This document shows, in pieces, positions 1 through 64,000 of a DNA stretch of 64,000 nucleotides; the stretch's first letter is position 1; each line of letters begins with the position of its first letter. Source of the DNA: an uncultured Cycloclasticus sp. (lineage in GTDB: Bacteria; Pseudomonadota; Gammaproteobacteria; Methylococcales; Cycloclasticaceae); NCBI GenBank assembly GCA_913060865.1, contig CAJXTU010000001.1:310001-374000 (forward strand), in the 5' to 3' direction. The position numbers and the translations under genes are program-made. A model generated the notes under the pieces. That model had not been told where the DNA came from and made no database searches. It was given only the letters and a program-made list of their open reading frames with translations.

Positions 1-1
1 T

Positions 2-535
2 CATCAGGCTACAGAAGAGAGTTCATTAAGCAATCTAGCGTATTATTATAATTGGTGCATGAGCCGCTGCCAATATAGCCTGATTTGTAAGTGGGATGCC
101 GATATGCTGCTAAGTTCCAAGATGGAAAACAGGGAGATATTCAAACGTTTTATTTTAAGCGTGGCTAAGTCAATAAGTTTATGTACGGGAAGCATCCCAG
201 TGCAAACTGTATATATTGATGATGCTGATAACAAGTTCATATCGAAAAATGAGGTGCACGAAGAAGTGAGGTTTTTCCCAAACATACCTGCGGTTTATTT
301 TGTAAAAGCTTGGAATTGGGAGGTTTTGAAAATGACATTCCCAATTCGTAATAAGGTTTTAAAGAAAGTTGTGGTGTATGAAATGAAGGATGTTAAACAA
401 GATGAGTTTTCACATTGGTCTAGTGAAAATTATACAGATGAAAGGAAAATAAAAGAGTTCAGAAACTTTATGCATGTAAAGAAAAGGATGCATTTACATG
501 CCCCTGCCAAATTTGTAAGCACAGACAGGCTTTAA
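2..535 (+). CDS. glycosyltransferase family 2-like protein, 5'-truncated by window start
   Basis: The reading frame is open to the left edge, so the gene begins outside the window and only its C-terminal ~177 residues are visible. The first in-frame ATG at 59 is probably internal, because the residues just before it (NLAYYYNW) read smoothly into CMSRCQYS. A WDAD motif (KWDADM) resembles the metal-binding DxD segment of GT-A glycosyltransferases, and a VYEMKD segment follows late in the protein. It is probably a sugar transferase of the polysaccharide locus that continues to the right. Donor and acceptor cannot be read from this fragment. Family assignment is by motif only. Confidence 0.6.
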   Translation, partial: HQATEESSLSNLAYYYNWCMSRCQYSLICKWDADMLLSSKMENREIFKRFILSVAKSISLCTGSIPVQTVYIDDADNKFISKNEVHEEVRFFPNIPAVYFVKAWNWEVLKMTFPIRNKVLKKVVVYEMKDVKQDEFSHWSSENYTDERKIKEFRNFMHVKKRMHLHAPAKFVSTDRL

Positions 536-586
536 ATTTTATTTAATTATAACTTTGCACATAAATTGTGTGTTGTAGGATTTTAA

Positions 587-822
587 ATGAGAAAACTATA
601 TCTTCATATTAGGACAGAAAAGACGGGCACAATGTCTGTACAGGTTTTTTGAATAAAAACAGAGGAGAATTGACTAATAAAGGCTTTCAACCTTTTAAGG
701 TGGGGTGGTCTAAAGAACCAACAGGTAATATAAGCATATTGCATGTGACCAGTGCAGAGTATGTAAAGAGACTGTGAAGTTTCTTAGAAATGATTTTTTA
801 CACCTGAGGCGTAATCATTAAC
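587..822 (+). pseudogene. decayed sulfotransferase-type gene fragment
   Basis: An ATG at 587 opens MRKLYLHIRTEKTGTMSVQVF and then meets a stop at 650-652. Losing or gaining one base in the T6 run at 645-650 restores a frame reading LNKNRGELTNKGFQPF and onward to AEYVKRL before another stop at 775-777. A third frame then gives KFLRNDFLHLRRNH. The start matches the HIGTEKTGTTS-type 5'-phosphosulfate-binding loop of bacterial sulfotransferases, with G and T substituted (HIRTEKTGTM). Only the first ~75 residues of a normal ~280-residue protein remain, so I read this as an inactive remnant. It lies directly upstream of an intact sulfotransferase gene. Confidence 0.6.
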
Positions 823-835
823 AATGGGAGGGTAA

Positions 836-1702
836 GTGAGGACATTTATTTTAGGGCTTGGTGCCCAAAAAGCGGGGACGACATGGTTTTTTAAACAGCT
901 TGTTGAATCTAAAAGGTTTGTTCCAGGAATGGCTAAGGAATACCATGTATTTGATTCTTTGTATCTAGGTGGTGGCGAGTTCGCTGAAACTAAGAGTATT
1001 ACGACTAGGCTTAGAAACTACAGTAAATTAGCTGATGAAAGGGTTATTTTAAAGAACCTAGAAATAATGAAGAGCTTTTATCAAGATGATCAGAATTATT
1101 TTGATTATTTTGATTCTCTGTTGAAGGGCGAAGATGACTTTACTTCAGATATTTCACCTGCTTATTCAGGGCTTTCCAGAGAAGTGCTAGCTAAAATAAA
1201 AAAAGAATTTAATCAGAGGGGAATTGCTGTCAAAGTTGTTTTCATAATGCGAGAGCCGATAGGAAGGTTGGAAAGTGCAATAAGGATGGGTTTGAGAAGA
1301 AAAAAAATCTTACGGGAAATAAGTGAGGCGGAAGTAATTTTACGGATAAATAACCAATTAGGTTCTAAGGATGAATTGCAGCGAGCTAATTATTTGTACA
1401 CGAGCCAACAAATTGACCGAGTATTTCCAGCAAAAGACGTTTTTTATGGTTTTTACGAAACTTTATTCTCTGAAAATCAAATACAGAGGCTGAGTGATTT
1501 TTGTAACCTGGAGCCTGAAGAATTCGATAGTTCAGCTGTATTTAATGCTACACCGAGGCTTTTTAAATACCCTTTAGATGAGATAGAAAAGCTTAAGGGA
1601 AAGGTACAAGATAGGTATCAGTTTGTTTCAGAGCGATTTGATTTTGATGTGTCGATATGGGATGAAGCCATTTATAAGATGGTGAAACTAAAAGAAGGGT
1701 GA
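836..1702 (+). CDS. sulfotransferase family protein
   Basis: This 288-residue protein has the two signatures of PAPS-dependent sulfotransferases. The N-terminal loop QKAGTTW (residues 11-17) would bind the 5'-phosphosulfate, and FIMREPIGRLESA around residues 137-148 supplies the Arg and Ser expected to bind the 3'-phosphate. It probably transfers sulfate from PAPS to a sugar in the cytoplasm. The start is GTG at 836, with a GGGAGG purine run at 827-832 that is rather close to it. It sits among other sulfotransferase-type genes and glycosyltransferases, so the acceptor is likely a surface glycan. The acceptor itself is unknown. Confidence 0.75.
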   Translation: MRTFILGLGAQKAGTTWFFKQLVESKRFVPGMAKEYHVFDSLYLGGGEFAETKSITTRLRNYSKLADERVILKNLEIMKSFYQDDQNYFDYFDSLLKGEDDFTSDISPAYSGLSREVLAKIKKEFNQRGIAVKVVFIMREPIGRLESAIRMGLRRKKILREISEAEVILRINNQLGSKDELQRANYLYTSQQIDRVFPAKDVFYGFYETLFSENQIQRLSDFCNLEPEEFDSSAVFNATPRLFKYPLDEIEKLKGKVQDRYQFVSERFDFDVSIWDEAIYKMVKLKEG

Positions 1703-1841
1703 ATTTAAGGTGCTTGCTAATTATTAACTCATCAGACAATGAGTAAGTTAATATTTTTTTCTGTGATAGCTTCGCTTCAGAATTTGTTAGCCCACGTGGG
1801 TTTTAGATGACAGAGGTAATGCGGGCATTTCTGTGGTGCCC

Positions 1842-2480
1842 TTATAACCCCAACTGCTTACGAAATACATCAATTATTAAGTACTCAGGGTTCCTAAAAA
1901 CTGACGGTTCAAACATATAATCAAAAGAATCTCTTTTTAAACGAAGAGAGTTGCTTCCTGCCAGCATGCGTTTGATATAAGGTAAATTTAGTACTTCCAG
2001 CCGGAGAGCAAAATTTAACATATGCCGAGAAAACCTAGGTGCAATAGCTACATGAAGAAAATTTGAGTGGAAGTATTTTTCTAAAAGTGTTAAGAATTGT
2101 TTATTAGCCGTGCCGTTTCTTAATGCCTGCGGAAGGACAGTAATGAAGCTCTCTGGGATTAAACATAACTCTACAAGTTTATATTTAATTAAACGGGCGT
2201 CATCTTTTGAGGCTAGGATGTTGCTATAAATACTCTCTAAAAGGTTGCTTTTTTGTTGCGTGGAAAACCATGCTTGAAACTCAGCTTCCGCTTTTATTAG
2301 TCGCGTTGTTAACTCTTTGGGGACGTAGTATTCCAACCAATCCATTTCAAAAATACAAATTTTTGCAAAATCTTTATGCTTCTCAATTATTTTTAATAAG
2401 TGTGATTTCCCAGAGCAGCTAGGTGCTGTAATTAAGATGCCTTTAAGTATTTTGGCTTGATTTTCTAACGTGTCAACCAT
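1842..2480 (-). CDS. P-loop NTPase-like protein of unknown function
   Basis: This 212-residue protein has a Walker A-like loop near its N-terminus (ITAPSCSGKSHLL, about residues 17-29) and an acidic hydrophobic stretch ICIFEMDW about 25 residues later that could be a Walker B. The rest matches no family I can name. The size and layout resemble small nucleotide kinases, but no substrate motif is visible. It lies antiparallel between two sulfotransferase genes and could act on a sugar or sulfur nucleotide; that is a guess from position. No convincing Shine-Dalgarno precedes the ATG at 2480. Confidence 0.45.
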   Translation of the reverse strand: MVDTLENQAKILKGILITAPSCSGKSHLLKIIEKHKDFAKICIFEMDWLEYYVPKELTTRLIKAEAEFQAWFSTQQKSNLLESIYSNILASKDDARLIKYKLVELCLIPESFITVLPQALRNGTANKQFLTLLEKYFHSNFLHVAIAPRFSRHMLNFALRLEVLNLPYIKRMLAGSNSLRLKRDSFDYMFEPSVFRNPEYLIIDVFRKQLGL

Positions 2481-2539
2481 AATGTTTTAACCGGCTCTAG
2501 ATAAAGACTTAACTAATACATTTAGGGCTATTTGGATGC

Positions 2540-3196
2540 TTAAAATTGATACCCAAATATACGAATGTCTTTTTTATACAGTTGGTGCACTCTTTTAATA
2601 TCACTTTCGGAGTAATATTCCTGATAGCTCTTCCTTGATTTGGTAACATTTTTAACGGTTAGCACATTGTTTTTTATACCTATGATATTAAAAACTTCAT
2701 CAAGATCTTCTTCAAAGTTTTCCATTCGGCCAATATAATTTATATTTGATAAGTCAATTAAGCTGCTTTGATTTCTAATATGTTCATCGCAAGTTTCTAA
2801 ATCCAATGTTTCAACAAAACTAATAAAGCCTGAAAATGTTTGCATATTTCTTAGCATCTCATCGCTTGCTTTAAACCGATTGTCTTTTCGCTTATATACT
2901 TTGTTGAGCCAGCAAGATACCAAGCGATCAAAAGGGTTGCGGATAAAAGCAAACTTGAAATAGTCTTTATATACCTTTGCAGGCACATAGTTGTTGTAGG
3001 CATCTTCTCTAGATAATAAAACGTTGGAATCCTTTAGGGTATTAAGGATGGTTCTAGTTCCAACTTTTGCAACTTGGTACCAGATAAATTTGTACTCATC
3101 GCTGATGGTAATGGTGTAAGTTTTAGGTTGGTTAAAATGGCGGAGCCGATTGTAGTAACCAGTAATTTTTTGTTTTTTCAGTCTGCTTAAATTCAT
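2540..3196 (-). CDS. sulfotransferase (Sulfotransfer_2 type)
   Basis: A protein of 218 residues if it starts at the ATG at 3196. I prefer that start because an AAAGAGAA purine run precedes it, whereas the ATG at 3247 (17 residues longer) has no visible ribosome-binding site. VAKVGTRT (residues 42-49) fits the phosphosulfate-binding loop, and FAFIRNPFDRLVSCW (82-96) is the classic 3'-phosphate-binding motif of carbohydrate sulfotransferases of the HNK-1/chondroitin type. It probably sulfates a cell-surface glycan with PAPS. It is on the minus strand, 59 bp from the P-loop gene, in a patch of related genes. Confidence 0.75.
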   Translation of the reverse strand: MNLSRLKKQKITGYYNRLRHFNQPKTYTITISDEYKFIWYQVAKVGTRTILNTLKDSNVLLSREDAYNNYVPAKVYKDYFKFAFIRNPFDRLVSCWLNKVYKRKDNRFKASDEMLRNMQTFSGFISFVETLDLETCDEHIRNQSSLIDLSNINYIGRMENFEEDLDEVFNIIGIKNNVLTVKNVTKSRKSYQEYYSESDIKRVHQLYKKDIRIFGYQF

Positions 3197-3312
3197 TGAG
3201 TTCTCTTTTTCAAGAGGTGGTATTAAAGTGATTGAGTGGCTCACCATTAAATAAATGGCTTGATGCTATTTGTTACTAAATTGATTATTATAGAGGTCAT
3301 GTTGGGGCGTTA

Positions 3313-3988
3313 CTAGTCAACTTTAGTGTAAAGACGTGTGAGGTGTCGTTTAATTAGGCTTGAGGGGTTGGAGTGGAGTTCTTTGTTTAAGATGCCATTC
3401 TTTTTAGCAAACTCATAAATTGCAATGTCTTTAGCTAAATACAGGCGTAGTTTTTTTCGAGGCGAGAATCTAAAGTAGCGCTTTTTTAGAAGACATATTT
3501 TTAGTTGAAATGGTGATGTTCTGCCCTATTTTCTCCGATAAAAATTTAGATGCTAAATCGATTCTATCCACTGGAAGCACGTAACCCAGGCCTATTCTAT
3601 TGTTACTGGTTTTTAAGAAGTCATGCTGAGTGCGAATTGCAGCAAACAGTGCTCTTTTTCCTTTAGCTACATGTCTGGTTATGACTATATTGTAGCTAAT
3701 GTTGCCCGTGTAATTATTATGATTGGGGGTGAGTGGGGTTTTTAATGCTTCCCTAGCCATATAATGGTGCCAGTTTGCAATCCACTCTAACGGATCCCTT
3801 AGCATACAAAATGACTGAATTTCGGCGGAAGGGGCTAAAATTTGGCAGATGGATAATATATTTTCTAAAAATGTTTGAGCGTTTAGGTGCTTTGTTTTTG
3901 GACCGCCTGAAAAATTAATATTACTGTGTGTTTTTTGTAGCAGCTTCGATAGACGTCGAGGCGCACTGCGGCATGCATAAAAACGCAA
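3313..3988 (-). pseudogene. frameshifted sulfotransferase-like gene
   Basis: Reading from a TTG at 3988, the frame runs 172 residues to a stop at 3470-3472 after NMSSKKALL. Removing one A from the A6 run near 3482 joins it to a second frame that reads RYFRFSPRKKLRLYLAKDIA and ends at 3313 after LTRLYTKVD. The joined product of about 225 residues has CMLRDPLEWIANWHHY, which resembles the RxPxxR region of sulfotransferases, but no clear N-terminal PAPS loop. No ATG is available upstream, so the 5' end may also be lost. It is either a real frameshift mutation, a slippage-dependent gene or a sequencing error in a homopolymer. Confidence 0.55.
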
Positions 3989-4286
3989 AACCGTGCTTTG
4001 TAGATAGTTGTATAGTAAACACTCAATAATTATGTGGTTTTAGATATGTGCTCTATTGTAACTAGGTTGAGATTGCCTCGGTAGAATCAATCCAAGATTG
4101 ATGTGTTGAATGACTACTTAGTTGCTGAGGTAAGTATAGCCAGCATGGTTGTTTTGTCTATTGAGTTAGAGTCTAGTTTTAATCGTATTTTCTATGCGAC
4201 TAATAGTTTGTTGCATGTAGAATTAACTGAGACCGTTGTCGCGAAGCGGTGATAGTGAATTTAAGTCAATGATAATAAGAGGCTAA

Positions 4287-5081
4287 ATGTTTTCAGTTTT
4301 AATGTCAGTTTACGCCGATGAGAGTCCTCGATATTTAGAAGAGTGTTTGCAAAGTTTAGTGGAGCAGACATTGGTAGCTGAGGAAGTCATTTTAGTTGAA
4401 GATGGCCCTATTTCTACTGAGCTTTCTAGGGTGATTTCTGAGTTCGAGAGTAAGTTGAATATAGTATCTGTTCGCTTAGAAAAAAATAATGGTTTGGCGG
4501 CGGCATTAAATGCAGGTTTAAATCACTGTTCTTTTGATTTGGTTGTGCGTATGGATACGGATGACGTGTCAGTATTTGATCGTTTCGAAAAGCAAGTAAA
4601 GTTTATGAATGGGAACCCTGAAGTTGCAGTTTTAAGTGGTTTTGTCGAGGAATGGGATGAGAATATGTCAGAAAAGCTGGATGTTCGAAACCTTCCTTCT
4701 TCTCACGCTGAGATTTTATCGTTTGCTAAACATCGATGCCCAATGAGTCACCCAGCTGTTGTCTATCGGAAGGAGGCAGTATTGAGTGTTGGAGGTTACC
4801 CGTCTATTTACCCTGAAGACTATCCGCTTTGGTGCTTATTACTGAGTAAAGGATATAAAATGGCAAACTTACAGGAGGTTTTAGTGAAAATGCGAGTAGG
4901 GGATGGGTTCATGTCTCGGCGAGGGCGGTCCTTTTATGAAGGCGAGGTTAAGGTGTTTAAATACTTAGTTAAAATAGGGTTTATAAATCGGTTTCAGATG
5001 CATTTTAATGTTTATAGCAGGTTACTCCTTCGTCTGTCTCCCGATTTTATGAAGAAGGTATTTTATAAACTAGCAAGGTGA
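4287..5081 (+). CDS. glycosyltransferase family 2
   Basis: A 264-residue GT-A fold glycosyltransferase. It starts with the usual beta-strand FSVLMSVYADE, has the nucleotide-binding VEDG (37-40), the LAAALNAG segment, and the metal-binding RMDTDD (88-93). A second acidic motif, YPEDYPLW, falls where the catalytic base often lies. No membrane segments are visible, so it is probably a cytoplasmic enzyme working at the inner membrane, adding a sugar from a nucleotide donor to a growing lipid-linked oligosaccharide. It is the first plus-strand gene after the sulfotransferase patch. Donor and linkage cannot be predicted. Confidence 0.85.
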   Translation: MFSVLMSVYADESPRYLEECLQSLVEQTLVAEEVILVEDGPISTELSRVISEFESKLNIVSVRLEKNNGLAAALNAGLNHCSFDLVVRMDTDDVSVFDRFEKQVKFMNGNPEVAVLSGFVEEWDENMSEKLDVRNLPSSHAEILSFAKHRCPMSHPAVVYRKEAVLSVGGYPSIYPEDYPLWCLLLSKGYKMANLQEVLVKMRVGDGFMSRRGRSFYEGEVKVFKYLVKIGFINRFQMHFNVYSRLLLRLSPDFMKKVFYKLAR

Positions 5082-5217
5082 TTCTTATTCAGGTTGTGCT
5101 TTAGTCGTTAGAGCTGGGTTAGCGTCTTTTTGCTAGGTTGTGGGAGAAAGGGTTAATGTGTATGTATCCATGGAGAGAACGCTCTAAAAACGTCGATTTG
5201 AAAAAGATTTGAAAAAA

Positions 5218-6174
5218 ATGAGTTTAAGATTGTTGATCACGGGTGCGACAGGCTTTGTCGGTAGAGCGCTTACTAATCATTTATGTTCGGCTTCATATGA
5301 TGTCGCGGTGACAAGTCGTAGCAGTTTTCCCGTGGTAAATAGGAATGCTGAACAATGTGTTGTCGGCAGTTTGTCTGCAACAACAAATTGGGGGCTGGCT
5401 TTAAATCGAGTTGATGTCGTTGTTCATTGTGCGGCACGTGCACATATCTTGGATGATGTTAATGAGCCGTTATTAGCATTTCGAGAAGTGAACACAGCGG
5501 GGACTTTAAATCTAGCAAGGCAAGCTGTTGAAGCGGGAGTTGAGAGGTTTATTTTTTTAAGTTCCATAGGCGTCAATGGTAATAACAATTGTTCTCCGTA
5601 TACAGAAGAGGATAGTTGTCATCCACAAGAGCGCTACGCTATTTCTAAATATGAGGCGGAATTGGGGTTGAGAACTATCGCTAATGACACAAATATGGAA
5701 GTGGTGATTATTCGTCCACCATTGGTATATGGAGTAAATGCCCCAGGTAATTTTGCTAGTTTGCTTCGCTGGGTGAAAAAAGGTATTCCTTTGCCCTTGG
5801 GTTCTATACACAATCAGCGTTCATTTATCGCGCTAGATAATTTAGTAAGTTTCATCATTCTTTGCATTGATCATCCAAAAGCAGCTAATGAAGTATTTTT
5901 GATTTCAGATGGTGAGGATGTGTCGACGACCGAGCTATTGCAGAAGGTCGCGAAGGTTTTTGGTAAAAGAGCTTTCTTGCTACCTGTCCCCGTTAGCTGG
6001 ATGACATTCGTAGCTAAATTGGTAGGTAAGGAAGATGTGGCAAATCGTCTGTTTGGTTCTTTGCAGATGGATAACTCAAAGGCTCGAAGGTTACTGGGTT
6101 GGAAACCAGTAATTACGATGGATGAACAATTAAAGAAAACAGCGAAAGCGTATTTAAATGAAAAGACTGGTTGA
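5218..6174 (+). CDS. NAD-dependent sugar epimerase/4-reductase (extended SDR)
   Basis: An extended short-chain dehydrogenase of 318 residues counted from the ATG at 5218; an in-frame TTG at 5209 would add three residues. The Rossmann motif is TGATGFVG (8-15), and the catalytic set is SS (115-116) with YAISK (140-144). Proteins of this type beside a small phosphoglycosyl transferase include UDP-glucose 4-epimerase-like enzymes and the WbpV/WreQ 4-reductases that make UDP-N-acetyl-6-deoxyhexosamines. Its stop overlaps the next gene by 17 bp, so the two are almost certainly co-transcribed. With the 4,6-dehydratase at 11349 it could form the two-step route to UDP-QuiNAc or UDP-FucNAc; this is inferred. 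Confidence 0.8.
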   Translation: MSLRLLITGATGFVGRALTNHLCSASYDVAVTSRSSFPVVNRNAEQCVVGSLSATTNWGLALNRVDVVVHCAARAHILDDVNEPLLAFREVNTAGTLNLARQAVEAGVERFIFLSSIGVNGNNNCSPYTEEDSCHPQERYAISKYEAELGLRTIANDTNMEVVIIRPPLVYGVNAPGNFASLLRWVKKGIPLPLGSIHNQRSFIALDNLVSFIILCIDHPKAANEVFLISDGEDVSTTELLQKVAKVFGKRAFLLPVPVSWMTFVAKLVGKEDVANRLFGSLQMDNSKARRLLGWKPVITMDEQLKKTAKAYLNEKTG

Positions 6175-6718
6175 TCTCTTTTTGGCTATCAATGCTGCTG
6201 TTGTGCTTTTCGTTCCTATTTGCATAGTGGCTATTTTGGTCAGGGCAACGTCAAAAGGACCTGTGTTATATTGGTCCGATAGGGTAGGTATAGAGAATGC
6301 TATTTTTACAATGCCTAAGTTTCGCAGTATGAAGGTTGATACGCCGGCGGTTGCTACGCATTTATTAAAAGACCCGAAAAGTGTTCTGACGCCCATTGGT
6401 GATTTTTTGCGTAAATCTAGTTTAGATGAGCTGCCACAGCTGTGGTGTATTTTAAAAGGCGACATGAGTTTTGTAGGTCCACGCCCTGCGTTATTTAACC
6501 AAGATGATTTGATTTCTTTGCGGTCTGAAAAAGGTGTTCATAAATTGGTGCCGGGTTTAACGGGCTGGGCACAAGTCAATGGCCGTGATGAATTACCGAT
6601 TCCTCAGAAAGTGGGCTTGGATGTTGAATACCTAAAGCGCCGTTCTTTTTTATTCGATATTTATATTCTTTGGCTAACGTTTCTGAAGGTGCTCAAAAGA
6701 GATGGTGTTTCTCATTGA
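6158..6718 (+). CDS. initiating sugar (phosphoglycosyl) transferase, PglC/WcaJ C-terminal type
   Basis: A 186-residue monotopic phosphoglycosyl transferase. A hydrophobic N-terminal re-entrant helix (about 4-27) is followed by PKFRSM, the catalytic Asp-Glu pair in SSLDELPQLW, and GDMSFVGPRPAL, all hallmarks of the bacterial sugar transferase family. It transfers a phospho-sugar from a UDP-sugar to undecaprenyl phosphate at the inner membrane and so starts repeat-unit synthesis. It has only the catalytic domain, like PglC or Rhizobium WreU, and lacks the long membrane region of WcaJ/WbaP. Its start overlaps the SDR gene, which suggests it uses that enzyme's product. Confidence 0.88.
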   Translation: MKRLVDLFLAINAAVVLFVPICIVAILVRATSKGPVLYWSDRVGIENAIFTMPKFRSMKVDTPAVATHLLKDPKSVLTPIGDFLRKSSLDELPQLWCILKGDMSFVGPRPALFNQDDLISLRSEKGVHKLVPGLTGWAQVNGRDELPIPQKVGLDVEYLKRRSFLFDIYILWLTFLKVLKRDGVSH

Positions 6719-6759
6719 TGATGTAGAATTGAATGATTATTTGATAACGGGTGGGTGAA

Positions 6760-7164
6760 ATGAAGCAAGACATTCGGTGGAAGCAGCGTTTCAGTAACTT
6801 TGAAAGAGCATTGTCCCAATTGAAGCAAGGTATTGAGAATTACCCTGAAGATGTTGAGGCGATTATAAAGGAAGGTGTTATTCAGCGATTTGAGTTTACT
6901 CATGAGCTGGCTTGGAAGGTGTTAAAAGATTATTTAGATTATGAGGGGCTGCAAAATGTTACCGGCTCTAGAAGTGCCAGTAGGTTAGCCTTTAACATAG
7001 GTTTGATCGATGATGGTCAGGTCTGGATGGATATGATTGAGAGCCGTAATAAAACAATGGATACCTATCAAGAAAGTATTTTGGAGCAAGAATACGCTAA
7101 GGTAAGGCGTGTGTATTACCCCAGTTTTGTCGCACTCCAAAATAAGATGCAAACCTTGCTGTGA
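6760..7164 (+). CDS. HI0074/HEPN-type nucleotidyltransferase substrate-binding protein
   Basis: A mainly helical protein of 134 residues from the ATG at 6760, which has a good GGGTGG sequence just upstream; an in-frame GTG at 6751 is less likely. Its layout (WKQRFSNFERAL near the start, FEFTHELAWKVLKDYL in the middle) matches the HI0074 family, the partner of minimal nucleotidyltransferases and a HEPN-fold relative. The family RNxxxHxY motif reads RNKTMDTY here, so the conserved His is replaced by Asp and any HEPN ribonuclease activity is doubtful. It overlaps the start of the following nucleotidyltransferase by 4 bp. Such pairs act as toxin-antitoxin modules. Confidence 0.75.
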   Translation: MKQDIRWKQRFSNFERALSQLKQGIENYPEDVEAIIKEGVIQRFEFTHELAWKVLKDYLDYEGLQNVTGSRSASRLAFNIGLIDDGQVWMDMIESRNKTMDTYQESILEQEYAKVRRVYYPSFVALQNKMQTLL

Positions 7165-7474
7165 CGTTTGGTTTAGCAGAAAGTGCGGTCGAAAGGGTGA
7201 CTGATATATTCAAAAGACATTTGCTATTGAAAAAGTCATTATTTATGGCTCTAGAGCAAAAGATACGTTTCGTACCGGCTCGGATATAGACTTAATATTG
7301 TTGGGCGAAGCATTAGCTCCTTCTTTATTGTCAGTTGTTGCTTCAGATCTAGATGACCTGAATACACCCTGCCTATTTGACCTTTCAATTTTTAGCGAGT
7401 TGAAGTCACAAGATTTAATAGAACATGTTGAACGAGTAGGACAGGCGTTTTACCAGCGATCCCCATCGGTTTGA
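7161..7474 (+). pseudogene. minimal nucleotidyltransferase (MNT) domain gene, frameshifted
   Basis: A GTG at 7161 overlaps the stop of the HEPN-type gene and starts TFGLAESAVERVTDIF. That frame is lost near 7210-7225 (AAAAGACATTTG), and the conserved body continues one frame over as IEKVIIYGSRAKDTFRTG then SDIDL, ending at 7474. GSRA followed by GSDIDL is the GSx10DxD-type catalytic motif of nucleotidyltransferases that modify a partner or a nucleic acid. The joined product is about 104 residues, normal for MNT proteins. A single-base frameshift, or a sequence error, interrupts it. With the altered HEPN motif of its partner, the module looks decayed. Confidence 0.6.
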
Positions 7475-7569
7475 TATAAAAAGGCTGCCAAGGCTTATTG
7501 TTTGTAGCAGATGGCCTTGCTGGGGCGTTATAATTTCAATTATTTAATAGTTAAAAGCATGGAGCAAAG

Positions 7570-8466
7570 ATGTTGAAGGTTCGTAAGGTTGTTATCCCCG
7601 TTGCGGGTTTAGGCACACGTGTTTTGCCCGCCAGTAAAGCGATTCCCAAAGAAATGATGCCGGTAGTGGATAAGCCGGTGATTCAATATGTGGTGGAAGA
7701 AGCGGTTGCTGCTGGCATTAAAGAAATTATTCTGGTGACGCGCACGGGTAAATCTGCGATTGAAGATCATTTTGATACGCATTATGAGCTTGAAGCGGAG
7801 TTAGCGCGTAAAAACAAAACAGCATTGTTGGCAGCTATTCAGCATATTGTGCCACCGGATGTATCTATTGTCTCCATTCGACAGCCTGAAGCAAAAGGTT
7901 TGGGGCATGCGGTGTATTGTGCGGCCAGTATGATCGACGATGAACCGTTTGTGGTTATCCTGCCTGATGTATTGGTGAATAACGAGTTCGATAAATCAAA
8001 TGATTTGGCGCGAATGATCAGTGAGTTTGAAGGTAAGGGTGCAGCTCAAATTATGGTCGGGGAAGTGCCTGATGATAAGGTCCATTTGTATGGCATTGCC
8101 GATTGCGATGGCATAGTGCCCGAATTTGGGCAGTCCGCTGCTATTAAAGGGCTAATCGAGAAGCCCAGTCAAGACGTGGCGCCTTCAAATCTTGCGGTTA
8201 TAGGTCGCTATGTATTACCCGGACGAATGATGAGCTTACTGGCGGACGGTAAACCCGGCGCAGGGGGAGAAATTCAGCTAACCGATGCTATTGATGCACT
8301 ATTAACAGAGCAATCGGTTGAGGCTTATAAAATGATGGGGGCGACTTATGATTGCGGGGAAAAGCTGGGTTATTTAAAGGCCAATATTGCTTATGGCTTG
8401 CAGCATAGTGAAACGGCTGGTGGGTTGAAAGAATTTATCAAGGCATTAGCAATCGCGCATGAATAG
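7570..8466 (+). CDS. galU: UTP--glucose-1-phosphate uridylyltransferase
   Basis: A 298-residue enzyme that makes UDP-glucose from UTP and glucose-1-phosphate in the cytoplasm. The N-terminus carries the nucleotidyltransferase signature VIPVAGLGTRVLPASKAIPK, and GGEIQLTDAI and EKPS are further GalU-typical motifs. Length and motif order match the bacterial GalU family. It overlaps the start of pgi by 8 bp, and with the two genes after that forms a sugar-precursor operon feeding the polysaccharide locus upstream. Expression probably starts in the ~95 bp before it, since the decayed MNT gene ends at 7474. Confidence 0.95.
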   Translation: MLKVRKVVIPVAGLGTRVLPASKAIPKEMMPVVDKPVIQYVVEEAVAAGIKEIILVTRTGKSAIEDHFDTHYELEAELARKNKTALLAAIQHIVPPDVSIVSIRQPEAKGLGHAVYCAASMIDDEPFVVILPDVLVNNEFDKSNDLARMISEFEGKGAAQIMVGEVPDDKVHLYGIADCDGIVPEFGQSAAIKGLIEKPSQDVAPSNLAVIGRYVLPGRMMSLLADGKPGAGGEIQLTDAIDALLTEQSVEAYKMMGATYDCGEKLGYLKANIAYGLQHSETAGGLKEFIKALAIAHE

Positions 8467-10084
8467 TGGCGATATAAAAGCATGGGTTGACCTTCAGGCG
8501 CATGCCGAAGAAATGCAGAGTCAACACCTTAGTGAGTTGTTCCAATCTGAAGAAAGTAGGTTTGATATGTTTAGTTTTGCTGCTGAGCATTTTTTATTGG
8601 ATCTTTCAAAGCAGCGTATTACTAAACAGACACTGGCTAAGTTAACCGCTTTAGCCGAGCAGCAAGAGTTGAGTGAGTGGATTGAAAAATTATTCACTGG
8701 TGAGCAAGTCAATGTGTCTGAGGGGCGTTCTGCGTTACATACCGCCTTGCGACTCCCAAAAGAAGATGCTCTTCAAGTTAACGGTCAAGCTATCACGAAA
8801 GATGTTCACGCATCATTGGAGAAAATGGAATCGCTGGTTAGACAGATTCAGCAAGGCCAGTGGCGTGGCTTTGATGGCCGACCTATCCGCTCGATTGTGA
8901 ACATTGGTGTGGGTGGTTCAAACCTTGGGCCGCTGATGGCCTGTGATGCGCTTGAGCAATACACGCCTATAGAGAGTCAGCAGCTGGATGTTCATTTTGT
9001 GTCATCAATGGACGGTAGTGAACTTGAAAAATTATTGCCCATGCTCGACCCAGCGACAACGCTATTTATCGTCGCCTCCAAAACATTTACCACGATTGAC
9101 ACCTTGGCCAATGCTAACACGGCAAGGGAGTGGTTATTAAAGGCAAGCGGTAAGCCTATTGAGCTGATTAACCAGCATCACTTTATTGCAGCAACGGGTA
9201 ATATTGAGCTTGCGCAAAAATGGGGAATTCCTGAGAGAAACCAATTATTGTTTTGGGATTGGGTTGGGGGGCGATACTCCTTATGGTCGGTGATCGGCTT
9301 GCCAATTGCGCTTAAAGTGGGGATGGATAATTTTCGCGCTATCCTTAAGGGGGCTCATGCAATGGATGTGCACTTTAGGGAAGCGAGTTTCGACAAGAAT
9401 TTACCCGTTTTGTTAGGCTTAATTGGTGTTTGGAATATTAATTTTCTGAACATTCATGCGCATGCAATTCTGCCCTATGATGGGCGTCTTACGCATTTTC
9501 CATCCTACTTACAGCAGTTAGAAATGGAGAGTAACGGCAAGAGCGTTAATGGCAAGGGTGAGCGGCTTAATTACCGCACCTGTCCTGTGTTATGGGGTGA
9601 GGTCGGGTCGAACGCGCAACATGCCTTTTATCAGCTTCTGCACCAAGGTACTGAGCTTGTGATGTGTGACTTTATTACGGCTGCAGTGCGCTATGAAGGC
9701 GAAGGTGACGAGCTCCAGCAGCAACACCAGTTATCGCTTGCCAATTGTTTGGCGCAATCAAGATTGTTGGCGCTGGGTGCTGAATCGACAACTGATTTAA
9801 GCTATCAGCATTATGATGGCAATCAACCGAGTACAACGATTATGTTGGATGAGTTAACACCGGAAACGTTTGGCGGGCTGGTTGCGTTATACGAACATAA
9901 AGTTTTTGTGCAGTCGGTGATTTGGGAAATAAACCCGTTTGATCAATGGGGTGTGGAAAAGGGGAAGAAAATTGCCTTATCCTTATCGACGGAATTTAAG
10001 TCAGAGGTGGGTGAGCATTTAGATTCATCTACAAAGGGGTTGATTCAGCACGTTCAAGCTAACCGAGGGCAGTATGAAAATTAA
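8459..10084 (+). CDS. pgi: glucose-6-phosphate isomerase
   Basis: A 541-residue phosphoglucose isomerase, near the usual ~549 of proteobacterial enzymes. Recognisable blocks are NIGVGGSNLGP, the FIVASKTFTT segment, DWVGGRYSLWSVIGLP, LQQLEMESNGK and the C-terminal NPFDQWGVEKGK. It interconverts glucose-6-phosphate and fructose-6-phosphate in the cytoplasm. It overlaps galU upstream by 8 bp and the dehydrogenase-like gene downstream by 11 bp, so translation of the three is probably coupled. No unusual residues were seen. Confidence 0.95.
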   Translation: MNSGDIKAWVDLQAHAEEMQSQHLSELFQSEESRFDMFSFAAEHFLLDLSKQRITKQTLAKLTALAEQQELSEWIEKLFTGEQVNVSEGRSALHTALRLPKEDALQVNGQAITKDVHASLEKMESLVRQIQQGQWRGFDGRPIRSIVNIGVGGSNLGPLMACDALEQYTPIESQQLDVHFVSSMDGSELEKLLPMLDPATTLFIVASKTFTTIDTLANANTAREWLLKASGKPIELINQHHFIAATGNIELAQKWGIPERNQLLFWDWVGGRYSLWSVIGLPIALKVGMDNFRAILKGAHAMDVHFREASFDKNLPVLLGLIGVWNINFLNIHAHAILPYDGRLTHFPSYLQQLEMESNGKSVNGKGERLNYRTCPVLWGEVGSNAQHAFYQLLHQGTELVMCDFITAAVRYEGEGDELQQQHQLSLANCLAQSRLLALGAESTTDLSYQHYDGNQPSTTIMLDELTPETFGGLVALYEHKVFVQSVIWEINPFDQWGVEKGKKIALSLSTEFKSEVGEHLDSSTKGLIQHVQANRGQYEN

Positions 10085-11336
10085 TGTTTATGGTGCGGGG
10101 CTTTCAGCGTGGGTGGCTGCGGCGTGCTTGGCTAAAGTGGGGAATGATGTCGCTATCTGCGAGATGTCGCTGACTGAGCAGGATGAGCTTATGATGATTT
10201 CAACGGTTCGTGATGAGCCGAATTTATTGCAGCAATTGGAGCTGCAAATGAATAGCGGTCGGCTTGTGCGCGACTCACAACCCGTATTACCTAAGGCCAA
10301 CATTCATTGGCTTGCATTCCAGCCAGAGCAGCAAAACAAAGCTGAGGAAGTGATGGAGCAGCTTTCTCAGGCAGATCAACATGGCTTGTTAGTCATTAAC
10401 CAGTGCAACTTTGCGGTAGGGGCAACGCTAGACCTGCAAGCGCGGTTGGGCACCAAAGGCAGTGTTGTTTACATTCCTGATAATTTGCAAGAAGGCTCAG
10501 CGATACAAGGTTTTAGTCAACCTAAACGAATTATTCTGGGAATAGACGAGGATGATGCGTTAATTAAAGCGCGTGCTTTATTGAGGCCATTTAGTACGGG
10601 CTTAGATGCCTTGCAGCTAATGAGCTCTAGGGAGGCTGAGTTTACCAAGTTTGCGATTACCGGTATGTTGGCTATTCGCTTAGGGTATGTGAATGAATTG
10701 GCTAATTTAGCCGATCAGCTAGAGGTGGATATTAGTGTTGTGCAAGAGGGAATGGGGGCTGATTCAAGAATTGGGGCGCACTATTTATCGCCAGGTTGCG
10801 GCTTTGGGGGGCAGAACTTCCATGCTTACGTGTCAAAATTTTCGGGTATTTTTCAACAGCAGCAACAACAGTCATTATTAAAAGCAGTTGTTGAAGCAAA
10901 TGAGGTGCAAAAAGAGTTATTGTTTAGAAAGTTGTGGCAACACTATAACGGTGCTTTGGCCGATAAAGTTGTTGCGATTTGGGGCTGCTCCTTTAAGCCA
11001 GGAACGGCCAGTATCGATAATGCGCCTAGTATAAAAATAATTAATGCGCTGATTGCGCAAGGTGTTAGGGTTAATATTCATGACCCTGAGGCTGTTCCGA
11101 ATCTAAAAAAATACTATGCTGATGAAGGCTTGATTCGGTATTTTAAAACGCCGATGGAAGCTGTTGACGGGGCAGATGCGTTGTTGCTGGTTACAGAGTG
11201 GCCGCTTTATTGGTCGCCTGATTATGCGCAGCTTGCTCAAGTTATGAACGAGCGCTTGATCATTGATGGTAGAAATGTTTTTGATAAACAGCTGCTTAAA
11301 CAGCATGGCTTTTATTATTATGGTGTGGGTCGGTAA
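10074..11336 (+). CDS. UDP-glucose/nucleotide-sugar dehydrogenase homologue lacking catalytic residues
   Basis: A 420-residue protein with the overall plan of UDP-glucose 6-dehydrogenases: an N-terminal Rossmann domain (VYGAGLSAWVAAACLA), a central helical domain with TKFAITGMLAIRLGYVNE, and a C-terminal domain with WGCSFKPGT. The catalytic site is altered. The canonical GGSCFPKD reads GGQNFHAY (246-252), so the Cys nucleophile is Asn248 and the following Asp is Tyr252. The Asn four residues after the conserved Lys is Thr196, and the C-terminal substrate motif with Arg reads ASIDNAPS. It may be inactive, regulatory, or have another activity. It is translationally coupled to pgi. Confidence 0.75.
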   Translation: MKINVYGAGLSAWVAAACLAKVGNDVAICEMSLTEQDELMMISTVRDEPNLLQQLELQMNSGRLVRDSQPVLPKANIHWLAFQPEQQNKAEEVMEQLSQADQHGLLVINQCNFAVGATLDLQARLGTKGSVVYIPDNLQEGSAIQGFSQPKRIILGIDEDDALIKARALLRPFSTGLDALQLMSSREAEFTKFAITGMLAIRLGYVNELANLADQLEVDISVVQEGMGADSRIGAHYLSPGCGFGGQNFHAYVSKFSGIFQQQQQQSLLKAVVEANEVQKELLFRKLWQHYNGALADKVVAIWGCSFKPGTASIDNAPSIKIINALIAQGVRVNIHDPEAVPNLKKYYADEGLIRYFKTPMEAVDGADALLLVTEWPLYWSPDYAQLAQVMNERLIIDGRNVFDKQLLKQHGFYYYGVGR

Positions 11337-11348
11337 GGTGGGTTAAAT

Positions 11349-13256
11349 ATGGATGTTTTTTCATTTCCGGGATGGTTTATTGGTCGGAATAGGCGGGTAA
11401 AACGTAGTGTCACGTTGTTATTTGATTTTATTGTTATTACGTTTGCTTTGTGGGTGGCGTTTTCTTTGCGGCTAGGCGAATTCTATTGGCCTGAAGGTAG
11501 TGTTGTTTGGTTGTTTTTTGTCGCACCATTTATTGCCACTCCTATCTTTATTAAGTTGGGTTTGTACCGTGCGATTATTAGATATATTGGTTTCCATTCA
11601 CTATGGGTCGTTGTAAAAGCGGTTTCTCTTTATAGTTTGTTAATAGCGCTTTTTGTTTTGTTAGCGGGTATTGAGGTTGTGCCACGATCTGTTCATATCA
11701 TTAATTGGTTAGTCGCATTACTGATGATTGGGGGGAGTAGAATGGTCGTACGCTGGTGGTTGGCAGGGGCGGTTCATGCAAATGCAAATGCAAATGCAAT
11801 ACGTAATGTTGTCATCTATGGTGCGGGTTCATCTGGCATGCAAGTGCTTGATCAACTTAGTATAAAAAACGGCATGAAAGTGATAGGTTTTATTGATGAC
11901 GAGCCATCGCTACATCGTCGGCAAATTCGGGATACTCGTGTGCACCCTTTTTCTCACTTAAGCCGACTTATTGAACGTCACGCTGTGAAGGATGTATTGC
12001 TGGCTATGCCATCGGTTTCTCGATCTCGTCGTAATCAAATTATTGCGCTATTAGAACCTTACCCTGTAAAAGTGAAAACGCTACCAACGTTGGCTGAAAT
12101 TGCAGAAGGTGAAGTAACGGTTGACGATATAAGAGATGTTGAAATTGAAGATTTATTGGGCCGTGATCAGGTGTTACCTAATGAGTCTTTGATGGCGAAG
12201 AATATATACAATAAAGTTGTGATGGTGACGGGAGCGGGGGGCTCAATCGGTGCTGAGCTATGTCGTCAAGTGTTGAAACAAAAGCCCAAAGAGCTTGTTT
12301 TGTTTGAACATAGTGAGTTCGCCCTTTATGCAATAGAGCGTGATTTAAAAAAGCATTTGTCTAGCGGTGAGGTTGCCATAAAGCCAGTGTTAGGGTCGGT
12401 AACGGATAAAAATCGAATTTCATTGGCTTGTCAGTCGGCTAAAGTGGAAACGGTATACCATGCGGCTGCCTACAAACATGTGCCCTTGGTTGAGCAAAAC
12501 CCAAGAGAGGCCATTAAAAATAACATTTTTGGTACGCTATATACCGCTGAAGCGGCATTAGATGCAGGAGTTAAAGACTTTATACTGATTTCTACCGATA
12601 AAGCAGTTCGGCCAACTAATACCATGGGAGCCTCAAAACGTATGGCAGAGTTAGTCTTGCAAGCGTTAAGTGACCAACATAAAGGCGGCTCACCAACACA
12701 ATTCGCGATGGTGCGTTTTGGTAATGTGCTTGGTTCATCAGGTTCGGTTATCCCTTTGTTTAAACAGCAAATTAAACAGGGTGGTCCACTGACGGTGACG
12801 GATCCTAAAATTATACGTTATTTCATGACCATTCCAGAAGCGGCTCAGTTGGTTATACAGGCAGGCGCAATGGCGAAAGGTGGGGATGTGTTCGTGTTAG
12901 ATATGGGTGACCCTATTAAAATATTGGAACTGGCAAAACGAATGATTCATTTAAGTGGGCTAGAGGTCAAAGATGACGACACGCCACACGGAGATATCGA
13001 AATCACGTTCACAGGGTTACGCTCAGGTGAAAAGTTGTATGAAGAGCTGTTGATTGGGGATGACGTGATGAATACGGAGCATGAGAAAATCATGAGGGCA
13101 AATGAAAGTATGATCCCTTGGAGTGATTTAAGTGTTCTTATAGATCGTTTAGAGCAGGCTATTATAGATAATAATGATATTGAAATTAGAGCGGTGTTAT
13201 CAGAATCGGTTGCTGGTTATAAGCCACAATGCGGTATTATGAATGTGCTTAGCTAA
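11349..13256 (+). CDS. membrane nucleoside-diphosphate-sugar 4,6-dehydratase (WbpM/CapD/FlaA1 family)
   Basis: A 635-residue protein with four hydrophobic segments in the first ~135 residues, a CoA-binding-like Rossmann domain (VVIYGAGSSGM, ~154-164), and a catalytic SDR domain starting MVTGAGGSIGAELC (~292-305). The catalytic set reads ST (415-416), Met426 and Lys430 (TMGASK), matching the Ser/Thr-Met-Lys arrangement reported for WbpM-type enzymes in place of Ser-Tyr-Lys. It probably converts UDP-GlcNAc to the 4-keto-6-deoxy sugar at the inner membrane, supplying the SDR encoded at 5218. It follows the dehydrogenase-like gene by 12 bp and closes the polysaccharide region. Confidence 0.9.
   Translation: MDVFSFPGWFIGRNRRVKRSVTLLFDFIVITFALWVAFSLRLGEFYWPEGSVVWLFFVAPFIATPIFIKLGLYRAIIRYIGFHSLWVVVKAVSLYSLLIALFVLLAGIEVVPRSVHIINWLVALLMIGGSRMVVRWWLAGAVHANANANAIRNVVIYGAGSSGMQVLDQLSIKNGMKVIGFIDDEPSLHRRQIRDTRVHPFSHLSRLIERHAVKDVLLAMPSVSRSRRNQIIALLEPYPVKVKTLPTLAEIAEGEVTVDDIRDVEIEDLLGRDQVLPNESLMAKNIYNKVVMVTGAGGSIGAELCRQVLKQKPKELVLFEHSEFALYAIERDLKKHLSSGEVAIKPVLGSVTDKNRISLACQSAKVETVYHAAAYKHVPLVEQNPREAIKNNIFGTLYTAEAALDAGVKDFILISTDKAVRPTNTMGASKRMAELVLQALSDQHKGGSPTQFAMVRFGNVLGSSGSVIPLFKQQIKQGGPLTVTDPKIIRYFMTIPEAAQLVIQAGAMAKGGDVFVLDMGDPIKILELAKRMIHLSGLEVKDDDTPHGDIEITFTGLRSGEKLYEELLIGDDVMNTEHEKIMRANESMIPWSDLSVLIDRLEQAIIDNNDIEIRAVLSESVAGYKPQCGIMNVLS
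11776..11800 (+). repeat. in-frame hexanucleotide tandem repeat
   Basis: ATGCAA is repeated about four times inside the dehydratase gene, encoding an Asn-Ala run (HANANANAI, about residues 143-151) in the linker between the membrane domain and the first Rossmann domain. The six-base period keeps the reading frame, so slippage would change linker length only. Confidence 0.7.
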
Positions 13257-13318
13257 GAAATTGATAGCATGTTGGAAAGGTGTTTTGAACCAGTTGCATA
13301 AAGATTGTCAACTTAACA

Positions 13319-13347
13319 TTGTGATTAGGTGAAAAAATAGATAGAAT
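13319..13347 (+). promoter_or_regulatory. predicted sigma-70 promoter of rplM-rpsI
   Basis: TTGTGA at 13319-13324 and TAGAAT at 13342-13347 are separated by 17 bp and lie ~48 bp upstream of the rplM start. Position and spacing fit a strong vegetative promoter for the ribosomal-protein operon. Confidence 0.5.
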
Positions 13348-13394
13348 ACGCGGCTCTTTGATAGACCCGCATCCCGAGTGAGTGGAATTAAGAA

Positions 13395-13823
13395 ATGAAA
13401 ACATTTAGTGCAAAAGCAGAAGAAGTAGAACACGATTGGTATGTTGTCGATGCTGAAGGTAAAGCATTAGGCCGATTGGCGACAGAAATAGCGCGTCGTT
13501 TACGTGGCAAACATAAGCCTGAGTATACGCCGCATGTAGATACAGGCGATTACATCGTTGTTATCAATGCTGAGAAAATTGGCGTTACTGGTAATAAAGA
13601 AAAAGACAAGATGTACTATCACCATACAGGCTATATCGGTAACTTAAAGTCTATTTCATTAGGCCAGTTACGTGAAAAACACCCAGAACGTATTATCCAG
13701 TCAGCGGTTAAAGGCATGTTGCCGAAAAACACGTTGGGTAGAAACATGTTCAAAAAAATGAAAGTATTTGTTGGTGCTGAGCACACGCATCAAGCACAAC
13801 AACCTAAAGCATTAGACCTTTAA
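13395..13823 (+). CDS. rplM: 50S ribosomal protein L13
   Basis: A 142-residue protein with the standard L13 start [20 protein letters not shown], the [21 protein letters not shown] block and the conserved [16 protein letters not shown] region. L13 binds 23S rRNA early in large-subunit assembly. It is followed after 15 bp by rpsI, the usual bacterial pairing, and the operon ends at the terminator near 14290. Length and sequence are normal. Confidence 0.98.
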
Positions 13824-13838
13824 AAAGAGTTTATTATC

Positions 13839-14231
13839 ATGGCACAAACCCAATATTATGGAACCGGTCGTCGTAAAAGTTCAGTAGCACGTGTTTTTGC
13901 ACGTCCTGGCAAAGGCGACATTAAAATTAATAACTTAACGCTTGATGCGTACTTCGGTCGTGAAACTGATCGTATGATCGTTCGTCAGCCGTTAGAAACG
14001 ACTGAAGCAATGGAAAAGTTTGATTTGCTCATCACTGTAAAAGGTGGTGGAACATCAGGACAAGCTGGTGCCATTAGGTTAGGTATCACCCGTGCATTAA
14101 TGGAGTTTGATGGTGAGTTACGCCCGATGCTTCGTAAAGCCGGGTTTGTAACACGTGATTCACGTGAAGTTGAACGTAAGAAGGTTGGCCTTCACAAAGC
14201 TAGAAAGCGTCCACAATACTCAAAGCGTTAA
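13839..14231 (+). CDS. rpsI: 30S ribosomal protein S9
   Basis: A 130-residue protein with the characteristic [15 protein letters not shown] start and the C-terminal tail ending in KRPQYSKR, whose basic end reaches the ribosomal P site. It is the second gene of the rplM-rpsI operon, and a strong intrinsic terminator lies about 40 bp after its stop. No anomalies are visible. Confidence 0.98.
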
Positions 14232-14271
14232 TATTGCTGGAATATATAAGGCGCTTAGCCTTGATTGTTTT

Positions 14272-14304
14272 AAAAAAAACCCATTAAATAATGGGTTTTT
14301 TTTT
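14272..14304 (+). terminator. intrinsic terminator of rplM-rpsI
   Basis: CCCATT at 14280-14285 pairs with AATGGG at 14290-14295. The stem is extended by an A run on the left and a T9 run on the right, giving a typical Rho-independent terminator. Confidence 0.85.
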
Positions 14305-14394
14305 GCGCGGGAGAAAAAAGTATGTGAGTGGCCTTTAGCTGTTTTTTTTAAGGGTTGGTCTATAATTCAAAGATAACTATTTAGGTATTAGCTG

Positions 14395-15909
14395 ATGGCA
14401 GACTATAAAGAAAAGTATATGCGCGCACTGAAAGAGTTGGATGAAGCAGAGCATGAAGCTGCTGATAAAATTCAAGCGTTATATCAGGTGCTGGTGTCAA
14501 TTTTAGGAGAGGTTAAAGGGCATCATAAGTCAGTAGATGAAGCTATCCATTCGTTGCCTAAAGCCTTGCCCAACAATGGGATGGTGCCAATTGATAAATT
14601 GAGTGTAATTAGGGCGTTGATGGTTCGTTATTTCGATAAAGATGATATGGGCGCGGCAGCCACAATCTTGAGTACATTATTATCTCACTTAAAAGTGTCT
14701 GATGATTTACACGAGAACATCGAGGCTCTAGAGGAAAACTTAGCGAAAGCTCGAACAGAAAAGGATTTGCAAGCCGTTACTCATAAAGTATCTAGAGAAG
14801 TTCTCAGAGCATTATCAGCTAATAAGGCGCCTTCAGATAGCGCCTCCTCTATGACGAGCATTAAGGCTGGTTTGTTGCTTCAGTTAGAAAAGCTAGAAGA
14901 GCTGGACTCTGGGTTGGCAGAGTCAATTAAGGTGGCTGGTTTGCATAATCTTCTTGAGAGAATGGATGACTTGCCTGGTCTTGGCTTTGTTTATAAGGAA
15001 ACGTTTGATGTTTTAGGTAGACGTATTGTAAAAAAGAATGAGTTTATTGTTGAATTGTCAGGTTTGATTGAAACAGTGATGCATAAGTTAGCTGAGCTTT
15101 CCGTAGACCTTAAACAGGAAGGAATTAATGAAGTTGATGCAATAAAAGATCGTTGGCGATTAACTGAGTTAATGGGAGGGCAAATTAATACGCTACAAGA
15201 TTCGGTGCTGCAAACCGAAAGCTTGAGTACATTGAAGTCATTATTAACAGAGCAGCTCGGAGAATTTAACCAAACGGTAACGGACTTTGCTGAATTAGAA
15301 GAGCATCGAGCAAATGAAGCTGAAGAGTATGCGCAGTCAGTTTCAAATCGATTAAAAAAGCTGGAATCAGAAGCAGAAGAGCTTAAGTTATCTCTTCTGC
15401 AAGCACATGAAGAAGCGCTAATTGATGTGCTAACAGGGGTTGCCAATAGGCGGGCTTTTGATGAAAGGATCAGGCTAGAATTTGAGCGATGGAAGCGGAA
15501 TAAGGAGCCGTTAGTATTAGCGGTACTAGATATAGATCGATTTAAGAAAATTAATGACACGTATGGCCATTCGGTAGGTGACAAGGTGTTATGCACGATT
15601 AGTCAATTAATAAATAAGCAAGTGCGCAATAGTGATTTTTTTGGGCGAGTCGGCGGGGAAGAATTCGCTGTTATCTTTACGGGCAGTGACGTTGATAATG
15701 CAATAAAAAGGCTTAACCAATTTAGAGCGAGCGTGGAAGATTGTAAGTTTGGCTATCAAGGAAAGCGGCTTACCATCACGCTATCGGCCGGTTGTGCCTT
15801 ATTTGCTGATGAAGACACACCTGATAGTGTCTATAAGCGAGCTGATCAGGCTCTGTACAGAGCTAAGGAGTCTGGAAGGAATAAATGCCTTAGTGAGCGT
15901 GAAATATAG
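14395..15909 (+). CDS. diguanylate cyclase (GGDEF domain) with long helical N-terminus
   Basis: A 504-residue protein. The first ~330 residues are helical and rich in Glu and Lys with coiled-coil character (ending in KKLESEAEELKLSLLQAHEE) and have no obvious membrane segment. The C-terminal GGDEF domain begins DVLTGVANRRAFDE and has the active-site sequence GGEEF at 420-424. RNSD (411-414) ends five residues before it and is a complete RxxD inhibitory site. It should therefore make cyclic di-GMP from two GTP with product inhibition, in the cytoplasm. The helical region probably handles dimerisation or localisation. It converges on the SulP gene with a 21-bp gap. Confidence 0.9.
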   Translation: MADYKEKYMRALKELDEAEHEAADKIQALYQVLVSILGEVKGHHKSVDEAIHSLPKALPNNGMVPIDKLSVIRALMVRYFDKDDMGAAATILSTLLSHLKVSDDLHENIEALEENLAKARTEKDLQAVTHKVSREVLRALSANKAPSDSASSMTSIKAGLLLQLEKLEELDSGLAESIKVAGLHNLLERMDDLPGLGFVYKETFDVLGRRIVKKNEFIVELSGLIETVMHKLAELSVDLKQEGINEVDAIKDRWRLTELMGGQINTLQDSVLQTESLSTLKSLLTEQLGEFNQTVTDFAELEEHRANEAEEYAQSVSNRLKKLESEAEELKLSLLQAHEEALIDVLTGVANRRAFDERIRLEFERWKRNKEPLVLAVLDIDRFKKINDTYGHSVGDKVLCTISQLINKQVRNSDFFGRVGGEEFAVIFTGSDVDNAIKRLNQFRASVEDCKFGYQGKRLTITLSAGCALFADEDTPDSVYKRADQALYRAKESGRNKCLSEREI

Positions 15910-15930
15910 TGCCATAGCTTTTTTGAGTCA

Positions 15931-17634
15931 TTAATTCGCCGTTTTTAAGGAACTCATTGCTTGGTGAGTGCTTAAAAAGATATTTTCTTCACCAATTTTT
16001 TTAAGAAATTCTGTGTCCCTTAGTTTATCCATGACGGGGCCTTTGATTTCTGTTAAATGTAGTCGGATGCCAGCTTTTTCAAGCCGGTAGAGGATGTCAT
16101 CCAATGACTCTAATGCGCTTGTGTCAATAAAACTAATAGAGCTGCAAATCAAAACAACATGGTTAATGGACTGGTTGTCTGCGACGAGTCTCATAATGGT
16201 GTCTTCAAGATAATTGGTATTGGCAAAATAGAGGTTTTCATCTACGCGAATAGCAAGAATCTCTTTATCTGTTTTAACTGTATGTCGATTGATGTTTCTA
16301 TAGTGCTCAGTGTTTCCAACTTGTCCCACAATAGCGATATGAGGTTGGCTGCTTCTATGTAGATAAAGCCCAATAGACATAAGAACCCCTGCAATAATGC
16401 CACTTTCGACATCAATAACGAGTACCGTAAAAAAGGTAATAAGCATTGAAAAGGCATCCGTTCGATCGTAACCCCACGCTTGCTTGAGTGTGTGGATGTC
16501 TATAAGTGGTAGAACGGCGAGTACGATGATGGCGCCTAACGCAGCTTTAGGTAAGAAAAAAAATAAGGGCGTTAAAACAGCTAGGGTCAGGCCAACTAAA
16601 CAGGCAGTAATAATTGATGAAAAAGGTGAGTTGGCGCCTGCTGAAAAATTGACCATGGATCGACCAAAACCACCGGCTACAGGATAGCCGCCAGCAATAG
16701 CGGAAGCAATATTAGCGGTGCCTAAACCAACCAATTCTTTGTTAGAATCAATTTTTTGTCGCTTTTGACTGGCCATTGATTTGGCAATCGAAATGCTTTC
16801 TAAATAGCCAATTAAGGCGATTAGTAGAGCGTTAGGAAGTAAGTGTTTAATTAACTCAGGGTTTAAACTGGGCAGAATAATATCAGGTAGCCCCGGGGGA
16901 ATGTGGCCAATAATCGATACACCGTGTTGGCTATCCAAATTTAAATAGTAAACAGTAAGGGTGCTAAAAGCGACTGCGATAAGAGGACCGGATTTTGAAA
17001 TAAACTGAACAACCTCCTCAGATGTTCCCCTTTTCTTTAGTAAGCCGACAAGCGGAGTTTTAAACCACCATAAAAGCAAGAGGCTGAATGTGCCGATAAT
17101 GAGTGTTATTGGGTTGCTCTGAGGTGCTTGGGTAATGGTACGGTAAAATGTTTCATAAGCGGGTAGCCCACGCGGGATGTCCAGCCCAAAAATATGTTTC
17201 ATTTGGCTTAATGCAATAATAATAGCGGATGCGCTAACAAAGCCGGAAATAACGGGGTGGCTAAGAAAATTTATAATGGCACCTAATCGTACCAATCTCA
17301 TTAGCAGTAAAATAATGCCAACTAATAGCGCGAGTGTATGTGCGGCAGTGACCATTTCGGTTACATGAATAATATCAAGTTCAATGATAGTAGCGCCGGT
17401 CATTAGCGACATGAGTCCAACAGGTCCAACCGCCAAGGTTCTGCTGCTACCGAAAGCAGCATATAAAATAAGAGGAAGGGTGGATGAATATAAAGCGACC
17501 TCAGGTGGTAACCCAGCTAACATACCGTAAGCCATCGATTGTGGCACAAGAACGACGGCAACAATAATACCTGCAATTAAATCACCGCTTAGTTGGGCTT
17601 TTTGGTAGTTCTGCATCCATTCAGGTAGAAACAT
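15931..17634 (-). CDS. SulP family anion (sulfate/bicarbonate-type) transporter with STAS domain
   Basis: A 567-residue inner-membrane transporter. The N-terminus (LSGDLIAGIIVAVVLVPQSMAYGMLAGLPP) is the SulP signature region, and about twelve hydrophobic segments follow up to residue ~420. A C-terminal STAS domain contains CSSISFIDTSALESL, the anti-sigma-antagonist-like motif. SulP proteins carry sulfate, bicarbonate or other anions, and the substrate cannot be read from sequence. Sulfate supply for PAPS used by the sulfotransferases is an attractive but unproved role. No partner gene adjoins it; it is monocistronic on the minus strand. Confidence 0.9.
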   Translation of the reverse strand: MFLPEWMQNYQKAQLSGDLIAGIIVAVVLVPQSMAYGMLAGLPPEVALYSSTLPLILYAAFGSSRTLAVGPVGLMSLMTGATIIELDIIHVTEMVTAAHTLALLVGIILLLMRLVRLGAIINFLSHPVISGFVSASAIIIALSQMKHIFGLDIPRGLPAYETFYRTITQAPQSNPITLIIGTFSLLLLWWFKTPLVGLLKKRGTSEEVVQFISKSGPLIAVAFSTLTVYYLNLDSQHGVSIIGHIPPGLPDIILPSLNPELIKHLLPNALLIALIGYLESISIAKSMASQKRQKIDSNKELVGLGTANIASAIAGGYPVAGGFGRSMVNFSAGANSPFSSIITACLVGLTLAVLTPLFFFLPKAALGAIIVLAVLPLIDIHTLKQAWGYDRTDAFSMLITFFTVLVIDVESGIIAGVLMSIGLYLHRSSQPHIAIVGQVGNTEHYRNINRHTVKTDKEILAIRVDENLYFANTNYLEDTIMRLVADNQSINHVVLICSSISFIDTSALESLDDILYRLEKAGIRLHLTEIKGPVMDKLRDTEFLKKIGEENIFLSTHQAMSSLKTAN

Positions 17635-17873
17635 TCAGTGGGCTCCTATTACGTCGACATTGTTAAATAGTTGGTCGGTAGTTTTTTAGGTGGCTTTTGT
17701 TTTTAATAGAAGACACCTAGATGATATCTAATATATCAAAATCATATAAGCTTATGAGTATTATTGTTATATGTTGGCTGAAATAAAACTGTAGAGCTTG
17801 TGTGCTTTTAGTCACTTTTTTGTTGCAGCGCAATAAAAAAACAATGAAATCAATCAGTTAAGAATCTTTATTG

Positions 17874-17901
17874 TTGCTTTTATGTGAAAACAATGTATTA
17901 T
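17874..17901 (+). promoter_or_regulatory. candidate promoter of a small RNA
   Basis: TTGCTT (17874-17879) and TATTAT (17896-17901) are separated by 16 bp and point toward the structured, terminator-ended stretch that follows. The -35 match is imperfect, so confidence is low without transcript data. Confidence 0.35.
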
Positions 17902-17907
17902 TCACAT

Positions 17908-18014
17908 CAAGAACAAGGAGAGGAGGAAGTTTTTTCTTTAATACAATTAAAGAAAGAGCGTCAAAAAACAATAATAAAAATAAAAAACTGGGGGGCTTTT
18001 AGCCCCTTTTTTTT
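17908..18014 (+). ncRNA. candidate small RNA with GGA-rich 5' end, hairpin and terminator
   Basis: Downstream of the candidate promoter lies ~105 nt with no convincing reading frame but clear RNA architecture. It has a purine stretch with repeated GGA (AAGGAGAGGAGGAAG, 17915-17929), then a 10-bp perfect stem TTTCTTTAAT/ATTAAAGAAA (17933-17955, ACA loop). An A-rich single-stranded linker and the GGGGCT/AGCCCC terminator with T8 follow. The GGA motifs could bind CsrA/RsmA or pair with the anti-Shine-Dalgarno region. It matches no RNA family I recognise. It sits between divergently oriented sulP and the 3' end of rpiA. Confidence 0.45.
17992..18014. terminator. bidirectional intrinsic terminator (sRNA candidate and rpiA)
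   Basis: GGGGCT (17992-17997) pairs with AGCCCC (18001-18006) across a 3-nt loop. A T8 run follows on the plus strand. Read on the minus strand the same hairpin is followed, after CCAG, by a T6 run, so it can also end transcripts of rpiA. Confidence 0.75.
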
Positions 18015-18051
18015 GTGTTCAATAAACGTAAATTTTTTGAGCTTGGGCAAG

Positions 18052-18708
18052 TTAGAGGTTTAGAGTTTGAATGCCTTGCTCGCTGGCCAGTAAGACGGTA
18101 TCGGCAGAACGATTGGCAAATAGTCCTACGGTTACAACGCCTGAGATGTTGTTTAGAGTGCTTTCAAGTTTTATGGGTTCTAAAATATCTAAGCGTTGAA
18201 TATCTAAAATAACATTGCCATTATCGGTAATAAAATTTTCTCGCCAAACAGGGTGACCACCTAGTGCGATAATTTCTCGAGCAACATAGCTTCTAGCCAT
18301 TGGTATAACTTCAATGGGTAATGGAAAGGCGCCAAGCCGAGAGACTAGTTTACTTTGATCGGCAATGCATACAAAAAGACGGCTTGCCGCGGCAATAATT
18401 TTTTCACGAGTTAGTGCGCCACCACCGCCTTTGATAAGTTCTAAATTGGAGTTTATTTCATCAGCGCCATCGACATAAATATCTAGTGTACCGACGGTAT
18501 TTAGGTCAAAAACTGGAATGCCCAGTGCCTGTAATCTTTCTGTGCTAGCTTCCGAGCTGGAAACAGCCCCTTCAAAGCGGTGCTTAATAGGGGCTAATAA
18601 ATCAATGAAGTGATTAACGGTCGAGCCGGTACCAACGCCTATAATGCGGGAGTTTTTTACATACGGAATAGCGGCTTCAGCGGCTTGTTTTTTTAGGTCG
18701 TCTTGCAT
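18052..18708 (-). CDS. rpiA: ribose-5-phosphate isomerase A
   Basis: A 218-residue cytoplasmic enzyme of the pentose phosphate pathway that interconverts ribose-5-phosphate and ribulose-5-phosphate. Diagnostic segments are [13 protein letters not shown] (phosphate binding), VDGADEIN and [11 protein letters not shown], all in normal order, and the length matches E. coli RpiA. It is on the minus strand downstream of the 5-FCL gene with an 85-bp gap, and its transcript probably ends at the bidirectional hairpin near 18000. Confidence 0.96.
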
Positions 18709-18793
18709 AATAATTGATTGGGCGCTGCTAGTTGAGAATTATCATTATGATATATCGCATTCAATGATAGGTAGGAGTTTTTTAGGGGCAATT

Positions 18794-19405
18794 TTAAGAG
18801 GGTGTACGCAAATAGTGTTTTGCTTTAATTGAAAAACAGCTTAAGCCCCGTTCGGTAATCACGGCGTCTAATGGTACATCCCAGGGTTGGGGTTTAATTT
18901 CTTCGATCTTTTGTACGCTATAGGCGATGCCAATTAAGAGGGGTTTTTTCTGACACAGTGGGTTGAGCATAAAGCTGAGCGTTCGATCATAGTAACCGCC
19001 ACCCATGCCTACACGATGACCCTGATGATCAAAACCAACCAACGGAATGAGTATTGTTGATAAGAGTCTTGCAGGCAGAACGTGTTTAGTTGACGGCTCG
19101 AGAATATTGAAGCAATTATTTTTTAACTCATCGCCCCATGAGTACGGTGAGAATATAAGTTGTTGCTTGCTCAAAACAGGTAGGTAATGATTACTTGGCC
19201 CAGCTGAGCAGGTTTTAATGAATAAATTGAGAGCCGGCTCGCCATCGTTCGCGAGGTAACTAGCGATTTTTGGTGAGCGCATCAGCAGAGCCGTTTTTAT
19301 GATTGACTGATTGATGGAGTAATCAAACTTGGCTCTATCTGATGATGAAATATTATTACGTTGTTGACGTAATAACTGTCTTAATGAGGTGGCTGTTTGT
19401 AACAT
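18794..19405 (-). CDS. 5-formyltetrahydrofolate cyclo-ligase
   Basis: A 203-residue enzyme of the YgfA/FAU1 family, which uses ATP to convert 5-formyl-THF to 5,10-methenyl-THF. The C-terminal GMGGGYYDRTL motif and the upstream LIPLVGFDHQGHRVG segment are diagnostic. It lies directly downstream of the 6S RNA gene on the same strand, the arrangement conserved across gammaproteobacteria (ssrS-ygfA), and is probably read through from the 6S promoter. Confidence 0.92.
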   Translation of the reverse strand: MLQTATSLRQLLRQQRNNISSSDRAKFDYSINQSIIKTALLMRSPKIASYLANDGEPALNLFIKTCSAGPSNHYLPVLSKQQLIFSPYSWGDELKNNCFNILEPSTKHVLPARLLSTILIPLVGFDHQGHRVGMGGGYYDRTLSFMLNPLCQKKPLLIGIAYSVQKIEEIKPQPWDVPLDAVITERGLSCFSIKAKHYLRTPS

Positions 19406-19411
19406 AAATAA

Positions 19412-19594
19412 AAACGTTCCCCGCTAGCGCCGTATTAGGCTTCTACCTTAAACCGAAAGATTTAAGTGGGAGTCGGACATTTGCATTAGGCTTCTCTATA
19501 AGAGCATGCACATCAACAAAATGATCTGTCTTCCCGAGTAGGTAATTAGGTCCAAGGGCAATTCACCTTATCTCGAACACCGCAGGGAACGCAC
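19412..19594 (-). ncRNA. ssrS: 6S RNA
   Basis: The ~180-nt interval between zapA and the 5-FCL gene carries 6S features on the minus strand. The ends pair: CGTTCCC near 19586-19592 on the 5' side with GGGAACG near 19414-19421 on the 3' side. Internally the RNA reads GCATGCTC, then AGAGAAGCCTAATG, close to the GAGCAUGCUC...GAGAAGCC core of E. coli 6S RNA. The zapA-ssrS-ygfA order is the conserved gammaproteobacterial arrangement. 6S RNA binds sigma-70 RNA polymerase in stationary phase by mimicking an open promoter. Exact ends are approximate. Confidence 0.85.
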
Positions 19595-19768
19595 TAATAG
19601 TGTACCCCTAAGTTTAAAATTTAACATCTAATTTATACGACTTAAAGGAATATAGAGTAGCGTTTTTATGATTTAAAAATCAAATAAGAGGCGGCTATTG
19701 CTAGCAGGGAGGGGCTGATGGGGTTTAGTTGTTTGTTAGAGCATAGGCGTGAATTGAAAGGGCTTGAT

Positions 19769-20071
19769 TTACTTGCCAAACGCATTGATGGCGAAGTCCA
19801 GCTTGTTTTGAAGAGCGTTAATTTTATCGCTGATGTCTAAAGAAAGGCCGCTTTTCTTTTGCTCTTCAACCAAAAAGTCATGTGTAATATTGAGGCCAGC
19901 CATCACAGCAATGCGGTCCATTCCTACGATGCGTCCAGATTGTTTAATGCTTTGCATTTTCTCATCTAAAAAACGAGCGGATGATTCCAGTCCACGGCGC
20001 TCTGCTTCAGAACAGCTGACGCGGTACTCTTTATCTAAAATATGTAATGAAATGGTTAAGGGTGCCGTCAT
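19769..20071 (-). CDS. zapA: cell division protein ZapA
   Basis: A 100-residue protein with the ZapA plan: an N-terminal beta region (LTISLHILDKEYRVSCSEAE), then LESSARFLDEKMQ, then a C-terminal coiled coil. ZapA binds FtsZ and promotes bundling of Z-ring filaments. It is 2 bp downstream of the small TIGR02449 gene and upstream of 6S RNA, the classic location. Length is normal. Confidence 0.93.
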   Translation of the reverse strand: MTAPLTISLHILDKEYRVSCSEAERRGLESSARFLDEKMQSIKQSGRIVGMDRIAVMAGLNITHDFLVEEQKKSGLSLDISDKINALQNKLDFAINAFGK

Positions 20072-20073
20072 GA

Positions 20074-20328
20074 TTAGATTTCCATTAGTTTAAGTCTAGA
20101 TATCATCGACTCAACACGTGTCTTTGCTTTTTCTGTTTTCTCCATCAACGCGCTACGTTGCTGGATAAGATCAGCTTGCTGACTCTTGAGGTGTTGGTTT
20201 TCTTCATGTAAGTTTTGACACACTTGTACAAGCGCATCAATTTTCTGTTCTAGGTGTTGCAAAGCAACTTCTGGGTTTTGTTCTTTATTCACAAGGTAAA
20301 TAGTAGGTGTGATTGAGGGTGAGGTCAA
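20074..20328 (-). CDS. TIGR02449 family coiled-coil protein
   Basis: An 84-residue protein, nearly all one coiled coil (about residues 17-80; HLEQKIDALVQVCQNLHEEN with a leucine/valine heptad pattern). It fits the short ZapB-like TIGR02449 family that often precedes zapA in gammaproteobacteria. A role with ZapA at the division ring is suggested by context only. It is divergent from the UPF0149 gene, with both promoters in the ~90-bp gap. Confidence 0.8.
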   Translation of the reverse strand: MTSPSITPTIYLVNKEQNPEVALQHLEQKIDALVQVCQNLHEENQHLKSQQADLIQQRSALMEKTEKAKTRVESMISRLKLMEI

Positions 20329-20415
20329 TACCGTGACTGATATAGTCGGTAAATTTTGGTGCCTAGGTCATGGAATGATAGCATAGCTACCTTAATCAAT
20401 AGTTTGGAGTATACA

Positions 20416-20982
20416 GTGAAGCGTTTGGGTGAATATGATGATTTGCAGCTAATTTTAGACGAGCGTGACGCGAACATGAATGTGTCTGAGGCGCATGGTC
20501 TTGCGTCGGGCATGCTTTGTGTGCAACTCGATGCGGACTTTACTCGATGGGTGACGGCGGTCTTTGATACAGAAGATCAGTTAAAAGCATTAATGAATGA
20601 AGATAAACAAAGTTTAATAGGTTTATTTCAAGGAACGGCAGAATTACTGAAAACGGATGATTTTATTTTTGATTTGTTATTGCCCGGCGAGGAAGAGCGG
20701 ATTGGTGCGCGAGCGATAGCTTTGAGTGAGTGGTGCCAAGGGTTCTTGTATGGTGTTGCCTATATGGGTGTCGGCGACGATAAAGATTGGAGTGATGATA
20801 GTAGAGGCGTGCTGAGGGACTTAATGGAGATTTCACGCTTAGATGCGGATAGTGCTGATGACTCTGATGAGCAGGCATTTATGGAGTTGCAAGAGTATGT
20901 AAGGATGGGTGTGCAAATTTTGATGCTTGAATTGCAACCCGTGGATGAGTCAGAAGAAGATAATGAGCCAACTATTCATTAA
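20416..20982 (+). CDS. UPF0149/YgfB family protein
   Basis: A 188-residue acidic protein when started at GTG 20416, which has GGAG five bases upstream. The frame extends 20 codons further upstream, but that part lacks family similarity. The family motif SEAHGLASGMLC occurs at about residues 25-36, and WCQGFLYGVAYMG appears midway. The C-terminus is highly acidic (DESEEDNE). YgfB in Pseudomonas is known to affect gene regulation and beta-lactam resistance; the role here is unknown. It heads the conserved ygfB-pepP-ubiH-ubiI series, 21 bp before pepP. Confidence 0.85.
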   Translation: MKRLGEYDDLQLILDERDANMNVSEAHGLASGMLCVQLDADFTRWVTAVFDTEDQLKALMNEDKQSLIGLFQGTAELLKTDDFIFDLLLPGEEERIGARAIALSEWCQGFLYGVAYMGVGDDKDWSDDSRGVLRDLMEISRLDADSADDSDEQAFMELQEYVRMGVQILMLELQPVDESEEDNEPTIH

Positions 20983-21003
20983 CGTTGTACAAGGGGTTAT
21001 CTA

Positions 21004-22329
21004 GTGCTTGAAGAACAACAAGAATTTGCTCGACGAAGAAAGCAGTTTTTACGAATGATTGGTGTGGGCAATATAGCGGTTATCGCTAGCGCATCAATCT
21101 TAATGCGTAATAGTGATGTTGAGTTTCCTTTTCGCCAAAATAGTGATTTCTTTTACTTAAGCGGTTTTGATGAACCCGAGTCAGTAATCGTTTTTGTACC
21201 AGGCAGGGTACAAGGTGAGTACGTTTTGTTTTGTCGCGAGTTTGATGAAAAGACCGCGCTATGGGTAGGTGCTAATGCCGGCTTAGAAGGTGCAATTAAC
21301 GATTATGCCGTTGATGATGCGTTTCCGATTGATGATATTGATGATATTTTGCCGGGTTTGCTGGAGAACAAAAACCGTTTGTATTTCCCGATGGGCGCGC
21401 AGCCCGATTTTGATCAGCAACTCATGGATTGGTCACAGCAAGTGCGTAGTCGTTCAAGAGCGGGTGTTTCAGCCCCCGCAGAGTTTATTTCATCCGACCA
21501 TTTGTTGCATGAAATGCGCCTTATAAAGTCGGCGTACGAAATTAAACAGATGAAAAAAGCCGCAAAAATATCTGTTGCAGCGCATATCAAAGCCATGCAG
21601 TCGTGCCGAGTGGGTATGTATGAGTACCAGGTTGAGGCAAGTCTTAAACATCAGTTTATGAGCCAGGGCGCTCAGCAAGAGGCTTACCCAGCTATTGTTG
21701 GTGGGGGAAATAACGGCTGTGTTCTTCATTATATTGACAATAATGCACCACTAAATGACGGTGATCTGCTATTAATTGACGCAGGTTGTGAATGGAAAAA
21801 GTATGCGTCTGATATTACTCGTACGTTTCCCGTTAATGGTGTGTTTAGTGATGAGCAAAAAGCGCTTTATCAATTGATTTTAGATGCTCAATATGCGGCC
21901 ATTGAGCAAGTTAAACCGGGCAATCACTGGAATGACCCGCATGATGCTGCGGTTGAAGTTCTAACGCAAGGCCTAGTAGCACTTGGGTTATTGACCGGGC
22001 AGGTGTCGAGCTTAATTAAAAATGAGGCCTATAAGCCATACTATATGCACCGTACTGGGCATTGGTTGGGCATGGACGTACATGATGTGGGTGATTATAA
22101 AGTTGACAATCAGTGGCGTTTACTCGAACCTGGAATGGTGTTAACGGTTGAGCCAGGCTTGTATATTCAACCAGACGCTAAAGCAGTGGATCAAAAGTGG
22201 CGTGGTATCGGTATTCGTATTGAAGATGATGTTCTTGTTACGAAAAAGGGTCATGAGGTGTTAACGGATACCGCTCCTAAAGAAGTTGGTGATATTGAGC
22301 GTTTAATGAGAGCGTCGTATGGCGCTTGA
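21004..22329 (+). CDS. pepP: Xaa-Pro aminopeptidase P
   Basis: A 441-residue dinuclear-metal peptidase that removes an N-terminal residue preceding proline. The metal ligands are visible in order: LLIDAGCEWKKYASDITRTF (two Asp), HRTGHWLGMDVHDVG (His), EPGLYIQ (Glu) and GIRIEDDVLV (Glu). An N-terminal AMP_N domain (FARRRKQFLRMIG...FFYLSGFDEPE) precedes them. The start is GTG at 21004 after AAGGGG. The stop overlaps ubiH by 11 bp. Confidence 0.95.
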   Translation: MLEEQQEFARRRKQFLRMIGVGNIAVIASASILMRNSDVEFPFRQNSDFFYLSGFDEPESVIVFVPGRVQGEYVLFCREFDEKTALWVGANAGLEGAINDYAVDDAFPIDDIDDILPGLLENKNRLYFPMGAQPDFDQQLMDWSQQVRSRSRAGVSAPAEFISSDHLLHEMRLIKSAYEIKQMKKAAKISVAAHIKAMQSCRVGMYEYQVEASLKHQFMSQGAQQEAYPAIVGGGNNGCVLHYIDNNAPLNDGDLLLIDAGCEWKKYASDITRTFPVNGVFSDEQKALYQLILDAQYAAIEQVKPGNHWNDPHDAAVEVLTQGLVALGLLTGQVSSLIKNEAYKPYYMHRTGHWLGMDVHDVGDYKVDNQWRLLEPGMVLTVEPGLYIQPDAKAVDQKWRGIGIRIEDDVLVTKKGHEVLTDTAPKEVGDIERLMRASYGA

Positions 22330-23518
22330 TTATGATGTAGTCATCATAGGAAGTGGCATGGTAGGTGGCTGCCTAGGCTTGGCATTAAGTCAAACATCAC
22401 TTCGTGTGGCTATGGTTGAGGCAAGACCTTTCGTGGAAAAGCAAGCCGATGATGCCGGTAAACGAGCTATTGCGCTATCTTGGGGAAGCCGGTGTATTCT
22501 TGAGCAATTGAACCTCTGGCAGCAAATAAAGGATTGCGCAAAGCCCATACGCCATATTCATGTGTCTGATAAAGGTGCTTTTGGTAAGACGCGGTTGTCG
22601 GCTAAAAAACAACACGTAGATGCGCTAGGGTATGTTGTAGAGGCTGTAAAAATAGAGACGATTGTGTCGAATAATTTATTGGCTTCGACTGTTGATATTA
22701 TGTGCCCGGCAACACTTGTCGATTACACCGTCAATGATAAGAATGTAGGTGTAACCATAGAACTTGATGGCAAAGAACAAGCGCTCTCATGCAAGTTATT
22801 AGTGGGTGCGGATGGCGGCTTGTCGGAAGTCCGTCAGCTAGGTGGGTTTGAATTGAAAGAATACCCTTATGATCAACAAGCCATTACGAGTTTGATTAAG
22901 GTCGAGTCTGACCAGTACGACGTTGCTTACGAGCGATTTACTTCAGAAGGGCCGATTGCAATGCTGCCGCACTTTGACGGGCTGTATTCATTGGTCTGGA
23001 CCATGCCATCAACCTTAGCCGAGCAGGTGAAGCAATTGTCTGAGGATGCGTTTTTGGAAAGGTTACAATCTCGATTTGGCCAGTGGTTGGGTGAGCTATC
23101 AATATCGGGTGCTTGCCAAATTTTTCCGTTAAGTTTGTCTCATGTGCCTAACCCCGTATCGAGCCGTGTGGTGTTGATTGGTAACGCCGCGCACCAGCTT
23201 CACCCTGTGGCGGGGCAAGGTTTTAACCTTGGTTTGCGAGATGCGGCACTATTGGCGGATGCATTGATGACTGCAGGTAAAGACGTTGGCGTTGAGGACG
23301 TGCTTGAATCGTATGCAAGGCAGCGAAAAACTGATCAAGCGCTGATAACAGGCTTTACAGACAGCGTAATAAAGTTATTTTCGACCGATAATGCGCTATT
23401 GAGCGTATTGCGTAATAGTGGTTTGTTGATGTTAGATAAAGTGCCGATGTTAAAAAACCAGTTTGCACGACAAACGATGGGTTTAGGTTCTCGTTTTGCA
23501 AGGTTGAAAACGGGTTAA
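22319..23518 (+). CDS. ubiH: 2-octaprenyl-6-methoxyphenol hydroxylase (UbiH-type)
   Basis: A 399-residue FAD-dependent aromatic hydroxylase of the ubiquinone pathway. The N-terminal GxGxxG is IIGSGMVGGCLGLAL, the central NAD/FAD segment is LLVGADGGLSEVRQL, and the second FAD motif is GNAAHQLHPVAGQGFNLGLRD. The gene lies between pepP and a second homologue, the standard position of ubiH in gammaproteobacteria. It probably acts in a membrane-associated complex of Ubi proteins. The split between UbiH and UbiI is by gene order, since the two are close paralogues. Confidence 0.88.
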   Translation: MALDYDVVIIGSGMVGGCLGLALSQTSLRVAMVEARPFVEKQADDAGKRAIALSWGSRCILEQLNLWQQIKDCAKPIRHIHVSDKGAFGKTRLSAKKQHVDALGYVVEAVKIETIVSNNLLASTVDIMCPATLVDYTVNDKNVGVTIELDGKEQALSCKLLVGADGGLSEVRQLGGFELKEYPYDQQAITSLIKVESDQYDVAYERFTSEGPIAMLPHFDGLYSLVWTMPSTLAEQVKQLSEDAFLERLQSRFGQWLGELSISGACQIFPLSLSHVPNPVSSRVVLIGNAAHQLHPVAGQGFNLGLRDAALLADALMTAGKDVGVEDVLESYARQRKTDQALITGFTDSVIKLFSTDNALLSVLRNSGLLMLDKVPMLKNQFARQTMGLGSRFARLKTG

Positions 23519-23578
23519 AGGTTATGCTTTTTATGAAGTTAAATTAAGTGTGAGCGTTTTCATAGTGGAGGCGAGCTA

Positions 23579-24760
23579 ATGAGTGTTAGAACGTATCAAG
23601 TAGCTATTGTTGGCGGTGGTATGGTGGGGGCTACGCTTGCGTGTTTGTTAGCAGAGCAAGGTGTTTCTGTTGCACTGATTGACGCAGGAGATCCGACTGA
23701 GGCCTGGTCAGATGATAGCTATGACCTACGCGTGTCGGCATTAACATTAGCATCCATGAATTTATTTAAGTCATTCGGTGTTTGGGGTGATATTGTTCGG
23801 CTAGGTGAGCAGCCGATGGAAAAAATGTATGTGTGGGATCATTTCGCTAGTGGTGAGCTGGCGATTGATTCTGCTGATGCCGGTGAAATGCAAATGGGCT
23901 CGGTTGTTGAGAACCGTGTAACGGTACTTGCTCTGTGGGAAAAGCTACAAGCTTTAGACGCGTGTGACACGTATACGTCCACACAACTAGACGGGTTTTA
24001 TATTGCTGAAAAAAACGTTGATATACAACTTTCAAATGGTGACCATATCAACGCTTCGTTATTAGTCGGGGCGGATGGCTCGAACTCTAAAATAAGACAA
24101 TTGAGCGACATACCTACGTACGGTTGGAGCTACCAGCAAAAGGCATTAGTCGCAACGGTAAAGCCCGAGCAGTCACACGACAATACCGCATGGCAGCGAT
24201 TTTTGCCTGAAGGGCCTTTAGCGCTACTGCCGTTGCGTAATGGGCTGGTTTCTATTGTATGGACATCAAAGCCTGAAACGACCGAGGCTAACTTGGCGCT
24301 ATCTAATGCAGATTTTTGTGATGCGTTAGCTGAAGCGTCAGAGTATAAATTAGGTGGTTTTGAATTAATGGGCGCGCGTGGTGGATTTCCTCTCAAGCTC
24401 CAGTTTTCAACAGAGTATTGTCAACAGCGAATGGTGTTGGTTGGGGATGCGATCCATACGATTCACCCTCTAGCGGGGCAGGGTGCTAATTTGGGGCTAC
24501 AAGATGCAATGGGTTTGGCTAAAGTCATCTTAAAGGCGCATGAATCAAAGCGCGATATTGGCAGTCGGCAAGTATTACGCCGCTATGAGCGCCAGCGTAA
24601 GGGCGATAATTTAATCATGATGGGTATGATGGACGGTTTTAAGCGCCTTTTCGGTGCAGATGAAACGCTGATTAAACTAACCAGAAGCTCAGGTATGGGT
24701 TTGGTTAATCAATCAGCCTTGTTGAAAAATAAAATCTGTCAATATGCGATGGGTGTTTGA
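23579..24760 (+). CDS. ubiI: UbiI/UbiF-type ubiquinone biosynthesis FAD monooxygenase
   Basis: A 393-residue paralogue of the preceding enzyme. FAD motifs are VGGGMVGATLACLLAEQG near the N-terminus, LLVGADGSNSKIRQL in the middle and GDAIHTIHPLAGQGANLGL. It hydroxylates a ring carbon of the octaprenylphenol precursor in ubiquinone synthesis. Substrate position (C5 for UbiI, C6 for UbiF) cannot be fixed from motifs; UbiI is favoured by position after ubiH. The gap to ubiH is 60 bp and includes a GGAGGCGAG ribosome-binding site. It converges on a small minus-strand gene with a 5-bp gap. Confidence 0.82.
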   Translation: MSVRTYQVAIVGGGMVGATLACLLAEQGVSVALIDAGDPTEAWSDDSYDLRVSALTLASMNLFKSFGVWGDIVRLGEQPMEKMYVWDHFASGELAIDSADAGEMQMGSVVENRVTVLALWEKLQALDACDTYTSTQLDGFYIAEKNVDIQLSNGDHINASLLVGADGSNSKIRQLSDIPTYGWSYQQKALVATVKPEQSHDNTAWQRFLPEGPLALLPLRNGLVSIVWTSKPETTEANLALSNADFCDALAEASEYKLGGFELMGARGGFPLKLQFSTEYCQQRMVLVGDAIHTIHPLAGQGANLGLQDAMGLAKVILKAHESKRDIGSRQVLRRYERQRKGDNLIMMGMMDGFKRLFGADETLIKLTRSSGMGLVNQSALLKNKICQYAMGV

Positions 24761-24765
24761 GCCTC

Positions 24766-25002
24766 CTAATTAACCATTAGTAAGCCAGATAGGGCATGCG
24801 CATGTTCAGCAGCTGTTCGACCAAGAGATGTTAAGTAGCCGCCATCTGGTTGATCAGTTAAACCTTTTTCGAACAAACGAGCGGCAGCTAAAATAGTGGC
24901 TTTGCTTGCATCTTGATGTGTTTTTATTCCTTGTTCTGTATTGCTTAAGTCGTATTGGATAAGGATGTTAAGTTCATCAATAATATCTTGGTTGAATGTC
25001 AT
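24766..25002 (-). CDS. TIGR02647 family small protein
   Basis: A 78-residue conserved protein that I recognise by its start MTFNQDIIDELNILIQYDL and its C-terminal GGYLTSLGRTAAEHAHAL. No function is established. It looks helical, possibly a winged-helix-like DNA-binding fold given the LFEKGLTDQPDGGYLT turn, but that is a guess. It is monocistronic, converging with ubiI and divergent from the glycine riboswitch region. Confidence 0.75.
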   Translation of the reverse strand: MTFNQDIIDELNILIQYDLSNTEQGIKTHQDASKATILAAARLFEKGLTDQPDGGYLTSLGRTAAEHAHALSGLLMVN

Positions 25003-25148
25003 AATGTAAAGCCTCTAAATAATGCATGAGTTTAGTTAGAACAGTAACACTATTTTTTTGTGTGAGCAAAAGAGTCAAAGCAATTTAGCGAAAAGTCTTG
25101 TCGATGGAAATGGCTGTCTTAGCAAGGTACAATGTGCGATCAATTTAC

Positions 25149-25345
25149 CTCTTTTGGGAGAGATCGGTTAATCACCGACGCCGAAGGCGCAATCCGTCCG
25201 GAATCGCTCAGGCAAATGGACCATAAGAGAGATCATTGTGTTTAATGATCAGTTGGCTCTGGAGAGCGGCTTAACCAATGAGTTAAGCCCACCGAAGAGG
25301 AAAGAGAGCAATTGCTCTTAAACTTTCAGGTTTTGGACAGAGGGG
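25149..25345 (+). promoter_or_regulatory. tandem glycine riboswitch
   Basis: Two consecutive aptamers lie ahead of gcvT. The first (about 25149-25232) begins GGGAGAGAT, contains the paired CACCGACGCCGAAGGCG region, and closes with GGACCATAAGAGAG. A linker hairpin GATCATT/AATGATC follows (25231-25250). The second (about 25251-25345) has TCTGGAGAGCGG, the stem GGCTTAAC/GTTAAGCC, CACCGAAGAGG and TTTCAGG...GGACAGAGGGG. Its closing stem pairs CTCTG (25257-25261) with CAGAG (25338-25342). Tandem aptamers bind glycine and usually turn on glycine cleavage genes. Confidence 0.92.
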
Positions 25346-25377
25346 CGGCATGTGGTTTTCGCGTGCCGCCCTTTTTT
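25343..25377 (+). terminator. riboswitch-associated intrinsic terminator
   Basis: GGGCGGCA (25343-25350) pairs with TGCCGCCC (25364-25371), followed by T6, only ~17 bp before the gcvT start. It abuts the closing stem of the second aptamer, so ligand binding could control its formation by transcription attenuation. Confidence 0.75.
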
Positions 25378-25393
25378 GTTCAGAGGCAAAATT

Positions 25394-26485
25394 ATGATTA
25401 AAAAAACAATTTTAAATAGCGCTCATCGTCAGTTAGGCGCCCGCATGGTGGACTTTGGTGGCTGGGATATGCCGGTTAATTATGGCTCGCAAATCGACGA
25501 GCATCATGATGTTAGAAACGGTGTTGGCATGTTTGATGTGTCACATATGACGGTTGTTGATATTCATGGGCCTCAAGCCCGATCATTTTTACAATATTTA
25601 TTGGCGAATGATGTGGCAAAGTTAACGCGCCAAGGTAAAGCGTTATACAGCTGTATGTTGAATGAAGCCGCGGGCATCATTGATGATTTAATTGTTTATT
25701 TTATGGACGCTCAGAACTATCGATTGGTTGTTAACGCATCAACGCGAGAGAAAGACTTAGCGTGGATTGAACAGCAAGCTAAACCCTTTGATGTTACTGT
25801 TAGCGAGCGACCTCAGTTGGCAATGATCGCTGTGCAAGGGCCAAAAGCTCGTCAAAAAGTTTGCCCAATATTACCTGACCGATTAGGGCTGTCGGCGGCA
25901 GAAATTAAACCGTTCAGTGCCTGTTGGTTTGGCGAATGGTTTGTCGGCAGAACGGGCTATACGGGGGAGGATGGCTTTGAGATCATGTTGCCAGAAGATA
26001 AGGCCGAAGGATTTTGGAGTCAGTTGCTAGAAGTGGGTGTTAAGCCTTGCGGCTTGGGTGCGCGTGATACGCTTAGGCTGGAAGCAGGCATGAATTTGTA
26101 TGGCCAAGATATGGATGAAGATAAGAATCCGCTAGAATCTGGCCTTGCATGGACTGTGGCATGGCAGCCAAACGACCGTGACTTTATTGGTAGAAGCGCG
26201 CTTGAGGCGATAAAGAAGCAAGGCTTAAGTCATAAGTTTGTTGGTTTGCTTCTAGAAGAAAAAGGCGTGCTCAGGGGACATCAAACAGTCGTTTTAGATG
26301 ATGCTTCTACGGGTGAAATTACCAGCGGTGGTTATTCCCCCACAATGGAGCGCTCGATTGCGCTGGCACGAGTACCCGCAAACATTGGCGAAACATGTAA
26401 AATTGATATGCGCGGTAAATTAAAAGAAGCCACTGTCGTAAAACCTTGTTTTGTTCGTCAGGGTAAAATACAAATCGACGTTTAA
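25394..26485 (+). CDS. gcvT: glycine cleavage system aminomethyltransferase (T protein)
   Basis: A 363-residue T protein counted from ATG 25394 ([20 protein letters not shown]); an upstream in-frame start at 25352 would fall inside the terminator hairpin and is rejected. [18 protein letters not shown] and the [11 protein letters not shown] block are characteristic. It transfers the methylene unit from the aminomethyl-lipoyl H protein to tetrahydrofolate and releases ammonia. It is the first gene after the glycine riboswitch and leads the gcv operon. Confidence 0.96.
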
Positions 26486-26550
26486 TTAATATTAATTGAA
26501 ATTCTTATTCAAACGAAACTGATACCCGTTGGGTAAATTAAAGGAAAAAT

Positions 26551-26940
26551 ATGTCAAACACACCTGATGATAGAAAATATGCTGATTCACATGAGTGGGC
26601 GCTATTAGAAGCCGATGGCAACGTCCGTGTTGGTATTACTGATCACGCACAAGAATTGCTGGGTGATTTAGTTTTTGTTGAGTTACCAGAAGCGGGTCAA
26701 AGCGTTGATAAAGGCGACGAATGTAGCGTTGTTGAATCGGTTAAAGCCGCGTCCGATATTTATAGCCCAGTAACGGGTGAAATTATCGCCATTAATGACG
26801 CCTTAGAAGATAGCCCTGAAGCGATTAATGATTCGCCGTATGACGATGGCTGGATTTTTATTGTGAAGCCAACTGATGCGAGTGAGTTGAATGAATTATT
26901 GGATGCTGAAGGCTACCAGAACCTAGTAGAAGACGAGTAA
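26551..26940 (+). CDS. gcvH: glycine cleavage system H protein
   Basis: A 129-residue lipoyl carrier protein. The lipoylation site is Lys65 in [17 protein letters not shown], and the SHEWALLE segment near the start is standard. It shuttles the aminomethyl group between the P, T and L proteins. It is followed after 4 bp by gcvPA. The L protein (dihydrolipoamide dehydrogenase) is not encoded here, as is usual. Confidence 0.97.
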
Positions 26941-26944
26941 TAAG

Positions 26945-28309
26945 ATGCCTTTTATTCCGCATTCAGAGCAAGATATCGAACAAATGCTTTCAGCCATTGG
27001 GGTGGGTAGCATTGATGACCTGTTTGATGAAATACCTGATGATTTGCGTTGTGGTGAGTTAGAAAAAATACCGGTAGGTATGAACGAAATGGAAGTAACG
27101 CGCTTGCTCCGCGAGAAGGCGGCGCAAGATGGTTTACCGCTTTGCTTCCTTGGGGCGGGTGCTTATGAACACCATATACCTGCTGCCGTTTGGGAAATTA
27201 CTACCCGAGGCGAGTTTTATAGTGCCTATACGCCGTATCAAGCAGAAGCGTCACAAGGTACCTTGCAGTTACTGTACGAATACCAGTCCATGATGGCTAG
27301 TTTAATGGCGATGGATGTGTCTAATGCGTCGTTGTATGACGGCGCTTCAGCACTGGCAGAAGCGGTTTTAATGGCCGTACGTGCGAACAAAAAAACGAAG
27401 TCTCGAAAAATTTTAATGCCACTAGCAACGCACCCTGTTTATCGCTCGGTAACAGAGGCGATTGTAAAAAATCAGAATATTGAGCTGGTTAATGTGCCAT
27501 TTGATCTTGCGACAGGTCAAACAGACTTAGCAGCATTGGAAGAGTTGTCGGCTGATGATTTTGCCGCATTAGTGATTCCACAGCCAAACTTTTTTGGTGT
27601 GCTAGAGAATGTTGATGCGTTAACTACATGGGCGGCGGCTAACAAAATCATATCAATTGCAGTCGTTAACCCAATGGCAATGGCGTTGTTAAAGCCACCC
27701 GGTGAATGGGGTGATACGGGCGTTGATATAGCCTGCGGTGAAGGGCAGCCTTTAGGTGTGCCATTAGCATCAGGGGGTCCCTACTTTGGTTTTATGTGCT
27801 GTAAACAACAGCACGTTAGGCAAATGCCAGGGCGGATTATTGGTCGCACAACGGACTTAGAGGGTAAACAAGGTTTTACTCTTACGCTGCAAGCGCGTGA
27901 ACAACATATTAGACGTTCAAAAGCGACATCAAATATATGTACAAACCAAGGTTTATTGGTAACAGCAGCAACCATCTATATGTCGTTGCTTGGCCCAGAG
28001 GGGCTTAAAAAAGTGGCGCTAAATTCGCATAAAAATACTCAGTTGTTAAGCAATCGCTTGACGTCTATTAAAGGTGTTAAAGCGGTGTTTAGCGGGGCCA
28101 CATTCCACGAGTGTGTTATACAGCTGGAAACAGACGTTAAACAATTAATTAACACCTTCGCGCGAGAGCACCATATTTTGGCTGGTTTTGAGGTGTCTGC
28201 GCATTACCCAGAATTAGGTAATGCCTTGATGGTTTGTGCTACTGAAACACGCACAGAAAACGACATTGAGCAGTTTGTAACAACGCTCGATACATTATTA
28301 AACGGATAG
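26945..28309 (+). CDS. gcvPA: glycine dehydrogenase (decarboxylating) subunit 1
   Basis: A 454-residue N-terminal half of the split P protein. [17 protein letters not shown] opens it, [13 protein letters not shown] and [13 protein letters not shown] are family hallmarks, and [16 protein letters not shown] is near the middle. This half lacks the PLP lysine and works as a heterotetramer with subunit 2, encoded after tpx. The split P protein is found in many bacteria and contrasts with the single GcvP of enterics. Confidence 0.95.
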
Positions 28310-28320
28310 GGGAAACAACC

Positions 28321-28818
28321 ATGGCGACGATTACATTACAAGGTAACGAAATTCACACAAACGGCGATGTTCCAGCAGTTGGTTCACAAGCGCCAGACTT
28401 TAGCTTAACCACCAAAGAGTTAGCGGATGTTTCGCTGGCCGACTACGCGGGCAAGAAAAAACTGATTAGCATTGTGCCAAGCCTGGATACCCCAGTTTGT
28501 CAGCTATCAACCAAAAAATTTAACGATCACGCTAAGAATCATCCCGATACAGTTGTTCTAATTGTAGCGGCGGATTTACCGTTCGCGATGTCACGTTTTT
28601 GTGGTGATGAAGGCTTAGAAAATGTTGTCACATTATCAATGATGCGTGACCGCAACTTTGCAAAAGACTACGGTGTATTGATTGATGATGGGCCGCTAAA
28701 AGGTATTACAGCAAGGGCGCTTATCAGTTTAGATGAAAACAATAATGTAATAACGTCAGAATTGGTGGGTGAAATTGCCGATGAGCCGGATTACGAATCA
28801 GCGTTAGCCGCACTATAA
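28321..28818 (+). CDS. tpx: thiol peroxidase (atypical 2-Cys peroxiredoxin)
   Basis: A 165-residue Tpx that reduces hydroperoxides using thioredoxin. The peroxidatic Cys60 is in [14 protein letters not shown] and the resolving Cys94 in [12 protein letters not shown], both in their normal places. It follows gcvPA by 11 bp and precedes gcvPB by 16 bp, so it is embedded in the glycine cleavage operon and lies under the riboswitch. That location between the two P-protein subunit genes is unusual; tpx is normally free-standing. Confidence 0.96.
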
Positions 28819-28834
28819 AAAGAGACGTACTAAT

Positions 28835-30298
28835 ATGCTGATATTCGAGCAATCGCACAATGGGCGAGCTTCAAACGCTCAACTGCCTCAAGATAGCGAT
28901 ACACTAGCATCGCTACCTGCGGATGCGTTAAGGGTGTCAAAACCTAATTTGCCAGAAGTCTCTGAGATGCAAGTGGTAAGACACTTTACTCGTTTGTCAC
29001 AGAAGAATTTCTCGATCGACACGCATTTTTACCCGTTGGGTTCTTGTACGATGAAGTACAACCCGCGTGCCTGTAATACCTTGGCCAGCTTGCCAGAGTT
29101 TACAGGCCGCCACCCACTCGGACCTAGCTTGCACGGGCAAGGCTTTCTGTCGTGTATGTATGAGCTGCAAGGTATGTTGAAAGAAGTGACAGGTATGCAA
29201 GCAGTGTCATTGTCGCCAGCGGCAGGTGCTCAAGGTGAGTTTGCCGGTGTAGCGATGATTAAAGCCTATCACGATGACCGCAAAGATACTGCGCGATGTG
29301 AGATTCTTGTGCCGGATGCGGCGCATGGCACCAACCCAGCGTCTGCCGTTATGTGTGGTTATAAAGTGCGCGAGATTCCTACCGGTAAAAATGGCGATGT
29401 TGATATTGAGGCGTTGAAAGAAGCGATTGGCCCACAGACAGCGGGCATAATGTTGACAAATCCAAGCACATTGGGCGTTTTTGACCGCAAGATCAAGGAG
29501 ATTGCGGGTATTGTGCATGATGCAGGTGGCTTGCTGTATTACGATGGTGCTAATTTAAACGCTATTTTAGGCAAGGTTCGCCCGGGTGATATGGGCTTCG
29601 ATGTAATTCATATGAATTTGCATAAAACATTCTCAACACCGCATGGTGGTGGTGGTCCAGGCGCAGGCCCAGTCGGTGTGAGTAAACGTTTAAAACCATA
29701 TTTGCCTGTGCCGATTGTTGGGAAAAAAGAAGGGCAATACGCTTTGTTAGATGAAAATGATTGCCCTAAAACAATCGGTAGAATGTCTGCCTTTGCCGGT
29801 AATGCCGGTGTGCTGCTGCGTGCTTATATTTATGCAAAAATGCTGGGCCGTGAAGGTATGTCAAGAGTGGCAGAATTTGCGACTTTAAACGCAAACTACT
29901 TACTAAAACGTTTAATGGAAGTGGGTTACGACGCGGCGTATCCAGATCGGCGAGCTACGCACGAATTTATTTTGACGCTTAAAAAACAAGCCAAAGAACT
30001 AGATGTTACCGCGATGGATGTGGCTAAGCGGTTACTGGATTATGATTTCCACGCACCCACAACCTATTTCCCCTTGTTAATTCCCGAGTGTTTATTAATT
30101 GAACCAACTGAAACGGAAGCTAAAGAAACACTTGATGGTTTTATCGACACGATGGCAAAAATTTTAGTAGAAGCTAAAGATGATGCGCAACTATTGAAAC
30201 AAGCGCCATACACATTGCCGGTTAGACGGTTAGATGATGTTAAAGCGGTGAAGCAATTAGATGTGGTTTGGAATAATAAAACGGAATTAAACGGATGA
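28835..30298 (+). CDS. gcvPB: glycine dehydrogenase (decarboxylating) subunit 2
   Basis: A 487-residue C-terminal half of the P protein. The PLP lysine is Lys264 in [18 protein letters not shown], preceded by [17 protein letters not shown]. It decarboxylates glycine and passes the aminomethyl group to GcvH. Its stop overlaps the start of the kinase gene (ATGA), so the two are translationally coupled. Length is typical of the subunit. Confidence 0.96.
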
Positions 30299-31293
30299 GC
30301 GAATTAAGCCCAAAGAATGCAAGCTTCGTTGAAAAAGACGATAAAAAGAAACGATCACTTAAATCGGCTTTAATTTGTGGTTCGATGGCGTTTGATACCA
30401 TTATGGTGTTTCAAGATAAGTTTAAAAATCATATTTTGCCGGATAAGGTACATATGCTGAATGTCTCTTTTTTGGTGCCTCAATTACGCAGAGAATTCGG
30501 TGGTTGTGCTGGTAATATTGCCTACAATTTGCATTTACTTGGCGAAGAAGCATTGCCTATGGCGACAGTTGGTAAAGACTTCGGTCCGTATGCTGACTGG
30601 ATGAGTCAAAAGGGTGTCAGTCAAGACTATTTATCCGTGTTAGAGGATGATTACACTGGCCAAGCCTATATTACGACGGACATGGATGATAACCAAATCA
30701 CAGCATTTCACCCTGGGGCGATGGGGCGTTCAGAGTTAAATCGAGTGCCTAATGATGCTGGTATTCAGGTGGGTATTGTGTCCCCAGATGGTAAAGCGGG
30801 AATGATTGAACATGCCCAACAGTTTGTGGACGCCGATATACCGTTTGTTTTTGACCCCGGCCAAGGTATGCCGATGTTTAGTGCCGATGAACTCAAAAAA
30901 TTTATTGAACAAGCGACTTGGGTTACCCTGAATGATTACGAAGCGGCAATGCTTCAAGAGACTACAGGTTTGTCCCCACATGAAATTGCCTTACAAGTAG
31001 AAGCGTTAATTATTACAAATGGAGGGGAGGGTTCGTTTATTTATACCAATGGCAAACGAATAGATATTCCCCCTGCGACAGCAAAGGCTATTATTGATCC
31101 AACGGGCTGTGGAGATGCGTATCGTGGAGGTCTGTTATACGGGCTGATGAATGGGCTCGATTGGGAAGTAACGGGTCGTATAGCAGGTTTAATGGGCGCA
31201 ATTAAAATCGCTCATGCGGGAACGCAAAATCATTCTGTAACATTGGATGAAGTTAAAGCACAATATCTTGAGCAATTCGGCGAATCGTTTTAA
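30295..31293 (+). CDS. PfkB family carbohydrate/nucleoside kinase
   Basis: A 332-residue ribokinase-fold kinase. The N-terminal [16 protein letters not shown] matches PfkB signature 1, and [17 protein letters not shown] near residue 265 matches signature 2, with the catalytic Asp. Proteins of this branch are often annotated adenosine kinase-like; the true substrate (a sugar, nucleoside or serine/glycerate-related compound) cannot be decided. It overlaps gcvPB by 4 bp and is the last gene of the gcv operon. That makes a role in handling a glycine/serine pathway product possible. A basic ~20-residue N-terminal extension precedes the domain. Confidence 0.85.
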
Positions 31294-31815
31294 CGCTGAA
31301 CGGTATATGTTTAAGAGGGCTATGACGCCAACAGTTCTCTTTTTATTTTTGATCGAGGTTCAAATTCGACATCAAAAAAATCCCACTCAGTTAAGTTAAT
31401 GAATATTTTTAGTGTATTAGGTAAGCAATAAGAATTTGCTGTGCTAGATCAGTTAATGGATTAATAGTGAGCGAAAGTTGAGTTTTAACAGCTAATAAAT
31501 GAAAGAAGTAACTGGCGTATTGTTACGTGTTGGTTTGTTTTGAATGAACTAAATTGATTGATTATGGAGTGTAGTGAAATTTAATGAATGCGATAAAAGA
31601 TAAAGTATGCCGTTCTATAGCATGAGGTTGTCAGACGGGGTTAGGTGATAAAGGGAATGCAACCAGTAATTGGTTGGCTTGCTTGGAGGCGCACGTTAAT
31701 GCGAATTGCTGATATCTACCTGATGGCTGTAGGTCAGCTAGAGCAATAAACGTGGGTGCTAACTTGAGTCGCAGTATAAACGACTCAAGTCAGCTATTTT
31801 TATAACAGATCAATA
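31294..31815. other. intergenic region, no confirmed gene
   Basis: This 522-bp stretch follows the gcv operon. AAGAG at 31313 can pair with CTCTT at 31337, followed by T-rich sequence, a weak terminator for the operon. Near 31764-31790 CTTGAGTCG and CGACTCAAG form a 9-bp stem without a T-run. A 30-codon frame from ATG 31657 to 31749 has a nearby AAAGGG but no known relatives. I see no recognised RNA. Confidence 0.6.
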
Positions 31816-32052
31816 TCAAGCATTAAATGACTTGAAATATTGCTGCGTCGCAATAATATTGTTTGTCACTATCTTCTTGAAGGCATTAGTAATATGGCAC
31901 AGGTCGGTTGGTGTTCCTTCCATTATCCGTTTATAAAAAATACCAGTTTCTTCAGTTGCCTTGGCAGTACCCTCTAGGACTGTTTCGTTCAGCTTGGTAG
32001 CTTGGCTGATAGTTTCTTGGGCTTTTGTTTGTACTTCATCAATAATCGACAT
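31816..32052 (-). CDS. small helical phasin-like protein
   Basis: A 78-residue protein, predicted as two amphipathic helices (IIDEVQTKAQETISQATKLNETV and a second ending ATQQYFKSF), rich in Thr, Ala and Lys. The pattern resembles short phasins, which coat polyhydroxyalkanoate granules, but no polymer synthase or depolymerase is nearby. AGGAGTA lies just upstream of the ATG, a good ribosome-binding site, and supports expression. It stands alone on the minus strand between the gcv operon and the catabolic block. Confidence 0.5.
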   Translation of the reverse strand: MSIIDEVQTKAQETISQATKLNETVLEGTAKATEETGIFYKRIMEGTPTDLCHITNAFKKIVTNNIIATQQYFKSFNA

Positions 32053-32408
32053 AAGTTACTCCTTTTTAAATGATGCGGTGCACAATATCTCATGTGATTT
32101 CTTTGTTGTCAATTCTAGATTTGTTTAATTTGCAACATTAATGGGGGATATTAAGCCAAATTTGCATTTTTGAGTTTGAGCAAGCAGTCTGATGGACGAT
32201 AAAGTCGTTATATGACATAAAAAATGGGCTTATGGGCACAAAATAAATGGGCAGTCTGCTTGGTTATATTTTATTTAAGGTGATTGTCTAGAAAACCTTA
32301 GCATCGCCAGTTATATAAGCGAAGGGGGTAACGATGTAGTCTCTTTGTAGCCGAGGAAAATAAAAAGTACTAAGAGGGGTAGCGGTGACCGAAAGGCAAT
32401 AAGAAAGC
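32053..32408. other. intergenic region, no gene seen
   Basis: About 355 bp between the phasin-like gene and the dioxygenase terminator. It has no frame with a plausible start and coding character and no recognised structured RNA. It probably contains the phasin-like gene's promoter at the left end. Confidence 0.5.
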
Positions 32409-32431
32409 GCCTATTGTTTTAAACAATAGGC
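32409..32431 (-). terminator. terminator of the ring-hydroxylating dioxygenase operon
   Basis: GCCTATTGTTT (32409-32419) pairs with AAACAATAGGC (32421-32431) as an 11-bp perfect stem just past the beta-subunit stop. The minus-strand tail GCTTTCTTATT is only moderately T-rich. Confidence 0.6.
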
Positions 32432-32440
32432 ACTCTTAAT

Positions 32441-32974
32441 TTAAAAGAAAAAGTTAAGGTTACTATCTGGGACGACGGTGTGATTAAACAACATGTTTCT
32501 TTTAGCCAGTTTGAGGCTATCGCCTTCAATACGCCAAATATCATCACGTGATACCACCATGCGTTTTTCTACACCGTCGAGTCGGCTTCTAAGAACGGTC
32601 ACAACGGATAAGGCATTCCACTCGCCGTCCACATCAGTAGGAAAAACTTCAATATTAGTGACCGTATGATTAATGGCGTTTTGTGGGTTTTCAGACCAGA
32701 CGAGGTTAGTCGCGAAGCGTGCAATGCGTAGCTCTATTTGTTTTTTATAATCATTAAAAATATGAGCATCGAGTGGTTTGATGGCCTGCTTTTTTTCTTC
32801 ACGTAAATATCTCGCAGGTACAGGCATATAGTAATGAATATCGTCTGCTAACATCGCCAACCATTGTTCATAATCTTCTTGGTCAAGCAGACGTGCTTCT
32901 TTATACAAAAGCGCTTGGAATGCTAAGTAAGTTTCGATATCAACGGTGTTTTTAAAAGGGAGTGAGTTACTCAT
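32441..32974 (-). CDS. aromatic ring-hydroxylating dioxygenase, beta subunit
   Basis: A 177-residue protein of the NTF2-like ring-hydroxylating dioxygenase beta family. FLYKEARLLDQEDYEQWL-type sequence near the N-terminus (LLYKEARLLDQEDYEQWLAM), DIHYYMPV, and the late RDDIWRIEGDSLKLAKRNM block are typical. Beta subunits give structural support to the alpha3-beta3 hexamer and can influence substrate range. The gene overlaps the alpha subunit gene by 8 bp and ends in a hairpin. No ferredoxin or reductase gene follows. Confidence 0.92.
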   Translation of the reverse strand: MSNSLPFKNTVDIETYLAFQALLYKEARLLDQEDYEQWLAMLADDIHYYMPVPARYLREEKKQAIKPLDAHIFNDYKKQIELRIARFATNLVWSENPQNAINHTVTNIEVFPTDVDGEWNALSVVTVLRSRLDGVEKRMVVSRDDIWRIEGDSLKLAKRNMLFNHTVVPDSNLNFFF

Positions 32975-34328
32975 CGATTTTGCCCTCTGTTGCGTTAGCT
33001 TCTTCGAGGTTGTTGTAGTTTGGAACGGCGCTCCAATCTTTTGCAGCCATCATTTCTTGCCAACGACGGTAGAAATACCGTTGATTTTGTTCGCCAACTA
33101 GGCCATCACTAATAACGCCAGGCATTTCAGGGTGAGTATATTCTTTACCCAGCCCCATGTTGGTGTAAACATCTTTTTGACGTGTTTGTAAGCCTCTGTT
33201 CTGTGACGTGCAGGCCGCAAAATTTTCGCCATCATCATTATCAAACATGCCTGCTGCGCCAAACGTTCGGCAAACATTATCGAGGACAGTTTGTTTTAAT
33301 TCGTCAGACATCTCTTTATCAACCATCGCCCAAGTCCACATTTCCATTTTTCCAGGGCCTTTTGGGTGATAGACACGGAACCAATTAAGCCCCGGTAACA
33401 TCTGCACATTAGGGAAGATAGTCATATTGATTTGTGAGCCCCAGAATTGTTTGCCTCGGGTGTCACCTAGGCGTGAAACAACCGTATCCCGATTCGCTTC
33501 AAGGTAACTAACGGGTAAACTTGGGTCTGGGTAAAACGCATAACCTGATTGTCCATCAAGTGATGAAATAATCGAATGACCGTTCATGCCGCCCCCTGCC
33601 ATGGCTGTGGAGCTGTCCACTTTAGTATTCCCCAAAGAAAGGCTTTCGATATTCATTGATGTGGCAACGGTCATTACACCCGCGTGAGCCCAACCAATAT
33701 GATAACCATCGCCACAGGCATTTTCGACAGGTAGTTTCCAGTTCACAGGGTATTCAACTTTTTGTGTTGACCCGATTAACTCAGTGCCTTCTGGCATCGC
33801 ATCAAGCCACACATCTAAATACCATTTCATATCGCCTAAATAATCAACCAAGCTGGGTGCGTCTGGATCAAAGTTACCAAAAATTAGTCCTTTATAGCTG
33901 TCTACATGGCAAACAGGGTGTAGGCCAAATTTGGATTTATCCAATTCGTTATAATAGGCGTCTTCCTCTAAAGGGACTGATTGTAGTGCACCGTCAGCAG
34001 CAAAGCTCCATCCGTGATAACTACAGGTGAATTGCTTGGCATTACCTTTGTCAGACTTGCAAACACGATTGCCACGGTGAGTGCAGGTATTAAGGAATGC
34101 TTTGATAGATTGATCTTTCTGACGAATAACCAGCACCTCATCTTCGCCCATAAAGGTTCTGAAATAATCACCTGGGTCAGGTATTTGGCTTTCATGTGCT
34201 AAAAATAACCAGCATTTGCCAAATATTCTTTCTTGCTCCTGCTCATAGATATCTTGCTCATGAAAAATGGTTCGACTTTGTCGTCCTGTTTTATTATCAA
34301 CGAGTTGGCTTACGTCTACTTTACTCAT
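32967..34328 (-). CDS. aromatic ring-hydroxylating dioxygenase, alpha (Rieske) subunit
   Basis: A 453-residue catalytic subunit. The Rieske [2Fe-2S] ligands are Cys82, His84, Cys102 and His105 with the standard C-x-H-x17-C-x2-H spacing. The mononuclear iron site shows the bridging Asp207 and His210 and His215 in GDGYHIGWAH, with the third ligand an Asp in FDNDDGEN near residue 365. With the beta subunit it would add O2 across an aromatic ring to give a cis-dihydrodiol. The substrate cannot be read from sequence. AGGAGGAAGAGC precedes the ATG. The gene is divergent from the flavin monooxygenase. Confidence 0.95.
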   Translation of the reverse strand: MSKVDVSQLVDNKTGRQSRTIFHEQDIYEQEQERIFGKCWLFLAHESQIPDPGDYFRTFMGEDEVLVIRQKDQSIKAFLNTCTHRGNRVCKSDKGNAKQFTCSYHGWSFAADGALQSVPLEEDAYYNELDKSKFGLHPVCHVDSYKGLIFGNFDPDAPSLVDYLGDMKWYLDVWLDAMPEGTELIGSTQKVEYPVNWKLPVENACGDGYHIGWAHAGVMTVATSMNIESLSLGNTKVDSSTAMAGGGMNGHSIISSLDGQSGYAFYPDPSLPVSYLEANRDTVVSRLGDTRGKQFWGSQINMTIFPNVQMLPGLNWFRVYHPKGPGKMEMWTWAMVDKEMSDELKQTVLDNVCRTFGAAGMFDNDDGENFAACTSQNRGLQTRQKDVYTNMGLGKEYTHPEMPGVISDGLVGEQNQRYFYRRWQEMMAAKDWSAVPNYNNLEEANATEGKIDE

Positions 34329-34391
34329 GCTCTTCCTCCTAAATTATTTATCGGAATAGATTCCTAAGAATTACTCCTGATTATGCTAATT

Positions 34392-34405
34392 CTAACAATT
34401 GTTAG
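34392..34405. promoter_or_regulatory. 14-bp perfect palindrome, candidate operator
   Basis: CTAACAATTGTTAG lies in the 237-bp divergent promoter region between the dioxygenase alpha gene and the flavin monooxygenase, 64-77 bp upstream of the alpha start codon. Its size and symmetry suit a dimeric MarR- or TetR-type repressor. No such regulator gene is adjacent. Confidence 0.4.
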
Positions 34406-34565
34406 GCTTAAGCTGAAGTATTATATTGAAATAAATTTTGGTTAAAAAATTTATAGGGTTCAGGCTGCCCATTGATATTGTTTTTTATGAAGGAGATTGA
34501 CGCTATCAAAGGAATAGTTTAGCTTTAGCTAATATAAGAAGAGACTGAAAAAAAACGAGGAGCTT

Positions 34566-35894
34566 ATGAGTACAAAAAAACAACTACATTTTGGCGCCTT
34601 TATGCGTCCGGCCAGCATTCATAGCTGTAGTTGGCGTTACCCAGGTGCATTTTCAGATGCTAACTTTAACTTTAAGCATCATATCCGTTTTGCACAAACC
34701 TTAGAGAAGGGGCTTTTTGATGCTATCTTTATGGCAGATCATGTTTCATTATTAAATATGCCTGAGGAGGCCTTAAAACGTAGCGCGACCGTTGTTTCGC
34801 TTGAACCGCTCACGCTATTGCCTGCTCTTGCGGCTGTGACAGAGCATATCGGTCTTATTGCGACAGCATCGACGACATATACGGAGCCTTACCACATTGC
34901 ACGCAAATTTGCCTCGTTGGATCACATTAGCGAGGGCCGCGCTGGTTGGAATGTCGTGACATCAGCCAACCCGCTAGAAGCGCTTAATTTTGGATTAGAG
35001 GAAGCGGTTGAACATGATGTTCGTTATAGGCGTGGTAGAGAGTGCTATGAAGTGGTCACAAAATTATGGGATAGCTGGGAGGACGATGCAATTATTCAGG
35101 ATACAGACAGCGGGATATTTGCAGACCTTGATAAATTACACCCCCCGAAGCACAAGGGTGAATTTTATTCTGTAGAAGGGGCGCTTAATGTTGCCCGGCC
35201 AGTTCAGGGCTGGCCGCTTATTGTTCAGGCGGGTGCGTCTGAAGCGGGGCGGCAGTTTGCATCTGAAGTGGCTGAAATGGTTTTTTCAGCAGCCAGTACA
35301 ATACCAGCGGCACAAGAATATTATGCGGATATAAAAACACGCGCAAAGGCCTATGGCCGAGATCCAGATCACCTTAAAGTATTTCCTGGCTGTTTTGTTA
35401 TTATTGGCGATACGTTAGACGAAGCCAAAAGTAAAAAACGCCAATTAGACAGCATGGTCGACCCTAGTACTGGGATGGGCTCTTTGTCAGTTTTACTGGG
35501 TTGTGATGCAAGTAAGTTTGAACTTGACGCACCACTTCCTGAAATACCTGAAACAAATGCGGGCCAAACTGGGCGACAAAAACTAGTCGATATGGCAAAA
35601 GAAGACAACATGACCGTCCGAGAGTTAGCCCAACATGTTGGCGGATCTTTCGGCTGCTTAGAAATGGTCGGCACTGTCTCGATGATTGCGGACCAAATGG
35701 AAGAATGGTTAGAGTCTGATGCCTGCGACGGGTTTAATATTATGTTTCCTTTTTTGCCTCAGGGTCTAGATGATTTTGTTGATAAGTTAGTGCCTGAATT
35801 ACAAAAACGTGGGGTTTACCGTACTCGCTATGAAGGCAGCACGTTACGTGAGAACTTGGGGTTGCCAAGGCCTAAAAATCGTTACAGCAGCTAG
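34566..35894 (+). CDS. FMN-dependent monooxygenase, NtaA/SnaA/DszA family
   Basis: A 442-residue luciferase-like monooxygenase of the nitrilotriacetate monooxygenase component A group. The opening LHFGAFMRPASIHSCSWRYP, the TLEKGLFDAIFMADH segment, and HISEGRAGWNVVTS with PLIVQAGASEAGRQFA are family-specific. These enzymes use reduced FMN from a separate reductase and O2 to attack C-N or C-S bonds or sulfones. No flavin reductase is adjacent. AACGAGGAGC precedes the ATG. It is the first plus-strand gene of the catabolic block and 139 bp ahead of the AlkB-like gene. Confidence 0.9.
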   Translation: MSTKKQLHFGAFMRPASIHSCSWRYPGAFSDANFNFKHHIRFAQTLEKGLFDAIFMADHVSLLNMPEEALKRSATVVSLEPLTLLPALAAVTEHIGLIATASTTYTEPYHIARKFASLDHISEGRAGWNVVTSANPLEALNFGLEEAVEHDVRYRRGRECYEVVTKLWDSWEDDAIIQDTDSGIFADLDKLHPPKHKGEFYSVEGALNVARPVQGWPLIVQAGASEAGRQFASEVAEMVFSAASTIPAAQEYYADIKTRAKAYGRDPDHLKVFPGCFVIIGDTLDEAKSKKRQLDSMVDPSTGMGSLSVLLGCDASKFELDAPLPEIPETNAGQTGRQKLVDMAKEDNMTVRELAQHVGGSFGCLEMVGTVSMIADQMEEWLESDACDGFNIMFPFLPQGLDDFVDKLVPELQKRGVYRTRYEGSTLRENLGLPRPKNRYSS

Positions 35895-36033
35895 AAGTTT
35901 AATCCGAAAATAAAGTGAATCAATGAATGATCAGATTGATTTACAACGGAAACTAATATCATTAATTGCTAATAAAGAGAGAGGCGTTGTTTTACTAGCA
36001 TATATTTAATCGTTTTAGATAAAGGGAGGGGAG

Positions 36034-37137
36034 TTGGACTATTTACGGTATTACCTTGGCGCATTGGTTATTTTTATTGGGATTATTGGTTTTTATCTAG
36101 GTGGCCCATGGGTTTGGCTGGGTGCAAGTACTTTTATTCCCCTTATATTGATGGATATTTTTTCAGCAAAAGACCTCAGGGCGCGCACTATCTCAATGCC
36201 TTGGCTTGCTGATTTGCCGCTTCATATGCACTTTTTTTTCATGGTGGCCTTGTATGCTGCACTTTTCTATTGGGTCAGGGCTGAGCAAGAGTTTACGCAA
36301 TCGATTCCTATTAGCTACCTCTTAGGCGCAATACTTTCCATGGCCTTATTTAATGTTGCGCCTACCGCTGGTATTGGCCACGAGTTACTGCATAGGAGAA
36401 ACCCCATTTCGCGTTTCTTTGGTACGTTGGTCGGCACATTCGTTGCTGACCCTACTCGCGATGTTGCACACGCTCACACCCATCATATTCACTTAGGAAC
36501 AGTTAATGATTCTGATACATGCCCTCGTGGTAAAACAATTTATAGCTTTGCCTTTAGCGCAACTTGGGGTAGCCTAAAAGATTTTTACCGCATGGAGAAA
36601 GCTAGGTGTGTTGCGATGGGTGAATCAATTCTTTCACCTAAGGGGCGTATATTTAAAGCGCTAGCTCAATTGGGCGGTTTATTATTAATTAGCTTCTTGG
36701 CTGCGGGTATGTATGGTTTTATTATTGTTTCAAGTAGTTTGGTTTTAGCGAAACTATTTATTGAAATGCTTAATTATTTTCAACACTATGGGATTGTTCG
36801 AGTCGAGAAATCTCCTAATCAAAGCCACCATTTATGGAATCACCTATCACCTATTTCAAGAGTTATTGCATTTGAAATAACAAATCATAATGATCATCAT
36901 CGGGACTCGTATATTCCGTACTACGAACTGAAACCTCATCTAACTGGTCCACAAATGCCGAGTATATTTTTATGCTTTTTAAGTGGGCTCATTCCACCTA
37001 TATGGTTTAAATATATTGCAAAACCAAAACTTAAGGACTGGGATCTCAACTACGCAACTGCTGATGAAAAAGAGCTGGCTCGAGCCGCAAATAAAAAAGC
37101 AGGCTGGCCTGATTGGTTAGCAAATTCAGAAGCCTAA
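36034..37137 (+). CDS. AlkB/XylM-type membrane diiron hydroxylase
   Basis: A 367-residue integral-membrane non-haem diiron hydroxylase. About six hydrophobic segments surround the histidine boxes HELLH (116-120), HAHTHH (146-151), the NYFQHYGIVR motif (His251) and NHNDHH (284-289). These are the boxes of alkane 1-monooxygenases and the xylene/cymene monooxygenases. The enzyme would hydroxylate a terminal methyl group using electrons from rubredoxin or a ferredoxin reductase, neither of which is encoded nearby. The best start is TTG 36034 with GGGAGGGG just upstream. The usual RHSDHH third box is NHNDHH here. Confidence 0.88.
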   Translation: MDYLRYYLGALVIFIGIIGFYLGGPWVWLGASTFIPLILMDIFSAKDLRARTISMPWLADLPLHMHFFFMVALYAALFYWVRAEQEFTQSIPISYLLGAILSMALFNVAPTAGIGHELLHRRNPISRFFGTLVGTFVADPTRDVAHAHTHHIHLGTVNDSDTCPRGKTIYSFAFSATWGSLKDFYRMEKARCVAMGESILSPKGRIFKALAQLGGLLLISFLAAGMYGFIIVSSSLVLAKLFIEMLNYFQHYGIVRVEKSPNQSHHLWNHLSPISRVIAFEITNHNDHHRDSYIPYYELKPHLTGPQMPSIFLCFLSGLIPPIWFKYIAKPKLKDWDLNYATADEKELARAANKKAGWPDWLANSEA

Positions 37138-37336
37138 ATTCTAATAAAATTACGGAGGCTGTAGCCTGGTTTATTTGAAGTTTAGGCTGGGTAGTAATGG
37201 AACGTAAATGAGTTTGATTTACGTGGTAAATAACGTGCGCGCAAGTACATAGGGTCATGTTGGAATGTGGAGTCAGGTCAGGCCAGTCGTTCTTTATTCC
37301 TCAATTACATAACAATTACATAATAAGGATAAGCCA

Positions 37337-39010
37337 ATGATAGCTCCGCAAAATGGATATGTTTCAACAAGCCAGCAAACAATCAAAAAAGTGCCAGTTT
37401 TGGTTATTGGTGGTGGTCCTGTTGGGTTAACACTGGCGATGGATATTGCCTCGCACGGTGTGGAAACAATTATTTTGGAACAAAGAGCGGCTATGGAAGC
37501 GCCAGATCCACGTTGCAATCATGTGTCGGCAAGAACGATGGAGGTTTTTAGACGGCTTGGTTTTGCTGAAAAAGTTAGAAATACTGGTTTGCCTGCTGAC
37601 TATCCACACGATGTGTCCTATACCACGAGCCTTTTTGGTTATGAGCTTGGGCGGGTTAAAATCCCCTCAAGAGCCAATCGATTTAACGATGCGGGTTATG
37701 CAGACGGTGGCTGGCCGACGCCAGAACCACCTCACCGTATTAATCAATATTTTATGGAGCCAGTGCTGTTTAAGCATGCGTCTGAAAATGTTGAAAATTT
37801 AACTATTATGTCCAATTTTCGTGTCACAGACGTGAGCCCTTCAGATGATAAGGTTTATGTGACGGGTACTGATTTAGTAACCGGAGAAGCTTCAACCTTT
37901 GAAGCGATATATGTGGCGGGTTGTGATGGCGCTAGCAGTATGGTTCGTAAAACTTTAGGCATTAAGCTTCAAGGTGATGATAACTTAATGCACTCGATGA
38001 TGGCGAGTATCACGGCCCCGGACCTTTTAAGCAAAGCAACGTGTAACCCAGCTTGGATGTATTGGGTGATGAATCCGACACAAGCCGGTTGTGTCATAGC
38101 GCTTGATGGTAAAGATAAGTGGGTGGTTAATGCTTTTTCTTCTACACAGTCTGATCCAGATACATTTGATTGGGAGGGGGCTGTACGTACTATTATTGGG
38201 GAGGATGTAGAGTTCACTATTGAGGCTAAAAAACCGTGGTCGGGTCGTCGCCTCGTGGCTGATAAATTTTCAGAAGGGCGTGTTTTTATTCTTGGTGATG
38301 CAGCGCATAATTGGTTACCAATGGCTGGATATGGAATGAACGCAGGCATTGCAGATGCCGCTAATTTAGCTTGGAAGATTGCCGCGGTCGTTAATGGGTG
38401 GGGGGATGAGAAATTACTCGATACCTTCCAGAATGAGCGTCAGCCGATTTTGGGCCAAGTGTCGTCAATTGCAATGAATATCCGCAAAAAAAATAATTTA
38501 AAGTTACCTAATTATATTGAAGAAGATAGTGAAAGAGGGCAGGCTGCACGTAAAGAAGTTGGCCAGTTTATGATGGAAACCGATAGCGCTCAATTTGCCT
38601 GCATTGGTTTAAATTTTGGCTATTTTTATGAGCAATCCCCCGTGATTGCTTATGATACAGGCACGCCCCCCACGTACACATTAGGAAATTATACCCCGTC
38701 AACGTGTCCAGGGTGTCGGGTCCCTCATACATGGATGGATGATGGTGCATCCTTATTCGACAAACTGGGGCCAGAATATACCTTGCTTTGCTTGGATAAA
38801 TCTATAGATCTTTCTATGTTTGAGCAGGTATCGACAAGCATGGCGTTTCCTTTAGAGATTCTTAATCTACAAGGTAAAGCAAACACAGCAGTATTTGATT
38901 TTCCGTTAGTGCTGGTAAGGCCCGACCAGCATATTGCGTGGCGTGGTACACACTTGCCATCTGACATAAAGGGGTTGCTTAATCATATTCGCGGCTCTAG
39001 TGCGGCATAA
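37337..39010 (+). CDS. FAD-dependent aromatic monooxygenase (PheA/TfdB/MhpA-like)
   Basis: A 557-residue flavoprotein hydroxylase. The FAD/NAD motifs are VIGGGPVGLTLAMDIASHG (24-42), VAGCDGASSMVRKTLG in the middle, and LGDAAHNWLPMAGYGMNAG with Gly320-Asp321. A C-terminal ~150 residues resembles the thioredoxin-like dimerisation domain of phenol hydroxylases. Such enzymes hydroxylate phenolic rings with NAD(P)H. The substrate is unknown; a phenol or salicylate-like intermediate would suit the neighbouring oxygenases. It follows the AlkB-like gene after 199 bp, and AAGGATAAG precedes the ATG. Confidence 0.88.
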   Translation: MIAPQNGYVSTSQQTIKKVPVLVIGGGPVGLTLAMDIASHGVETIILEQRAAMEAPDPRCNHVSARTMEVFRRLGFAEKVRNTGLPADYPHDVSYTTSLFGYELGRVKIPSRANRFNDAGYADGGWPTPEPPHRINQYFMEPVLFKHASENVENLTIMSNFRVTDVSPSDDKVYVTGTDLVTGEASTFEAIYVAGCDGASSMVRKTLGIKLQGDDNLMHSMMASITAPDLLSKATCNPAWMYWVMNPTQAGCVIALDGKDKWVVNAFSSTQSDPDTFDWEGAVRTIIGEDVEFTIEAKKPWSGRRLVADKFSEGRVFILGDAAHNWLPMAGYGMNAGIADAANLAWKIAAVVNGWGDEKLLDTFQNERQPILGQVSSIAMNIRKKNNLKLPNYIEEDSERGQAARKEVGQFMMETDSAQFACIGLNFGYFYEQSPVIAYDTGTPPTYTLGNYTPSTCPGCRVPHTWMDDGASLFDKLGPEYTLLCLDKSIDLSMFEQVSTSMAFPLEILNLQGKANTAVFDFPLVLVRPDQHIAWRGTHLPSDIKGLLNHIRGSSAA

Positions 39011-39022
39011 AATTAAGAGCGT

Positions 39023-39100
39023 CAGACTTGATTGATTTTAGCTTTAGGCTACCTAAGCCCTCACGACTTATCCACCACAGGTCTACATCAATCGAGTCTG
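39023..39100. repeat. imperfect inverted repeat between convergent genes
   Basis: CAGACTTGATTGAT (39023-39036) and ATCAATCGAGTCTG (39087-39100) are complementary at 13 of 14 positions across a ~50-nt loop that itself contains a small TTAGG/CCTAA stem. It lies between convergent genes and may help transcription termination, although T-runs are weak. Confidence 0.45.
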
Positions 39101-39107
39101 AGTATAT

Positions 39108-39911
39108 TTAATTTTTCTCACCACCTGATTTAGGTAAACACGCCATAATAGCGGGATGTTGCCCTGCCAGTGCTTTGTCAATTAAACCTGGAAACAGCCC
39201 ATTTAAACGTCCGAATAGTCGTTCTTGCCAACCAACAAAATGTCTAGCCTTCTTACTTTGTAAGAACGCCACGAACTCAGCGGCTACTTTTTCAGGGGTA
39301 TCTATATTTGCTTTAATAGCAATATTAAGCGCTTCTGCATTCGCATCGTTGAAGGGTGTTTTGGTGCCACGAGGCGCGAAATAGCGAACATCAACCGTGC
39401 CACCATGAAGCTCTCGTCGTAGTGCTTCGGTGAAACCTTTTAAACCGTATTTGCTGGCGCTATACACGGTGAAACCCGCAAATGCTAAGCTGGCAAAGGC
39501 TGAGCCAATATTTACAATCTGGGTAGATGGTTTCGCTTGTAATAACGGCAATAATTGTTGTGTTAATAAAATGGTACTGGTTAAGTTAATATTAATAACC
39601 GAAGCGATTTTTTCCTCACTCATCGATTCAAAACGTGTAAATGCACTGACACCGGCGTTGTTAATAAGCATATCAAGGCCACCCGCACGTTGTTCACAAT
39701 GTTCTTTAATGGTCTGCCGACCTGCTGAAGATGAAATGTCGGCGACTAGAACATCATGCCGGCCAGACAGTTTTTGGTTGACGGTTTCAAGGTTTTCTTG
39801 CTGTCGCCCTACTAAAATAAGCTGTGCGCCCAATTCAGATAACTCTTTGGCGATTGCGGCACCAATACCACTACCTGCACCTGTTAGTAGGATCACTTTA
39901 TTGTTATACAT
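39108..39911 (-). CDS. short-chain dehydrogenase/reductase
   Basis: A 267-residue classical SDR. The cofactor motif is LTGAGSGIGAAIAKEL (about 7-22), NNAGVS is at about residue 87, and the catalytic YSASK occurs in FTVYSASKYGLKGFTEALRR. It would oxidise an alcohol or reduce a ketone with NAD(P). It ends the catabolic block on the opposite strand and could act on a hydroxylated product, but nothing in the sequence fixes the substrate. Confidence 0.88.
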   Translation of the reverse strand: MYNNKVILLTGAGSGIGAAIAKELSELGAQLILVGRQQENLETVNQKLSGRHDVLVADISSSAGRQTIKEHCEQRAGGLDMLINNAGVSAFTRFESMSEEKIASVININLTSTILLTQQLLPLLQAKPSTQIVNIGSAFASLAFAGFTVYSASKYGLKGFTEALRRELHGGTVDVRYFAPRGTKTPFNDANAEALNIAIKANIDTPEKVAAEFVAFLQSKKARHFVGWQERLFGRLNGLFPGLIDKALAGQHPAIMACLPKSGGEKN

Positions 39912-40104
39912 CTAATCTCCTCTTTAATTTTATGGTCGGTGTATTAAAAGCTTTACCAGACAACTGTGGGTGTCTTGTAACTATACCCTCATTGTCATGT
40001 CATCGTTAAGTTGCTCAACTGCCTATAACAGCGGAGCAAAGAAAGGTACGTGGGCTTGTTAGCTTGAAAAAGTGAATCAAGAGAGCGAGCTCTTATTTTT
40101 GTGT

Positions 40105-40443
40105 CTAGGCTTTTTTAACAAAAATAGATTTAAGTTTCATCGGTCCAATACCAGTGATTTTGCAGTCGATGTCGTGATCGCCTTCGACTAATCGAATATT
40201 TTTTACTTTAGTGCCAACTTTTACCACGGCAGAGGATCCTTTTACTTTTAAATCTTTGATAACGCTCACCATGTCGCCATCTTTTAATAGGTTGCCGTTA
40301 GCGTCTTTTATAACCAGTTCATCACTATCGCTCTCGCTAGAGTCTTTAGACCATTCATGTGCACATTCTGGGCAAATATATAAACTGCCATCTTCGTAGG
40401 TGTATTCTGAATGACATTGTGGGCAGTTAGGTAAATCGCTCAT
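40105..40443 (-). CDS. yjdM: zinc-ribbon alkylphosphonate utilisation protein PhnA/YjdM
   Basis: A 112-residue protein with an N-terminal zinc ribbon ([21 protein letters not shown], two CxxC pairs) and the conserved C-terminal domain with [20 protein letters not shown] and KSIFVKKA. It matches the PhnA/YjdM family. Despite the old name, a phosphonate role is not supported here by any phn genes. It stands alone; a decayed transposase lies upstream. Confidence 0.92.
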
Positions 40444-40565
40444 AGTTGACTCTTAGTTGTCTGATTGGCAAGCTTTCATTATAAGGAGTTTGCGTTGTGT
40501 AACGATAGCTTGGGTTTGTAATCCCCCTCCCCATTAACAACCGAGAAGTTAAAAGTGGAAGATTG

Positions 40566-40860
40566 TTAATCTGCATTAAGTAACTGTCTGGGCAGTATGC
40601 CTCCAATAGCTGTATGCGGACGTTCACTATTGTAAAACTAAAGCTACTGCGTGGCCAAGAATTGAGCTTGTTCGACTGACTCAAAAGGTGTAAATCCAAT
40701 CATTTCTGTCGAGCCGTTCGATTAAATTGCTTAATATACGCATTCTGGATGGGCTTTCCTGGCTGAATATAAAGTTATGTAATCTGCTTGTTTGATTGTC
40801 CAGTCTTTCAGTGTCTGGCTAATGTACTTGGGGTCATTATACCCAAAGCACTCCGTGGTG
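40566..40860 (-). pseudogene. IS3-family transposase (OrfB) remnant
   Basis: On the minus strand, fragments in different frames rebuild an IS3-type integrase core: NDPKYISQTLKDW (a degraded DNGPEFIS motif), QPGKPIQNAYIKQFNRTARQ, then a stop, and SERPHTAIGGILP near the end at 40566. Stops and frameshifts interrupt it, and no intact OrfA or terminal repeats are visible. The ~290 bp farther upstream to 41150 have no confident assignment but include non-intact reading frames that may belong to the same or another decayed element. Confidence 0.7.
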
Positions 40861-41154
40861 CAGGCTCTCGCAACGTATCGCTAACATAATTTAAATTTGC
40901 GATAAGTTTATGATTAGGAACAGAGAGTATGCGGACTTTATCATTTGTTTTGGCTACCACGGCAATGACGTTAAGGTGGTTTTTTTGACGGCCGAAGGTT
41001 GGTTTCTGGGCATAGCCTGAGTTGGGGTGGTTATTATATTGCTTCTAATGAGTTAGCGCGGTTAGTATCTGATTTTCACACGGTTAGCAGTGTTTTTTTA
41101 ATAGATGAGATTGGGTAGCTGCTGATGCTGTATTTGATTGATTAATTTTTTATA

Positions 41155-41568
41155 TTATTCGGTTATTTTTCCACGCAACTTTTTTAGTTGGCCCCGTTGG
41201 GTTTTATTATCGGCACGTTTTTTCTTGGCATTTTTACTAGGCTTTGTTGTTCGTCGAGGCTTTTGGATAACCATTGCGCTTTTTATAATATCTTTTAGGC
41301 GTTCTAGCGCGTCAACTCGGTTCTTTTCTTGAGTGCGGTATTGTTGAGCCTTGATGATGATAACGCCTTCTTTGTTAATACGGTGGTCTTGTTTAATGAG
41401 CAGGTGTTGTTTGACAAACTCGGGTAATGATGAGGCATTAATATCAAAACGTAAGTGAATGGCCGAGGACACTTTGTTAACATTCTGGCCGCCAGCTCCT
41501 TGCGCTCGAATGGCGGTTAGCTCGACTTCATCATCTGCAATAGTGATATGAGGGGTGATGATTAACAC
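41155..41568 (-). CDS. arfB: ribosome rescue hydrolase ArfB (YaeJ)
   Basis: A 137-residue peptidyl-tRNA hydrolase of the class I release factor family. The catalytic GGQ is at residues 26-28 (AQGAGGQNVNKVSS), and a long Lys/Arg-rich C-terminal tail (about 100-137) would enter the empty mRNA channel of a stalled ribosome. It frees non-stop ribosomes. It is 5 bp downstream of the FetB-like gene, probably by chance in one transcript. Confidence 0.93.
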   Translation of the reverse strand: MLIITPHITIADDEVELTAIRAQGAGGQNVNKVSSAIHLRFDINASSLPEFVKQHLLIKQDHRINKEGVIIIKAQQYRTQEKNRVDALERLKDIIKSAMVIQKPRRTTKPSKNAKKKRADNKTQRGQLKKLRGKITE

Positions 41569-41573
41569 GTGCT

Positions 41574-42302
41574 TTATCTGGACTTCGTTAATTTGGCACT
41601 AAAAGTTGGTTTAGCTAATACGAGAAAAAAGGCGGTGGATAACACAGATGATGCGAATATCATGCACATCACCATAATTTGATAACGCACCGCAATCAGT
41701 GGTGATACACCCGATAATATTTGCCCTGTCATCATGCCGGGTAGTGATACGAGGCCGACGGCAAATAATGAGTTTATAACGGGGATAAGGGACGCATGAA
41801 GGGCAATATGGCGGGCCTCGATGTATAAAACGTTGCGATCTATTTCTGCGTTCATTCGTTCCGCAGCTAAGCTAACGCTATTCATCGCGTTGGCAAAAAT
41901 CATTCCGGCCAATGGGATGATGAGCTGAGGTAAGTACCAGGGATCTAAATTAAGGACACCTTGAGTAATAATAAGCAGCGTAAAACCACCTCCAAGGGCA
42001 ATAGAGAGAAAGGCGTATTTATATAGTGTGCGACGCTCTATAGGGATGGTTCCCAGTGCAATCCAACTCGAGGCAAACACCATAATAGCTAAAACGGTTA
42101 TAACGATGGCGGCATTATCGGCATCAAAAATATAACTTAATAGATAACCGACTAGGAGTAATTGAACCAACATTCTGGCAAGGGCATATAGCGCATTACT
42201 TGAGCTTAATGACCATTTAAATAAAATGGCCAAAGCGAAGAGTACCGGAATAAATGACAGCGAGAGGTTTAGTAACGGGATGTTTTGTATTTCGTGTCCC
42301 AT
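41574..42302 (-). CDS. FetB/YbbM-type ABC transporter permease
   Basis: A 242-residue membrane protein with about seven hydrophobic segments. The family block PLAGMIFANAMNSVSLAAERM and SLPGMMTGQILSGVSPLIAVRYQIM are typical of the UPF0014 family, whose E. coli member FetB acts with the ATPase FetA in iron homeostasis. No ATPase gene adjoins it, so it is an orphan permease here or uses a distant partner. ArfB follows closely downstream. Confidence 0.85.
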   Translation of the reverse strand: MGHEIQNIPLLNLSLSFIPVLFALAILFKWSLSSSNALYALARMLVQLLLVGYLLSYIFDADNAAIVITVLAIMVFASSWIALGTIPIERRTLYKYAFLSIALGGGFTLLIITQGVLNLDPWYLPQLIIPLAGMIFANAMNSVSLAAERMNAEIDRNVLYIEARHIALHASLIPVINSLFAVGLVSLPGMMTGQILSGVSPLIAVRYQIMVMCMIFASSVLSTAFFLVLAKPTFSAKLTKSR

Positions 42303-42326
42303 GAATTCGCCGTTATAAGCAGACCG

Positions 42327-42548
42327 TTATGAACGCTTTTCAGCTTGACGTTTATTTCGTGCACTTTGCTTTTGTAAGAATAAGGCGAGTTCCTTTTTTG
42401 CCCATTCGACAGCGTCAGCTTCGGATTTAAAACCCGCTTGAGTTTTTGAAATAACGGTTTTTTTCGAACTGGCTCGACGGACGATATCGGCTCTCCAAGT
42501 GTCTTTTTCTTCGGATATCTGGAAATCGTATTTTTTACTAATGCTCAT
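42327..42548 (-). CDS. DUF3622 small protein
   Basis: A 73-residue basic protein, MSISKKYDFQISEEKDTW then a conserved WAKKELALFL helix, matching the DUF3622 family of unknown function. It has a short beta-rich N-terminus and a Lys/Arg-rich C-terminal helix (KQSARNKRQAEKR). It lies 23 bp after the CvfB-like gene on the same strand, so the two may be co-transcribed. Confidence 0.7.
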   Translation of the reverse strand: MSISKKYDFQISEEKDTWRADIVRRASSKKTVISKTQAGFKSEADAVEWAKKELALFLQKQSARNKRQAEKRS

Positions 42549-42571
42549 AGTGTATATAGGGGATGTTGAGT

Positions 42572-43414
42572 TTAAGAATCTGTTTTTAACAAGCGAATTC
42601 CGTCTTTTTCGATACTGATAACGCGCTGTTTATATAAGCCACCAATAGCTTTTTTGAAAGCACCTTTGCTCATGCCAAAGGTGTCGGAAATAATGTCTGG
42701 GCTGGATTTGTCATGAACGGGTGCGAAGCCGCCTTTTTTCTCTAAATAATTAAGAATAATTTTGCTGTATTTATCGCGCGTTTCTTTGCCGCCTTGCAGG
42801 CTTAAATCAATTTTTCCATCTTCACGGACACGTTTAATAAAGCCTTTTTTAGATTGCCCAAAGCTCAGTTGTTGGAAAACATCATTGTTGTACAAAACAC
42901 CCCAGTGGCTATGATTGATAATGGCCTTAAAGCCTAAGGGCGTGCTGTTGGCAATAATAAGGTCAACTTGTTGTTGTGGGGTGAAATCATGCGGTGCTTC
43001 ATCGTCAATGAACTTGTCGACTTTTGATGAGGCTACGATGCGACCATCATTTTTATCTCGGTAGAGGTAAACGAGATACGACTTATCAACTTCCATTGGG
43101 CGGTGTTGTTCAGCAAAAGGAACAAGCACATCTTTTTCTAAACCCCAGTCTAAAAATGCGCCTACGTGCGTGCGTGCAACGGCTTTAAGATACGCGAATT
43201 CGCCAACTTTCGCTTTAGGGACTTTGGTGGTCGCAATGGGTCGATCTTCTGAGTCGAGGTAGAGGAAAACGTATAATTGCGAACCGACGGCTAAATCTTT
43301 AGGGGCGTGTTTGCCTGGCAGTAATACTTCGCCTAATTCTTTCGCGTCTAGGTAAAAGCCAAAGTCCAATGCCTTGATGACTTCTAATTGATATGTGTCG
43401 CCAACCTTTATCAC
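42572..43414 (-). CDS. CvfB-like S1 RNA-binding protein
   Basis: A 280-residue protein of the CvfB/YitL family. Repeated S1-type barrels are seen at the N-terminus (MIKVGDTYQLEVIKALDFGFYLD) and again at FAYLKAVARTHVGAFLDWG and FKAIINHSHWGVLYN. The C-terminal ~60 residues (FGMSKGAFKKAIGGLYKQRVI) form a winged helix. It probably binds RNA in the cytoplasm. In staphylococci CvfB affects virulence gene expression; the role here is unknown. AAGGTTGGCGACACATAT follows the start in the sequence. Confidence 0.85.
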   Translation of the reverse strand: MIKVGDTYQLEVIKALDFGFYLDAKELGEVLLPGKHAPKDLAVGSQLYVFLYLDSEDRPIATTKVPKAKVGEFAYLKAVARTHVGAFLDWGLEKDVLVPFAEQHRPMEVDKSYLVYLYRDKNDGRIVASSKVDKFIDDEAPHDFTPQQQVDLIIANSTPLGFKAIINHSHWGVLYNNDVFQQLSFGQSKKGFIKRVREDGKIDLSLQGGKETRDKYSKIILNYLEKKGGFAPVHDKSSPDIISDTFGMSKGAFKKAIGGLYKQRVISIEKDGIRLLKTDS

Positions 43415-43511
43415 GATATTTGCCTAATTCGGTGTTTAATAAAACAATTATACAGGTCGCAGCGTGTTTATATGATTAAAACAGAGCTGATGAATAATGG
43501 CGGTAACATCG

Positions 43512-43937
43512 TTATTTATTATCCCAGTAACGCTGCATTTCGTAATATAAAAATGAAGCAGTCCAAGTGATTAATACCAGCCCGGTTAATGACTCAAGGC
43601 CGGTTAAATGGCGTAAATCACCGATCGGTTGGATATCGCCAAAGCCTAGCGTGGTAAACGTAGTGAAGGATAAGTAGGTGCAATCCAGTAAGCTGCCGTC
43701 AAAATTACCCTCTAAATGTCCCCAGCCGTCGGCATGATGCATAAAATAGAATGCCAAAGCGAAGACCCAAACTTCTACCGCGTGCGCAATCAGCGCAGCA
43801 AAAACACCAAAAAGAATTCTAAATCGGTGCTTTAGCTTCATGGTGGGAATGTATCGGGATATGCGGTATAAAAATTCGTAATGAATAATGACCGCAATCG
43901 CAACGACAAAAGAGTTTAAAACAAATATATGAATCAT
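43512..43937 (-). CDS. two-TM potassium-channel-like protein
   Basis: A 141-residue membrane protein with a hydrophobic N-terminal segment, a second helix around residues 40-65, a pore loop TTFTTLGFGDIQPIG and a final helix SLTGLVLITWTASFLYY. TLGFGD replaces the TVGYGD selectivity filter but is a known variant. It belongs to the Ion_trans_2 superfamily. Lack of a regulatory domain suggests a simple tetrameric channel. Monocistronic. Confidence 0.8.
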   Translation of the reverse strand: MIHIFVLNSFVVAIAVIIHYEFLYRISRYIPTMKLKHRFRILFGVFAALIAHAVEVWVFALAFYFMHHADGWGHLEGNFDGSLLDCTYLSFTTFTTLGFGDIQPIGDLRHLTGLESLTGLVLITWTASFLYYEMQRYWDNK

Positions 43938-44076
43938 CGTGTAGGAAAAAATAAGGCGTTAAATATTGAGGTTATTAATGGGTATGTTTTGATAACTATT
44001 AGTGTCGCTTTATCCCAGTTTATTGGCAGCAAAGTAGCTCGTTTTAAGCGTATTTTTTACCCACATATTGGCCCCG

Positions 44077-44370
44077 TCAAGTTGGGATAGTGGTCAAGTA
44101 TCGTGTGACAGGCGGTGATGATAGTAGATTGAGAAGCTTGCTTGCATCACCTCGTTCAGTACGCCATGTTATATAGTTTTCGTGATCAATTCGCTGTTGC
44201 CATTGCTCTAGTAAAACAATATTGTGAATATCATCTTCATTACTAGTCATTACAGAGCTTATATAGCCTTTATATGCACGAGTGTCAGCAAGAGTGGCTG
44301 TCAAAAAGCTTAATAACTCTTCTCGGTTTTCGGGGCTAACATGTAAATCTAAAATAACATTAACAGACAT
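44077..44370 (-). CDS. antibiotic biosynthesis monooxygenase (ABM) domain protein
   Basis: A 97-residue dimeric alpha-beta barrel protein. NVILDLHVSPENREELLSFL and VLLEQWQQRIDHENYITWR are characteristic of the ABM fold. Members include quinone-forming monooxygenases and haem-degrading enzymes, but many have no known activity. No haem-binding signature is obvious. It is alone on the minus strand. Confidence 0.75.
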   Translation of the reverse strand: MSVNVILDLHVSPENREELLSFLTATLADTRAYKGYISSVMTSNEDDIHNIVLLEQWQQRIDHENYITWRTERGDASKLLNLLSSPPVTRYLTTIPT

Positions 44371-44779
44371 GCCGGATCCTTTTTAATGATTTACTCTTAA
44401 GGGCCATTCAGTATATGCCTATAAATTGAAGCTCGCAATAAGCAGAAAGAAGTCTGAAATATTGACCATACTATCTGCCTGATAAGGGGTTGTATTGAGT
44501 GTTAGTAACGACGAGCATAGGTGTACGTGTGGTTATTATTAAGCTGCCTAGTAGGGTTTGAGTTTGACTTGCTTAGCGGTCCGTTAGTGTGAACATCGGC
44601 GGTCTGTAAAAAAGGGAGGGCTTTCATTAGTTAATGATTGCAGCTACATCATGCAGTGTTTTTTTTTATTGAATGCCACCTAGGGCTTAACTTTTTTCTT
44701 ATTACTGATTGTTTAGATAAAAAAGGTTTCGAGATTAAAGGGCTGAACTGCCTTATTGCAAATAACCCCTTGAGAGCCA
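44371..44779. other. intergenic region, no gene seen
   Basis: About 410 bp between the ABM gene and the TAXI gene. A T9 run follows GCAGTG at about 44660, but without a stable hairpin, and no frame has a credible start with coding character. No structured RNA was recognised. Confidence 0.5.
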
Positions 44780-46066
44780 TCACGGTTTTTGTATCTTCTT
44801 CCTAACTAAATCAATGTGAATGAGTAGCTGATAGACTTTTTCAGCATAAGATAACGGCGTTTTAACTTTATTAACTTCATTTTCTATGTGGGACAGTTTC
44901 TCCGCTAATCGCTGGCGTTGTGAATCGGTGATTGTTTGATCGTGAACTTGATCGTCAACGGCATGTAATTCTTCGTACCAACGGTAAATACGGGAGCTGA
45001 TGCGCCAGCGATATAAAGGTGGCATGACTTTAAATAACGGGATTAATAAAGCTAATAAGGGAATTATCATGACGATGAAGCGGTCGATCATAATCGCTGT
45101 TCCAAACGGTAGATAGCGCATTAAAAAGGGTGGACCGCTTTTATAAAACCGGTCGGCAACATCGCTGATAGGCGCAGTTAGGTTACTACTATTTGGGAAT
45201 TGCTTAGGGTTTGCAAAAACTCCAGATGCTTTATGGGTCTCTTCAATGGCTTGAAGAACCAGTATGGATAACGCGGGGTGGAAATCAGCATTCATTAATA
45301 AATTGGCGGTGGGTGCGAGTAAGGTTTTATCGCTAGCGGGTATGTTTTTTTGTAAGTTAATAACGCCTTCGGGCAAGGTGATTTTTGATAAAAATGGGTG
45401 TAATCGTTTATACGCCTCCGCTCGATTTAGTGAGGCTAGGGTGATAGAAGGCGTTTGAAGTAAATGTTGGATGAGAGGCGATTGAACCGAGCTAATAAAA
45501 AATGCAGCATCAACCTCGCCAGAGGTTAACTTCTGTGCAGCGGCTAATCCGTCGTCATTTAATAGGGTAAGGTTGCTCTCGTCGAGCTTATTATCTGTTA
45601 GTAGTAATAAGGCTAAACTACGTGTGCCGCTTCCTTCTTGACCGATGGCAACTCGTTGGCCTTTAAGGTCGGTTAGTTTTTGTACGTTAAGGTCTTTTTT
45701 ATGAAAAATCCAAGTAGGCTCATAATATAAGCTGCCGAGTGATAACAAGGGCGTATTGGCGCTTGTCAGCCCTCCTTGTACAAAAGCTAAGTCGACTTCG
45801 CCGGCTAATAGGCGATCAATATTTTCAGCTGAACCAGCCGATGTATCGATATTCAGTGTGATGCCGTGTTTGGCTAAACGTTCTTTATATAGCTGTGCAT
45901 AGGCATAGTACGCACCTTCTTTGCTACCCGTGCTGATGCTGATAGTCGTGGGCGGGGCGGGTTCTACAAATTGATAAGCAAGCGAAAAGCCAGCGATTAA
46001 TAAAACAATACCAATAACGGTGGTGATGACAGAATCTTTTTGAGAGGTTCGTTCCGATGTTGGCAT
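44780..46066 (-). CDS. TAXI-family TRAP transporter solute-binding protein
   Basis: A 428-residue protein. An N-terminal membrane segment (ITTVIGIVLLIAGFSLAYQF) anchors a periplasmic domain with TTISISTGSKEGAYYAYAQLY, INIDTSAGSAENIDRLLAGEVDLAFVQGG-like sequence (in LNIDTSAGSAENIDRL) and GQEGSGTRSLA, all typical of TAXI binding proteins. A second membrane helix near residue 335-355 and a coiled-coil C-terminus follow, a variant seen in gammaproteobacteria. No TRAP permease gene is nearby, so its transporter partner is unknown. Confidence 0.85.
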   Translation of the reverse strand: MPTSERTSQKDSVITTVIGIVLLIAGFSLAYQFVEPAPPTTISISTGSKEGAYYAYAQLYKERLAKHGITLNIDTSAGSAENIDRLLAGEVDLAFVQGGLTSANTPLLSLGSLYYEPTWIFHKKDLNVQKLTDLKGQRVAIGQEGSGTRSLALLLLTDNKLDESNLTLLNDDGLAAAQKLTSGEVDAAFFISSVQSPLIQHLLQTPSITLASLNRAEAYKRLHPFLSKITLPEGVINLQKNIPASDKTLLAPTANLLMNADFHPALSILVLQAIEETHKASGVFANPKQFPNSSNLTAPISDVADRFYKSGPPFLMRYLPFGTAIMIDRFIVMIIPLLALLIPLFKVMPPLYRWRISSRIYRWYEELHAVDDQVHDQTITDSQRQRLAEKLSHIENEVNKVKTPLSYAEKVYQLLIHIDLVRKKIQKP

Positions 46067-46083
46067 TTAATGCGTCCTTGTGA

Positions 46084-48291
46084 TTACGGGTTGATTGATA
46101 GTTTCCAACAGTAATGTATTTTTGGGTTGCGTTCAAAGTCTTTTGATAAGGTTTGTCGGCTGATATCCTCAATGCTTAAGCCGGTAAGAGCGGCTTCATC
46201 TAATTTGAATTTACGGAAGTTAGTTGAGAAAATAAGAGTGCCTTTTTTTGTTAGCAATTTTGCTGCATTGTTAATGAGCTCAACATGGTCGCGTTGAATA
46301 TCAAATACATTCTCCATTCGTTTTGAATTAGAGAACGTAGGGGGGTCGATAAAAATAAGCTCGTACTTTTTTTGCTCTTCAAGCGCTTTATTGAGCCACT
46401 CCATGCAATTAGCCCTTACCAATTGGTGTTTTTCTAAACTCAGCTTATTCAGTTCAAAATTATTTTTTGCCCAATCCAAGTAGGTTTTAGACATATCAAC
46501 CGTTGTTGATGTTGTTGCACCGCCAAGGGCTGCGTGAACGGTTGCTGCGCCGGTATAGGCGAATAAATTTAAAAACTGTTTACCGTTTGCATTTTCACCA
46601 ATCCATTGGCGAATAGGGCGATGGTCTAAAAATAAGCCGGTATCGAGGTAGTCTTTAAAGTTAACCAAAAAACGCGCATTGCCTTCTTGTATTTCATGGA
46701 AGCCGCCATCGGTGCCTTGTTTTTCATATTGTGTGCTGCCTTTTTGGCGTCGACGAATTTTAAGCGATAGCTGCTTAGAGGGTACGCCTAGAACTTCTGG
46801 CAGAACGGCTAAGGCATCGCGTAAGCGTTGAATCGACTTTGCCTCATCAATGGTTTTCGGCGCTTCATACTCTTGTACGTGAGCCCATTTTTTTTCGCCG
46901 TCATATATATCAATAGCGAGTGCGTATTCAGGCAAATCGGCATCATATAGGCGGTAGCAATGAATGTTGTTCTTGTTAACCCAGGGTTTAAGTTTTTTTA
47001 TATTTTTACGTAGACGATTTGCCAGCATCGTCGCGCCTTCGCTCCATTCCCCCGGCGTCGGTAGGAGTGCTTTTTTTAGGCTGTCGCCAAGGTGTTGTTG
47101 CTGGCTTGCATGTTGGCCTTCAAAGTGACGTTCGGGGGTGACTGAAAAGTTAAAAAGCTTACAGGGAAGTGCTCCGTTAAATAGCTGGTATGACTTGTAT
47201 GACTTGAGTGAAACGTTAAAGGCCAGCTCGGTATTGCCGGTAAAAATTGAAGCTTGCCATCCATTAAAACGAGCTTTCAAAATGCTGCCAATTTCTTGAT
47301 ATAACGGTTCGAGTTGTTTGATCTCACCGAGTCGTTCGCCATAGGGTGGGTTGACGACAAATAACCCAGGTTTCCATGTTTCGTCAGGTGTTACCTTTGA
47401 CAAGGGCAAGCTGACGGCTTTTACGTGCCAAACGAGGTTAGCGGCTTTGATGTTTGCTTTAGCAATACCGGCGGTTTTTATGCTGATATCGGAGCCCATA
47501 ATAGGCGGAATTTTATCGAGCCCTTGTTCTCGACGGTATTCAGCTTCTTTGATTAGACGTTGCCAAATGGCCGGGCTAAATTGTTTCCAAGCTAAAAACC
47601 CGTAATAGTCACGAAGTAAGCCCGGGGCAATATCGCCTGCCATCATGGCCGCTTCTGTTAGCAAGGTACCTGAACCGCACATAGGGTCGTATAGCGCACC
47701 GCCTTCGGCCGCGATTTTTGGCCAACCTGCGCGTATTAAAATTGCAGCGGCAAGGTTTTCTTTTAGCGGTGCTTCAACGGACTCAGCTCGATAGTGTCGG
47801 CGATGTAGGCTATCGCCAGATAAATCTAGGCTCAGTATTACTTTGTCTTCGTTGATGTAGGCGTTGATACGAATATCAGGTTGATCACGCTGAACGTTCG
47901 GGCGCTCGTTGGTTGATTCTTTAAATTGATCAACGATGGCATCTTTGATGACTTGCTCGGCGTAACGAGAATGGTTAATTTTTGATCGACGAATAGAAGC
48001 ATCAATGGCAAATGTTTGCGATACATCAAAATGTTTCGACCAATCTACTTTTAAAGCACCTGCGTAGAGCTGTTCAGGTGTTTGCGCTGAGTATTTAGCA
48101 AAGGGTAAGAGAACCCGGTTAGTCAAGCGTGACCAAAGACAAACTCGCAAAGCCATTTCCATGTCGCCATCAAAATAGACGCCACCAGCGGCGGGTTTAA
48201 CCTGTGTACTGCCAATTTGCTCCAATTCATCGGCCAGAATGAGCTCCATGCCTTTGGCTGTGGTCGCGAAATAACTAGCAGTTTGTGACAT
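46084..48291 (-). CDS. rlmL: bifunctional 23S rRNA methyltransferase RlmKL
   Basis: A 735-residue fusion of RlmL and RlmK. The N-terminal THUMP domain is followed by the RlmL methyltransferase with DPMCGSGTLLTEAAMMAG and VVNPPYGERLG. The C-terminal RlmK half has NLFAYTGAATVHAAL and FIDPPTFSNSKRM. RlmL makes m2G2445 and RlmK m7G2069 on 23S rRNA in E. coli. Length agrees with the E. coli protein (702). It ends 17 bp ahead of the TAXI gene. Confidence 0.95.
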   Translation of the reverse strand: MSQTASYFATTAKGMELILADELEQIGSTQVKPAAGGVYFDGDMEMALRVCLWSRLTNRVLLPFAKYSAQTPEQLYAGALKVDWSKHFDVSQTFAIDASIRRSKINHSRYAEQVIKDAIVDQFKESTNERPNVQRDQPDIRINAYINEDKVILSLDLSGDSLHRRHYRAESVEAPLKENLAAAILIRAGWPKIAAEGGALYDPMCGSGTLLTEAAMMAGDIAPGLLRDYYGFLAWKQFSPAIWQRLIKEAEYRREQGLDKIPPIMGSDISIKTAGIAKANIKAANLVWHVKAVSLPLSKVTPDETWKPGLFVVNPPYGERLGEIKQLEPLYQEIGSILKARFNGWQASIFTGNTELAFNVSLKSYKSYQLFNGALPCKLFNFSVTPERHFEGQHASQQQHLGDSLKKALLPTPGEWSEGATMLANRLRKNIKKLKPWVNKNNIHCYRLYDADLPEYALAIDIYDGEKKWAHVQEYEAPKTIDEAKSIQRLRDALAVLPEVLGVPSKQLSLKIRRRQKGSTQYEKQGTDGGFHEIQEGNARFLVNFKDYLDTGLFLDHRPIRQWIGENANGKQFLNLFAYTGAATVHAALGGATTSTTVDMSKTYLDWAKNNFELNKLSLEKHQLVRANCMEWLNKALEEQKKYELIFIDPPTFSNSKRMENVFDIQRDHVELINNAAKLLTKKGTLIFSTNFRKFKLDEAALTGLSIEDISRQTLSKDFERNPKIHYCWKLSINP

Positions 48292-48401
48292 GAAGGGTTC
48301 CTTGTGGTTTCTATTGGTTACGAATGTCTTTTTCGAGCATTCGGCTGTTACCCATTAAAGGGTACGTAGTAACTTGGCTGAGGTGCTTATTCTAATTGTT
48401 T

Positions 48402-49484
48402 TCATGGCAAGGTAAAGGATGCAATAAGGGGCATGTGGTCAGATAAAGTGAGCGATTTTTGTTGCTCTACAAAGGCATTATGAGCCGTTAATTGTGAGCT
48501 ATAGAAAAAATAATCAAGCGTTCTATCTGGTTGTTTAATATGCGTATTATTGGGGAAGTATGTAAACCAACGATGACGCTCTTTAGACTGAGTTGCCTCG
48601 AGCGTGGGTATCGCTAAGTGCTGTTGATACAGTGTCGTGATTGCTGAGCTCGCTTCATAGTAGGCTTGTTGCCCTGTCGCTAATAGAGGATAGCTATTGG
48701 GTGGCAGGAGATTGAAATCACCACCGAGCAGCCAAGGTTTCTTTGCTTGGTTTAACGATGTTAGGCGCTGGTTGATTTTTGTCATTTGTTTGTCCAGTGT
48801 GCCGGTTCCTTTGGCAAAGGCAGATAAGTGTGTGTTTAAAACGGCTAGTTCGGCTGCTCCTTTGATTGGTAAACGAACGTCAAGCAAGGCGCGCTTGAGG
48901 TTAAATAACTGAGTGATAGGGTCTTGCGGTATTAGGCTTAATTGAATGCGCGTCGCGGAGCTAATTTGGTACTTTGAAATGATGCTTAATTTTGTACCAA
49001 CGGCGCCCATAATACGAGGGTGAGGCAGGTAAGCCGCTTGCCAATAAATACTGCTTGCATGGCAAGCATATTCGGCCGGTAATAAGGCGAGTAACTGGGC
49101 TAATTGGTCAGCGTGATCAGTTCGTTTGGCGCCATCATCAACCTCTTGTAACAGAATAATATCCGGGTCTTGTTGTTTAATGAGGCCGGCTAAGCCGTTT
49201 AAGGTGGCATTAATATCGCTTGCCGAAGGCCGTTCGTCGGGCCCTGTGCTATTGGGTAGGTCGTAGAAAAAGACGTAGTTTTTGCCCGCCATAAACTGGA
49301 CGTTTTGATTGTAGACTTTAATAGATTGCCCAGCGGACAAGGTGGGTGCATTTTGAGGGCAATAAATGCGTTCTTGTTGGCTGTCGGCTGGGTGAAACGT
49401 GCTGAACCAGATAGCGGCAAAGATGCTAGCAAGGATGAGGCTAAGACAAAATAAGAATCGATAAAATAGCGTATTAAGGCTCAT
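48402..49484 (-). CDS. endonuclease/exonuclease/phosphatase family protein
   Basis: A 360-residue protein with an N-terminal membrane or signal segment (FYRFLFCLSLILASIFAAIW) and an EEP catalytic domain: YNQNVQFM, DIILLQEVDDG, LNTHLSAFAKGTG, LLGGDFNLLPP and SDHMPLIASF. The signal suggests a membrane-anchored or periplasmic enzyme. It could act on DNA or on phospholipid or inositol-type substrates; nothing in the motifs decides. Its gene starts 40 bp downstream of the SPOR gene. Confidence 0.85.
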   Translation of the reverse strand: MSLNTLFYRFLFCLSLILASIFAAIWFSTFHPADSQQERIYCPQNAPTLSAGQSIKVYNQNVQFMAGKNYVFFYDLPNSTGPDERPSASDINATLNGLAGLIKQQDPDIILLQEVDDGAKRTDHADQLAQLLALLPAEYACHASSIYWQAAYLPHPRIMGAVGTKLSIISKYQISSATRIQLSLIPQDPITQLFNLKRALLDVRLPIKGAAELAVLNTHLSAFAKGTGTLDKQMTKINQRLTSLNQAKKPWLLGGDFNLLPPNSYPLLATGQQAYYEASSAITTLYQQHLAIPTLEATQSKERHRWFTYFPNNTHIKQPDRTLDYFFYSSQLTAHNAFVEQQKSLTLSDHMPLIASFTLP

Positions 49485-49524
49485 GGCGATATATGTGTTT
49501 GTGTGTCGCCAGTTAGGAATATCG

Positions 49525-50103
49525 CTATTTCAGCTTAATAGCAATGCTGTCTATATTATTGTGATGCAGGCGATTCTGGATTTTATCAACCATTCTAAAT
49601 GATGTGTAGGGGCCCGATTTTACGCGGTGCCAAATACTGCCACTTTGGTTAACCGTTTGAACCGTCGACTCAATACCTAATAGTGCTAAACGGGCTTTTA
49701 GCGTATCGGCTTGGTTAGCTTTTCTAAAAGAGCCAATTTGAATGATAAACGTACCGGGTTTGCTTTTGCCTGTGCCCTCTAACCGACGCCGTTCCTCAAT
49801 TTCATGCTCTGGGATAACGATTTCCATATCGGGCAATATTTGATAAAAATCAAAACGTGGCTTGTTGCTATCAATAGGTTTTTTTGCTGTTGGCGTTGGT
49901 TTTTTTACATCACGTACTTCGTTGTGAATGCCCGGTTTTTTTATAGTAGCGCTTGGCTCGTGGGTTGACTCTTCCATATTTGATAAGAACATCACGAAGC
50001 CGCCGATGAGTAGCCCTGTAATAAGCCACCAATACCCTGGGATTGGTTTCTTTTTAAGCCGGTTACGATTGCTGTTAACGCGGTGTTTATAATCTCTAGG
50101 CAC
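49525..50103 (-). CDS. SPOR domain cell-division-type protein
   Basis: A 192-residue protein: a short basic cytoplasmic N-terminus, one membrane helix (YWWLITGLLIGGFVMFL), a linker rich in Lys and Pro, and a C-terminal SPOR domain (about 115-192; FIIQIGSFRKANQADTLKARL). SPOR domains bind septal peptidoglycan stripped of stem peptides. The form is FtsN-like and the gene directly follows argS (stop-start overlap), as in many gammaproteobacteria. It lacks the longer FtsN linker, so I do not assign ftsN. Confidence 0.85.
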   Translation of the reverse strand: MPRDYKHRVNSNRNRLKKKPIPGYWWLITGLLIGGFVMFLSNMEESTHEPSATIKKPGIHNEVRDVKKPTPTAKKPIDSNKPRFDFYQILPDMEIVIPEHEIEERRRLEGTGKSKPGTFIIQIGSFRKANQADTLKARLALLGIESTVQTVNQSGSIWHRVKSGPYTSFRMVDKIQNRLHHNNIDSIAIKLK

Positions 50104-51866
50104 TACATTGACTCCGGTGCGTTAACGCCCAGTAGTTGTAGACCATTTGATAGCACTTGCTTGGTTGCGTTAATCAGCACGAGTCGTGCTTGCATAAGTT
50201 GCATATCATCAACAATAAACTTATGAGAGTTGTAGTAACTATGAAACTGCGTAGAAAGCTCGCGTAGATAATGGTTGAGTTGGTGAGGCTCGTAGTGCTG
50301 GGCTGCCTGAGTGAGCTTTTCTGGATAACGGTTTAGAGTATCAATTAAAGCTGTTTCATGTGACTGAGTGAGTTTATCTAAATTATTTAGACCATCTGTC
50401 TCGGTGTATGTTAAGCCTTTATCAATGAGTAAACGCATGACACTACAAACCCGCGCATGGGCGTATTGAACATAAAACAAAGGATTTTCATTTGATTGTG
50501 ATGTTGCTAAGTCGAGGTCAAAATCCATGTGTTGTTCGGCTTTTCGCATCACATAGAAATAACGAGCGGCATCGGAACCAATTTCCTTACGTAATTCTCT
50601 AAGTGTTACAAATTGACCGGAGCGAGTCGACATTTGCATTTTCTCGCCATCTTTATATAACACCGCAAATTGGACGAGTAAGACCTTCATTCGCTCTGGG
50701 TCTGCACCCATCGCTTGCAAAGCAGCTTTAACGCGTGGCACATAGCCATGGTGATCTGAGCCCCAAATGTCGATAATGTCGTAGCCGCGTTCGAGCGTCT
50801 GCAAATGGTAGGCGATATCGGATGCAAAATAAGTGGTTAATCCATTGTCGCGAACCACAACGCGATCTTTTTCATCACCAAAATGGGTCGACTTAAACCA
50901 CCAAGCGCCGTCCTTTTGATACATATAACCAGATGCTTTGAGCTTTTCAATGGCTCGGTCAATGGCGCCATTATCCATTAATGAACGTTCTGAGAACCAG
51001 TCATCGTAATGTACGCCAAAGCCTTCAAGATCTAAGCGAATATCCCCTAAAATAGATGTCAAGGCAGTATCAAAAACAATACGGTAATGTTCATCGCCTA
51101 GGCATTCTTTTGCGCGAGAGATCAGTGCATCAATATGCTTTTCTTTGTCGCCACCGGCGGGCTCGTCAGCGGGTATCTTGTCAAAAACATCATTGGCTTG
51201 CGCGTAAAATGCGTCGCCACGAGTATCTTTAATGTTGGCCGCGATGTCGGAAATATAAGCACCCTTGTAACCGTTGCTAGGAAAAGGAATAGCTTCACCG
51301 CAATTTTCTAAATACCGTAGCCAAACGCTAGTGGCCAGAATATCCATTTGGCGACCGGCATCATTGACGTAATATTCACGATGTACGTCGTAACCGATGG
51401 CCGTGAGTAGGTTAGAAACCGTTGCGCCGTATGCCGCGCCTCTTCCATGACCGACATGGAGTGGACCGGTTGGGTTGGCGGATACGAATTCGACCTGAAC
51501 CTTTTTCCCCTTTGCAATATTGGATGTTCCAAAACGAACACCTTGTTGCAGAATATCGCTGATAACCGCGTGTTGACTGAGCGGATTAATAAAGAAATTA
51601 ATGAAACCTGGGCCTGCAATATTGACCTTCAGTACATCTTTATCGCTAGGTAATTGGTTGATGATAGATTGCGCTATTTGACGGGGGTTCTTTTTGGCAG
51701 GTTTCGCCAACATCATAGCGACATTACTGGCGTAATCACCATGAGAGGGGTCACGCGTGTGCTCAATTTGAATATCGAGTGTTATTTCTTCAGGCAGTTC
51801 ACCTTGAGTTTGTAGTGAGGTAATGGCTTGCTGAAGCAAAGAGGCCAAGCGTGTTTTCATAGTCAA
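50103..51866 (-). CDS. argS: arginyl-tRNA synthetase
   Basis: A 587-residue class I aminoacyl-tRNA synthetase. The HIGH-like motif is [11 protein letters not shown] after VSANPTGPL, and the KMSK-like region is KMQMSTRSG. The N-terminal additional domain and C-terminal DALR anticodon-binding region are of normal length (E. coli ArgS 577). It charges tRNA-Arg in the cytoplasm. The TGA/ATG junction with the SPOR gene suggests co-expression. Confidence 0.97.
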
Positions 51867-51967
51867 TTAAATCGTCGAGTTGTGCGCTGAAGAGGTGTTA
51901 AATGGCTGACATCTGTGTCAACGTGTATTATCGCTTGTGAGGTAAAACTTGCAAGCCTAAGTGGTGG

Positions 51968-54172
51968 TTAAAACAGGTCAACAGGGTCAATGTCGATAGA
52001 CCAGCGTACTTGACGTGAGGACTTGAGTTTTTGTAACTCGGGTAAGAGTTGTTTTAGAAACAGGTGACGTGGTTTACGCTGAGCTGATTCGATGAGTAGT
52101 TGATAGCGAAATCGCCCTGCCCTTTTGAGCATGGGGGCCGGTACGGGGCCTAATATATTGATTGCTTGAGTGTTGATACTCGCTATTGATTGCTTGGCAT
52201 CATTTAGGAATGTTAGTACGGCCTGTTCGTTGATAGCGTTGACGCGTAATAAGGCTTGATAGTAATACGGTGGGAGTTGAGCCTGTTGTCTCTCAATTAA
52301 GGCATCTTTGGCAAAACGGGCATAACCGTGTTCTATAAGCGTATTTAATAAGGGGTGCTCGGGGTGGTGGGTTTGTATGAGCACGCGGCCAAGTTTTTCT
52401 TCTCGTCCCGCGCGGCCGGCAACTTGTGTAATGAGTTGAGACATACGCTCGCTCGCTCTGAAATCACAACTAAAAAGTCCAGCGTCAATGTCTACAATTC
52501 CAACGAGCGTAACGTTCGGGAAATGATGGCCTTTAGCCAACATTTGTGTGCCAACTAAAATTTGTGCGCCTCCTTCGTGTACCTTGTCGATCACCGATTG
52601 CATAGCATCTTTTTTTCGAGTGCTATCGCGGTCAATTCTACTAAGGGGAATGTTCGGAAAGAGCGAGCCAAGCGTTTCTTCAACGCGTTCTGTTCCAAGC
52701 CCAAGAGGGAATAGCTCGGCTTGTTGGCAAGAGGGGCAAGTGTTTGGAATAGCGTGTTCAACCCCGCAATGATGACACCTAAGTAAGTTAGCTTGTTTAT
52801 GAATAACTAATCTCGAATCACAACGACGACATTGCCCGACCCAGCCACAGCTATGACACATTAATACCGGTGCAAAACCTCGGCGATTAACAAATAAAAT
52901 AACTTGTTCGCCGCGTTCGAGAGTTTTTGTAATGGCCTTCAGCAGTGGTTTACTTAAATGGTTGTTGAGAGTTTGGTTTCGGCAGTCAATGAGTCGAATA
53001 TCAGGCTTTAAAGCGCCTGCTGTGCGTTCTGGAAGAACCAAGTGGGTAAAACGGTTTTGTTGTACGTTATATAGGCTTTCTAATGATGGTGTTGCGGTGC
53101 CTAGTACGATAGGAATGTTGTAGTCTCTTGCGCGCATGATGGCGATGTCGCGTGCTGAATAGCGAAAGCCTTCTTGTTGTTTGAATGATGTATCGTGTTC
53201 TTCATCTAAAATAATCATCCCCGGTTTATGCATGGGTGTAAAAACAGCTGAGCGGGTGCCGAGTAAAATATTGGCGAAGCCTGCTTTAAAGCGTAGCCAA
53301 GCTTGGCTACGTTGAGTATCGTTGAGTCCTGAGTGAGAGGTGACCATTTGCGCAGCAAGTCGTTGTTTGAAACGATGAGCTAACTGCGGCGTTAGTGTGA
53401 TTTCGGGTAATAAAATAAGCACTTGTTTGCCCGCATCAATAACGCGTTGGATAAGTTGCAGGTAGACCTCGGTTTTTCCACTCCCTGTTACGCCATCTAA
53501 TAAAAAGACATGGAAGCCCTTAGATGCTTCAGAAACGGTATCAATAGCGGCTTGTTGGGCTGGATTAGGTTGAAACCCCGGTTTTTGTGTAGAGGTAGTG
53601 GTGCTTACGTCCTCTGGTGAAATAGTGACCCAGTTTTTCTCAATCATGCTTTTAAGTGGTCCGCGCCAGTCCCAATCAAACGAAGAGAAAGAGTCAATAT
53701 CAACCGGCTGACCAATAACTTTTAAGTGATGCCAGAGTGTTGACTGTCGAGGGGAGCGTTTTAATTGCTTCTGCTCTAGCGTCAGGCCAGTATCTGACAA
53801 TGAATATAATTGTCTGAGTTTGATACTAGGCGATAACCCAGATCTAATCTGTTTGGGTAAGGCTTGAGAAAATACCTCACCAATGGGGTGGTGATAATAA
53901 TCTGCCGCCCACTGAAATAGCTTCAGGTCTTGTGCAGATAGCAAGGGTGAAGAATCGAGTAATTGATTAATAGGTTTAAGCTGTTTTTGCTTGAGCACTG
54001 TTGATGATGCAATGCCAACAATGACGCCTATTTTTTGTGTTTTTCCGAAAGAAACTAAAACGCGCTGACCTGTTTGGTAATCAGATCGGCTAGATTGTTC
54101 CGCGGGAAGATAGTCGAAAATACGGTATAGCGGGGTATCGACGACGATATTTAAATAAAATTTGGGCATCAA
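51968..54172 (-). CDS. priA: primosomal protein N' (PriA helicase)
   Basis: A 734-residue superfamily 2 helicase that restarts stalled replication forks. Walker A is GVTGSGKT (227-234), the DEEH box is in IILDEEHDTSF, and the zinc-binding region holds eight cysteines in CHSCGWVGQC and following CHHCG and CPSC segments. Length matches E. coli PriA (732). It is monocistronic on the minus strand, and a DnaA-box cluster lies just upstream of its start. Confidence 0.97.
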   Translation of the reverse strand: MMPKFYLNIVVDTPLYRIFDYLPAEQSSRSDYQTGQRVLVSFGKTQKIGVIVGIASSTVLKQKQLKPINQLLDSSPLLSAQDLKLFQWAADYYHHPIGEVFSQALPKQIRSGLSPSIKLRQLYSLSDTGLTLEQKQLKRSPRQSTLWHHLKVIGQPVDIDSFSSFDWDWRGPLKSMIEKNWVTISPEDVSTTTSTQKPGFQPNPAQQAAIDTVSEASKGFHVFLLDGVTGSGKTEVYLQLIQRVIDAGKQVLILLPEITLTPQLAHRFKQRLAAQMVTSHSGLNDTQRSQAWLRFKAGFANILLGTRSAVFTPMHKPGMIILDEEHDTSFKQQEGFRYSARDIAIMRARDYNIPIVLGTATPSLESLYNVQQNRFTHLVLPERTAGALKPDIRLIDCRNQTLNNHLSKPLLKAITKTLERGEQVILFVNRRGFAPVLMCHSCGWVGQCRRCDSRLVIHKQANLLRCHHCGVEHAIPNTCPSCQQAELFPLGLGTERVEETLGSLFPNIPLSRIDRDSTRKKDAMQSVIDKVHEGGAQILVGTQMLAKGHHFPNVTLVGIVDIDAGLFSCDFRASERMSQLITQVAGRAGREEKLGRVLIQTHHPEHPLLNTLIEHGYARFAKDALIERQQAQLPPYYYQALLRVNAINEQAVLTFLNDAKQSIASINTQAINILGPVPAPMLKRAGRFRYQLLIESAQRKPRHLFLKQLLPELQKLKSSRQVRWSIDIDPVDLF

Positions 54173-54267
54173 ATTGGTGCAAGGTTTAATTGGGTTAAGT
54201 TAGCCTGAAAACATTAAATAAATCTACAAGGAAACGCTAACTTAATGAGTTAATTGCGGTTTTTATT

Positions 54268-54302
54268 TTATCCACACTTTCTGTGGATAACTTTGTGGAT
54301 GG
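54268..54302. promoter_or_regulatory. DnaA-box cluster upstream of priA
   Basis: A perfect consensus TTATCCACA (54268-54276) is followed after 5 bp by a perfect inverted copy TGTGGATAA (54282-54290), and a near-match TGTGGATGG follows at 54294-54302. Three boxes within 35 bp suggest DnaA binding, possibly controlling priA, which starts ~95 bp to the left. Confidence 0.6.
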
Positions 54303-54350
54303 TCTATTAATAAGGCTCTTAAACGCTGATTTAAAAGGGCTGTCTTTAAA

Positions 54351-54380
54351 TTGTAACAAAATAAACCAGTTTTATATAAT
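54351..54380 (+). promoter_or_regulatory. candidate promoter of a very short transcript
   Basis: TTGTAA (54351-54356), an 18-bp spacer, and a perfect TATAAT (54375-54380). Transcription would begin near 54387 and reach a terminator at 54423-54445. The rest of the 54173-54797 gap has no other recognisable gene. Confidence 0.4.
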
Positions 54381-54420
54381 CCTTATTAAACAATAAGTTA
54401 CATAATTCAAGCGTTATTTT

Positions 54421-54445
54421 TTATATTGCGACGCAATATTTTTTT
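54421..54445 (+). terminator. intrinsic terminator
   Basis: ATATTGC (54423-54429) and GCAATAT (54433-54439) form a 7-bp stem with GAC loop, followed by a T run. It is plus-strand oriented and unconnected to any annotated gene, supporting a small transcript from the promoter at 54351-54380. Confidence 0.55.
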
Positions 54446-54797
54446 GTTACTGCTACGGTATTTTTTGCTTGTGTATAAAAAGTCTTTGTTTGCAAGGGGT
54501 TTGGGCGATAGTGACTTAAAAAAAGATAAATTGAGGTTGATATGTTTATGTTGGTGCATGGCGTAATATTAACTTGTTAAGGTTGATTTTTTTATCACTC
54601 ACAGTGTGTGTTTTAATGGCTATAAGTAGCTGAGGGTTAGTACGAGTGTAGTGAGTGCTTGCTATTGTGTTTTTAACTAGGGTAAAGCAGAATAATGGCT
54701 TTCAAGTTTCATCGATACAGGGCCGTTTAGCGATAAGAGCGGGTACTTATTAATAGTTTTGAATTTGTAAGATAACGAATGTTATCAAGGTCTAATA

Positions 54798-55307
54798 GTG
54801 CAACAGAAACGTAAACAGCTGGAATATGAACGCTTAGTGTTGGTATATAGTGATGAGCTTTTTCGTTACGCGCTTTGGTTATGCCGTGATAAAAGCATGG
54901 CGGAGGATTTGCTTCAAGAGACGTGTATGCGTGCTTGGAAATCGTTAGATAAGTTGCGTGACACGTCATCCAGTAAAGCTTGGTTGATGACGATTCTGCG
55001 AAATGAGCACGCACGTCAATATGCTCGATACCGACCTGATATGGTGGATTTGGACTTAGATATGTTGAGTTTGAGAGACACAGACAATGATACAAGTGCC
55101 GATGCATTTGCTTTGAAGCAGGCATTAAATGAGCTAGCAGATGAATACAAAGAGCCGCTTTTATTACAAGTTATTGCTGGTTTGAGTTGTGAGGAAATTG
55201 CATCAGTCTGTAACATTACTAAAAGCGCGACGATGACGCGCTTGTTTAGGGCAAAACAAAAGTTAAGAGATGTACTAAGGCCTGATGAAGCCGTGGTAGG
55301 TGAATGA
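54798..55307 (+). CDS. ECF-type RNA polymerase sigma factor
   Basis: A 169-residue group 4 sigma factor. Region 2 spans YSDELFRYALWLCRDKSMAE through QETCMRAWKSLDKL, and region 4 contains LLLQVIAGLSCEEIASVCNI with the helix-turn-helix KSATMTRLFRAKQKL. The start is GTG 54798 with AAGG upstream. It overlaps the DUF3379 gene by 4 bp, so the downstream protein is the obvious candidate for its regulator. Target promoters are unknown. Confidence 0.92.
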   Translation: MQQKRKQLEYERLVLVYSDELFRYALWLCRDKSMAEDLLQETCMRAWKSLDKLRDTSSSKAWLMTILRNEHARQYARYRPDMVDLDLDMLSLRDTDNDTSADAFALKQALNELADEYKEPLLLQVIAGLSCEEIASVCNITKSATMTRLFRAKQKLRDVLRPDEAVVGE

Positions 55308-55999
55308 TGAAATGCGATGATTTTAAATTTGAATATACGGTCGCTCCGAATGAAATTGGGGTGGAGGCGAGTGAGCACCTAGCATCCTGTGGGCAATGTC
55401 AATTATTTGCTGAGCAAGAAAGCGTGTTTGAGCAACAACTGAAAGGAGTTATTAATAGAGGGGTGCCGGATGGCTTAAGGCATTCGTTAAGAGAGCATGT
55501 CTATAAAGTGCGTTTCTGGAATGTCCCAAAAGCATCGCTTGCATTGGCGGCCTCGTTACTGGTAGCGGTGGGTGTGGTGACTATTAACCCAACGCAAAAT
55601 CAACTATCGGCATTACCAGTTGACCAATTAGTGTATGAGCATTTTTCACACGATGGTATGTCATCAACGCAAGCTTCTCACCAACTGAATGAACAAGAGT
55701 TGATTAAAGTGAGTAAAGAACTTGGTGTGCGAGTGACCTTAGCTGAGAATATTAGCTTTGCAGAAAAGTGCCCAATTGGCGATAGTTATGGGCTGCATAT
55801 GGTGTATCAATACCAACAACAGCCTGTGACGGTTATTTATATGCCTGAAATCACCTTAGATAAAACGATACCCTTTCATTATGCTGGCCTACACGGTTGG
55901 GTCAAGCCGTTAAAAAATGGCTCAATAGCGGTTTTAGGCGGCTCTACAATAGATATTCCCGACGAAGAATTTGCTGACAAAGCGATTGAGTGGCTTTAG
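55304..55999 (+). CDS. DUF3379 protein, putative anti-sigma factor
   Basis: A 231-residue protein with a small N-terminal Cys segment (HLASCGQCQLF, around 25-35), a single membrane helix (ASLALAASLLVAVGVVTI, about 78-95) and a periplasmic C-terminal domain. It fits DUF3379, commonly partnered with an ECF sigma gene. The HxxxCxxC pattern resembles the zinc-binding anti-sigma domain. ATG codons at 55304 and 55307 both suit the start. Its 3' end overlaps the convergent RND gene by 4 bp. Confidence 0.8.
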   Translation: MMKCDDFKFEYTVAPNEIGVEASEHLASCGQCQLFAEQESVFEQQLKGVINRGVPDGLRHSLREHVYKVRFWNVPKASLALAASLLVAVGVVTINPTQNQLSALPVDQLVYEHFSHDGMSSTQASHQLNEQELIKVSKELGVRVTLAENISFAEKCPIGDSYGLHMVYQYQQQPVTVIYMPEITLDKTIPFHYAGLHGWVKPLKNGSIAVLGGSTIDIPDEEFADKAIEWL

Positions 56000-58900
56000 C
56001 TATCGCTTGTTGAGTGATCTCTAGCGAGTACTAAATAAAAGGCGGGTACAACATATAGGGTAAATAAGGTGCCTATGCCCAGTCCGGTTGCGATGACTAA
56101 TCCAATATCAAACCGGCTAACAGCGCCAGGGCCTGAGGCAAGCAAGAGTGGAATCATCGCGACAATCATTGAAATAGTGGTCATGATAATGGGTCTTAAG
56201 CGTACGGTAGCCGCTTTTTCAACGGCATCTCGAATAGAGAGTTTTTCAGTAATCTGTAGTTGATTGGCAAACTCAACAATTAAAATACCATTTTTTGCGA
56301 CTAGTCCAATGAGGGTTATAAGGCCAACCTGAGTGTATATATTCATTGTTGCTGTCCCTAGCATAATAAAGGCCATTGCACTGGCTAGTGATAAGGGCAC
56401 GGAGACTAGAATAATAAGGGGATCGCGCCAGCTTTCAAATTGAGCTGCTAATACTAAGTAAATAATCAATAGCGACATGAAGAAAGTTAAAACAAGTGCG
56501 CTACCTTGTTGTTTATATTGACGAGAACTGCCTGTGTAATCCCATTTGAAGCCTTTCGGAAAAGACCGTTGCGCCTCTTCTTCCAGATAAGCTAGGCCAT
56601 CTCCCATGGTGACGCCAGGGCGTAATAACCCCTCAATCGTTAAGCTGTTAAGTTGTTGGAACTGTGTGCGTTTACCAGGCTCAACTTGAGTCGATACGGT
56701 GACGATAGAGTTGATAGGAACTTGTTTTCCAGTGGATGTTTTTAAATAAATGTCATCAAGTTTTTCAATATCTGAGCGGCTGAGGTCTGCCACTTGTGGG
56801 ATCACCTTATAACTTCGCCCTTGCATACTAAAGCGGTTAACGTAACCTTCGCTAAAATAAGCCGACAGATTGCGGCCTATTTCTTCCATACTAATGCCTA
56901 AATCTGCTGCGCGATCTTTATCAATCACTAAGTTGTATTTAGGTCGGTCAAAGGCGATGCTTTTTTGTAAGAAAATAAACTTACCGCTTTGCATTGCCTT
57001 GCCAATAAGACCGCCAGCAACATCACTAATTTGACTATAGTCAGTGTCGGACATAACAACAAACTGCACGGGTAGCCCGCCGCCTGCGCCTGGTAAGCCA
57101 GGTCGCTGTACGACAGCCGTTCTTAAGCCGGTAATAGAGGCGGCCACTTTTTGCTGGAGCTCCGGCTGCATTTCCATTTGGCTGCGTTCGCGGGTGGACT
57201 GAGGGCCCAATTTGAGACCACCGAGTAATCTACTAGTATCACCACCTAGACCTAGCAAAATAAAGCTATGGTCATACTCAGGGATGTTTTCATAGAGAGC
57301 AGATAACTTTCGAGCTTGTTGCTTTAAAAAATCAAGTGTGGATGTTTGAGGTGCCGTTCCAATAGCAAGGAGTAAATTTCTGTCCTCGGTTGGTGCTAAT
57401 TCCTTTTTTGACAGCAGGTACATTGGGTAAAGGCTTAATAAGACAACTAACGCGAATGCAATGGGAATTGATGGAGTCGATAATAAAGGTTGGATGGTTT
57501 TTTTATATCCAGCAGCTAATTTTTCAAAAACATGTTCGGCGTACTTTTCAAAACGACCAGCTTCATCAGAGCTTTTTAACACCCGTGCACTGAGCATAGG
57601 GGCTAGAGTGAGTGCGACAATACCAGAAATAAGCACGGCGGCGGCTAAAGAAAACGCAAATTCAGTGAACAATGTGCCCACTAATCCACCCATGAAGCCT
57701 ATAGGGAAATAGACAGCGATGAGCGTGGTTGTCATGGCGATGATGGGTAGGCTGAGTTCTTTAGCGCCATCCATTGCTGCTTGAAGGCGCGGTTTTCCCA
57801 TGTCGATATGACGATGAATGTTTTCAACCATCACGATGGCATCATCCACTACCAAACCAATTGCTAATATCATCGCGAGTAATGTTAATAGGTTTAACGA
57901 AAAACCAAACGCGAGCATAATAAATGTTGCGCCAATCAATGATAAAGGGACGGTGACAGCGGGAATGAATGCAGCGCGAATTGAACCTAAAGATAAGAAA
58001 ATAACCATAATAACAATGCTGAGTGCCTCAACTAAAGTCACCCCAACTTCGTTGATGGAGTCACTAATGAATTTACTCGCATCATAGGGTAAATAAGCAT
58101 CGAGGCCCTCAGGTAAATTTTCCTTGATATCTTTCATGGCGAGATTAACTCGCTGGGCAACATCAAGTGGGTTTGAATCAGGTGATTGATCTATCGTCAT
58201 GAAAACGGCTGGTTTTCCACTATAGAGATTTTCGCTATCGTAACCTTCAGCTGCAAGTTCAATATCTGCTACATCAGCCAAACGAATCAAGGTATCGTTT
58301 TGCTTGCCAACAACAAGTGTTAAGAAGTCTTCTTCTTTAGCCACATCGGTTGTAGCACCCAAATCAATACTAATCAGTGGGCCCTTTGTTTTACCTACAC
58401 TTGAGAGGTAGTTGTTTTGGCGTAAGACTTGGGTAATATCGTTTGCGCTAACGCCTAAGGCGACCATCCTTTTTGGTTTTAGCCAAATTCGCATCGCATA
58501 GGTGCTATTACCTAAGAGTTTCGCTTGGCCAACACCATCAATAGATTGTAATCGGGGTTGCACGACTCGCAATAGATAATCGGCTATTTGAGTGTCTTTC
58601 ATGGTATCGCTAACAAACGCGATATAAATCAATGAGGTTGTGGAGCCGGTTTTAGACGTAATGATGGGATCTAATGCCTCTTGAGGCAATACGCTACGTT
58701 GACTGGCGACTTTGGCTTGTATTTCAGCAATAGCGGCACTGGCATCATAATTTAGCCGCATATGGGCTTCAATAGACGATCGACCCTGTGTGCTGGTGGC
58801 AAAAATATAGTCTATGCCCTCTGCTTGGGCGATGGCTTGTTGTAAAGGGCTGGTGATAAAACCTTTGATGAGTTCACTACTGGCACCAGGGTAGGCAGTG

Positions 58901-59043
58901 CTAACAGAAATGACGGTATCTTTGGTTTCTGGGTACTCACGTATTTCTAGCGAGGCTATTGAGCGCAAACCCAATACTAAAATAAGCAAACTAACAACAC
59001 TGGCCAATACAGGTCGCTGGACGAATATGCTGGTAAAGTTCAA
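55996..59043 (-). CDS. RND efflux transporter, HAE1/AcrB-type permease
   Basis: A 1015-residue inner-membrane pump with the two-fold RND arrangement: a helix at residues 10-30, a large periplasmic loop, then a bundle with GLVVDDAIVMVENIHRH carrying the proton-relay Asp pair, and a second loop and bundle with VLAAQFESWRDPLIILVSVPL and TLIGLVAKNGILIVEFANQ. It exports drugs or other compounds using the proton gradient. It follows the adaptor gene by 8 bp on the same strand; no outer-membrane channel gene is present. Confidence 0.93.
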   Translation of the reverse strand: MNFTSIFVQRPVLASVVSLLILVLGLRSIASLEIREYPETKDTVISVSTAYPGASSELIKGFITSPLQQAIAQAEGIDYIFATSTQGRSSIEAHMRLNYDASAAIAEIQAKVASQRSVLPQEALDPIITSKTGSTTSLIYIAFVSDTMKDTQIADYLLRVVQPRLQSIDGVGQAKLLGNSTYAMRIWLKPKRMVALGVSANDITQVLRQNNYLSSVGKTKGPLISIDLGATTDVAKEEDFLTLVVGKQNDTLIRLADVADIELAAEGYDSENLYSGKPAVFMTIDQSPDSNPLDVAQRVNLAMKDIKENLPEGLDAYLPYDASKFISDSINEVGVTLVEALSIVIMVIFLSLGSIRAAFIPAVTVPLSLIGATFIMLAFGFSLNLLTLLAMILAIGLVVDDAIVMVENIHRHIDMGKPRLQAAMDGAKELSLPIIAMTTTLIAVYFPIGFMGGLVGTLFTEFAFSLAAAVLISGIVALTLAPMLSARVLKSSDEAGRFEKYAEHVFEKLAAGYKKTIQPLLSTPSIPIAFALVVLLSLYPMYLLSKKELAPTEDRNLLLAIGTAPQTSTLDFLKQQARKLSALYENIPEYDHSFILLGLGGDTSRLLGGLKLGPQSTRERSQMEMQPELQQKVAASITGLRTAVVQRPGLPGAGGGLPVQFVVMSDTDYSQISDVAGGLIGKAMQSGKFIFLQKSIAFDRPKYNLVIDKDRAADLGISMEEIGRNLSAYFSEGYVNRFSMQGRSYKVIPQVADLSRSDIEKLDDIYLKTSTGKQVPINSIVTVSTQVEPGKRTQFQQLNSLTIEGLLRPGVTMGDGLAYLEEEAQRSFPKGFKWDYTGSSRQYKQQGSALVLTFFMSLLIIYLVLAAQFESWRDPLIILVSVPLSLASAMAFIMLGTATMNIYTQVGLITLIGLVAKNGILIVEFANQLQITEKLSIRDAVEKAATVRLRPIIMTTISMIVAMIPLLLASGPGAVSRFDIGLVIATGLGIGTLFTLYVVPAFYLVLARDHSTSDS

Positions 59044-59051
59044 AGTGGTCC

Positions 59052-60125
59052 CTACTGTTTATTGGTCGTTAAAATGGTAACCGTTTGACCGTTTCTGAGT
59101 TTTACGTGCCCCTCATCAACGACCGAATCGTTTAGACTGAGCCCTTTAATTATTTGAACGCGACCATTTCGATGAGACCCTGTTTTAATGTTACGAAGCT
59201 CAACAATATTTTTGTTGTCCTGCTGTTTTACGATATAAACATTCTCACCATAGGTATTAAATAAAACAGCTGTTTCAGGTAGTGTTAACACGGGGTTGGC
59301 CTTTGAGATAACAGCACTCACTTCAGCGAACATCCCCGCCCTTAGTTTTTCATCAGGATTGTTGAGGGTCGCTCTAACCCCAATGGAGCGAGTTTCTTGG
59401 TGCAGGCTTGGGTTTATCGCTTGGATATTTCCTTCAAATGTTTCACCTGGGTAGGCTTGGACATGAATTTTTACCAGTTGACCGACGTTAAGCTGTGCAA
59501 AATGACGTTCGGGAAATGAAAAATCGGCGACGATGGGGGATAAGGATACAAGAGAGGCAATTTCAGTGCCTTTGTCTAGGTATTGCCCAAGGCTGACGAG
59601 GCGAATGCCGACTTTGCCAGTAAATGGAGCGCGTATTATCTTTTTGTCGATAAGGCTTTTTTGCGAAATGACAGCTGCTTTTGCGATGTCCAGTTCGGCA
59701 CGAGCTTCATCATGGCTAGAGCGAGAGGTCGCTTTATTTTTTAATAATGTGGCTTGCCGTTTAAATTTTATCAGAGCTAGCTTTTCAGCTGCTATCAAGC
59801 CATCGAGGTTCGCTCTATCTGTTGAGGTATCAAGTTCAAGAATCAAGTCGCCTTTGTTAACAAGTGCACCAGAGTCTACGTGGAGAGCGGAGATGATACC
59901 GGCTATTTCGTTACTTAGGGTAATGCCTAATATAGGGTTAATGGTGCCAACAGACGATAAGGTGTTTTCCCACTGCTCTTCGATAACGTCGACGGTTGTC
60001 ACCACTGGTGGCGGTGGTGCTTTGCGGGATGATTGAGCTTTATTGATTTGTAAGAACTTAGAGCCAAATAAGCCGCCAAATAACAACAAAACAAAAATGG
60101 CTAGTAAAATTATTTTCTTACTCAA
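59052..60125 (-). CDS. RND efflux membrane fusion (adaptor) protein
   Basis: A 357-residue periplasmic adaptor anchored by an N-terminal hydrophobic segment (KIILLAIFVLLLFGGLFG). A lipoyl half-motif (ISALHVDSGALVNKGDLILELD), a coiled-coil hairpin and a second half (IIRAPFTGKVGIRLVSLGQ) follow, then the beta-barrel domain (VLTLPETAVLF). It links the RND pump to an outer-membrane channel. The pair is a two-gene operon. Confidence 0.93.
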   Translation of the reverse strand: MSKKIILLAIFVLLLFGGLFGSKFLQINKAQSSRKAPPPPVVTTVDVIEEQWENTLSSVGTINPILGITLSNEIAGIISALHVDSGALVNKGDLILELDTSTDRANLDGLIAAEKLALIKFKRQATLLKNKATSRSSHDEARAELDIAKAAVISQKSLIDKKIIRAPFTGKVGIRLVSLGQYLDKGTEIASLVSLSPIVADFSFPERHFAQLNVGQLVKIHVQAYPGETFEGNIQAINPSLHQETRSIGVRATLNNPDEKLRAGMFAEVSAVISKANPVLTLPETAVLFNTYGENVYIVKQQDNKNIVELRNIKTGSHRNGRVQIIKGLSLNDSVVDEGHVKLRNGQTVTILTTNKQ

Positions 60126-60321
60126 GAGGGTCTCCGTAATATGGCTTGTTGGTTGGCAATGGGCTTATTGTACGTTGATCAATAGGTATGCTCAAATTAA
60201 ATATTAGCAATCTTTAATACAGGGGAGAAAGCTGTTTTTTTTCATATAGAGCTAAACATTAATGGATATGATTAGTTAGGCATACTAGACTAGGATTTTA
60301 GCGTAAATGCACAGGTGAAAA

Positions 60322-60732
60322 ATGAAAAGAATTAAGTGGTTGGGTATTGTTTTGGTCATGATGTTGTCGGCGTGTGCGCATGTTACAGAGCAAAAAAAAC
60401 TAGAGCACTTAGAGGCTAAACAAAAGCTGTTTATGAAGGCGTTACGTTGGAAATCGTATGAAACGGCGGCGAGTGTTATCCGCTATAGAAATCCAGCGCG
60501 TCAACTAGCGCCTATTGATGGGTTGAGCAAGATTACAGTAACGTCCTATGATTTGATAGGTTCAGCGCCGAATGTAGAAGATGGCACTATCGTGGCTCAA
60601 GCCTTATTTGGTTATATTCAAAATGAAACTGGTCGGGTTTATCAAATTAAACATACTCAAGTTTGGTGGTTTGATGAGGAGTTGAAACAATGGTTTTTAG
60701 ATAGCGATATGCCTGATTTTAAATTAGATTAA
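60322..60732 (+). CDS. putative lipoprotein of unknown function
   Basis: A 136-residue protein with a lipoprotein signal: KRIKWLGIVLVMMLSACAH, where LSAC is a lipobox and Cys20 the probable acylation site. The mature part has no motif I recognise; it is Lys-rich near the N-terminus and ends YQIKHTQVWWFDEELKQWFL. It resembles small conserved outer-membrane lipoproteins. It converges with the following minus-strand gene, overlapping by 4 bp. Confidence 0.7.
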   Translation: MKRIKWLGIVLVMMLSACAHVTEQKKLEHLEAKQKLFMKALRWKSYETAASVIRYRNPARQLAPIDGLSKITVTSYDLIGSAPNVEDGTIVAQALFGYIQNETGRVYQIKHTQVWWFDEELKQWFLDSDMPDFKLD

Positions 60733-61328
60733 GTATTTTTATTGTCTAGATTTGAGAGCTCAGAGCGAAGCTTTATAGCTTTCTTGTGATAGTTTTCATA
60801 CTCTCCAAAGTTCATAAACTGTTGATAATGTTTGTGGGTGCCTAAGGTCTTTTTAGCATGCTTAATGGGGCACCAATAGAGCTCAGTTCGGCCAATTATT
60901 TCTCTTGTGTAGGCAATAACAGCATTGCCATAACTGCAATAGGCACAGTTAAATTTTTCAAGAATATTTAAATAAGGTAGTTGTTGCCTATCGGCCATAA
61001 AATAATCACCCCGTTTAACTTTAGGGATTTTGTATAAAGGGAAGCAAATAGCTTGATAAAGCTCAATAGTGAGGTGCATGAAACTCAAAGGAACGATCAT
61101 GCCGTAAATAAAAGGAATGGAGGCAATAGAGCGTAAACTACTGCGGCTTAGCCATTGTATAAGCCCCATTTTGAGTGCTTTTTGTTTGGCTAAAATAGCT
61201 TTCTCGAATTCTATTTTTGTGCCTTCAAATTTGTACATAAAATCAGTTTGTTGAGTTGCAATGAGCGCCTCGAGTTCTTTTTCGAGAGCACGAATTTCGT
61301 CGATGATGCTATTGATTGTTCTATTCAT
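60729..61328 (-). CDS. conserved protein with Cys motif, unknown function
   Basis: A 199-residue protein I cannot assign. The first ~50 residues form a coiled coil (IIDEIRALEKELEALIATQQ), then come hydrophobic stretches about residues 65-95 that could be one or two membrane segments (SIPFIYGMIVPLSFMHL), then LEKFNCAYCSYGNAVIAYTREI and ELYWCPIKHA. The CAYC and later Cys/His residues could bind metal or be redox active. It overlaps the acyltransferase gene by 4 bp and is probably made with it. Confidence 0.65.
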   Translation of the reverse strand: MNRTINSIIDEIRALEKELEALIATQQTDFMYKFEGTKIEFEKAILAKQKALKMGLIQWLSRSSLRSIASIPFIYGMIVPLSFMHLTIELYQAICFPLYKIPKVKRGDYFMADRQQLPYLNILEKFNCAYCSYGNAVIAYTREIIGRTELYWCPIKHAKKTLGTHKHYQQFMNFGEYENYHKKAIKLRSELSNLDNKNT

Positions 61329-62479
61329 GGCGACTCCAATTTAAAGGGTAGTAATGTTGTTAGGTGCTGTAGATGTGAGTTAACTTGATTTTTTTCTTCA
61401 TCAATAAAGTGCTCAATGGCGTGGCGAAATTCATTATGTAATATCATGTGATTAGACAAGGTCTTGACGGGTCTGAAACCACGTGAAATTTTATGCTCTC
61501 CTTGAGCGCCGGGGTCGAAGCGCTTGAGTTTATTGTTGATACAGTACTCAATGCCTTGATAGTAACAGGCTTCGAAATGCAAAAACTCATATTCTTGTTC
61601 ACAACCCCAATATCGGCCATATAGCGTTTGATCGTCTCTAAAACACAGTGCAGCACCAATAAGCTTATCGTCTTTTTGAGCACAAAACATCACTAAGCTT
61701 TTTGGCATGTTTGACAGTAGTAAGGTAAAAAATGCCAAATTTAAATAGCCGTGCTGACCACTACGTTTTAAGTAAGTGAGGTGATAAAAACGATAAAACT
61801 CGGTCATAAGCTTCTCGCTAATATCAGTACCAATAACAGTGGTCATTGTAATATCTTGCTCGGTAATCGATAGTCGTTCTTTACGTAACGTTTTACGCTT
61901 GCGTGATTTGAATGTACTTAGGAAGTCGTCGAAGGATGTGTAGCTATTATTAAACCAATGGTATTGAATGCCAACGCGTTGTTTGCATTGAGACGCTTCA
62001 AGCATTGAAGAAAGCTCAGACTCAGGAAAAAGAACATGCCAACTTGATAAGCCCGCAGGGCTATAGGTATCGAGTATGAATTGTTTAACGCTTTTTATAA
62101 TACAGAGTTGTTCTTGTTTGGACTGTATGCTGTGATGAAATGCTAAACGAGGCCCTGTTGATGGTGTAAATGGGATGGCTGATAGCAGTTTAGGGTAATA
62201 CGGTAGTTGGTGTTGTTGATAGGCGTTTGCCCAAGCCCAATCAAAAACGTATTCGCCGTACGAATGTGTTTTTAGGTAACACGGCATCGCAGCGATGATT
62301 TTATGATCATCGCGCACAATAATATGTTGAGGCTCCCAGCCCGTAGAAGCTTGCGTACAACCGCTTTCTTCGAGAGCAGATAAAAAGCTATGCTGAATAA
62401 ACGGGTAGTCAGTATCAAATAAAGCGTTCCAATCGAGCGCTGATATGCTTGATAGGCTAGGAAGGAAATTTATATTCAT
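61325..62479 (-). CDS. FemAB/GNAT-fold protein (peptidoglycan biosynthesis/recognition-like)
   Basis: A 384-residue protein of the DUF482-type GNAT family. Characteristic are PFIQHSFLSALEESGC at the start, FLSTFKSRKRKTLRKER in the middle, and GAALCFRDDQTLYGRYWGCEQEYEFLHFE then FDPGAQGEHKISRGFRP. Its fold is shared with FemAB-type acyltransferases, but the substrate is not known. It overlaps the 199-residue gene downstream by 4 bp. ACGTTTAAC is at its promoter side, with no clear regulatory site. Confidence 0.8.
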   Translation of the reverse strand: MNINFLPSLSSISALDWNALFDTDYPFIQHSFLSALEESGCTQASTGWEPQHIIVRDDHKIIAAMPCYLKTHSYGEYVFDWAWANAYQQHQLPYYPKLLSAIPFTPSTGPRLAFHHSIQSKQEQLCIIKSVKQFILDTYSPAGLSSWHVLFPESELSSMLEASQCKQRVGIQYHWFNNSYTSFDDFLSTFKSRKRKTLRKERLSITEQDITMTTVIGTDISEKLMTEFYRFYHLTYLKRSGQHGYLNLAFFTLLLSNMPKSLVMFCAQKDDKLIGAALCFRDDQTLYGRYWGCEQEYEFLHFEACYYQGIEYCINNKLKRFDPGAQGEHKISRGFRPVKTLSNHMILHNEFRHAIEHFIDEEKNQVNSHLQHLTTLLPFKLESP

Positions 62480-62704
62480 AGTGCTAAGGTTAACTAAAAA
62501 TAAAGATTATTGCGCGAACCTTTTTTCTTGGGGTAAGGTCTCAATAGTTGTTGATATGATTGGATATTGAGTAAAAGCATATATAAATATACGAACTATT
62601 TCAGCACCTTCTTGAGTTGTTGGCTGTGTCGATAAACCTGTCGGCTTCTAAAAACAAAATATTGAGTGTATGTTGGAAGAACAGCTAGCGATGATGAGGT
62701 GGTA

Positions 62705-63475
62705 ATGATACAGCTAAGTAAGATTTTTATTTATCCGATTAAGGCGTTACCGGGTGTTCAATTAAACCGTGTTACCGTAACCGATGGTGGGGCACTATAT
62801 AATGATCGCCGCTGGGGTTTGGTGGATAGCCGCGGGGGGATGATCAATGGTAAAAATAATCGACGTATATTTCTTCTCAATCCGGTTTATGATTTAGCAT
62901 CAGAAACGGTCAGCTTTATTAATAACGGTGGTATCGACCCCGTGTTTGAATTAGCCGATACCCGAGGCCTGTCAGCTTTCTTCAGCGAAATGCTTGGAAA
63001 ACCTGTTTTTCTACAAGAAGATAAGCGACAGGGTTTTCCAGATGATTTAAATGCCTCAGGCCCTACATTAGTTTCACAATCATCATTAGAAGCTGTGGCC
63101 TCATGGTATCCCAACCTTTCGCTGGATGATGTTCGCGCAAGGTTTAGGGTCAATTTAGAAGTGTCACCGACACCTGCTTTTTGGGAAGATCAGGTTTTTC
63201 GAGACAAGCAGACGCATAAAAATATTCAAATAGGCAATGTTGCGATAAAACCATCTAACCCCTGTGCTCGTTGCGCGGTGCCAATGAAGCATCCAAGGTC
63301 TGGTGAATCGTATGATCATTTTTACGAAATATTTATCAAGATGCGTGAACAAACAAAACCCAGCTGGTTGGATACCGCGTGCTTTGATCATTGGTATAGG
63401 CTCAGCGTTAATACTAATATTGAACAGGAGTACTCAGGTAAAACGCTCGCCTTAGGAGATCCAGTCAGCACGTAG
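62705..63475 (+). CDS. MOSC domain protein with MOSC N-terminal barrel
   Basis: A 256-residue protein from ATG 62705, which has GAGGT four bases upstream; an in-frame ATG at 62666 would add 13 residues and is less well placed. An N-terminal MOSC barrel (LSKIFIYPIKALPGVQLNRVTV, then DRRWGLVDSRG) is followed by a MOSC domain with VGNVAIKPSNPCARCAVPM-type sequence, the Cys-containing sulfur-carrier or molybdenum-binding site (PCARCAVPM). Such proteins include YcbX, which reduces N-hydroxylated compounds. A YcbX-like role is possible, but no ferredoxin domain is present. Confidence 0.85.
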   Translation: MIQLSKIFIYPIKALPGVQLNRVTVTDGGALYNDRRWGLVDSRGGMINGKNNRRIFLLNPVYDLASETVSFINNGGIDPVFELADTRGLSAFFSEMLGKPVFLQEDKRQGFPDDLNASGPTLVSQSSLEAVASWYPNLSLDDVRARFRVNLEVSPTPAFWEDQVFRDKQTHKNIQIGNVAIKPSNPCARCAVPMKHPRSGESYDHFYEIFIKMREQTKPSWLDTACFDHWYRLSVNTNIEQEYSGKTLALGDPVST

Positions 63476-63577
63476 GGTTAGGCCAGTCGGATATGAAGAA
63501 ATAGCCTAATTATATATTGTCGAAAAGCCGCCAATGGCATAGAGTGTCTATCATAATAATTTACGATGGATTGGGAT

Positions 63578-64000
63578 ATGTCGAATGAAAATGTCGTTCA
63601 AATAAAAGAGCGAAGCCAAACAAGCAGCTTAATAAGCGAGTTATTGGAAGAGCGTAAGCAAGTATGGTCTACCTATTGTGCGGTGTCAGGAATTGAAGAG
63701 CAGAAGGGGCAAAAGTCGATAGAAGAGTTATTGCAAGATTTCTGTCAGTTATCCGTTGATTATATTTCGTTGGGGCACTTTGGCGTTTACCAGCGGATTT
63801 TAGACGGCAATGAAAGGCGAAAGTCTGTGATGGCAGCAGCTGAACGTATTTATCCGAATATTTCTAAAGCAACGGAAGCGGTTTTAGACTTCAATGATAA
63901 ATATCAGACACTAACGCCGGCGATGATTTTAAATAGTTTGGCTGCTGACTTATCATCAGTGGGTGAGCACTTGGCGAACCGAATTGAGTTAGAAGATGAA
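63578..64000 (+). CDS. Rsd/AlgQ family anti-sigma-70 regulator, 3'-truncated by window end
   Basis: From ATG 63578 (MSNENVVQIKERSQTSS) the frame is open for 141 codons to the window edge. Segments match Rsd and AlgQ: QDFCQLSVDYISLGHFGVYQR, ERIYPNISKATEAVLDFND and the end HLANRIELEDE, where E. coli Rsd has LEARFVLEDK. Family length is ~155-160, so only about 15-20 residues are missing. Rsd binds domain 4 of sigma-70 in stationary phase; AlgQ also regulates alginate in Pseudomonas. With 6S RNA at 19500 it would be a second sigma-70 control in this window. Confidence 0.85.
   Translation, partial: MSNENVVQIKERSQTSSLISELLEERKQVWSTYCAVSGIEEQKGQKSIEELLQDFCQLSVDYISLGHFGVYQRILDGNERRKSVMAAAERIYPNISKATEAVLDFNDKYQTLTPAMILNSLAADLSSVGEHLANRIELEDE

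Follow-up and report, generated by a model that had tools for sequence, protein, structure and literature searches.

Positions 17908-18014 (+ strand) of the 64,000-nucleotide stretch of Cycloclasticus DNA analysed here, hereafter the window, almost certainly hold a real, previously undescribed and stand-alone small RNA gene. Its sequence context indicates that transcription is probably controlled by PhaR, and there are fairly good grounds to think that the RNA is Hfq-dependent and acts by base-pairing. We lean towards the complete model, in which a genus-wide independent gene would encode a PhaR-controlled, Hfq-dependent, trans-acting base-pairing sRNA. The strengths given to these four statements are judgements, and none was computed. 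The region is laid out as follows.

15931-17634, - strand: sulP, divergent from the sRNA gene (Pfam)
17821-17835, no strand assigned: predicted PhaR operator TGTTGCAGCGCAATA, centred at about -81 from the presumed start (motif and matrix)
17848-17860, + strand: IHF-like site AATCAATCAGTTA (WATCAANNNNTTR) between operator and promoter, a full consensus match
17871-17889, + strand: proximal palindrome TTGTTGC[AT]TTT[AT]TGCAAAA, overlapping the -35 region, with a core identity of about 0.89 in 17 genomes
17874-17879, + strand: weak -35 element TTGCTT, with 3 of 6 consensus positions
17896-17901, + strand: -10 box TATTAT, conserved as TAnnAT in nearly all orthologs
17908-18014, + strand: small RNA gene of about 107 nt, presumed start +/- 2 nt
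17915-17923, + strand: 5' core AAGGAG[AG]GG, presumed seed, near-invariant and unpaired in the fold model
17926-17962, + strand: hairpin, variable in sequence with pairing kept (z, shuffles, covariation)
17964-17987, + strand: A-rich linker, 8 ARN triplets in a row, which presumably contact the distal face of Hfq (ARN count)
17990-18014, + strand: intrinsic terminator with U8, which may also serve rpiA on the - strand (terminator and fold predictions)
18052-18708, - strand: rpiA, convergent with the sRNA gene (Pfam)

Extent, structure and range of the small RNA gene

The window was assigned to Cycloclasticus through the relatives of its rpiA. The coordinates and strand of the gene are those proposed in a first-pass annotation, which had them right. 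The gene adjoins rpiA in all 17 Cycloclasticus genomes that hold rpiA; 18 genomes of the genus were examined, and the one lacking rpiA, an incomplete assembly (80%), stands outside the count of 17 orthologs. Across these 17 genomes conservation rises at the promoter, is high over the 5' tail, the linker and the terminator, and falls outside the unit. Identity peaks at the 5' core (0.96) and the terminator (0.98), and the hairpin is the sole variable part within the unit. The fold of the whole RNA has a z of -3.4, with none of 200 shuffles folding equally well.

The hairpin, originally described as a perfect 10-bp helix, is present with 14 central pairs, G-U pairs included, and has a z of -6.0 against dinucleotide shuffles when the terminator is excluded. 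That it would be conserved in relatives was borne out, since all 17 orthologs beat their shuffles (z negative throughout, mean -2.8), with upstream control segments scattering about zero, and compensatory changes are found at six of the six core pairs in the model alignment of the 17 orthologs. Hairpin covariation is 0.464 as against 0.203 in shuffles (0 of 500) and at most 0.134 with the partners slid; these figures lean upward because the alignment (A3) was fitted to its structure and the orthologs are related rather than independent, a relatedness that the slid controls keep. The terminator, for its part, shows a compensatory change from UA to CG in five genomes. The presence of the unit in 17 of 17 genomes, the drop of the conservation profile outside it and the compensation of all six core pairs place it far beyond chance.

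The earlier view that the RNA lies outside the known families also stood: no Rfam family matches at the gathering threshold, only chance-level matches appear up to E = 5, and conservation is limited to Cycloclasticus. A match to Rfam Bp1_162 on the - strand was discarded at 28 bits (cut-off 50). The Rfam scan of the same window does recognise a 6S RNA (19414-19591, - strand), upstream of a 5-formyltetrahydrofolate cyclo-ligase-like gene in the usual arrangement, and a tandem glycine riboswitch (25145-25350, + strand) ahead of glycine-cleavage genes. Covariance model R1 was run over 301 genomes of the order, 18 from Cycloclasticus and 283 others. This search, which the first-pass annotation had suggested as a check, matched all 17 rpiA-bearing genomes of the genus at 68.7-106 bits and gave at most 40.8 bits elsewhere in the order, with no convincing homolog among the 283 other genomes. 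Those of the outside matches that were inspected lacked the 5' core, being terminators or A-rich stretches; the family is therefore at present known only from Cycloclasticus. In the papers searched, no small regulatory RNA is described from this genus.

The upstream control region

The promoter-like pair noted previously stood in one half: the -10 box is conserved, but the -35 element is weak and is not listed by a consensus promoter scan. The most informative part of the region, the PhaR operator and IHF-like site upstream, had been overlooked. The operator TGTTGCAGCGCAATA matches TG[N]TGC[N]3GCAA, a motif detected with MEME and footprinted in work on PhbF of Herbaspirillum (PMC3206438), and PhaR of Sinorhizobium meliloti uses a similar palindrome (PMC12542648). 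When scored with a matrix built solely from phasin promoters of sister genomes, the source genome itself being excluded, the site at 17821 ranks first of the 64,000 positions of the window, and the operator scores high in 16 of the 17 orthologs, with G009 the one that lacks it. A full palindrome with at most one mismatch occurs at only two sites genome-wide, namely this operator and a site within the coding region of a phasin gene that has two further copies in its promoter. The operator word recurs in the principal phasin promoters of the genus, as TGTTGCNNYGCAATA across the -35 and TAATGCRCTGCAACA downstream of the -10. Phasins are encoded in the genus, the PhaR DNA-binding domain is found in all 18 Cycloclasticus genomes, and the PhaR of the source genome carries both PHB_acc Pfam domains. 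Both sequence hallmarks of a PhaR regulon, an encoded PhaR and an operator of the footprinted form at the promoter, are thus found for the sRNA.

The position of the operator ties it to the RNA rather than to the divergent sulP. It sits at a constant -92 to -98 from AAGGAG, whereas the gap between AAGGAG and sulP varies between 242 and 326; G017, which has no sulP there but a transposase remnant upstream, retains both operator and RNA. Because of this constancy and this retention we assign the operator to the RNA gene. The same observations bear on the idea that there is no regulatory RNA here at all, and that a shared bidirectional rpiA terminator together with sulP regulatory sites mimics a gene. 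In its favour, the terminator is predicted to act on - strand transcripts of rpiA as well, part of the A-rich linker may be read there as the U-tract, and sulP may use part of the region. However, such an arrangement would not account for what lies between operator and terminator, namely the conserved -10 box, an invariant 5' core and a hairpin that covaries, and the operator keeps its spacing to the RNA, not to sulP, and outlasts the loss of sulP. We regard it as very improbable.

If, then, the operator serves a genuine sRNA gene, PhaR most likely represses the sRNA promoter, with granules relieving the repression, by analogy with phasins and with the rhizobial sRNA MmgR. It should be noted that the operator lies upstream of the promoter, whereas the phasin operators overlap theirs, so repression is not the sole possible sign and activation is possible. 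Between operator and promoter, most orthologs retain AATCAnnnnnTTA of the IHF-like site, placed -65 to -70 relative to AAGGAG (G009 lacks it, and in G016 it is degenerate), although the match is weak by itself, there being 14 consensus matches within the 64-kb window. The proximal palindrome was considered as a second PhaR operator and ruled out by its matrix score. A sigma-54 promoter was likewise rejected on inspection: GG-N10-GC is not found upstream, and the spacing of the proximal element is wrong.

Farther upstream in the gap between sulP and the sRNA gene, TATCTAATATATCAAAATCATATAAGCTTA (17725-17754) is conserved with an identity of 0.72-0.78 in 17 genomes and is perhaps a sulP promoter or regulator site.

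The 5' tail, the A-rich linker and their candidate partners

The first-pass annotation had recognised a GGA-rich single-stranded 5' part, which is found at 17915-17927 and is unpaired in the fold model of this genome. Every column but one of AAGGAG[AG]GG is invariant in the 17 genomes, and the nucleotide preceding AAGGA varies between C, T and G. AAGGAG is also a perfect Shine-Dalgarno core, as would be expected if AAGGAGAGG were the ribosome-binding site of a small translated ORF or leader peptide. We rejected this reading as extremely unlikely, given that 15 of the 17 orthologs have no ATG, GTG or TTG 3-12 nt downstream of the core, that in G016 the ATG following it is at once succeeded by TAA, and that the + strand downstream holds nothing but the convergent rpiA. 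A conserved -10 box, an intrinsic terminator and no coding function are what the sequence of an Hfq-type trans-encoded sRNA is expected to present, and all three are found here.

The GGA motifs had also been taken to suggest an interaction with CsrA, which the 5' tail would bind or titrate. CsrA is encoded in the source genome, two or three GGA motifs lie within the first 20 nt in 16 of the 17 orthologs, and the tail contains ACAAGGA, identical to the core of the CsrA consensus. CsrA-type control of polyhydroxybutyrate (PHB) in Azotobacter (PMC8401924) also counts in its favour. Against it, a single GGA is invariant, every GGA falls within the unpaired 5' tail with no hairpin loop carrying one, the position ahead of AAGGA is not fixed, and Rfam PrrB_RsmZ scores 12.5 bits on the sRNA with a cut-off of 44. 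Moreover, the GGA motifs are 5-8 nt apart, which is too close for both sites of one CsrA dimer. Sponges such as CsrB and RsmZ share GGA motifs with the sRNA, but they carry several, mostly in loops, whereas the sRNA has a single invariant one and no GGA-bearing loop; it is for this reason an unlikely CsrA sponge, and the suggested CsrA interaction is weak even with CsrA encoded.

Hfq is a better candidate. Both the A-rich linker and the strong terminator of the earlier description are present, and the linker carries 4-9 ARN triplets in each of the 17 orthologs, in runs longer than in shuffles of the same linkers (P <= 0.044). Hfq is encoded in 16 of the 18 Cycloclasticus genomes, the source genome included, so that an Hfq gene, ARN runs and a U8 tail, the sequence signatures of an Hfq-dependent sRNA, occur together. 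The ARN tract and U-rich 3' end point to Hfq as the likely partner.

The hfq gene may itself be under PhaR control. Beside its -10 is a PhaR-type operator, TGTTGCRCTGCAAAA (G000:C3:69504-69520), and with the phasin-derived matrix the hfq promoter scores at least 10 in 8 of 16 genomes. With PhaR-type sites in both the hfq and the sRNA promoter, one regulator may govern the amounts of Hfq and of the sRNA together. These hfq operators, present in about half of the genomes, and the ARN tract in 17 of 17 orthologs would also suit a decoy that mainly sequesters Hfq, comparable to CrcZ acting on Hfq/Crc in Pseudomonas, and whose 5' tail is no seed. Nevertheless, each RNA has a single ARN tract where CrcZ has several, and the highest conservation ahead of the terminator, that of the 5' tail (0.96), is left unexplained by a decoy, which makes this a distinctly unlikely alternative to a base-pairing sRNA.

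For a base-pairing RNA the 5' core would be the natural seed. The initial idea that its GGA motifs pair with the ribosome-binding sites of targets fails because AAGGAG looks like a ribosome-binding site rather than its complement. A search across the 18 genomes for exact 9-mer and 11-mer complements found no conserved perfect 9- or 11-nt seed complement at the same gene beyond chance pairs. The seed-complement sites, once clustered by homologous context, resolved into chance pairs, sites within coding regions, or the reverse-strand reading of ribosome-binding sites, and were set aside. Duplex energies against the leaders of phasin, phaR, hfq, csrA, rpiA and sulP gave none above shuffles.

The proposed circuit and its relation to known systems

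According to the model that we favour, PhaR, as a sensor of PHB granules, would bind the operator at about -81, and the IHF-like site would bend the DNA between operator and promoter. As granules accumulate they would titrate PhaR, and the sRNA promoter would most likely be derepressed, as for phasins. The transcript would be held by Hfq through the ARN linker and the U-rich 3' end, the hairpin would provide stability or spacing, and the unpaired 5' AAGGAG[AG]GG would be presented to pyrimidine-rich (CUCCUU-like) sites in target mRNAs.

The nearest known system in circuitry is MmgR (alpha-r8) of S. meliloti, whose promoter region likewise holds a PhaR-type operator. There PhaR/AniA binds the promoter of the Hfq-dependent MmgR and represses it (PMC12542648, PMC7143759), and MmgR limits PHB and phasins (PMC12542648, PMC7143759, PMC8401924). 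However, the two RNAs differ in build, MmgR having 77 nt folded into three stem-loops, with a loop that bears an anti-Shine-Dalgarno motif, whereas the Cycloclasticus sRNA has about 107 nt and a purine-rich unpaired 5' tail. The operator is within the promoter in the one and upstream of it in the other, and the bacterial classes are different. No sequence relation between the two was noticed, and the Rfam matches of the sRNA up to E = 5 include no alpha-r8 family. The sRNA is analogous to MmgR and apparently not its homolog.

In architecture the sRNA resembles the class II Hfq-dependent sRNAs ChiX, MgrR and CyaR, with which it has in common an ARN tract, a U-rich terminator and a single-stranded pairing region; in those RNAs the tract and the terminator contact Hfq. 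We know of no sequence relation between them and the sRNA. CrcZ and CrcY of Pseudomonas are alike in their A-rich ARN motifs and are also linked to carbon metabolism and PHA, but they have several motifs and are transcribed from sigma-54 promoters under CbrB (PMC8401924), whereas the sRNA has one tract and a sigma-70-type -10.

Among the marine bacteria that degrade polycyclic aromatic hydrocarbons, Cycloclasticus is a major genus. Since the operator predicts both an inducing condition for the sRNA, carbon excess with granules, and its regulator, the function of the sRNA is directly testable. If confirmed, it would, as far as we have found, join MmgR as the second sRNA under PhaR control, the first from beyond the alphaproteobacteria, and would suggest that carbon-storage sensing recruits small RNAs repeatedly. 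A bolder and rather doubtful proposal is that PhaR heads a riboregulatory branch in Cycloclasticus, controlling both hfq and the sRNA, such that carbon storage tunes post-transcriptional regulation overall. If true, such a circuit would have arisen in gammaproteobacteria on its own, separately from the PhaR-MmgR pair of rhizobia.

Several other PhaR-like sites were noted. The second-best PhaR-type site of the window, TATTGCGACGCAATA (54424-54438), has a priA-like gene on one side and, at 54897, a sigma-factor-like gene on the other. A 78-aa ORF without a Pfam match (31819-32085) contains a PhaR-like word at 31841, within its 3' end, is closely preceded by another at 32071, and is possibly an unrecognised phasin-like protein. 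Finally, a PhaR-like palindrome at G000:C2:114389-114405 precedes an acetyl-CoA acetyltransferase-like gene, likely of the PHB pathway, by about 50 bp.
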